DNA of 36,147 nucleotides. Source: Gammaproteobacteria bacterium. Its GTDB lineage: Bacteria; Pseudomonadota; Gammaproteobacteria; Steroidobacterales; Steroidobacteraceae. A program made the translations under genes and the position numbers. Below the pieces are notes generated by a model. The model made no database searches, was not told the DNA's origin, and saw nothing but the letters and a program-made list of their open reading frames with translations. The stretch lies in contig DAHXNE010000081.1 of assembly GCA_027366635.1 (NCBI GenBank), positions 1 to 36,147 of the forward strand, written 5' to 3'. Numbering within the stretch: the first letter of the stretch is position 1; each line of letters opens with the position of its first letter. Positions 1 to 36,147 of the stretch are shown in pieces.

Positions 1-170
1 CTCGGGGACAGGGTCGGCACGACGCTCTGATCGTAGCGCAGCAAGCCGATGCTCGCGCCCACGTACGGATCACTGTTGGCAAACCCGCCGGCCAGGTTCA
101 TTGCCGCGAACGCCGGACTCGCCGTCGCACACGTGGCCAACGACACCAACAATAAGGTACGGAACTTCAT
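1..170 (-). CDS. Outer-membrane beta-barrel protein, N-terminal part (runs off the window)
   Basis: Only the first 56 codons are present; the rest lies beyond position 1. The start MKFRTLLLVSLA is followed by a short hydrophobic core and a cleavage site after ASPAFA, which is a clear signal peptide of about 22 residues. The mature part contains the stretch SDPYVGASIGLLRYDQS, resembling the first strand of small eight-stranded OmpA-like or porin-family barrels, where an N-terminal 'YVGASIG' strand is common. A purine-rich GCGAGG lies about 6 bases before the ATG. The gene points away from the window and follows the ABC transporter genes on the same strand after 282 bp. Export is well supported; the barrel assignment rests on one strand, and the exact family and function cannot be told. 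Confidence 0.6.
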   Translation of the reverse strand, partial: MKFRTLLLVSLATCATASPAFAAMNLAGGFANSDPYVGASIGLLRYDQSVVPTLSP

Positions 171-452
171 GTGGAAACCTCGCCTGAATTCGACCGGCGA
201 TGATTATCTTTCGGTCCGCTGAATTGGCGCTGAACACGGCGCAAACGGCCGCGGCGCGCTTCGTTGCTGTCGCCGAATCGCGTCACGGCGGTGCGCGCCG
301 CCGGCAGTGACGGCCCGGATCCTTGTGGAGGCGTTGCTGCGGACCGGGTCGACGATCCAACCTGTCGCGGCGGTGGGTGTCCGCGCGCGGCTTGCGTGAC
401 CTGGGTGGTCACGGCGGGTGAATCCGCGGGCCGGGGCGGTGACCCGTGCCGC
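171..452. other. Intergenic stretch between the fused ABC transporter gene and the barrel gene
   Basis: No convincing gene here: open frames exist on both strands but none has a ribosome site or recognisable protein. It contains a perfect dyad at 396-412 (listed separately). On the minus strand a GATAAT hexamer (203-208 on the plus strand, reading attatc) lies about 35 bases before the barrel gene ATG and could be its -10 box, but I see no matching -35. Confidence 0.4.
396..412. repeat. Perfect inverted repeat GTGACC-TGGGT-GGTCAC
   Basis: Two 6-bp arms are separated by 5 bp, 41 bp beyond the stop codon of the fused transporter gene. It can form a hairpin in the transporter's 3' transcript end, or serve as a protein site for the downstream barrel gene. 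No T-run follows on either strand, so it is not a classical intrinsic terminator. Confidence 0.4.
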
Positions 453-2300
453 TCAGCGCTCGGCCGGGTCCGCGGGGCCGGACCGGAGCGGCCAAATCTG
501 CAGTCGCTCGGTGTCGAGATCGAATCGGCAGTGCTGACCCGGTGTCAGCTCGGCACCGCAGGCCGCGCGGATACAGGCATCTCCGAAGCGGATCGATGCC
601 TGCGGCAACGGTCCGGTGAGCAGCGCCTCCACCGTGCCGGAATGCGCGCCGCCCGCGTGTATCCAGATGCGCTCCGGTGGAACATTCCACCCGACCGGTC
701 CGCTCGGCACGGGAGCGCCGGGCACGTCGAGCACCGCGCCGCGACCCAACATGAGACGATTCGACTCGGCGATGCCTGTGGCGACGTTGTCCGCGCCGAG
801 CAGCCGGGCGGCGAGCTCGTTGACCGGCCGGCGCAGCACGTCTGCCGCCGGGCCGCTCTGCAGCCGGCGTCCGTCCGCGAGCAGCAGCAGGTCGTCGGCC
901 AACTGCAGCGCCTCGTGCGGGTCGTGGGTGACGAGCAGAGTCATGATCGGCAACTCGGCCTGCAGAGTGCGCATTTCGCGGCGCAGCGCGGCGCGCAGCG
1001 GCGCATCGAGCGCCGAGAACGGCTCGTCGAGCAACAGCAGCTCCGCCGGACGTACCAGCGCGCGCGCGAGCGCCACTCGCTGCTGCTGGCCGAGGGATAG
1101 CTCGGTGGCGCGCCGACGCACCAGCTCCGTCAACCCCAGCCGCTCGAGCCAGTGCTCGGCGCGCGCCGGATCCGCCCCCGCCGGGAAACGCAGCTGTCCA
1201 CCGACGTCAAGATGGGGAAACAGCGCATAGCTCTGCGGCACGTAGCCGATGCGCCGGGCGCTCGGCTCGAGCGGCACCAGATCTCGCGCGCCCAGACGAA
1301 TGACCGCATGGTCGGCCTGCTGCAGACCGGCGATCAGTTTGAGGGTGAGTGACTTGCCCGAGCCCGAGGGCCCGAGGATCGCCAGGCGGCGCGCCCGGCT
1401 CGACCATTGCACGGCCACCCTGAAATCACCGACGCGCTTGTCGACATCGAGCTGCAAGCCGCTCGGCGTCGCCCCCGCGGGCGGCGCGGATGCGTGCGGC
1501 CGCACGGCGGGGGAGGTGGAGAGGCGGCGCCGGACCGGGCGGGGCGCGGAGCGCGCGCCGACCGTGCTGCTCAGCGACACGATGACCAACGCCAGGGCGA
1601 TTGCCGGCAACAGCACCGGCAGCATGGCCGGCAGACCTTGGTCGCCGAATTCCACGTAGGTGTAGACCGGGAGCGAGTACGGATGATAGGCCACCATCAC
1701 GGTGGCGCCGAACTCGCCGAAGGCGCGCAGCCAGGCGAGCAACAGGCCGGCGAGCAGCGCCGGCCTGACGGCCGGCAGCGTCGCCCGCCAGAACACCGCG
1801 AGCCGGCCTCGCCCGAGCGTCGCGGCCACCTCCTCGATGGCCGGATCCATGGACGAGAACGCCGAGCGCGCCGCGATGATCACGAACGGCGCGGAAACGA
1901 AAGCCTCCGCGAGCACGATGCCGGCGAACGAGTCCGTCAGCCCGCCGTGGGTCAACCGGCCCAGGGGCGAGTTATAGCCGAGCAGAAACAACAACAGCAC
2001 GCCGCTGGCGAGCGGCGGCAGTGCCAAGGGCAGCTGCACGAGGAATCCCAGCAGCCCCATCGCTCGCCCGGGCACACGCGCCAGCGCGAATCCCAGCGGA
2101 ATCCCGCACAGCGCGGTGAGCAACGTGGCGCCGGTGGCGCTGGCCAGCGAGACCGCGCACGCATGTGCGAGAGTTGCGTAATCGACGTCGCGCCAGCGTG
2201 TCGCGGCCGCAGCCTGCACGCCGGCGAGGAGCGGCGCGATCAGATAGACCGCGAGCAGACCGGCGAGCCAGGGCAGGGGCGAGGGTACTTTGCGCAGCAT
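453..2300 (-). CDS. Fused ABC importer permease-ATPase, molybdate/tungstate type (ModB-ModC-like)
   Basis: A single 615-residue chain holds both the membrane and ATPase halves of an importer. The N-terminal permease (about 1-245) has some six hydrophobic segments and an EAA loop near 156-185 (EEVAATLGRGR...LP). A Pro/Ala/Ser-rich linker (about 246-282) leads to an ABC ATPase with Walker A GPSGSGKS (310-317), signature LSLGQQQ (401-407), Walker B LLLLDEP (421-427) and the switch His of VTHD (459). The C-terminus (about 500-602) resembles the oxyanion-binding TOBE/MOP region of ModC. Normally modB and modC are separate genes. The binding-protein gene lies 136 bp upstream on the same strand, so the two probably form one importer at the inner membrane. 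An alternative ATG at 2351 would add 17 residues; neither start has a good ribosome site. Substrate (molybdate, tungstate or another oxyanion) is inferred from family resemblance. Confidence 0.88.
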   Translation of the reverse strand: MLRKVPSPLPWLAGLLAVYLIAPLLAGVQAAAATRWRDVDYATLAHACAVSLASATGATLLTALCGIPLGFALARVPGRAMGLLGFLVQLPLALPPLASGVLLLFLLGYNSPLGRLTHGGLTDSFAGIVLAEAFVSAPFVIIAARSAFSSMDPAIEEVAATLGRGRLAVFWRATLPAVRPALLAGLLLAWLRAFGEFGATVMVAYHPYSLPVYTYVEFGDQGLPAMLPVLLPAIALALVIVSLSSTVGARSAPRPVRRRLSTSPAVRPHASAPPAGATPSGLQLDVDKRVGDFRVAVQWSSRARRLAILGPSGSGKSLTLKLIAGLQQADHAVIRLGARDLVPLEPSARRIGYVPQSYALFPHLDVGGQLRFPAGADPARAEHWLERLGLTELVRRRATELSLGQQQRVALARALVRPAELLLLDEPFSALDAPLRAALRREMRTLQAELPIMTLLVTHDPHEALQLADDLLLLADGRRLQSGPAADVLRRPVNELAARLLGADNVATGIAESNRLMLGRGAVLDVPGAPVPSGPVGWNVPPERIWIHAGGAHSGTVEALLTGPLPQASIRFGDACIRAACGAELTPGQHCRFDLDTERLQIWPLRSGPADPAER

Positions 2301-2436
2301 GCGGCGTTTGGGATTGAACCCGGGGCCCCGGAACCACGCTTTGCGGAGCATCAATGACCCGAAGTGTGGGCGGCGGCTTCCAAGGACGGGTTCGGGGCTA
2401 GCGGGCAGGAGCGCGTGGGTTGCGGGACAGGGCGCG

Positions 2437-3363
2437 TCAGGTCTTCGGGGCGGCGTGGCGCAGCAGGCCGCGCAGCCGCGGCGGCACGGCGTGCGCATCG
2501 CCCGTGAGCGTCAGCTGCCGGGCCTCCAGGCCATGCGTGCGCATCAGCGTGCGCCCCTGCGGGCCGAGCAGGAACGTGACGAACGCAAGAGCGGCGCGCG
2601 GATGCGGCGCGTTTCGGACCAAGCTGATGGTGTAGAGAGCCTTGGGCGTGATCGACGGCGGGAGCGTCACGGCTGGGATGCCGGCGGCAGCGGTCTCCGT
2701 GGCATAGAAGAACCCGGCATCGAGCTCCCCGGACTGCAACCGCCCCATCAACGTCTCCTCGGGGAACACCTGGGCCGAATTCTCGCGCCCGCCGAGCACT
2801 CGCCGGACCAGCCCCGGGATGTGGTAATACGCCTGCGCCCGCCGCATCAGCTCGACCGTGAGGACCCCCTTGGGGTCGAGCCTGGGGTCCGTGCGGCCGA
2901 TGCGCAGACCCGGCGTCTGCAGCACGACGTACCACGGCCGTGAATGCCACAATGGCGCGAAGCGGCTGCGCGGGTTGTATCCGATGACCAGTGGGGATTG
3001 CGCGAAAGTGATGTACCAGCGAACCCAATCGCCGTGCTTCGCGCCCATCAACCGCGCGTTCACCCCCGGCGCGGCGCTGAGGAACACATCGGCGCGGCGC
3101 AGATGGCCGGCGATCTCGTTGGCCAGAAGCTTCGAGCCGCCCGCATAGCCGCGGAAATGATCGCCGGTCGCATGATCGAACGCCGGACCGACCGATCCTT
3201 GCATCAGATTGATCAACGAGCCGGCGTAGAGCACCGCAACGTTGCTGCCCGCGCGCGCCGGCAGCAGCGCGCTGGAGCACCAGGCGAGCAGGGCGACTGC
3301 CGTTGCGAAGCGCAACCAGGAGCGGCGGCGAGCGCGCGGGCCGGCAACGATTGGAGGCGGCAT
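2437..3363 (-). CDS. Periplasmic oxyanion-binding protein of the ABC importer (WtpA/ModA-like)
   Basis: A 308-residue extracytoplasmic solute-binding protein. It begins with an Arg-rich stretch (RARRRS), a hydrophobic core and a likely cleavage after LLPARA near residue 38. The mature protein opens with NVAVLYAGSL; the 'AGSL' turn is typical of the WtpA-type tungstate/molybdate binders and their ModA relatives. Further family-like signatures are YAGGSKLLANEI, RADVFLSA and, in the second lobe, FPEETLMGRLQSGELDAGFFY. Its job would be to deliver the anion to the fused permease-ATPase encoded next. It starts 10 bp after the proline iminopeptidase stop, so the three minus-strand genes may share a transcript. 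The ATG at 3363 was chosen because it gives a proper signal peptide; no clear ribosome site precedes it. Ligand identity is inferred, not shown. Confidence 0.85.
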   Translation of the reverse strand: MPPPIVAGPRARRRSWLRFATAVALLAWCSSALLPARAGSNVAVLYAGSLINLMQGSVGPAFDHATGDHFRGYAGGSKLLANEIAGHLRRADVFLSAAPGVNARLMGAKHGDWVRWYITFAQSPLVIGYNPRSRFAPLWHSRPWYVVLQTPGLRIGRTDPRLDPKGVLTVELMRRAQAYYHIPGLVRRVLGGRENSAQVFPEETLMGRLQSGELDAGFFYATETAAAGIPAVTLPPSITPKALYTISLVRNAPHPRAALAFVTFLLGPQGRTLMRTHGLEARQLTLTGDAHAVPPRLRGLLRHAAPKT

Positions 3364-3373
3364 GGACGATGCG

Positions 3374-4351
3374 CTACGCAAACTGGTCGGTGGCGCTGAC
3401 GAGTTCGTGCAGCGTGCCGCGCTCGAACGCCGAATGACCGGCGTCCGGCACGATCCGCAGCTGAGCCTCCGGCCAGGCGCGATGCAGATCCCAGGCCGTG
3501 CGCATTGGGCAGATGACGTCGTAGCGCCCTTGCACAATGACGGCGGGAATGTGTCGGATACACGGCACGTCGGCGAGCAACTGCCCATCCGCCTTGAAAA
3601 ACCCCTGGTTGACGAAGAAGTGGCACTCGATGCGCGCGAAGGCCTCCGCATAGGCGTCCTTCTCGAACTTCGCAACGTAATCGGCGGCGGTGCGTAGATG
3701 GCTCGTGGCGCCTTCCCAGCTCGACCAGGCCCGGGCGGCGCGGGCGCGCACCGCTGGGTCATCGCTGGTCAGCCGGGCGTAATAGGCGCGCATCATGTCG
3801 GCACGCTCGTCGGGTGGAATCGGCTCGATGAACCGATCCCACAGGTCCGGATAGATTGCCGCCGCGCCCCCGGGGTTCTGGTAGAACCATTCCAGCTCCC
3901 AGCGGCGCAGCAGGAAAATTCCGCGCAGAATCAGCTCGGTGACGCGCGCCGGGTAGGTCTCGGCGTAGGCGAGGGCCAGCGTCGAGCCCCATGAGCCCCC
4001 GAACACCAGCCAGCGGTGGATGCCGACGTGCTCACGCAGCCGCTCGATGTCCTCGACCAGGTCCCACGTGGTGTTCTCCCTGAGCTCCGCGTTCGGGCGG
4101 CTCTTACCGCAGCCGCGCTGATCGAACAGCACGATCCGGTAGCGCTGGGGATCGAAGAAGCGGCGCATTTTCGGATCGGTGCCGCCGCCCGGGCCGCCGT
4201 GCAGGAACACGGCGGGCTTGCCTGCGGGATTACCGCTCTCCTCGAAGTAGATCTCGTGCAGGTCCGAGACCCGCAGCCGGCCGGTGCGGTAGGGCTTGAT
4301 CGGCGGGTACAGCCGGCGCGCCGGTCCCCTGGAGTGCGAGGCGCTCATCAT
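3374..4351 (-). CDS. pip: Proline iminopeptidase (alpha/beta hydrolase, peptidase S33)
   Basis: This cytoplasmic serine peptidase removes N-terminal proline from peptides. The 325-residue product has the hallmark family sequence throughout: the oxyanion-hole HGGPGGG (51-57), FDQRGCGKSRP (77-86), the nucleophile elbow GGSWGS with Ser120, the acid in GRYDVICP (Asp278) and the base in DAGHSAF (His306). Length matches the bacterial family (about 310-320). Two tandem ATG codons (4351 and 4348) are possible starts. It diverges from holA across 106 bp and runs toward the ABC importer genes with a 10-bp gap. The functional link to the importer is unclear and may be only positional. Confidence 0.95.
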   Translation of the reverse strand: MMSASHSRGPARRLYPPIKPYRTGRLRVSDLHEIYFEESGNPAGKPAVFLHGGPGGGTDPKMRRFFDPQRYRIVLFDQRGCGKSRPNAELRENTTWDLVEDIERLREHVGIHRWLVFGGSWGSTLALAYAETYPARVTELILRGIFLLRRWELEWFYQNPGGAAAIYPDLWDRFIEPIPPDERADMMRAYYARLTSDDPAVRARAARAWSSWEGATSHLRTAADYVAKFEKDAYAEAFARIECHFFVNQGFFKADGQLLADVPCIRHIPAVIVQGRYDVICPMRTAWDLHRAWPEAQLRIVPDAGHSAFERGTLHELVSATDQFA

Positions 4352-4422
4352 GCGGGCAGCCTATCAGATCGGCGGTCGCCCGGGGCGGGGCTGCCCGGCC
4401 GCGCCGGATCGCTCGCAGCGGC

Positions 4423-4428
4423 TATAAT
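4423..4428 (+). promoter_or_regulatory. Candidate -10 box TATAAT upstream of holA
   Basis: A perfect TATAAT lies 30 bp before the holA start, in the gap to the divergent pip gene. I see no good -35 hexamer 16-18 bp upstream (the region is plain GC-rich). If used, the leader would be only about 20 nt and the whole holA-nadD-rsfS-rlmH-maf-rng run could be transcribed from here. Confidence 0.45.
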
Positions 4429-4457
4429 CATCGCCGGCGACCCAGCGGCACCCGCCC

Positions 4458-5459
4458 TTGAAACTCACCTCAGACTCGCTCGAGGGCCACCTCGCCCAGA
4501 AGCTGCTACCGGCGTACCTGATTTCCGGGGACGAGCCTCTGCTCGTGGCGGAGGCCGCCGATGCGGTGCGCGCGCGGGCGCGTGCGGCGGGATTCACCGA
4601 GCGGGACGTGCACTTCATCGAGCGAGCCGCCGACTGGGAGGACGTACGCGCCGCCGCGGGCAATCTCTCGCTGTTCGGGGCACGGCGGCTGCTCGAGGCG
4701 CGGCTCGCGACTGCGCGACCCGGGACCGGCGGCTCAGCCGTTCTCACCTCGCTGCTCGAGCGCGCCGATCCTGACACGCTGCTGCTCATTCTGAGTCCGC
4801 GTCTCGACCGCGACGCGCAGTCGGCTCAGTGGGTCCAGGCGGTGCAAGCGCGCGGCGCCTGGATCGCCGTGTGGCCGGTCGAGCCCGGGAAGCTCGTCGC
4901 TTGGCTGCGCGCCCGCAGCCGGCGCATCGGTGTGGATCTCGGTCCGCAGGCGCTGCAACTGCTCGCGGAGCGGACCGAGGGCAACCTGCTCGCGGCTGAT
5001 CAGGAGCTGCGCAAGCTCGTGCTGCTCGGCGCCGATGCCGAGGGCGGCGACGCGGCCCGCGCGGGGTTCGCCGACAGTGCGCGATTCGATGTCTTTCGGC
5101 TCTCCGACGCCGTGCTCGCCGGCGATCTGGGGCGCTCGCTGCGCGTGCTCGCGGGACTGCGCTCCGAAGGCACCGAGCCGACGCTCGCGCTGTGGGCCTT
5201 GATCAAGGCATTGCGCGACCTGGGCGCCGCGCTGCGGCCCGGCGCGGCCGGCGGCTGGCGGCGCTCCAGTGCGGCGCTCGAGGCGGCCGTGCGCCGTTCC
5301 GGCCGTCTGACCTTTCCGAGCCTGATGCTGCGCGCCGCGCGCGCCGACCGCATGATCAAGGGTCGGCTGCGCGGCGATTCGTGGGACGAGATGGCGTTGC
5401 TTGCGGCCGAACTGTGCGCGCGGCCGGCGTTTCCCACGCCCCAATCCATGTTCAAATAG
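4458..5459 (+). CDS. holA: DNA polymerase III delta subunit (clamp loader)
   Basis: Delta opens the beta sliding clamp as part of the clamp-loader complex. The 333-residue product aligns in my reading with E. coli HolA from the first residues (MKLTSDSLEGHLAQKLLPAYLISGDEPLL against the E. coli N-terminus) through the central TEGNLLAADQELRKL helix and a C-terminal helical region rich in Leu/Arg. The start is TTG at 4458, chosen because upstream Met codons do not exist in frame and the N-terminus then matches the family; the ribosome site is weak. In enterobacteria holA follows leuS and lptE; here pip sits divergently upstream instead. The next gene, nadD, follows after 43 bp, the usual order. 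Confidence 0.93.
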   Translation: MKLTSDSLEGHLAQKLLPAYLISGDEPLLVAEAADAVRARARAAGFTERDVHFIERAADWEDVRAAAGNLSLFGARRLLEARLATARPGTGGSAVLTSLLERADPDTLLLILSPRLDRDAQSAQWVQAVQARGAWIAVWPVEPGKLVAWLRARSRRIGVDLGPQALQLLAERTEGNLLAADQELRKLVLLGADAEGGDAARAGFADSARFDVFRLSDAVLAGDLGRSLRVLAGLRSEGTEPTLALWALIKALRDLGAALRPGAAGGWRRSSAALEAAVRRSGRLTFPSLMLRAARADRMIKGRLRGDSWDEMALLAAELCARPAFPTPQSMFK

Positions 5460-5502
5460 CGCCCGGGTCGCCGTGCCGCGCACGGCCGGATGCAGGGAGA
5501 CC

Positions 5503-6144
5503 ATGCAGCCCATCGGTGTTTTCGGCGGAACGTTCGATCCTGTTCACTACGGTCATTTGCGCACGGCGTTCGAGCTGTGGCAGCTGCTGCATCTGGCGGA
5601 AGTGCGCTTCCTTCCCACGGGCAACCCGCCACATCGCGATCAGCCGCTCGCCGCCGCCGAGTTGCGGCTGCGCATGGTGCGGGCCGCCGTCGCCGGCCTG
5701 CCGGCCTTCACAGTCGATGACCGGGAGATCCGCCGCAGCGGGGTGTCCTACTCGGTCGACACGCTCGCGGAGCTGCGCGCCGAATACCCCCGGCGCTCGC
5801 TGTGTCTGCTGCTCGGCATGGACGCGTTTCTCGGCCTGCCGCATTGGCACCGTTGGCGGGAGCTGCTCGAGCTGGCGCACATCGTCGTGGCGCATCGTCC
5901 GGGCTGGAAGGCCCCGATCATGGGGCCGCTCGGGGAGGTGATGGTCGACCACGGCACCGGCTCGATCCGCGAGCTGCACGAGCGGACCGCCGGACGGATC
6001 TACGTGCACGCGGTGACGCAGCTCGAGATTTCCTCCACCGAGCTGCGCCAGCTGATCATCTCGGGGCTCGATCCCCGTTACCTGGTGCCGGACGAAGTGC
6101 GGCGCATTCTGCTCGACAGCGAGTGCTATTCTAGGACCACATGA
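5503..6144 (+). CDS. nadD: Nicotinate-nucleotide adenylyltransferase
   Basis: NadD transfers AMP from ATP to nicotinate mononucleotide, making deamido-NAD in NAD synthesis. The 213-residue protein opens with the nucleotidyltransferase signature GGTFDPVHYGHLR (8-20), has the family GMDAFLGLPHWHRW segment in the middle, and near the C-terminus the second ATP-contact motif ISSTELR. The start at 5503 is preceded by CAGGGAG at a spacing of 3-4 bases to the ATG; the longer frame upstream overlaps holA and adds nothing family-like. Its stop overlaps the rsfS start by 4 bp (ATGA), indicating translational coupling. Confidence 0.96.
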   Translation: MQPIGVFGGTFDPVHYGHLRTAFELWQLLHLAEVRFLPTGNPPHRDQPLAAAELRLRMVRAAVAGLPAFTVDDREIRRSGVSYSVDTLAELRAEYPRRSLCLLLGMDAFLGLPHWHRWRELLELAHIVVAHRPGWKAPIMGPLGEVMVDHGTGSIRELHERTAGRIYVHAVTQLEISSTELRQLIISGLDPRYLVPDEVRRILLDSECYSRTT

Positions 6145-6566
6145 CCACACGCTCCGCCGCCCGCCGCGGCAAGTCCTCCCGCTCCCGGCCGAAGGGATTC
6201 GCAGCGCTGCTCCGTGTAGTGACAGCGGCGCTCGAAGACATGAAAGCCGTCAACATCCAGCTGATCGACGTACGGGGCCTGACCGATGTGGCCGATACGC
6301 TGATCATCGCTTCGGGCACCTCGGATCGCCACGTGCGCTCGATTGCCGAGCGGGTGATCGAGCAGGCCAAGGCGAACGGCATGCGTCCACTGGGCACGGA
6401 GGGCGAGGGCGAGGGCGAGTGGGTTCTGGTCGATCTGCAGGACATCGTCGTACACGTGATGCTGCCGCGGATCCGCGCGTTCTATGCGCTCGAGCGCTTG
6501 TGGGAGTCCTCCCCGGGGGAGCCCGGATCGGTGCGCGCGGCGGCGCAGGCGGCCGAGGGCGCATGA
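6141..6566 (+). CDS. rsfS: Ribosome silencing factor RsfS (DUF143)
   Basis: RsfS binds protein L14 of the large ribosomal subunit and blocks subunit joining when nutrients run low. The 141-residue product carries the compact DUF143 fold with VADTLIIASGTSDRHVRSIA and the late EWVLVDLQDIVVHVM segment typical of the family. About 20 basic residues (TTRSAARRGKSSRSRPK) extend the N-terminus compared with E. coli RsfS (105 residues), and the C-terminus has an Ala/Glu-rich tail. The ATG overlaps the nadD stop (ATGA) and AGGAC precedes it, so this start is secure by position although the basic extension is unusual. rlmH follows after 23 bp. Confidence 0.94.
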   Translation: MTTRSAARRGKSSRSRPKGFAALLRVVTAALEDMKAVNIQLIDVRGLTDVADTLIIASGTSDRHVRSIAERVIEQAKANGMRPLGTEGEGEGEWVLVDLQDIVVHVMLPRIRAFYALERLWESSPGEPGSVRAAAQAAEGA

Positions 6567-6589
6567 GCGGCGTTCGAGCAGGGTGAGCG

Positions 6590-7060
6590 ATGCGGGTGCG
6601 GCTGCTGGCGGTCGGCACTCGCGCGCCGGCCTGGGTGCGCCAGGGCTATGAGGACTACGCCCGCCGCCTCGGCCCGGGCCTGAAGCTGACGCTCGTCGAG
6701 ATCGAGCCCGGGCGGCGTGTGGCGGGAGGGGGCGTAGGCCCCGCGGTCGAGACCGAAGGACGCAGACTCCTGGCAGCCGTGCGGGATGGGGAGTTTCTGG
6801 TGGCCCTCGATGAGCATGGCCTCGAGATGACCACGCCGGCATTTGCGGGCTGGCTGGCCGAGCGAATGCGTGCGGGGCGGGACTTGGCGATCATGGTCGG
6901 CGGACCGGACGGCTTCGCGCCGCAGGTGCGCGCGAGGGCCGATCTTCTGCTGTCGCTGTCGCCTCTGACCCTGCCTCATGCCCTGGTGCGCGTGGTGCTG
7001 GCCGAGCAGCTTTACCGGGCACTTAGCATCCATGCTCATCACCCGTATCATCGTGCGTGA
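6590..7060 (+). CDS. rlmH: 23S rRNA pseudouridine-1915 N3-methyltransferase
   Basis: RlmH methylates pseudouridine 1915 in helix 69 of 23S rRNA, at the subunit interface. It is a small SPOUT-class enzyme; the 156-residue length matches E. coli (155). Visible signatures are the N-terminal MRVRLLAVGTRAPAWV, the cofactor-knot segment IMVGGPDGF and the conserved C-terminal tail HAHHPYHRA, whose HPYHR end is nearly invariant. It follows rsfS, its usual partner, and both act on the large ribosomal subunit. Its TGA overlaps the following ATG of maf by one base (TGATG). Confidence 0.96.
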   Translation: MRVRLLAVGTRAPAWVRQGYEDYARRLGPGLKLTLVEIEPGRRVAGGGVGPAVETEGRRLLAAVRDGEFLVALDEHGLEMTTPAFAGWLAERMRAGRDLAIMVGGPDGFAPQVRARADLLLSLSPLTLPHALVRVVLAEQLYRALSIHAHHPYHRA

Positions 7061-7662
7061 TGAGCCCGGAACTGCCTGCCCCTGTACTGTGCCTCGCATC
7101 CGCTTCGCCGCGGCGACGCGATCTACTTTGGCAGATCGGTGTGCCGCACAAGGCGGTGGCGGCCGATCTGGACGAGCGGGTGTTGCCCGGGGAGGCGCCG
7201 CGCGATTATGTGGAGCGATTGGCGCTCGCCAAAGCGCTGGCCGTGCGCAATCGCGGTGAGCGGTTGCCCGTATTGGCCGCCGACACCGCCGTGGTGCTCG
7301 CGGGCACGGTCTACGGCAAACCGGCCGATCGGGCCGACGCGCTGGCGATGCTGGGCAAGCTCTCCGGGCGCGTCCATCAGGTCATGACCGCCGTGGCGCT
7401 CGCGACCGAGCGCAGCGTCGAGGTGCGCAACAGCGCCGCCACGGTGCGCCTGCGGGAGCTGACACTGGCGGAGCGGGAAGCGTATTGGCAGACCGGCGAG
7501 CCGCGCGGCAAGGCCGGTGGTTACGCGATCCAGGGGTTCGGCGCCGTGTTCATCGAGTCACTTTCCGGAAGCTACACGGCGGTGGTGGGTCTGCCGTTGG
7601 TCGAGACGGCCGAGCTGCTGCGTGCGGCGGGTCTCGCCTACTGGCAGGGGCGCGGCGCATGA
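7060..7662 (+). CDS. maf: Maf-family nucleoside triphosphate pyrophosphatase (YhdE type)
   Basis: This house-cleaning enzyme hydrolyses non-canonical or excess NTPs (YhdE type: dTTP and UTP) to monophosphates. The 200-residue protein begins LCLASASPRRRDLL, the Maf substrate-binding loop, contains the catalytic AADTAVVL near residue 70, the GKPADRADALAML segment, and ends with the GYAIQGFGAVFIESLSGSY block typical of the family. Start: ATG 7060 overlaps the rlmH stop; an in-frame GTG at 7057 would add one residue. It overlaps rng by 4 bp (ATGA). The maf-rng pairing is also seen in E. coli, supporting the YhdE rather than YceF subtype. Confidence 0.94.
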   Translation: MSPELPAPVLCLASASPRRRDLLWQIGVPHKAVAADLDERVLPGEAPRDYVERLALAKALAVRNRGERLPVLAADTAVVLAGTVYGKPADRADALAMLGKLSGRVHQVMTAVALATERSVEVRNSAATVRLRELTLAEREAYWQTGEPRGKAGGYAIQGFGAVFIESLSGSYTAVVGLPLVETAELLRAAGLAYWQGRGA

Positions 7663-9122
7663 TCGAGATCCTGATCAACGTCGGGCCGCGCGAGACGCGT
7701 GCCGCGCTCATCGAAGACGGAGTCGTTCAAGAGATCTTCATCGAGCATGTCGGCCGCGGCCGGCTGGTCAGCAATCTGTACAAGGGGCGCGTGACCCGCG
7801 TGCTGCCGGGCATGCAGGCGGCATTCGTGGACATCGGTCTTGAGCGAACCGCCTTTCTGCACGTCGATGACATCATCGGCGCGCCGCTCGAGGAGGCCGC
7901 GGCGGCGCCGGCCGCCGCCGCGATTGATGTGCGCCGTCTGATCAGCCCCGGCGAGGAACTGCTGGTGCAAGTCGTCAAGGACCCGATCGGCAGCAAGGGT
8001 GCGCGGCTGAGCACGTTCATCACTCTGCCGGCGCGCTACCTGGTGTACCTGCCCGCGGGCGAGGGCGTGGCCGTGTCGGCGAAGATCGATGATGAAGCCG
8101 AGCGCGTCCGGCTCAGGGCGCTGGTGTCCGAGTTGCGGGCAGGCGAGACCGGCGGCGGCTACATCCTGCGCACCGCCGCGCAGGGCGCCTCGGTCGAGGC
8201 GTTGCGCGAGGACATGGATTACCTCGAGCGGCTCTGGCAGCACGTGCGCGGGCGCGCTGCCGTAGCTGCGCCCGGCTCGGTGGTGCATGAGGATCTGCAT
8301 CTGGCGCTGCGGCTGTTGCGCGATGAACTGCCGCGGGGAGTCGGCGCGGTGCGGGTCGATTCCGCCGACACGTACCGCCGTATGAGCGCGTTCGCCGAGC
8401 AGTTCATGCCGGGGGCCTCGACCCGCATCGAGTTGTACGACGAGGCCCGGCCGATATTCGCTCTGCATGGTGTCGAGGACGAGATCAGCCGGGCGCTCGA
8501 GCGCAAGGTGATGCTCAAGTCCGGCGGGCATCTGGTGATCGACCAGACCGAGGCGATGACCACCATCGACGTCAACACCGGCGGCTACGTCGGTCACCGC
8601 AATCTGGAGGAAACCTGTTTCCGCACCAATCTCGAGGCGGCCGAAGTGATCGGCCGGCAGTTGCGCCTGCGCAATCTCGGCGGAATCATCATCATCGATT
8701 TCATCGACATGCAAGCCGAGGCGCACCGCCGCCAGATCCTCGCGGCGCTCGAGCGCTCGCTGGCCGGGGACCGGGCGCAGACGCGCATCGTCAACTTCTC
8801 GCCCCTGGGGCTGCTCGAGCTGACTCGCAAGCGCACCCGCGAGAGTCTGGCGCATCTGCTGTGCGAGCCGTGCCGGGCGTGCGAAGGGCGCGGATTCGTC
8901 AAGACGGCCGAGACGGTCTGCAACGAGATCTTCCGCGAGCTGCTGCGCCAGGAGCGCGCCGGCGGCGAGTTGCTGGTGCTGGCACATCAGACGGTGGTGG
9001 ACCGTCTGCTCGAGGCGGAATCGGCCACGCTCGCGGCGCTGCGCGCGCAGGTCGGACGCGCCGTACGGCTGCAGGTGGAGGCGCTGTACGGCGTCGATCA
9101 GTTCGATGTCGTGGCGCTGTGA
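7659..9122 (+). CDS. rng: Ribonuclease G
   Basis: RNase G is a single-strand endoribonuclease that trims the 5' end of 16S rRNA and degrades some mRNAs. The 487-residue product matches E. coli RNase G in length (489) and lacks the long C-terminal scaffold of RNase E. An S1 RNA-binding domain lies at about 37-125, containing an Ala-rich insertion near 78-90. The catalytic magnesium aspartates are in TTIDVNTGG (Asp304) and IIDFIDM (Asp347). A Zn-link-like CEPCRACEGRG follows at 402-411. The start ATG overlaps the maf stop. The nitrilase-family gene follows after 34 bp; the yhdP gene commonly found next to rng in other gammaproteobacteria is absent here. Confidence 0.95.
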   Translation: MIEILINVGPRETRAALIEDGVVQEIFIEHVGRGRLVSNLYKGRVTRVLPGMQAAFVDIGLERTAFLHVDDIIGAPLEEAAAAPAAAAIDVRRLISPGEELLVQVVKDPIGSKGARLSTFITLPARYLVYLPAGEGVAVSAKIDDEAERVRLRALVSELRAGETGGGYILRTAAQGASVEALREDMDYLERLWQHVRGRAAVAAPGSVVHEDLHLALRLLRDELPRGVGAVRVDSADTYRRMSAFAEQFMPGASTRIELYDEARPIFALHGVEDEISRALERKVMLKSGGHLVIDQTEAMTTIDVNTGGYVGHRNLEETCFRTNLEAAEVIGRQLRLRNLGGIIIIDFIDMQAEAHRRQILAALERSLAGDRAQTRIVNFSPLGLLELTRKRTRESLAHLLCEPCRACEGRGFVKTAETVCNEIFRELLRQERAGGELLVLAHQTVVDRLLEAESATLAALRAQVGRAVRLQVEALYGVDQFDVVAL

Positions 9123-9156
9123 GGCACGCGGCCGCCGGACGGAGTAGGCTTCTCTC

Positions 9157-10000
9157 ATGACCATGGTCGCCGCCCTGCAGATGAGTTCCGGGCCCGATGT
9201 GCGCGCCAATCTCGCCCAAGCGCGCGCGCTGCTCGAGGCGGCCGCCGCCCGTGGGGCGTGCTTGGCCGTTTTGCCGGAGAATTTCGCCTTCATGGGACTG
9301 CGCGACGCCGACAAGCGCGCCATCGGCGAGTCCGACGGCGCGGGCCCCATCCAGGACTTCCTGGCCGAGAGCGCCCGCCGGCTCCGGCTGTGGATCGTCG
9401 GCGGCACCGTGCCCCTGACCGGGGCCTGTGACGACCGCGTTGCGGCCGCGAGCCTGGTCTACGACGCAAGCGGCGCGCGGCGCGCCCGCTACGACAAGAT
9501 TCACTTGTTCGACGTGCGGCTGCCTGATCGATCCGAGAGTTACCGCGAGTCGGCGCATATCGCTCCCGGGACCGCCGTCGTGGTGCTCGACACGCCGGCC
9601 GGCCGGCTCGGGCTGTCGGTTTGTTATGATGTGCGCTTCGCGGAGCTGTACCGCGCCATGGCCGCGCGGGGCGCGCAGCTGTTCGCCGTGCCGGCGGCGT
9701 TTACCGCCGCGACCGGGCGTGCGCATTGGGAAGTGTTGCTGCGCGCCCGCGCCATCGAGAACCTCTGCGCGGTCATCGCCGCCGGGCAGTGGGGCTCGCA
9801 CCCCAACGGCCGGGAGACCTACGGCGACAGCCTGATCGCCGACCACTGGGGGCGCGTGCTCGCGCGCCTCCCGCACGACAGCGGTTGTGTCACGGCCGAC
9901 GTCGATTTGGAAGCCGAGCAGCGCGACCGCGAGAGCTTTCCGGCGCTACGCCATCGCGTGCTCGGCATGGAAACCGCCCGTACCCCGACGGAAAACGCCC

Positions 10001-10008
<8 letters not shown>
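9157..10008 (+). CDS. Nitrilase-superfamily amidase (Nit-type, likely deaminated glutathione amidase)
   Basis: A 283-residue carbon-nitrogen hydrolase with the full Glu-Lys-Cys catalytic set: PENF (Glu41), YDKIHLFDV (Lys114) and LSVCYDVRF (Cys156). The family cleaves amide bonds; proteins of this size with KIHLFDV and CYDVRF resemble the Nit1/omega-amidase branch, which repairs deaminated glutathione, but substrate cannot be settled from sequence. It is cytoplasmic (no signal peptide). It sits between rng and tldD, where many gammaproteobacteria carry the same type of gene, and overlaps the tldD start by 8 bp. The ATG at 9157 has GGAG about 13 bases upstream; a second ATG two codons later is also possible. 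Confidence 0.9.
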
Positions 10009-11452
<1,444 letters not shown>

Positions 11453-11454
11453 CC

Positions 11455-12900
11455 GTGTCTCGCGGGAGCGCTCCGGCCGTGGATCACGACGAGTTCCGCC
11501 GCTTCGGCCACCAGTTGATCGACTGGATCGCCGACTATCGGCGCGACTGCGCCGCGGGGGTGTTCCCGGTCGTGGCCCAGGTGGACCCCGGAGCGCTGCG
11601 CAGCCGCCTGCCGGCCGGTCCGCCGCTCGACCGGGAGCCGATGGAGGAGATTCTCGCGGACCTGTCGAGTCTGATCCTGCCGGCGTGTACGCATTGGCAG
11701 GATCCACGCTTCTTCGCGTACTTTCCGTCCAACAGCGCGCTTGCGGCCACGCTGGGCGATTTCGCGAGCACGGGGTTGGCGCAGCTCGGCCTGAACTGGC
11801 AGGCGAGCCCGGCGTTGACCGAGCTCGAGGAGGTGGTCAGCGACTGGATGCGCCAGATGATGGGGCTTGCGCCGGGATGGAGCGGCGTCATCCAGGATAC
11901 CGCCTCGTCCGCGACGCTGGTCGCGCTCCTGTGTGCGCGCGAGCGCGCAACGGACTACGGTGCCGCGCGCGGGGGCTTGCAGGCGAGCACGGCACCGCTC
12001 ACGGTTTACGTGTCGAGTCAAAGCCACAGCTCGGTCGAGAAGGCGGCGCTGTTGGCGGGGTTCGGACGCGACAACGTGCGAGTGGTGCCGGTGGACGAGC
12101 AGTATCAAATGCGCCCGGATGCGTTGCGCGCCGCAGTCGAGGATGATGTGCGCCGGGGTGCGCGCCCCTGCGCGCTCGTCGGCACCGTCGGCTCTACGGC
12201 AACCACCGCCATCGACCCGCTGTCGGATCTGGCGGCCGTTGCGCAAACCCATCATCTCTGGCTGCACGTCGATGCGGCCATGGGCGGCTCGGCCATGATC
12301 CTGCCTGAATGCCGCCCGCTGTGGCAGGGCGTCGAAGCCGCTGACTCGCTGGTTGTCAATGCGCACAAGTGGCTGGGCGCTTCCTTCGACTGCTCGCTGT
12401 ACTACGTGCGTGATCCGCAGCATCTGATTCGCGTGATGTCGAGCAGCCCGAGCTACCTGCGCACGGCCGCGGACGAGCACGTGAAGAATCTTCGCGACTG
12501 GGGCATCCCGCTCGGGCGGCGCTTTCGGGCCCTGAAGCTGTGGTTTCTGATCCGGGAGCAGGGCGTGAGCGGGCTTGCGACCCGCCTGCGGCGCGATTTG
12601 GCCCATACCCGATGGTTTGCCGATCGCATCGATGCGGCAACGCACTGGCGGCGGCTCGTTCCCGCCCCGCTGCAGACCGTCTGCGTGCGTCATGAGCCGC
12701 CCGGTCTGACCGGCGACGCGCTCGATCGGCACACCCTGGCTTGGGTCCGTCACATCAACGAGTCCGGACAGGCCTACCTGACCCCGGCAATGCTCGACGG
12801 CCGGTGGATGGTGCGCGTCTCGTTCGGAGTGGAAGGTACGGAGCGCCGCCACGTCGAGGCGCTGTGGGCGCTGATGCAGGCGGCGGCAAAGGCTGACTGA
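11455..12900 (+). CDS. PLP-dependent group II decarboxylase (aromatic-L-amino-acid decarboxylase-like)
   Basis: A 481-residue fold-type I PLP enzyme. The cofactor Lys is in VVNAHKWLG (Lys305), the pyridine-nitrogen Asp in HVDAAMGG (Asp273), and the ring-stacking His in SSQSHSSVEKAA (His191), with the FDCSLYYVR block after the Lys as in aromatic amino acid decarboxylases. The N-terminal three-helix segment (DEFRRFGHQLIDWIADYRR) and HWQDPRFFAYFPSN also match that family. The usual NPHKW is NAHKW here. The product would be an amine, for example from Tyr, Trp or DOPA, but substrate is unknown. Start: GTG 11455, 2 bp after tldD; a GTG at 11479 has a better-spaced GGGAG and is a fair alternative. 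Its place behind tldD is unusual and suggests co-transcription. Confidence 0.88.
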   Translation: MSRGSAPAVDHDEFRRFGHQLIDWIADYRRDCAAGVFPVVAQVDPGALRSRLPAGPPLDREPMEEILADLSSLILPACTHWQDPRFFAYFPSNSALAATLGDFASTGLAQLGLNWQASPALTELEEVVSDWMRQMMGLAPGWSGVIQDTASSATLVALLCARERATDYGAARGGLQASTAPLTVYVSSQSHSSVEKAALLAGFGRDNVRVVPVDEQYQMRPDALRAAVEDDVRRGARPCALVGTVGSTATTAIDPLSDLAAVAQTHHLWLHVDAAMGGSAMILPECRPLWQGVEAADSLVVNAHKWLGASFDCSLYYVRDPQHLIRVMSSSPSYLRTAADEHVKNLRDWGIPLGRRFRALKLWFLIREQGVSGLATRLRRDLAHTRWFADRIDAATHWRRLVPAPLQTVCVRHEPPGLTGDALDRHTLAWVRHINESGQAYLTPAMLDGRWMVRVSFGVEGTERRHVEALWALMQAAAKAD

Positions 12901-12936
12901 GCCGCACCCGGTTTGTCTCCCGAGGCTCAGCGCCAA

Positions 12937-13167
12937 TCAGGCGTTCAAGTCGGGGATCAACTCGCTCTCGAGCCGGGTGATCTGGTCCTTCAGGATCAGC
13001 TTGCGCTTCTTCAGGCGCTTCAGCTGCAGCTCATCGATGTGCAGATCGAGCGACAGCCGGCCGATCACCTCGTCCAGGTCGCGATGCGCGATGCGCAGCT
13101 GCCGCAGCTTCTCCATGTTGCGGAACAGCTCGCGATCGATGTTGTCTTCGGTTTCAATATCCGTCAT
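12937..13167 (-). CDS. DUF465 (YdcH-family) small coiled-coil protein
   Basis: A 76-residue protein that is almost wholly charged helix: it opens MTDIETEDNIDRELFRNMEKL and contains ELQLKRLKKRKLILKDQITRLE, the Lys/Arg-rich block that defines DUF465/YdcH. The heptad pattern suggests a coiled-coil dimer in the cytoplasm. Function of the family is not established. It is convergent with the decarboxylase gene (36 bp between stops) and lies 104 bp downstream of rhlB on the same strand, a gap with no other gene. Confidence 0.88.
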   Translation of the reverse strand: MTDIETEDNIDRELFRNMEKLRQLRIAHRDLDEVIGRLSLDLHIDELQLKRLKKRKLILKDQITRLESELIPDLNA

Positions 13168-13271
13168 GACGTCGTGCGGCCGAAAATTCCAGCGGCAGCG
13201 CGCCGGCCTGCGTCCCGCGCTGCCCGTCCGTATCGGCCGCTATCATACCCCCGGGTTGCGGCGGCGGCGGG

Positions 13272-14579
13272 CTATCCCGGGCGATGTGGTTTGTGCCGTC
13301 CACGCCCGCCCGCCCCGCCGCTGCGCGCCGGCCGGGGCGGGGGTGTGTGGCTGCGACGCGAGCCGCGCCGGTGCTCCGGCTGCATTTTGGGCTGAGTGAG
13401 CCCGCCGGCCAGCAGGTCCGCGCAGATCGGCGCGGACGGTATCTTGTAGCCGATATATTGCTCGATCTCCGGCAGTCCGACCGCATATTCCTCGCAGGCG
13501 AAGCTGATGGCATCGCCTTCGGCGCCGGCGCGCGCGGTGCGCCCGATGCGATGCACATAGTCGGGCGCGTCCTGTGGCAGGTCGAAATTGAAGACGTGAC
13601 TGACCTCCGGGATATGCAGCCCGCGCGAGGCGACGTCGGTGGCGATCAGCACCGCGAGATCGCCGTTGTGGAAGTCACGCAGGAAACGCAGCCGTTTGGC
13701 CTGCGGCACGTCGCCCGAGAGCGCCTGGGCGTGAAATCCATTCGCCCCGAGCACGGCCTCGAGGCGCTCGGCCATCCGCTTGGTGTTGACGAAGATCATG
13801 GTGCGGTGCGCCTCGGCCTGGCGCAGCAGCCCGATCAACAGCGGGATCTTCTCCTCCATCGCCGGGTAATACATGATCTGCCGGACTCCCTCGACAGTCT
13901 TCCTGTCCGGCTCGATGCGCACCAGTTCCGGGTTGTTCATGTGCTCGTAAGCGAGCTCCAGCACCCGATATGACAGCGTTGCGGAAAACAACATTGACTG
14001 GCGCCGCTCCGGATGCGGCAGCCGGCGCAGCAGGTAGCGGATATCGGCGATGAAGCCGAGGTCGAACATCCGGTCCGCCTCATCGAGCACCAGCGTCTGG
14101 ACGTGTTTGAGGTCGTAGACGTGCTGCTTGTAATAGTCGATCAGCCGTCCCGGCGTGCCGATCAGTACGTCGATGCCTGCCTCGAGCGTGCGCCGCTGCT
14201 TCTCGTAGTCGATGCCGCCGTACACCACGGCGTGCTTCAGGCCGCTGTGCTGGCCGAGGATTTCCGCATCGTGATGGATCTGCACCGCGAGCTCGCGGGT
14301 CGGGGCGACGATCAGGGCGCGAACCGAAGTGGCGGTTCGTCCGGGGGGGGGCGTGCGCGTGAGCAGGGTTTGGTACAGGGCGACCAGGAACGCGGCTGTC
14401 TTGCCGGTGCCGGTCTGGGCCTGCCCGGCGACGTCGCGGCCGGTGAGGGCGATCGGCAGGGTCTGTGCTTGTATCGGCGTGCAGCGAGTGAAGCCGGCTT
14501 CACGAATGCCAGCGAGCAGCGGCGGGGCGAGTCCGAAACTCTCGAAGGTCGTGCTGATGTGAGGAGTGGGTTCGTTCAT
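13272..14579 (-). CDS. rhlB: DEAD-box ATP-dependent RNA helicase RhlB
   Basis: RhlB unwinds RNA and in gammaproteobacteria assists RNase E in mRNA decay. The 435-residue product contains the Q motif [14 protein letters not shown] (29-42), motif I AQTGTGKT (54-61), PTRELA (93-98), TPGRL (142-146), DEAD (166-169), SAT (199-201) and the C-terminal [10 protein letters not shown]. The tail after about residue 385 is a Pro/Arg/Gly-rich basic extension, likely RNA-binding. GGGAG sits 6 bases before the ATG. The divergent arrangement with trxA-rho is conserved in gammaproteobacteria and supports the RhlB assignment. Codons 77-79 (CCC three times) form a C9 tract (14343-14351), a possible slippage point. 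Confidence 0.95.
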
Positions 14580-15103
14580 CGATTCTCCCGCGTGCGCCGC
14601 GTCCGCCCGAACCCCGGGGGAAGGCGCCGCTGATGCATTCGTGGTATCATTTCACTGTTTGCTCGCATACTACACGACGCCGCGTCCTTGGCGCGCGGTA
14701 TGGCATGGTCTGGCCTGGGCGTGCGACGCCGAGACCGTGGCGGGGCGGGCGGCCGCCGAATTGCGCCGGCCGCGCGGATTGCCGGGCATCCGGGGTGCTG
14801 ATGGCCGCGGCACCGGCCCCGGGTGTTGCGCCGAAGCTCGCGAGGCTCTTGCAAAAACACTCTGAAAGGGCTAAAACACCCCTAGTGGGCGGGCCATCCG
14901 GTCCGCGCCTGCCGGCCCATGAGGGCATTCCAAGCAGGCACCATTCTAATTGAACCAAGCTCGGTACCTCATTACTTCACGAGTTAGTGTAACCGTTTGA
15001 CGGGCATTTCCGGCAGGCGCGCTCTTCAGCCCGCCACCCGGCCTCGATAACCCTTCGCTTATCCCGATATCAAAGACTCTGCCTTCGACGGAGGTTGACC
15101 CGC
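14580..15103. other. Long intergenic region between divergent rhlB and trxA
   Basis: About 520 bp without a supported gene. A frame at 14633-14953 (plus) is open but its product is not protein-like. The stretch 14940-15000 is clearly richer in A/T than its surroundings and holds TCTAAT (14945-14950) and TTGAAC (14950-14955), so the trxA-rho promoter is probably here, though I cannot pair -35 and -10 boxes with confidence. Close to trxA there is a small dyad GATAA-N8-TTATC (15046-15063) in the expected leader. The rhlB promoter should lie near 14640-14700, where the minus strand shows TAGTAT. Confidence 0.4.
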
Positions 15104-15429
15104 GTGAGCAATCCGCACATTGTCCATACCACAGACGCCACATTTACGCAGGATGTCCTGCAGTCCGATAAGCCGGTGCTGCTCGATTTCTGGGCGGAAT
15201 GGTGTGGTCCATGCAAGATGATCGCCCCGATACTCGAGGAGATCGCTGGCGAATACGGCGAGCGCGTGACGATCGCCAAGCTCAACATCGACGAGAATCC
15301 GCACACTCCGCCGAAGTACGGCATCCGCGGCATTCCGACCCTGATTCTGTTCAAGAACGGCGCGGTCGAGGCCCAGAAAGTCGGCGCCGTGTCCAAGTCG
15401 CAACTGTCGGCATTCCTGGAAACCAATCT

Positions 15430-15433
<4 letters not shown>
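15104..15433 (+). CDS. trxA: Thioredoxin 1
   Basis: Thioredoxin reduces protein disulfides in the cytoplasm. The 109-residue product is nearly superimposable on E. coli Trx[17 protein letters not shown] with the redox pair Cys34/Cys37, AKLNIDENP, the cis-proline loop [15 protein letters not shown] and VGAVSKSQL. The start is GTG 15104, with GGAGG (15090-15094) ending 9 bases upstream; the in-frame TTG at 15095 lies directly against that ribosome site and is rejected. Its TGA overlaps the GTG of the long form of rho. The trxA-rho order is the standard gammaproteobacterial one. Reduced thioredoxin is also the electron donor for DsbD, encoded in this window. Confidence 0.97.
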
Positions 15434-16878
<1,445 letters not shown>

Positions 16879-16952
16879 GCGTGTGTGCGCGCGGCGCCGC
16901 ATAAAGGTTCCGTCGCGTTCGATCTCTCACTCGCGGTGTCCGGATTCCGGTC

Positions 16953-16985
16953 CTCCGCTACTGTGTAACAACACAGGAATCGGAG
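16953..16985. other. Stem-loop between convergent rho and purD
   Basis: CTGTGT-AACA-ACACAG (16961-16976) is a perfect 6-bp stem, enclosed by a second pair CTCCG (16953-16957) and CGGAG (16981-16985) around an internal loop. It lies in the 150-bp gap between the rho and purD stop codons. No T-run follows on either strand, so it is at best a non-canonical bidirectional terminator or an RNA-stabilising 3' hairpin. Confidence 0.4.
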
Positions 16986-17028
16986 CCGAAAGCTCAGCTC
17001 GAACGGCGCAGAACCCCGGGCGGGCGGC

Positions 17029-18324
17029 TCAGCTGCGCCGTTCGCGCTCGATCGCGCGGTAGCCGATATCCCGCCGGTAGCGCATGTCCGGCCAGTGGAT
17101 GACCTCGACGAGCCCGTAGGCGGTGCGCTGCGCCGCCGATACGGAATCGCCGAGCCCGACCGCGCACAGCACGCGGCCGCCGTCGGTCAGCACCGCGTCA
17201 TCCTCGAGCCGCGTCGCCGCATGGAAGACCTTGCCGTCGCCGGCCGCAAGCCCTGCGGCGCGCTCCAGCCCCTCGATCCGATCGCCCTTGCGCACCTCAT
17301 CGGGATAGCCGCCGGCCGCCAGCACCACGCCGAGCGCGGCCCTCGGGTCCCATTCAACGTTCAGCGTATCGAGGCGGCCGGCGAGCGCCGCCTCGCACAG
17401 CACCGTCAGGTCGGTGCGCAGACGGCTCAGCACCGGCTGGGTCTCCGGGTCGCCGAACCGGCAGTTGAATTCGAGCACGTTGGGTGTGCCGTCCTCTGCG
17501 ATCATCAACCCGGCGTAGAGAAATCCCGTGTAGGGCGTGCCGTCGGCGGCCAGGCCCGCGAGGGTCGGCTCGATCACCTCGCGCATGATGCGCGCATGCA
17601 GTTCCGGCGTGACCCGCGGCGCCGGCGAGTACGCACCCATGCCGCCGGTGTTAGGTCCCCGGTCGCCGTCATCGCGCCGCTTGTGGTCCTGCGAGGTGGC
17701 CAGGGGCAACACATGGTGTCCGTCGGCCATCACGATGAAGCTGACTTCCTCGCCGCGCAGAAACTCCTCGACGACGACTCGCTCGCCGGCGGTGCCGAAA
17801 CGGCCGGCGAACATGCTGCCGATCGCCGTGCGCGCCTGATCGCGCGTCTCGGCGATGATCACGCCCTTGCCGGCCGCGAGTCCGCTGGCTTTGATGACGA
17901 TGGGCAGGGGCTGGTGCTCGAGCCAGGCCGGATCGTAGTCCTGGCGGGTAAAGGTGCGCGAGCGCGCCGTCGGAATACCGTGGCGCTCGAGGAAGTCCTT
18001 GGTATACGCCTTGGAGCCTTCGAGGCGCGCCGCCGGTCGGGTCGGTCCGAAGCAGGGCAGTCCGGCGGCCTGGAAGGCATCGACTATTCCGGCCACGAGC
18101 GGGCCCTCGGGTCCGACGATGGTGAGCTGAACGGCCTCACGCCGCGCGAGATCGACGAGCGAGGGGATGTCCTCGGCGGCGATGGGCACGTTGCGGCACC
18201 TCGGCTCGAGCGCGGTGCCGGCATTGCCGGGCGCGATCAGTACCTCCCGCACACGCTCGGAGAGGGCGCATTTCCACGCGAGCGCGTGCTCACGCCCGCC
18301 CGAGCCGATGATCAGGACTTTCAT
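17029..18324 (-). CDS. purD: Phosphoribosylamine-glycine ligase (GARS)
   Basis: PurD joins glycine to phosphoribosylamine with ATP, the second step of purine synthesis. The 431-residue product has the N-terminal MKVLIIGSGGREHAL, GPEGPLVAGI, the ATP-grasp segment VIKASGLAAGKGV, the TSQDHKRRDDGDRGPNTGG loop and the magnesium-binding VLEFNCRFGDPETQ block, all typical of GARS. Length agrees with E. coli (429). It is the last gene of the long minus-strand series, starting 6 bp after purH, and is convergent with rho. Confidence 0.97.
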   Translation of the reverse strand: MKVLIIGSGGREHALAWKCALSERVREVLIAPGNAGTALEPRCRNVPIAAEDIPSLVDLARREAVQLTIVGPEGPLVAGIVDAFQAAGLPCFGPTRPAARLEGSKAYTKDFLERHGIPTARSRTFTRQDYDPAWLEHQPLPIVIKASGLAAGKGVIIAETRDQARTAIGSMFAGRFGTAGERVVVEEFLRGEEVSFIVMADGHHVLPLATSQDHKRRDDGDRGPNTGGMGAYSPAPRVTPELHARIMREVIEPTLAGLAADGTPYTGFLYAGLMIAEDGTPNVLEFNCRFGDPETQPVLSRLRTDLTVLCEAALAGRLDTLNVEWDPRAALGVVLAAGGYPDEVRKGDRIEGLERAAGLAAGDGKVFHAATRLEDDAVLTDGGRVLCAVGLGDSVSAAQRTAYGLVEVIHWPDMRYRRDIGYRAIERERRS

Positions 18325-18330
18325 GGCCGC

Positions 18331-19899
18331 TCAGTGCCGGAAATGCCGCACGCCGGTGAACACCATGGCGATGTCGTGCTCGTCGGCCGCGGCGATGACC
18401 TCGGCGTCGTTACGCGATCCGCCGGGCTGGATCACCGCCCGAACGCCCTGCTGTGCCGCCACGTCCACCCCGTCGCGAAACGGAAAGAACGCATCCGACG
18501 CCATGACCGCGCCCTCGACCGGCAGCTGCGCGTCGGCCGCCTTCAGGGCGGCGATCCGGCTCGAGTACACGCGGCTCATCTGGCCGGCGCCGACGCCGAT
18601 CGTCGCTTGCTCGCGCGCCAGTACGATGGCGTTCGACTTGACGAACTTCGCCACCCGCCAGGCGAACAGCAAGTCGGTGACCTCAGCCTGGGTCGGCCTG
18701 CGGCGCGTGACCACTTTCAGCTCCGCCGCGCTCAGCTGCGCCGTATCGCGAGTCTGCACCAGCAGTCCGCCGAGAACACTGCGGTATTCCAGCGCATCTG
18801 CGGCGCGCTGGGCGAGCTCGCCGAGCGCCAGGACCCGCACGTTCGGCTTGGCGGCGAGCAATGCGGCGGCCGGGGCCTCGACGGCGGGCGCGGCGATGAC
18901 TTCCACGAATTGATTGGCGGTGATGGCGCGAGCCGTGGCCGCGTCGAGCGGCCGGTTGCACGCGATGATGCCGCCGAAAGCGGATGTCGGATCGGTGCGG
19001 TAGGCGCGCTCATAGGCCACAACGAGCGCCGGCGCGAGCGCCACGCCGCACGGATTGGCGTGTTTGACGATCACGCAGGCCGGCTCGTCGAACTGGCGCA
19101 CGCACGCCATGGCCGTGTCGGCGTCGGCAATATTGTTGAACGATAGCTCCTTGCCCTGCAGCAGCCGCGCGTCGGCGAGGCCCGTGCCCTCCAGAGGGTC
19201 GCGGTACAGCGCGGCGCGCTGTTGGGGATTCTCCCCGTAGCGCAGGTCGCAGGCCTTGTCGAACACCAGCGGCAGTGTCGCCGGCAAACCCTGAACGCCC
19301 TGGTGGCGGCGGCTCAGATACGCCGCCACCATGGCATCGTAGCGGGCCGTATGCGCGAACACCTTGGCCGCCAGATGGGCCCGCGTCGCCGCATCGATGC
19401 AACCTGCGTGCGCATCGAGCTCGCCGATCAGGGCGGGGTAGTCGGCCGGATCGACCGCCACGGCCACGGACTCGTGATTCTTCGCGGCCGCGCGCAGCAT
19501 GGCCGGCCCGCCGATGTCGATGTTCTCGATCGCCTCTTCATAGCTGCAGTGCGGCCGCGCCACCGTCTCCGCAAACGGATACAGGTTGACGACCAGCAGA
19601 TCGATCGGCTCGATGCCGTGCAGCTGCATGACCGCCTCGTCGCTGCCACGCCGCCCGAGCAGGCCGCCATGGATTTTCGGGTGCAGCGTCTTCAGGCGCC
19701 CGTCCATGATTTCCGGGAAGCCGGTGTGGTCCGACACTTCACGGACCGCCAAACCCTCGGTGGCTAGCAGGCGCGCCGTGCCGCCGGTGGAGAGCATTTC
19801 CACCCCGCGCGCCGCCAGCGCGCGCGCCAAGTCGACCACGCCGGTCTTGTCGGAAACGGAAAGCAAAGCCCGCCGGACGGGCCGCAGCGTCGGTTGCAT
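18331..19899 (-). CDS. purH: Bifunctional AICAR transformylase / IMP cyclohydrolase
   Basis: PurH carries out the last two steps of IMP synthesis: formylation of AICAR, then ring closure. The 522-residue protein (E. coli 529) has the N-terminal IMP cyclohydrolase domain, with [24 protein letters not shown] and [17 protein letters not shown] (65-81), and a C-terminal transformylase domain with the catalytic KHANPCG (Lys279, His280) and the family stretches [14 protein letters not shown] and GGSRND near the end. It lies between fis (9 bp upstream) and purD (6 bp downstream), so purine synthesis is linked to the dusB-fis unit, an arrangement different from E. coli, where purHD is separate. Confidence 0.97.
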
Positions 19900-19908
19900 C
19901 GCGGCCGG

Positions 19909-20199
19909 TCAGTTGGCGAGGCCAAACTGCCGGAGTTTCTTGCGCAGCGTGCCGCGGTTGATCCCGAGGATGTCGGCGGCGCGGCTCTGGTTGCCCGCGG
20001 CGTAATCGAGCACCACGCGAAACAGCGGCTCCTCCACCTCGCGCAGCACCAGATCGTACAGTCCGCCCGGATGCGAGCCGTTCAGGTGCGTGAAGTAATC
20101 GCTAAGCGCCCGTTCGGCGTGGCTGCGCAGCGGCAGCTCGTGACCGTTGATGCGAATGTCGGTCTCGGGCCGGACCCCATTCCTGTTGTTTGCTGCCAT
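19909..20199 (-). CDS. fis: Nucleoid-associated DNA-bending protein Fis
   Basis: Fis bends DNA and regulates rRNA and many growth-rate genes. The 96-residue product (E. coli 98) ends in the characteristic helix-turn-helix GNQSRAADILGINRGTLRKKL (69-89), with PLFRVVLDYAAGNQ before it. The N-terminal beta-hairpin arm is less conserved, as usual. It follows dusB by 27 bp, the conserved gammaproteobacterial dusB-fis order, and precedes purH by 9 bp. In E. coli dusB-fis transcription is strongly growth-phase controlled; if that holds here, purHD would follow the same control, but this is inference. Confidence 0.96.
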   Translation of the reverse strand: MAANNRNGVRPETDIRINGHELPLRSHAERALSDYFTHLNGSHPGGLYDLVLREVEEPLFRVVLDYAAGNQSRAADILGINRGTLRKKLRQFGLAN

Positions 20200-20226
20200 G
20201 TTGGTTTCTCAAATGAGTTCGCGGGC

Positions 20227-21324
20227 TCAGGCCGCGCGCACCGCGCCGGTGTCATTGCCGGCGAAGCCCCCGGATCGTACGTTCTGTTGCGCGATCCCCG
20301 CTCGACACTCTACCCTGGCGGGCGTCCCGGCCGCCGGCTTATCGCTGTCGCGCTCGGCCCATGCGTCGAAGTATCGGCGTACACCGGCCAGCTGCGCGGC
20401 GGTGCTCGTCGCCGACATCAGGTCGGCGCGGACCGGCTCCGGATCGGGCAGGTGGCGCTCGCAATACCAGCCGATGTGTTTGCGGGCGATGCGCACGCCT
20501 GCTTCCTCGCCGTAGAAGCCGTACAGGGAATCGAGATGCGCGCTGATGATATCACGCACCTCGGCGGGCGCGAGCGGCGCGTCGGCCCGCGCTTTCAAGA
20601 ATGAGTCGATAACCCGAAAGATCCACGGCTGACCGAAGCTCGCGCGCCCGATCATGACACCGTCGGCGCCAGTGAAATCAATCACTTTGCGCGCATCTGG
20701 GGGCGTGCGGATGTCGCCGTTGGCGAACACTGGAATCTGCACCGTGCTCTTGATTTCGCGGATCGTTTGATATTCAGCTTCGCCTTGGTAGAAATCCGCG
20801 CGCGTGCGGCCGTGAACCGCGAGTGCCTGGATGCCACAGCGCTCGGCAATGCGTGCGATCTGCACACCGTTGCGGTGATCGTGGTCCCATCCGGTGCGGA
20901 TCTTGAGAGTGACCGGCACGGCGACCGCCTGCACAACCGCGGTGAGGATGCGCGCGACGAGTGCTTCATCGCGCAGCAGCGCCGAGCCGCACAGCTTGCC
21001 GCACACCTTCTTCGCCGGGCAGCCCATGTTCAAGTCGATGATCTGCGCGCCGCGCTCGACGCTCATACGGGCGGCCTCGGCCAGCATCAGCGGCTCGGCG
21101 CCCGCGAGCTGCACGACGCGCGGCTCGGGCTCGCCCGCGTGATCGAGGCGGCGACGTGACTTCGGCGTATGCCACAGCTGCGTGTCGCAGGTGAGCATCT
21201 CCGCAGCGGCGAGCCCCGCGCCGAGTCGACGGCAGAGCACCCGAAATGGGCGGTCGGTGACGCCCGCCATGGGCGCGAGCACGACCCGTGACGTGAGCGG
21301 GTATGGGCCGATGCGCAGCGTCAT
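20227..21324 (-). CDS. dusB: tRNA-dihydrouridine synthase B
   Basis: DusB is an FMN enzyme that reduces uridine to dihydrouridine in the tRNA D-loop. The 365-residue product shows VVLAPMAGVTDRPFR (14-28), the catalytic Cys in NMGCPAKKVCGK (Cys102), KIRTGWD, VHGRTRADFYQGEA and VFANGDI, then GADGVMIGRASFGQPW near the phosphate site. It is about 40 residues longer than E. coli DusB (321), with a divergent C-terminal tail after the AGVRRYFDAWAERDS segment. The ATG overlaps the stop of the DUF3426 gene by 4 bp (ATGA), which fixes the start; fis follows. Confidence 0.95.
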   Translation of the reverse strand: MTLRIGPYPLTSRVVLAPMAGVTDRPFRVLCRRLGAGLAAAEMLTCDTQLWHTPKSRRRLDHAGEPEPRVVQLAGAEPLMLAEAARMSVERGAQIIDLNMGCPAKKVCGKLCGSALLRDEALVARILTAVVQAVAVPVTLKIRTGWDHDHRNGVQIARIAERCGIQALAVHGRTRADFYQGEAEYQTIREIKSTVQIPVFANGDIRTPPDARKVIDFTGADGVMIGRASFGQPWIFRVIDSFLKARADAPLAPAEVRDIISAHLDSLYGFYGEEAGVRIARKHIGWYCERHLPDPEPVRADLMSATSTAAQLAGVRRYFDAWAERDSDKPAAGTPARVECRAGIAQQNVRSGGFAGNDTGAVRAA

Positions 21325-22295
21325 TGCCGTCCGTGGGTGCAGACCACCGAACCGGCTTCGCGCAGGCATGTGTCGATCTCGAATCCGACGGCCTGCGGAC
21401 CGGGGCTGACGAAGCTGACGGTTGCGTCGACGCGCTGGCCCGCAGCAAGCATCGCGGCCGGATTGGAGGATGCCGGCAGATAATCTTGCGGCGCGATGTC
21501 GCGGGCGGAGACGGTCCGTCCGTAGCGGTTCTGAAGCGTGACCCGCAGCAGCGGCAGAGGCAGCGGCCAGCGTCCCATATTGGCAATGCTCGCCCGCACC
21601 GTGATCTGGTGAGGATCGGTGCCGTTGACCGCGGCGCCGAGCTGACGGGCGTCATAGTCATGCACGTTCCAAAGCGGGTGGACCGGGATACCGAGCGCGC
21701 CATAGAACGTGCGCAGCGGAGCACCGATCGACGGCAGGGTCGCGAGCGACCCGCGGTAGTGGTTGACGATTTGCCCGGCCAGGAGCAGCGCCAGGACGAA
21801 CGCGCCCGCCAGCCAGGCGCCCGTGTGCCGCGCCTCGGAGGTGTCGAGGGCAAATTCGGCGGGCGGCTCCAGCTCGCTCGAGGCGGCCTCGGCGGCCGGC
21901 TGCGCGGGCGGCGGATGCGGCGACAGAACTGGGTCGGGCGCCGCCTCGAGCGGCTGCGCCTCGAGCGCACTCGCGTCCGCCTCGATCGTCTCGTCTGTCG
22001 TCTCGGGCGCCGTGGGTTCGACGGGTTGCTCGTGCGGCAGCTGATCCTCGGCAGACGGCACCGCAAACTCGGAGGTCTGTTCCCGCATGTCCGGTTGGCT
22101 TGCGTCCGGCAAGAGCGGCGCGGCCCCCGCGGGCGCAGCCACCTCCGGCCGCAACTCGGAGGTCGACTCGGCCAGTGATTCCAGCGCGTTGAATACACTG
22201 CGGCAGCGGCCGCAGCGCACGTGTCCGTGCGCGGCGCGCAAGTCGGCCGCCGTAACGACCAACATCAGGCTGCATTTTGGGCAGGAGGTGAGCAT
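21321..22295 (-). CDS. Zinc-ribbon (MJ0042-type) and DUF3426 membrane protein
   Basis: A 324-residue protein with three parts. Residues 1-40 hold a zinc ribbon with four cysteines (CPKC at 5-8, CGRC at 28-31). Residues 41-158 are a low-complexity Ala/Pro/Glu linker, probably unfolded. One transmembrane segment (about 160-177, AWLAGAFVLALLLAGQIV) leads to a C-terminal DUF3426 domain, predicted in the periplasm, with the family-like NMGRWPLPLPLLRVTLQNRYG stretch. The function of the family is not established. It sits 1 bp after the prmA stop and overlaps dusB, the same place as in Pseudomonas and Xanthomonas relatives as I recall them. Start chosen at the ATG right before the zinc ribbon. Confidence 0.87.
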   Translation of the reverse strand: MLTSCPKCSLMLVVTAADLRAAHGHVRCGRCRSVFNALESLAESTSELRPEVAAPAGAAPLLPDASQPDMREQTSEFAVPSAEDQLPHEQPVEPTAPETTDETIEADASALEAQPLEAAPDPVLSPHPPPAQPAAEAASSELEPPAEFALDTSEARHTGAWLAGAFVLALLLAGQIVNHYRGSLATLPSIGAPLRTFYGALGIPVHPLWNVHDYDARQLGAAVNGTDPHQITVRASIANMGRWPLPLPLLRVTLQNRYGRTVSARDIAPQDYLPASSNPAAMLAAGQRVDATVSFVSPGPQAVGFEIDTCLREAGSVVCTHGRQ

Positions 22296-22296
22296 G

Positions 22297-23202
22297 TCAT
22301 TGCGCGGTGGCTTGAGCCGCCGAGCTGTTGCGAGAGCCACTGAGTCCGATCCAGCCCTCGCGCGCGCCGAATGGATTGAGCGCGAACCACGGCGCATAGG
22401 CCTGTCGGGCTTCTTCCGCCTGGCTCTCGAGCAGTCCCGCGAGCAGGATCCGGCCTTGCGGTTGCACGAGCGCGCCGAAGCGCGGCGCCAGCGTCACGAG
22501 CGGCGTCAGGAGAATATTGGCCATGAGCAGCGCCACCGTGGCGCCGAGCGCCTCGGCCGACTCGTACCGCCGGATGTGCCGCGTCAGTCCATTCACAGCA
22601 GCATTGTCGCGCGTTGCGATCAGTGCCTGTGGATCGATGTCGAAGCAGTGCACCGCGCGCGCGCCCAAGCGTGCGGCTGCCAGCGCGAGTATCCCGGAGC
22701 CGCAGCCGTAATCGATGACGTCGCAGTCGACGGGTGGATGCGCATCTAGCCACTCGAGGCACAGCGCGGTGGTGGGATGCGTGCCGGTCCCGAACGCCAG
22801 GCCTGGGTCGAGCCGGACCACCGCGGCATCCGGCTCCGTCACCTGTTCGTGATGGGGGCAAATCCACAGTCGCCGGCCGAAGCGTCGGGCGTGAAATTCA
22901 CGGAGCCATTCGCGTTCCCAGGCCCGATCGGCGATCCAGCTTACCTCGATCTGGGCCGGATCGAGGCCGAGGGCGGCGCCGAGCCCGTGCACCGTGGTGT
23001 CCTGCGGCGTGCCGGGCGCGAACAGCGCCTGCAATCGCGTGGCGGGCCAGAGCCGCATTTCCCCCGGAGCCGGCTCCAGCACCGGCTCATCGCGCGCATC
23101 GGCCAGAGTGATCGCGCTGGCGCCGCAGTCCATGCACGCCTGTTCGGCGGCCTCTATCGGCAGCGCGCCCAGATCGAAGCTGATCTGCAGGAACTGGCTC
23201 AT
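22297..23202 (-). CDS. prmA: Ribosomal protein L11 methyltransferase
   Basis: PrmA trimethylates several amino groups of ribosomal protein L11. The 301-residue product (E. coli 293) begins with a small substrate-recognition domain, followed by RRLWICPHHEQ, LDPGLAFGTGTHPTT (131-145), the SAM loop VIDYGCGSGILALAA (162-176) and the MANILLTPL motif, the expected order. I chose the ATG at 23202 because the N-terminus MSQFLQISFDLG then aligns with E. coli PrmA. An upstream ATG at 23253 overlaps the accC stop (ATGA) and would add 17 residues; coupling makes it a real alternative. The DUF3426 gene follows after 1 bp. Confidence 0.95.
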   Translation of the reverse strand: MSQFLQISFDLGALPIEAAEQACMDCGASAITLADARDEPVLEPAPGEMRLWPATRLQALFAPGTPQDTTVHGLGAALGLDPAQIEVSWIADRAWEREWLREFHARRFGRRLWICPHHEQVTEPDAAVVRLDPGLAFGTGTHPTTALCLEWLDAHPPVDCDVIDYGCGSGILALAAARLGARAVHCFDIDPQALIATRDNAAVNGLTRHIRRYESAEALGATVALLMANILLTPLVTLAPRFGALVQPQGRILLAGLLESQAEEARQAYAPWFALNPFGAREGWIGLSGSRNSSAAQATAQ

Positions 23203-23249
23203 GTGCTTGACCGCTGACGCGCCGGAACCGCAGGTCCGGCGCGGAAATC

Positions 23250-24593
23250 TCATTTCAGACCCAGCCGCCGCTCCAGGTAGTGGATGTCGGTGCCGCCTTT
23301 CTGGAAAGCCGCATGATTGCAGATTTCCTGGTGCAGCGGCACGTTGGTCTTGATGCCTTCGATCACCATCTCCGTCAGCGCGTTGCGCATGCGGGCAATC
23401 GCCGTCTCGCGCGTTTCGCCGTGCGTGATGAGCTTGGCGATCAGCGAATCGTAATTCGGCGGTACGTTGTAACCGGAGTAGATGTGACTGTCGACGCGCA
23501 CGCCGGGGCCGCCGGGCGCGTGCCAGAGGCGCACCGGGCCGGGGGACGGCATGAACGTCTTGGCATCCTCGGCATTGATGCGGCACTCGATCGCGTGGCC
23601 GCGCACCTGCACGTCGTTCTGTACGTAGGGCAGCCGCTCGCCAGCGGCGATGAGCAATTGCGCTCTGACCAGATCGATGCCCGTGACGAGCTCGGTGACC
23701 GGGTGCTCGACCTGAATGCGGGTGTTCATTTCGATGAAATAGAACTCCCCGTCCTGATAGAGGAATTCGAGCGTGCCGGCGCTGCGATAGCCGACTGCCG
23801 AGCAGGCCTCCACGCACCGATCGCCCATGACGCGACGCTGTCGGGCGGTAATGCCCGGCGCCGGGGCTTCCTCCAGCACCTTCTGGTGGCGGCGCTGCAT
23901 CGAGCAATCGCGCTCGCCGAGATGGATCACATTGCCGTGATGGTCGGCCAGGACCTGGAACTCGATATGCCGCGGGCGCTCGAGGTACTTTTCCATGTAC
24001 ACCTGATCGTTGCCGAACGCGGCCTGGGCTTCACTGCGCGTGACACCGATGGCGTTCATCAGGGCGGCATCGCTGTGTACCACGCGCATGCCTCGGCCGC
24101 CGCCGCCGCCCGACGCCTTGATGATCACTGGATAGCCGATGTCGCGGGCGATGCGCAGGTTTTCGTCCGCATCGTCCCCCAGCTTGCCGTCCGAGCCGGG
24201 TACGCAGGGCACTCCGTGCGCCTTCATGACGCGTATGGCCGATACCTTGTCACCCATGATGCGGATCGTTTCCGCTTTCGGTCCGACGAACACGAATCCG
24301 CTGTTCTCGACGCGCTCGGCGAAATCGGCGTTCTCGGAGAGGAATCCGTAGCCCGGATGAATCGCGACGGCATCGGTCACCTCCGCGGCGCTGATGATCG
24401 CGGGCATGTTCAGGTAACTGGCCGCGCTGGCGGGGGGGCCGATGCACACCGACTCGTCGGCGAGCAGGACGTGCTTGAGGCTGTAGTCGGCGGTCGAGTG
24501 CACCGCGACGGTTTTCAAGCCGAGTTCGCGGCACGCGCGCAGGATGCGCAGGGCGATTTCGCCGCGGTTTGCGATCAGGACTTTCTCGAGCAT
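23250..24593 (-). CDS. accC: Acetyl-CoA carboxylase, biotin carboxylase subunit
   Basis: AccC carboxylates the biotin on AccB using ATP and bicarbonate, starting fatty-acid synthesis. The 447-residue product (E. coli 449) has the N-terminal [16 protein letters not shown], the ATP-grasp lysine and glycine-rich loop [16 protein letters not shown] (157-172), the [13 protein letters not shown] block, and the active-site [14 protein letters not shown]. It starts 12 bp after accB, the universal order. Its stop overlaps a possible upstream start of prmA, so translation of the two may be coupled. Confidence 0.98.
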
Positions 24594-24605
24594 GACGGCC
24601 GGCGC

Positions 24606-25046
24606 TTATTCGATCACGAACAGGGGCTGCCCGTACTCGACGGGGTCACCGTTGCGCGCCATGATCGAGGTGATACGCCCGGCCCGGTCGGCCTCGATCT
24701 GATTCATCATCTTCATTGCTTCGATGATGCACAGTACCTGGCCGACCTTGATTTCATCGCCGATCTCAACGAACGACTTGGCCCCCGGGGTTGGCGAGGC
24801 ATAGAAGGTCCCGACCATGGGCGCGGTGACCACGTGCTCATTCGGGCGCGCTTTGGGCGCCTCCGCCGCCGGCGCCGTGGGTGCCGGGACGGGCGCCGCG
24901 GCGATCTGTGGCAAAGCGTGCAGCATCGCGCTGCCGGTCGGCATGCGGCTGATGCGCACCGATTCCTCGCCTTCCTTGATCTCGATTTCCGCGATGCCCG
25001 ATTCCTCGAGCAGCTCGATCAATTTCTTGATTTTGCGAATATCCAT
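24606..25046 (-). CDS. accB: Acetyl-CoA carboxylase, biotin carboxyl carrier protein
   Basis: AccB carries biotin between the biotin carboxylase and the carboxyltransferase. The 146-residue product has an N-terminal helix ([17 protein letters not shown]), a flexible Ala/Pro-rich linker (about 48-70) and a C-terminal biotinyl domain with the modified lysine in EAMKMMNQI (Lys112) and the protruding thumb-type [12 protein letters not shown] segment seen in AccB. AAAGGGG lies about 9 bases before the ATG. aroQ is 54 bp upstream and accC 12 bp downstream; in E. coli and Pseudomonas aroQ-accB-accC is also the order. Confidence 0.98.
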
Positions 25047-25100
25047 GTGAAAAAGCCCCTTTGCGTCATGGGACGGTCAGCGTGGGAATGCGCCTCGAGG

Positions 25101-25556
25101 TCAGCGTGCGCGCGGCGTGCCGCTCACCTGCCGGGCCGCGGCCCGGACCGCCAACTCATACCCGAAGGCGCCAAAACCTGAAATCACCCCGACGGCGATG
25201 TCGGAGAAGTAGGAGTGGTGCCGAAACACCTCGCGCGCGCGGGGATTGGACAGGTGCACCTCGATCAGCGGGATACGTACGGCCAGGACCGCATCGCGCA
25301 GCGCGATGCTGGTGTGCGTGAAAGCGCCGGGATTGAAGATGAGGCAAGCCACCTCATCGGCGACGGCGCGCTGGATTCGTTCCACCAGCTCATGCTCGGC
25401 GTTGCTTTGAAAGCACTGCAGCGTGCAGCCGCTCTCTCGCGCACAGTCGGCGGCGCGCTGCTCGATGGCCTGCAGGGTGTCCGACCCGTACACCTGGGGC
25501 TCGCGGGTGCCGAGCAGGTTCAGATTCGGTCCGTTGAGGAGTAACAGGCGAGTCAT
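25101..25556 (-). CDS. aroQ: 3-Dehydroquinate dehydratase, type II
   Basis: AroQ removes water from 3-dehydroquinate in the shikimate pathway. The 151-residue type II enzyme shows [20 protein letters not shown] with the catalytic Tyr23, the [16 protein letters not shown] block, and the His of EVHLSN followed by the flexible-loop residues near [10 protein letters not shown], then [15 protein letters not shown]. Type II enzymes form dodecamers in the cytoplasm. The start [10 protein letters not shown] at 25556 matches the family; longer frames upstream are not family-like. A perfect 8-bp dyad lies 18-44 bp before the start and may control aroQ-accBC. Confidence 0.97.
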
Positions 25557-25573
25557 CAGGCGTGTGCGGGTCC

Positions 25574-25600
25574 AATTGCGGCGGATTCGCGTCCGCAATT
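25574..25600. promoter_or_regulatory. Perfect dyad AATTGCGG-N11-CCGCAATT before aroQ
   Basis: Two 8-bp arms (25574-25581 and 25593-25600) are separated by 11 bp, 18 bp upstream of the aroQ ATG. The spacer offers an alternative shorter stem GCGGA...TCCGC. The position fits either an operator overlapping the transcription start or a hairpin in the 5' leader. A possible -10 (TAGGGT, minus strand) lies just upstream. I cannot name a regulator. Confidence 0.5.
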
Positions 25601-25953
25601 TACCCTAATTTCACAGAAGGTGGCCAGAATTTGTGCCGAATGGCATAGATCAGGAGCGAAAACCCGTCAGCTGTCCAACGGGGGATCCGCACATCGCAGG
25701 CCGGGTGATCCCACAGGCGATCCGCGGACGAGCCGGGGGCAAGGCGACGCTCCGGTGGTCCAAGGCGGCGATCCCATTCAGGATCCATTGTGCCTGCGCC
25801 GCGCGCAGCACTCAAACCTTGACCATCACGATGCGGCTGCGCGCATCGACGAATACAGAGAACGACGGCCGCCATTGCGCGCGCGGCTTGCCTTCGTGCC
25901 GGTCGGTGCTCCGCTGAGAATTTGAGAATTGAGGATAGCGGATTGCGGCGCGC

Positions 25954-25968
25954 CGGGGCGATGCCCCG
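25954..25968 (-). terminator. GC-rich hairpin 11 bp after the dsbD stop
   Basis: CGGGGC-GAT-GCCCCG is a perfect 6-bp stem with a 3-base loop, immediately downstream of dsbD on the minus strand. No T-run follows, so it is a weak candidate for an intrinsic terminator. Together with the gap that follows, it suggests cutA-dsbD may be a separate transcription unit from aroQ-accBC. Confidence 0.35.
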
Positions 25969-25979
25969 CCGAGCGTTGA

Positions 25980-27854
25980 TCAGGTCGGCCGACGGATTGC
26001 GAATGCCGCTTGCACGCGGCGCAGAAACGCCGTGGCGCCCAGGTAGCCGACGACCTGGAATCGCCTTCGCTGCCGCCCCGAGCGACTGTAGAACGCGACC
26101 GTGGGCGGCCCGTAGATGCCGAAATACCGCAGCAGCGCCTGGTCGGCCGCGTTGTTCGCAGTGACATTGGCGCGCAACAGGACGGTGCGCGCGAGCGCCC
26201 GGCGCACCGCTGGATTGGCAAACGTGGTCGCATTCATCTGTTTGCAGGATGCGCACCAGTCCGCGTAGAAATCGACCATGACCGTGCGGTGCTCGCGCGC
26301 GGCCCGCCGGACCGCATCTTGCAGGTCGGCGACCGAGCCGACGTCGGTGAAGCGCAAGTGCGGCGTACGCGAGAAGCTCAGCGGCGCCAGAGGATGGGTG
26401 GCGCCCAGAGTGGCCCCGGCGACCAGCGTCAGTCCATACAGGCACGCGATGATCCCCGCGCAGCGCTGCACCCAGCGCCCGCCGGTCGGGCCGCGCCCAT
26501 CGCTCCACAAGGCCCATGCCGCAGCCAGGACCGGCACGGCCCAGAGCGCCAGCGTCAGGCGCGCCGGGAGCAGGCGCGAAAGCATCCACACCGCCACGGC
26601 CAGCATCCCGGCGCCGAAGAGCTTTTTCACAGTACCCATCCAGGGACCGGTTTTGGGCAGGAGGCGGCCGGCCGAGGCCCCGACGACGAGCAGCGGCGAG
26701 CCCATGCCGATGCTGAGCGCGAACAACGCCACGCCGCCGCGCAGCATCTGGCCGGATTGGCCGATGACCGCCAATGCGCCCACCAGCGCCGGTGCCACGC
26801 AGGTGGTCACGATCAGCGCCGAGAGTGCTCCCATGGCGGCGACTCCGCCCAGGGTTCCGGCGCGCCGGCGGCTGCTGATCTCGGCCAGCCGGGTCTGTAG
26901 GCCCGCAGGCATCTGCACCGTGAACAGACCGAGCATGGCCAGACCCATCGCGGCGAGCACCGCCACGAAGGCGCCCACGATCCAGGGCTGTTGAAAGGCC
27001 GCTTGAACTTCCCGGCCGGCGGCCGCGGCCGCGATGCCCGCGAGTGTGTACGTGAAGGCCATGCCGAGCACGAATGCGGCCGACAGCGTCACGGAACGTC
27101 CGGTGCTCGCTCGGTGCCCGCCGGCAATGATGCCCGAGAGAATCGGGATCATGGGCAGACAGCAGGGCGTGAACGCCAGGGCGAGGCCCGCCAGGTAGAA
27201 CGCGCCGAGCATCGCGAGCAGGCTTCCCGATCGGACGAGATTCGCGAAGCGCGCTTGACTCGACAGCCCGGCGTGCGTGGGTGCGGCCCCAGAGGTCATG
27301 GCCGCAGCGGCAATCCCCGTGCCGCCCCCGGTGCCCCGCGGCAGTCCGACGATGATGGTGTGCGTGATCGGCGGATAGCACAGACCCCGGTCGGCACAAC
27401 CCTGGTACGTGATCGCGAAAGAGGCGTCCTGCGGCGCAGCGGTCGTGCCGCGAATGACGGCGAGCTTGCCGGTGACCGCGAGCCGGTAGATCTGCTCGCG
27501 ACCGAAATAGGGGTCGACCTTGATCTGGCCCGGTGGCAATGCGAGTTGTCCGATCACCGTGCCGGAGAGCGGCACGACGTGGATGCGCTTGCGGTACAGG
27601 TAGTACCCCGGACGGATGGTCCACTCGAGCCGGATACGACGCGGGCCGGGCACCGCTTTGAAATGGAATACCCGGTCGGCGGGCGGGAACGTGCTGCCCA
27701 CCGATTGCGCCGCGCTGAGTGCCGCCAGGACGGCCGCGGCGGGTGGCGCCGATGCCGGACTGCGCGCCCATCCCAGCGGGCAGGCCAGCACTGCCGCCAG
27801 CGCGAGGGCCCAGCACGGCCGCCGGCCGAGCAGTGATCCGCCGCGGGTCGTCAT
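25980..27854 (-). CDS. dsbD: Thiol:disulfide interchange protein DsbD
   Basis: DsbD passes electrons from cytoplasmic thioredoxin across the inner membrane to periplasmic DsbC and related proteins. The 624-residue chain has a signal peptide (to about residue 30), an N-terminal alpha domain with the Cys pair in YQGCADRGLCYPP (Cys153, Cys159), a central domain with about eight membrane segments carrying cysteines in FTPCCLPMIPILSG (231/232) and VTTCVAPALVGAL (352), and a C-terminal thioredoxin-like domain with DFYADWCASCKQMN (Cys534, Cys537). The membrane core has an extra Cys next to the usual one (TPCC). The ATG overlaps the cutA stop by 4 bp (ATGA). The cutA-dsbD pair is conserved in E. coli. 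Confidence 0.96.
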   Translation of the reverse strand: MTTRGGSLLGRRPCWALALAAVLACPLGWARSPASAPPAAAVLAALSAAQSVGSTFPPADRVFHFKAVPGPRRIRLEWTIRPGYYLYRKRIHVVPLSGTVIGQLALPPGQIKVDPYFGREQIYRLAVTGKLAVIRGTTAAPQDASFAITYQGCADRGLCYPPITHTIIVGLPRGTGGGTGIAAAAMTSGAAPTHAGLSSQARFANLVRSGSLLAMLGAFYLAGLALAFTPCCLPMIPILSGIIAGGHRASTGRSVTLSAAFVLGMAFTYTLAGIAAAAAGREVQAAFQQPWIVGAFVAVLAAMGLAMLGLFTVQMPAGLQTRLAEISSRRRAGTLGGVAAMGALSALIVTTCVAPALVGALAVIGQSGQMLRGGVALFALSIGMGSPLLVVGASAGRLLPKTGPWMGTVKKLFGAGMLAVAVWMLSRLLPARLTLALWAVPVLAAAWALWSDGRGPTGGRWVQRCAGIIACLYGLTLVAGATLGATHPLAPLSFSRTPHLRFTDVGSVADLQDAVRRAAREHRTVMVDFYADWCASCKQMNATTFANPAVRRALARTVLLRANVTANNAADQALLRYFGIYGPPTVAFYSRSGRQRRRFQVVGYLGATAFLRRVQAAFAIRRPT

Positions 27855-28195
27855 GCAGTGGCCTCGGCGCTCAGCCACGCAAGATAGGCCGCCGACCCGG
27901 CCGTCACGGGCAGAGCGATGATTTCAGGCACGTCATAGGGGTGCAGCGAGCCGATGCGCTGCTCGAGTTGCGCGTAGCGGCTGGCCCAGGTCTTGATGAT
28001 CAGCAGCACCTCGGGCTGGTCATTTATGCGGCCCTGCCAAGCGTAGGTCGAGCGTACCGGCTGGCGCGTGACGCACGCGGCCAGTCGGGATTCGACCAGT
28101 TCACGCGCGATGCGCTCGGCCGTGGACTCGTCCGGGCAGGTTGTCAGAACCACGAAGAACTCGGTCACGAGCAGGGTACCTGCGAAATCCGTCAT
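27851..28195 (-). CDS. cutA: Divalent-cation tolerance protein CutA
   Basis: CutA is a small trimeric protein first linked to copper tolerance; its exact role is unsettled. The 114-residue product contains VVLTTCPDESTAERIARELVE-like N-terminal sequence, LAACVTRQPVRSTYAW, the metal-region segment IIKTW and the late HPYDVPEIIALPV, all family hallmarks. ATG 28195 is taken as the start; a GTG nine codons later (28168) has a better AGGTA-type site and would give an E. coli-like N-terminus. It diverges from groES across 367 bp and is followed, with a 4-bp overlap, by dsbD. Confidence 0.95.
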   Translation of the reverse strand: MTDFAGTLLVTEFFVVLTTCPDESTAERIARELVESRLAACVTRQPVRSTYAWQGRINDQPEVLLIIKTWASRYAQLEQRIGSLHPYDVPEIIALPVTAGSAAYLAWLSAEATA

Positions 28196-28451
28196 TCTAG
28201 AACGTACCGACCGTGCCGGCGTCAGGGTTCTCCGCAGCGGGCTTCACTGCGGTGCGCATCAGCCGGGCGATCCGTGGGGAAGGCGAGTCCGCCACAGAGG
28301 CGACAGCGTGCGCGCGCCGCCGGATCACAGGCTGTGCGGGAAGCCGAGCAGGGCTGGAATCAAGGAGGCCCGGTTGCGGACCGAGCCGTCGCAGCGTCGC
28401 GTGACCGGCTCGACTCGGGGCTGGGGCCCCAAAAAATTTGCCTCCCTAGGG
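28196..28451. other. Divergent spacer between cutA and the groES promoter
   Basis: The cutA-groES gap is 367 bp; this part holds no supported gene. An 8-bp palindrome TTCTAGAA (28195-28202) touches the cutA start, and GGGGC-TGGG-GCCCC (28418-28431) can form a short hairpin followed by A6. The cutA promoter should be in here but I cannot define boxes. Confidence 0.4.
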
Positions 28452-28479
28452 TTGAAATTCGCGCGACCACGCCCATAAT
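28452..28479 (+). promoter_or_regulatory. groESL promoter: TTGAAA-N16-CATAAT, overlapping a heat-shock-like CCCAT
   Basis: TTGAAA (28452-28457) and CATAAT (28474-28479) are 16 bp apart, a good housekeeping promoter. The same stretch reads GTTGAA followed by GCCCATAAT, similar to the heat-shock sigma-32 consensus (CTTGAA and CCCCAT), so both sigma factors may use it. Transcription would start inside the CIRCE element just downstream. Confidence 0.65.
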
Positions 28480-28505
28480 TAGCAGCCACGCAGAGAGAGT
28501 GCTAA
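28479..28505 (+). promoter_or_regulatory. CIRCE operator (HrcA site) of groESL
   Basis: The 9-9-9 layout is exact: left arm TTAGCAGCC, nine-base spacer, right arm GAGTGCTAA. The right arm is the perfect CIRCE consensus; the left arm differs from TTAGCACTC at two positions. It lies at the expected transcription start of groES, where HrcA binding represses. With the sigma-32-like promoter this suggests dual heat-shock control. hrcA itself is not in the window. Confidence 0.85.
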
Positions 28506-28562
28506 TAGCGCCTCCGCAGCGTTGGTTTTACTCAACCCATTGGTTTCTAAGGAGCGTCCACC

Positions 28563-30513
<1,951 letters not shown>

Positions 30514-30518
30514 CTCCC

Positions 30519-30679
30519 CCTCTAAAGAGGTATCGATTCCGCAGCACGGAATCGCTATCATGACAACATCGGTTAGGGATTGTGCCCGACCCCAAAGCGG
30601 GGACAATCCTGAAAGACGCGGATCAAGACCCCCCTATTCCGCGCAATCCTCAAAGCCCCGCTCTGCGGGGCTTTTTTTT
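30519..30679 (+). ncRNA. Candidate structured RNA or glnE leader between groEL and glnE
   Basis: Five stem-loops follow each other: CCTC/GAGG (30519-30530, loop TAAA); CGATTCCG/CGGAATCG (30534-30554, loop CAGCA); GGATTGT/ACAATCC (30577-30609) with an inner CCCC/GGGG; CGCGGA/TCCGCG (30617-30643) with a 15-base loop containing C6; and the terminator at 30652. A TATCAT (30556-30561) could be a -10 box, which would give an RNA of about 110 nt, but its -35 is poor. The 12-base stretch at 30604-30615 recurs at 30644-30655 with one mismatch (CAATCCTGAAAG and CAATCCTCAAAG). GCGGGG at 30597-30602 is identical to the terminator's 3' arm, so it could pair with the 5' arm and prevent termination. It may be a separate small RNA, a groEL 3' product, or an attenuator in front of glnE. 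No known RNA family is recognised. Confidence 0.5.
30652..30679 (+). terminator. Intrinsic terminator after groESL
   Basis: AAAGCCCCGC-TCT-GCGGGGCTTT forms a 10-bp perfect stem with a 3-base loop, ending in eight T (30672-30679). This is the strongest terminator in the window. It lies 120 bp before glnE and thus separates glnE from groESL unless it is overridden. Confidence 0.92.
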
Positions 30680-30799
30680 CGCTTCCACGCAACACCGTGT
30701 AATGCCCTGGCGCTGCTGTCGCGGCCGCATGTTGTTGTCTCTATCCCACAGCGAGGCGCACGCCTTGCGTTCGACCCGCGCTTCAGGCTGTATGTCGGC

Positions 30800-33652
30800 A
30801 TGAGTCCCGCACTCGAGGCCTGCGTTCAGCGACACATCGAGGCCCTGGACAGGGCCGCGCCAGATTGTGTCGCTACGTTGCCGGTACAGCTTGCGGCCAG
30901 CGTGCCCCGGGTCTTTGCGGCCAGCGAGTTCGTCGCCGAGGCGTGTGCCCGGGATCCCGAGATACTCGCCGATCCGAGCGAGTGTGCGGCGCTGCTGCGC
31001 CCTCTGGAGCCCGGGGAGATCGCGCGGCTGGCCCCGCAGTTGCACGACAGCGAGGAGCAGATGCTTGCGGCTCTGCGCCGCTGGCGGCGCAGAGCCCTGG
31101 TGCGTATCGCCTGGCGCGCGCTTGCCGGTTGGGCCGACGTCGAACAGACCCTGCGGGAATCCTCGGAATTCGCCGACGCGGCCATCGCGGTCTGCGTCGA
31201 GTATGCCCGCCGTGACCTGACTCGGCGTTTCGGCGAGCCGCGCGGCCCCGACGGCGGTGTGCAGCCGTTGGTCGTTCTGGCGATGGGCAAGCTCGGCGGC
31301 CGGGAGCTGAATTTCTCCTCGGACGTCGATCTGGTCCTGCTCTTTCCCGAGCACGGCGATACCGACGGCGCGCGCTCGATCAGCAACGAGGAATTCTTCG
31401 CCCGGCTCGGCCAGGGCATGATCCGGCTGTTGGAAACCCCGACGCCCGAAGGCATCGTCCTGCGGGTGGATACGCGGCTGCGTCCCTTCGGCGGCAGCGG
31501 GCCGCTGGTTGCCAGTTTTGCGTTTCTGGAGGAATACCTGCCGTTGCACGGCCGTGATTGGGAGCGCTACGCGTACGTCAAGGCGCGAGCGGTCGTGGGC
31601 GCGGAGCGGTTCGCGGAGCTCGAAGCCGGGACGCTGCGGCCGTTCGTCTACCGGCGCTACCTCGATTACGGGGTGTTCGAGAGCCTGCGCGAGATGAAGG
31701 CGCTGATCGAGCGCGAAGTGGCGCGTCGGGAGTTGGCCGAGCATGTCAAGCTCGGTCCGGGCGGCATTCGCGAGATCGAGTTCATCGTCCAGACGTTTCA
31801 GCTGATTCGCGGCGGTCGGTATCCGCCTCTGCGCGATCCGGCGCTGCTTCCCGTTCTGGCGCTGCTCGGCCGCGAGCGGTTGCTGCCGGCGGCGCAGTGC
31901 GAGCAGTTGCGCGCGGCCTATCGCTATCTGCGCCGTCTCGAGAACGCACTGCAAATGTTCGCGGACCGTCAGGTGCACCAGCTACCGACCGATGCGCTCA
32001 CCCGCGAGCGCATTGCCCAGGCCATCGGCGAGCCGGATTGGAACGCGCTGATGGGCGCGCTCGATGTGCATCGGCGGCGCGTCGCGAGTCACTTTCGGCG
32101 CCTGATGCTCGGCACCGGGCAGCCGCCGCGGGCGGGCGTGCGCATCGATCTCGGCCGGGTGTGGGAAGATCCCGCGGAAGCCGCCAGCCTCGCCGAATCG
32201 CTCGCCCAGAGCGGCTTCGGACCGGCCGAAGATGTGGCGCGGCAGATTCTCCAATTGCGCGCCTCCGGGCTGGTGCGCAAGCTCGATGAGGCCGGTCGGC
32301 GGCGCCTGCAGACACTGCTGCCGCCGCTGTTGAGCGACATTGCCGCGGCGATCCCGGCCGGCGATGAGCAACTGCTGGTGCTGCGCAGAATCCTGGCAAT
32401 CCTCGAGGCCATGGGCAGGCGCTCAGCATACTTCGCACTGCTCGCCGAGAGTCCCGCGGTGCGCGAGCGTCTGGTGCAGATCTGCCGGCGAGGAGAGTTT
32501 CTGGCGCGCCAGATCGCCGCCTACCCGCTGCTGCTCGATGAGCTCATCGATGCGCACGCCTTCGAGGAGTTGCCGGAGCGCGCCGCGCTCGAGCGCGAGC
32601 TCGATACCGGACTCGCCCGTGCGCCCGAGGACGATCCGGAGCTGCAGGTGGAGGCGTTATGTCACTTTCAGCGCGCCGCGGTGTTTCGGGTCGCCGTCGC
32701 GGATCTGTCCGGACGGCTGCCGGTGATGCGCGTCAGCGATCGGCTGACCGAAATCGCCGCAATCATCCTGGACCGCGCCCTCGCGATCGGCTGGCGGCAG
32801 ATCACGGCGCAATTAGGCAGCCCATGCTGCGGTGCCGAGCGCCGTCCGGTGCAGGTCGGCATCATCGGCTACGGCAAGCTCGGCGGCCTGGAGCTTGGCT
32901 ACGACTCGGATCTCGACCTGGTATTTCTGCACGACTCGCGCGGCGAGCGCCAGGAGACCTGCGGCAGCCGCCCGATCGACAATCAACTGTTCTTCGTGCG
33001 CCTGGTGCAGCGGGTCGTCCATCTGCTGACGGTGCACTCGAGCGCCGGTCGGCTTTACGAGGTTGATGTGCGGCTGCGACCGAGCGGCAAGAGCGGCCTG
33101 CTGGTGACGCAAATCGACGCGTTCGCCGAATACCAGCGCAACGAGGCGTGGACCTGGGAACACCAGGCGCTGCTGCATGCGCGCGCGGTAGCCGGCTCGC
33201 ACGCCTTGTGCGCCGAATTCGAGCGCATCCGGCTCGATGTATTGCGTTGCCACGTCCGTCGGGATGAGCTGCGCTCGAGCGTGCGCTCGATGCGCGAGCG
33301 AATGCGCCGCGAGCACGCCAAGGGCAGGGTTGGCTGGATGGACCTGAAGCAGGACGCGGGCGGGATCGCGGATATCGAGTTTCTCGCGCAATACTGGGCG
33401 CTCAACTGGGCGTGGCGGTACCCGCCGGTGGCGATGTTCTCCGACACCATTCGCCAGCTGGAATCAGCGGCGTCCGCGGCCCTGGTGCCGCAGTCCACTG
33501 TGGATGCGCTGACCGGCGCCTACCGGGCCTACCGGGCCTGTCGGCACCATCTGGCGCTCGAGGGCGGGCCGGAGTGCGTCCCCGCGGAGCGGTTCAGCGC
33601 CGAACGGGCGGCGGTGAGTGCCATCTGGCAGGAGACGTTCGAGGGCCGCTAG
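30800..33652 (+). CDS. glnE: Glutamine synthetase adenylyltransferase / adenylyl-removing enzyme
   Basis: GlnE attaches AMP to glutamine synthetase when nitrogen is plentiful and removes it when nitrogen is scarce, under control of PII and glutamine. The 950-residue product (E. coli 946) has two nucleotidyltransferase domains: the N-terminal deadenylylase with GKLGGRELNFSSDVDL (about 162-177), and the C-terminal adenylylase with GKLGGLELGYDSDLDL (about 690-705). Each is followed by an RLRP block (DTRLRPFGGSG, DVRLRPSGKSG) and a helical domain (GGIREIEFIVQ, GGIADIEFLAQ). The ATG at 30800 is chosen because the open frame further upstream runs through the groESL terminator and is not family-like. 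The start has a weak ribosome site. Upstream structured RNA may affect its expression. Confidence 0.96.
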   Translation: MSPALEACVQRHIEALDRAAPDCVATLPVQLAASVPRVFAASEFVAEACARDPEILADPSECAALLRPLEPGEIARLAPQLHDSEEQMLAALRRWRRRALVRIAWRALAGWADVEQTLRESSEFADAAIAVCVEYARRDLTRRFGEPRGPDGGVQPLVVLAMGKLGGRELNFSSDVDLVLLFPEHGDTDGARSISNEEFFARLGQGMIRLLETPTPEGIVLRVDTRLRPFGGSGPLVASFAFLEEYLPLHGRDWERYAYVKARAVVGAERFAELEAGTLRPFVYRRYLDYGVFESLREMKALIEREVARRELAEHVKLGPGGIREIEFIVQTFQLIRGGRYPPLRDPALLPVLALLGRERLLPAAQCEQLRAAYRYLRRLENALQMFADRQVHQLPTDALTRERIAQAIGEPDWNALMGALDVHRRRVASHFRRLMLGTGQPPRAGVRIDLGRVWEDPAEAASLAESLAQSGFGPAEDVARQILQLRASGLVRKLDEAGRRRLQTLLPPLLSDIAAAIPAGDEQLLVLRRILAILEAMGRRSAYFALLAESPAVRERLVQICRRGEFLARQIAAYPLLLDELIDAHAFEELPERAALERELDTGLARAPEDDPELQVEALCHFQRAAVFRVAVADLSGRLPVMRVSDRLTEIAAIILDRALAIGWRQITAQLGSPCCGAERRPVQVGIIGYGKLGGLELGYDSDLDLVFLHDSRGERQETCGSRPIDNQLFFVRLVQRVVHLLTVHSSAGRLYEVDVRLRPSGKSGLLVTQIDAFAEYQRNEAWTWEHQALLHARAVAGSHALCAEFERIRLDVLRCHVRRDELRSSVRSMRERMRREHAKGRVGWMDLKQDAGGIADIEFLAQYWALNWAWRYPPVAMFSDTIRQLESAASAALVPQSTVDALTGAYRAYRACRHHLALEGGPECVPAERFSAERAAVSAIWQETFEGR

Positions 33653-33676
33653 GCGCATGTTGCGCGCTTCGGTCGG

Positions 33677-33682
33677 TATAAT
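33677..33682 (+). promoter_or_regulatory. Candidate -10 box TATAAT before the zinc-finger gene
   Basis: A perfect TATAAT lies 38 bp before the ATG of the small zinc-finger gene, in the gap after glnE. No convincing -35 is seen at 16-18 bp, so confidence is moderate. Confidence 0.45.
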
Positions 33683-33719
33683 AGGCAGCCGCGCGATTTC
33701 GTTCTCGTAAGGAATTGAC

Positions 33720-33917
33720 ATGGTCGCAGCAGTGCAGCCTCTGATTCAGCCCAATGCTCAGCAGCATTACGAGGTGGGTCCCGATGACCTGCCGCTTTCC
33801 TGCCCCATGCCGCAGATGAAGCTGTGGAATTCTCACCCCAGGGTGTATCTGCCCATCGAGGCGAGCGGTTGGGCCAAATGCCCCTACTGCGGCGCGGAGT
33901 ACACGCTGCGCCGCTGA
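33720..33917 (+). CDS. Small zinc-finger protein (zf-CHCC, NDUFS6-like)
   Basis: A 65-residue protein with a single zinc-binding set spread as Cys28 (LSCPM), His39 (WNSHP), Cys54 and Cys57 (KCPYCGAEY), the CHCC arrangement of the family that includes the mitochondrial complex I subunit NDUFS6. Bacterial members are short and of unknown function. AAGGAA lies 7 bases upstream of the ATG, a good ribosome site. It follows glnE by 67 bp and converges with waaA, 25 bp away. In several gammaproteobacteria such a gene lies near ilvE and LPS core genes as I recall; ilvE itself is absent here. Confidence 0.9.
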   Translation: MVAAVQPLIQPNAQQHYEVGPDDLPLSCPMPQMKLWNSHPRVYLPIEASGWAKCPYCGAEYTLRR

Positions 33918-33942
33918 TGGACGCCTTGGCCCGTCGGTGACC

Positions 33943-35232
33943 TCACGCTTGCGGAGTCTCGCGGCGCGATGTTGCCGCATCGGCGAGCAGCGGCTCGATG
34001 AGTTCCATCAGCCGCTCGAGCGCGCCGCGGTTGGCCTCGACCGCCGCGCGCCCCAGGCCGCCGACGCGCGCCCGCTCGGACGCATCCCGCAGCCACGCGC
34101 CGATACAGGCCGCCAGTGAGTCGGCATCGCGTACCCTGCGCGCACCGCCGCATTCGATCAGGACATCAGCCACCTGCGCCGCATTGAACGTATACGGTCC
34201 GGTGGCCACCGCACGCCCCAGAGCCGCCGGCTCCAGCAGGTTGTGCCCTCCGACGGGCACCAGGCTCCCCCCCACGAACGCTACGTCGGCTGCGGCGTAG
34301 AACTCCAGAAGCTCACCCAACGTATCGAGCAGCACGACGGCGGCGTCTCCGACCCGCTGATGATCCGCAGCGCGAGAATGGCGTACGTACGGGATATTCC
34401 GCTCGGCGAGCCGGGCGGCGACCGCATCGAAGCGCCGCGGGTGGCGCGGAGCCAGTACCAGCACCGCGGCCGGCAGCCGCCCGCGTATCAGGTTGTGAGC
34501 TGCGATGACCTGCTCGTCCTCGCCTTCGTGGGTGCTGCCCGCCACCCACATCGGGCGGCCCGGCGCACACTCCTCGCGCAGACGCTCGCCGCGCACGGTG
34601 ATGTCCAGCGGCAGCGTGACATCGAATTTGAGATTGCCGATGACGTGAGTTCGATCGGGCTCGGCGCCGATGGCGCGGAAGCGCTCGGCGTCCTCGACGC
34701 TCTGTGCCGCCACCTGGACCCCGTTCAGCGCCGTGCGGAACAACGTTCCAAAGCGTCGGTAGCGGCGCGCCGAGCGGCTCGAGAGGCGCGCGTTGGCAAC
34801 CACGAGCCCGATGTTCCGCTGGCGGCACGCGCGGTAGAGCGTCGGCCAGAGCTCGGTCTCGAGAATGATCGCCAGACGGGGCCGTGCGCGATCGAGAAAG
34901 CGGTGCACGGCGCCGGGCAGGTCGTAGGGCAGGTAGCGTATGAACAGATCGGGGCCGAGGGCGCCGGCGCGAGCCGCACCCGTTGTCGTGAATGCGGTGA
35001 TCAGAATCGGCAGCGACGGGTGGCGTTCACGCAGGGCTCGCACGAGTGTGGCGGCCAGTTGCACTTCGCCCACCGACGCGGCATGAATCCACAGGGGCGC
35101 ACCCTCGATGTGGGCGCCGAACCCGAAGCGCTCCGAGAGTCGCCGGCCTGGAACTGCGCGCCCTCCTAGGGCGAGGGTCGCCGCATGCAGGGGTGCGGCG
35201 AGGCAGACCGCCAGCCGGTAGAGCGATCGCAC
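33943..35232 (-). CDS. waaA: 3-Deoxy-D-manno-octulosonic acid transferase (KDO transferase)
   Basis: WaaA adds KDO to the lipid A precursor at the inner membrane, beginning the LPS core. The 429-residue product (E. coli 425) has an N-terminal hydrophobic anchor (LYRLAVCLAAPLHAATLALGG), the RLSERFGFG segment, the catalytic Glu in WIHAASVGEVQLA (Glu56), ETELWPTLYRAC, VIGNLKFD, a GSTHEGEDEQV donor-site block and VGGSLVPVGGHNLLEPAALG. The start is GTG 35232, overlapping the stop of the KDO kinase gene by one base (TAGTG), so the two are probably translationally coupled. A longer frame exists upstream but only overlaps the kinase. Confidence 0.95.
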   Translation of the reverse strand: MRSLYRLAVCLAAPLHAATLALGGRAVPGRRLSERFGFGAHIEGAPLWIHAASVGEVQLAATLVRALRERHPSLPILITAFTTTGAARAGALGPDLFIRYLPYDLPGAVHRFLDRARPRLAIILETELWPTLYRACRQRNIGLVVANARLSSRSARRYRRFGTLFRTALNGVQVAAQSVEDAERFRAIGAEPDRTHVIGNLKFDVTLPLDITVRGERLREECAPGRPMWVAGSTHEGEDEQVIAAHNLIRGRLPAAVLVLAPRHPRRFDAVAARLAERNIPYVRHSRAADHQRVGDAAVVLLDTLGELLEFYAAADVAFVGGSLVPVGGHNLLEPAALGRAVATGPYTFNAAQVADVLIECGGARRVRDADSLAACIGAWLRDASERARVGGLGRAAVEANRGALERLMELIEPLLADAATSRRETPQA

Positions 35233-35990
35233 TACGCCGACCGCGCCGCCTCGAGCGCGGGCGCCGAGCGGTAGCCGTCGAGCAGTGCGTGCCAGTCCGC
35301 CTCGGTAAAGCGTTCCGGCGGCATTCCGTAGGTCACTTTTTCCAGCGAGCGGCGCAGGCGCACCAGGTTTCCGTCCCGCCACAGCCCGTCGGGTCGCAGC
35401 CGGGACCGGTCGAAATCCACCAGATACACCTCCTCGCCGAGCAACACGTTGCGCGCATTGAGGTCGGCGTGACACACGCCCAGATCGTGGAAGCGCCGGA
35501 TGCAGCGGCCGATCGCGATCCACGTGAGCAGCGGCAGGGGCGCAAGTCCCAGGGCATAACTCAGCGCGGCGGCTCCGGCCAGACGCTCGGTGATGATGTC
35601 GCCGCGGTAGCTATGGCCGTCCCGCACGTAACGGGCCGCGATCGGCGCCGGCACCGGCAGTCCCGCGCGGTGCAGCCGATGCATGAGCGCCCATTCGGCG
35701 AATGGCCGTGTGCGCCACTCGCCACGCCAGATGTAGCGATCGGCGCAAACGCGGGCGACGGCGCCGCCACGCCGGTAGTGACGCAATACCAGCTCGCGCC
35801 CCGGCGTGCGGATGAAGTGTGTCGCGCCGCGGCCGCGCGCCGCGCCGCCGAGGTAGCCCTGCGCGGCCCAGTACTGCGGATCGAACCAACCGGGCTGACA
35901 ATTGCGCTCCAGCGCCGCGTTGTATAGCATGGCGCCGCCGGCGACGGTCACTTGCTTGACCCACGGCCCCAGCGCCCCGTTCGCGCTCAC
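35232..35990 (-). CDS. kdkA: 3-Deoxy-D-manno-octulosonic acid kinase
   Basis: KdkA phosphorylates the KDO residue of the LPS inner core. The 252-residue product (Haemophilus KdkA about 241) shows the kinase catalytic loop HADLNARN (174-181), the metal-binding DFD (192-194), GHSYRGDIITERL earlier, and a C-terminal YGMPPERFTEADWHALLDGY as in the KdkA family. The start GTG 35990 has GAGGAG about 9 bases upstream; the frame further upstream runs into the divergent glycosyltransferase and is rejected. It is coupled to waaA, so both act in turn on the same KDO. A WaaA-KdkA pair suggests an inner core with phosphorylated KDO, as in Haemophilus, though this is inference. Confidence 0.92.
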   Translation of the reverse strand: MSANGALGPWVKQVTVAGGAMLYNAALERNCQPGWFDPQYWAAQGYLGGAARGRGATHFIRTPGRELVLRHYRRGGAVARVCADRYIWRGEWRTRPFAEWALMHRLHRAGLPVPAPIAARYVRDGHSYRGDIITERLAGAAALSYALGLAPLPLLTWIAIGRCIRRFHDLGVCHADLNARNVLLGEEVYLVDFDRSRLRPDGLWRDGNLVRLRRSLEKVTYGMPPERFTEADWHALLDGYRSAPALEAARSA

Positions 35991-36020
35991 TCGTTCGTGC
36001 TCCTCAACCTGACGGCCGCG

Positions 36021-36147
36021 ATGTTGCTCGCAGATCGACCCCCGCGCTCCCTGTGCATTCTGCGGCTGTCCTCGCTCGGCGACACCTGCCACGCGGTGCC
36101 GATCGTACGCACGCTGCAGAAAGCATGGCCCGAGACCCGCTTGACCT
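36021..36147 (+). CDS. Glycosyltransferase family 9 (heptosyltransferase-like), N-terminal part
   Basis: Only 42 codons are present before the window ends. The visible sequence ILRLSSLGDTCHAVPIVRTLQKAWPE is the family 9 N-terminal signature: a first beta strand, then SLGD and a helix, as in the ADP-heptose transferases WaaC and WaaF. It diverges from kdkA across 30 bp and belongs to the LPS core cluster. Which heptosyltransferase it is cannot be told from this piece. ATG 36021 is used; an in-frame GTG at 35997 overlaps the kinase ribosome-site region and is an alternative. Confidence 0.88.
   Translation, partial: MLLADRPPRSLCILRLSSLGDTCHAVPIVRTLQKAWPETRLT

Follow-up and report, generated by a model that had tools for sequence, protein, structure and literature searches.

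The analysed stretch of DNA (36,147 nucleotides, called the window below) carries groESL followed by glnE. The stop codon of groEL lies at 30511-30513, the ATG at 30800 is probably the start codon of glnE, and the region of interest (30514-30682) sits between these two genes. The features of the locus are given here in order; the alignments and models named are described further below.

28873..30513, forward strand: groEL (Cpn60), an open reading frame with a Pfam PF00118 match of 271 bits; adjoins the small RNA (sRNA) on its upstream side
30519-30530, forward strand: stem 1, 4 bp (CCUC/GAGG) with a UAAA loop
30523..30539, forward strand: near-invariant upstream block TAAAGAGGTATCGATTC, the putative promoter upstream/-35 region; overlaps stem 1 and the 5' arm of stem 2
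30534-30554, forward strand: stem 2, an 8-bp stem
30553..30561, forward strand: putative extended -10 element CGCTATCAT, with the genus pattern CGNTANNNT
30568..30679, forward strand: small RNA of ~112 nt, as delineated by alignments A1 and A2, covariance model R1 and the order, family and class searches
30576..30610, forward strand: hairpin 1, of variable sequence and conserved fold, with double-sided changes in 9 of 12 pairs
30617..30643, forward strand: hairpin 2, a 6-bp stem with a C-rich loop (six C at 30629-30634), the presumed target-binding loop
30652..30679, forward strand: intrinsic terminator, a 10-bp stem followed by T8, with double-sided changes in 6 of 10 pairs and 96% of cells paired
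30800..33652, forward strand: glnE, the next gene downstream, with a Pfam PF03710 match of 487 bits (search run from the second codon)

Upstream of groES, a CIRCE-like HrcA operator was found on the forward strand (28479-28505), with two mismatches to the CIRCE consensus and no occurrence in 100 shuffles. Just upstream of it, a sigma32-like TTGAAA...CCCATAAT was recognized by eye. By these motifs, groESL looks doubly heat-regulated.

The original prediction, made from the letters of the window, had described five consecutive stem-loops behind groEL, one with six C in a row in its loop and the last one a 10-bp terminator with T8. Each of these stems was recovered on re-checking, as was the C-run, and none of 200 dinucleotide shuffles folded as well as the region 30500-30690 (z -4.00). 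A scan of 30000-31200 returned the terminator as the sole terminator-like site, with none between the groEL stop codon and the sRNA. Shuffled sequences averaged 0.7 such sites, so the scan by itself is no proof. Comparison with relatives did not keep the five stem-loops together, but split hairpin 1, hairpin 2 and the terminator, as RNA elements, from stems 1 and 2.

For this comparison, 99 relatives were searched with the DNA of 30450-30690, and 45 spacers of the same genus were collected by whole-region similarity; together with the window, they form alignment A1 (46 sequences). Two genomes were left out because contig ends cut the region (G014, L026/L055; G038, L029/L056), and two because their sequences had diverged (G005, L052; G044, L053). 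Alignment A2 comprises 35 of the 46 sequences. A further alignment of 48 members, A4, omits L053, L104 and the short copies fused to groEL. On A1, the named structure had 89.0% of its cells paired, and sliding the partners by 1-3 columns lowered this to 36-50%. Double-change cells numbered 147, against a shuffle mean of 57.6; none of 500 shuffles reached this count, or the value of any of the five covariation measures.

The original prediction had proposed a search for compensatory changes in homologous regions. Hairpin 1 and the terminator both covaried within the genus. Although its sequence has diverged between genera, hairpin 1 still folded with z below -1.5 in 43 of the 48 members. Stems 1 and 2 behaved differently. 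Stem 1 was nearly invariant, two of its four pairs never varying. Stem 2 had 70% of its cells paired, and 21-33 of the 46 rows lacked pairing at four of its eight positions. RNAalifold predicted no pair in the first 100 alignment columns.

In hairpin 2, five of the six pairs never vary in A1. Compensatory changes were confined to remote members, L099 and L101 having C-G replaced by U-A, and L101, L102 and L052 having G-C replaced by A-U; the loop of each keeps five or more C. A C-run of at least five was kept in L052, L099-L102 and L104, none of which had been selected by the exact pattern. The loci L111-L206 were fetched with the exact hairpin 2 pattern, and their hairpin 2 invariance thus proves nothing; invariance is judged here from A1 and the members found by the models. 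The hairpin 2 pairing itself, hardly variable within the genus, is deduced from a few remote members. In the window, the ensemble prediction left each of the first five C unpaired with a probability of at least 0.9.

Taken together, the alignments indicate that hairpin 1, hairpin 2 and the terminator form one RNA of ~112 nt, whose 5' end would lie at ~30567-30569, judging from the -10 element, and whose 3' end is placed by the terminator. Two general features of trans-acting intergenic sRNAs, namely a structure with compensatory changes (for hairpin 2 in the remote members) and an intrinsic terminator, were both present. A protein-coding open reading frame in frame with glnE, starting at 30560, was also considered. 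Among 45 relatives, the spacer-to-terminator length varied between 164 and 213 nt, and not in threes; the frame was therefore not read as protein.

Directly upstream of the RNA, the genus conserves several sequence motifs. AAAGAGGTATCGAT was found in 45 of the 46 sequences, the whole 17-mer TAAAGAGGTATCGATTC in 33, and the -10 pattern CGNTANNNT in 42. A TANNNT followed TCGAWW in all 46, at a spacing of 17 bp (43 sequences) or 18 bp (three sequences). In the latter three, a deletion has removed the original element, yet a TAACAT is present. This conservation, together with the near-invariance of stem 1 and the broken pairs of stem 2, makes it more likely that both stems represent promoter DNA than RNA structure. 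An extended -10 promoter would suit the pattern better than an RNA hairpin, although the -35 is poor: TCGATT at 30533-30538 matches only three of six positions of the sigma70 consensus. A generic sigma70 promoter scan returned nothing at the window locus. Own transcription of the sRNA in the window is suggested by the conserved promoter-like sequence.

Searches were run with two covariance models: R1, which begins past the -10 element and extends as far as the T-run, and R2, a wider model trained on 48 members; both necessarily match the members on which they were trained. R2 reached at least 45 bits in 84 of 217 Steroidobacteraceae genomes and in 9 of 25 genera, a strong match being absent in the other 16. 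By hand count, the window's genus accounts for 48 of these (out of 58 genomes) and eight other genera for 36. Scores within the family showed a gap from 47.8 to 31.6 bits. Ten genomes of the window's genus had no strong R2 match; six of them are less than 90% complete, in G038 the contig ends in the spacer, and in G044 there is a diverged candidate (L053) whose loop contains CCCCC. In a 369-genome sample of the class, the best R2 match outside the window's genome scored 34.7 bits.

With R1, 80 of 296 genomes of the order had a match at E 0.01 or better, 37 of them at 35 bits or more and 43 below 30 bits. All 37 belong to the window's family. Eight of the weak places were inspected, four of them in other families of the order. 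Of these four, L103, L107 and L109 overlap tRNA genes, and L108 is without the C-loop. In the remaining places, no clear C-loop was found in L105, L106 and L110, and L104 (genus g32) appears by eye to be a real remote member. A motif scan also matched, among other named records, five assemblies named 'Steroidobacteraceae bacterium' (L116, L162, L171, L186 and L190), a family placed by NCBI in the Gammaproteobacteria, order Steroidobacterales. As judged by these sequence searches, the sRNA family is restricted to the Steroidobacteraceae in the genomes searched. Comparison of the window with Rfam gave no match at the gathering score. Searches of open-licence PubMed Central articles on Steroidobacter sRNAs, on groEL with C-rich sRNAs and on sRNAs with C-rich loops found no description of this RNA among the matches listed, as judged by title and start of the abstract, which is not proof of absence.

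The genomic context was counted at 71 sites, those of 102 pattern sites that had a T-run within 65 nt. Among the 31 dropped sites were matches in other phyla, L142 (at a contig end) and the first L116 copy (with an interrupted T-run). The count is of sites and not of genomes, L190 and L201 entering twice and L087 and L156 being one locus counted twice; gene ends are alignment ends, with glnE taken from its second codon. At 55 of the 71 sites, groEL lay less than 1 kb upstream on the same strand, and at nine, at least 1 kb of upstream sequence was without groEL. No groEL was found in the DNA examined around the loci of genera g32 and g38, where the upstream gene encodes a Dabb protein (L101, g32) or an HDOD protein (L100, g38).

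In genus g33, all 11 loci read had TTTACA-N16-TANNNT upstream of the sRNA. The spacer sequences differ between these loci, and by sequence this is a clear, textbook-type promoter. (Motifs were read in 11 of the 13 g33 genomes and five of the six g30 genomes with a strong match.) Because of this promoter, and because of the nine sites without groEL in at least 1 kb upstream, the g33 sRNA is by sequence its own transcription unit. Genus g30 has a second copy at another locus, with GGAACTT-N17-TCT directly upstream in 5 of 5 loci read (TCTNA in four), a motif that appears to resemble the sigmaE consensus. Three loci of genus g2 carried TGAACTCT...GTCTAC/GTCTCA, a looser resemblance to the sigmaE-like motif.

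The three g30 genomes read for copy number (L190, L094 and L116) each had two sRNA copies, one behind groEL and one full copy with the sigmaE-like promoter. In L190 and L094, the copy behind groEL is reduced to hairpin 2 and the terminator; it lies ~20 nt after the groEL stop codon, without hairpin 1 or space for a promoter of its own, and the full copy follows ~700 nt farther on (the two copies of L190 are at 3966-4065 and 4698-4816). Both copies retain hairpin 1 in L116. The full copy lies behind a glyoxalase-like gene in L190, L167 and L133, as checked with Pfam in L190 only. In the genome G050 (C198), a second groEL is followed by a strongly diverged copy of its own (L102), which is one of the copies with a compensatory change in hairpin 2. 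The terminator alone was seen behind groEL in L054 and L057.

On the downstream side, the distance from hairpin 2 to glnE ranged from 59 to 5645 nt at the 53 sites with glnE downstream on the same strand (below 300 nt at 23, 300-1000 nt at seven, and 1000 nt or more at 23). An uncharacterized lipoprotein-like gene intervenes in L136, L162, L123 and L140; in L136 it has a weak Pfam beta-helix match below the cut-off. The window has too little space between sRNA and glnE for such a gene. A group II intron (Rfam RF02001) intervenes in L008 and in L010/L129, its match beginning ~80 nt behind the T-run of the sRNA and, in L129, accompanied by a reverse transcriptase/maturase. Group II introns close behind the sRNA terminator were thus present in two genomes (L010 and L129 being one). 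Terminator-linked insertion is typical of one group II intron class.

The original prediction had offered two functions for the locus, a new small RNA or an attenuator, in which hairpin 1 and an antiterminator would exclude each other and so control read-through into glnE. In the window, the required pairing of GCGGGG (30597-30602) with 30656-30661 is possible, and glnE begins ~156 nt past hairpin 2. Across the alignment, the antiterminator helix had 76.7% of its cells paired, its proposed register outperformed slid versions, and none of 500 shuffles reached its paired cells or its covariation score. However, the 6-bp register was intact in 13 of 46 rows, and at least six contiguous pairs, in any register, were found in 15 of 46 matched sequences, compared with 21% of mismatched ones and with 46 of 46 for the terminator itself. 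The longest complementarity averaged 4.76 in matched and 4.47 in mismatched sequences. Of the 19 double-change cells, a count reached by 2 of 500 shuffles, 16 belonged to a single column pair; covarying pairs and pair types were no more numerous than in shuffled alignments (392 and 419 of 500). A 12-base near-repeat, proposed as an additional alternative pairing, does exist in the window (11 of 12 bases identical), but with 3-8 of 12 in more distant rows it is clade-specific by sequence, as is the antiterminator. The position of glnE adds to this, since at 30 of the 53 sites it lies at a distance of at least 300 nt, with the lipoprotein-like gene or the intron between in many relatives, and since the 1.4-1.5 kb examined downstream showed no glnE at three loci of two other genera (L099 and L101, g32; L100, g38). 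With an antiterminator so poorly kept and a glnE distance so variable, we rejected a conserved glnE leader attenuator: there is neither a conserved, mutually exclusive antiterminator nor a fixed linkage directly upstream of glnE. Such a cis-acting element is highly improbable, and glnE has no conserved link to the sRNA.

What the comparison establishes is a covarying RNA structure ending in a terminator, with a C-loop that is invariant in the genus, at several types of locus within one family and with no Rfam family at cut-off. The promoter-like sequence directly upstream in the window and the clear promoters at other loci agree with the small RNA reading of the original prediction. We consider it likely, with a probability of about 70%, that this is a stand-alone gene for a trans-acting sRNA of a new sequence family, with an sX13-like C-loop and restricted to the Steroidobacteraceae in the genomes searched.

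Three other explanations were weighed against this one. The sRNA could be processed from the 3' UTR of the groESL mRNA and made only together with the chaperonin, not being an independent gene. Its position shortly after groEL at 55 of 71 sites, the lack of a terminator-like site between the two in the window, the reduced g30 copies that leave no space for a promoter and the second groEL with its own copy would all fit such an origin. Against it stand the near-invariant block and the TANNNT at fixed spacing, as well as the copies in g33 and g30 that have promoters and no groEL beside them, and the g32 and g38 loci without groEL in the DNA examined; on balance, we regard it as unlikely. An RNA that binds a protein, such as a sponge for RsmA/CsrA, instead of acting by antisense pairing would be consistent with the GGA within the GCGGA of hairpin 2, with weak Rfam RsmY matches (up to 20.7 bits, cut-off 57) and with a match over the full rsmX model in the relative L051 (E 0.087; 27.5 bits against a cut-off of 56). 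The conserved GGA, though, lies in a paired stem and not in an apical loop, where the conserved feature is the C-run, and the RsmY matches of the window are confined to the terminator. The sRNA could act on a protein, but the sponge reading has little probability. It is still harder to reduce the region to a terminator with chance stem-loops. A good terminator does stand behind groEL, and L054 and L057 show it alone, but the fold z of -4.0, the covariation and the family-level conservation of the C-loop hairpin apart from the terminator make this the most improbable of the explanations.

As a stand-alone sRNA, the RNA would be transcribed from the promoter just behind the groEL stop codon and would end at the terminator (30679), the latter as indicated by sequence and covariation. 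As no terminator lies between groEL and the sRNA, read-through from groESL into the sRNA is expected, and it may add sRNA copies in heat shock; the sRNA terminator would then also close the groESL operon. Hairpin 1 would serve as a structural cap, and hairpin 2 is predicted to expose the loop of five to six C. By analogy with sX13, this loop would act as an antisense element that blocks the translation of several mRNAs by pairing with their G-rich ribosome-binding regions. In 21 genomes of the genus, AGGGGGTCT-N2-10-ATG gave 31 matches, compared with 19 for the reversed control, and no recurrent gene was recognized by eye among the 30 of 31 places read; sequence evidence for targets of the C-loop is thus weak.

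A link to heat and envelope stress, through groESL read-through and the copy with the sigmaE-like promoter, is possible. More tentatively, and with well less than even chances, the RNA may be a translational regulator linked to the chaperonin, and its control may have switched between sigma factors, with a sigma70-type promoter behind groEL, a sigmaE-like one at the duplicate locus, or production purely as a groESL 3' UTR product, as in the g30 copy without hairpin 1. If so, such a regulator would tie protein folding and envelope stress to the repression of a regulon with G-rich ribosome-binding sites. The promoter swaps and duplications beside groEL also offer a good case for studying the relocation of an sRNA from a chaperonin 3' UTR to stress-type promoters of its own, or the reverse. 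The Steroidobacteraceae were seen here almost solely as metagenome assemblies, and for them the sRNA provides an aligned model and a probable seed. The family also bears on whether C-rich-loop regulation arose repeatedly.

Among known RNAs, the original prediction had named Xanthomonas sX13 and a Helicobacter RNA under the name RepG, which we take to be HPnc5490. The Rfam model of sX13 (RF02232) resembles the present RNA in its 115 positions, unstructured 5' end, three stem-loops and C5 loop. The match of the window to this model was full-length but weak (16.1 bits, E 0.27-0.53, cut-off 50 bits). The cut-off was reached by none of 99 relatives, four of which had weak matches, and one weak match was found among 14 control genomes. 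In a search of 20 relatives at relaxed E-value, sX13 was not among the three Rfam matches; the best relaxed matches were mostly driven by the terminator. The best sX13 match, L089, lies between polA and engB, is fitted better by RF02837, and was rejected.

RF02837 (anti-hemB, Burkholderia RNA 7) is likewise a short sRNA with weak similarity, scoring 13.6 bits in the window and 22.9 bits in the relative L035; at a cut-off of 49.5 bits, membership of the window RNA was rejected. The genus has a separate relative of RF02837, with matches at an E-value of 0.001 or below in 52 of 58 genomes and over the cut-off in 30 of 58. Eight of its loci were checked (L089, L090, L252-L257), five having both polA and engB and three one of them. 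The window's own genome has such a match at C86:11972-12071, with 46.1 bits, below the cut-off.

According to the sX13 report, this RNA has an unstructured 5' end and three stem-loops with C4, C4 and C5 loops, always lies downstream of polA in Xanthomonadaceae, and uses its C-rich loops to repress mRNAs with G-rich motifs, apparently independently of Hfq (PMC3771888). In E. coli, the place between polA and engB is occupied by Spot 42, as stated in the same report (PMC3771888). The present RNA instead adjoins groEL and has one invariant C-loop, that of hairpin 2, whereas sX13 carries C-rich motifs in all three loops (PMC3771888). In hairpin 1, only part of the genus has a CCCC in the loop. Membership of the sX13 family was thus rejected on score, polA locus and number of C-loops. 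Helicobacter HPnc5490 and the Staphylococcus C-rich-loop sRNAs, for which the sX13 report names the C-rich apical loop as the seed for G-rich targets (PMC3771888), share this loop and differ in phylum, their sequence relation to the present RNA being judged by Rfam alone. In layout, sX13 is the closest known RNA, and by analogy the present RNA could act in the same way.
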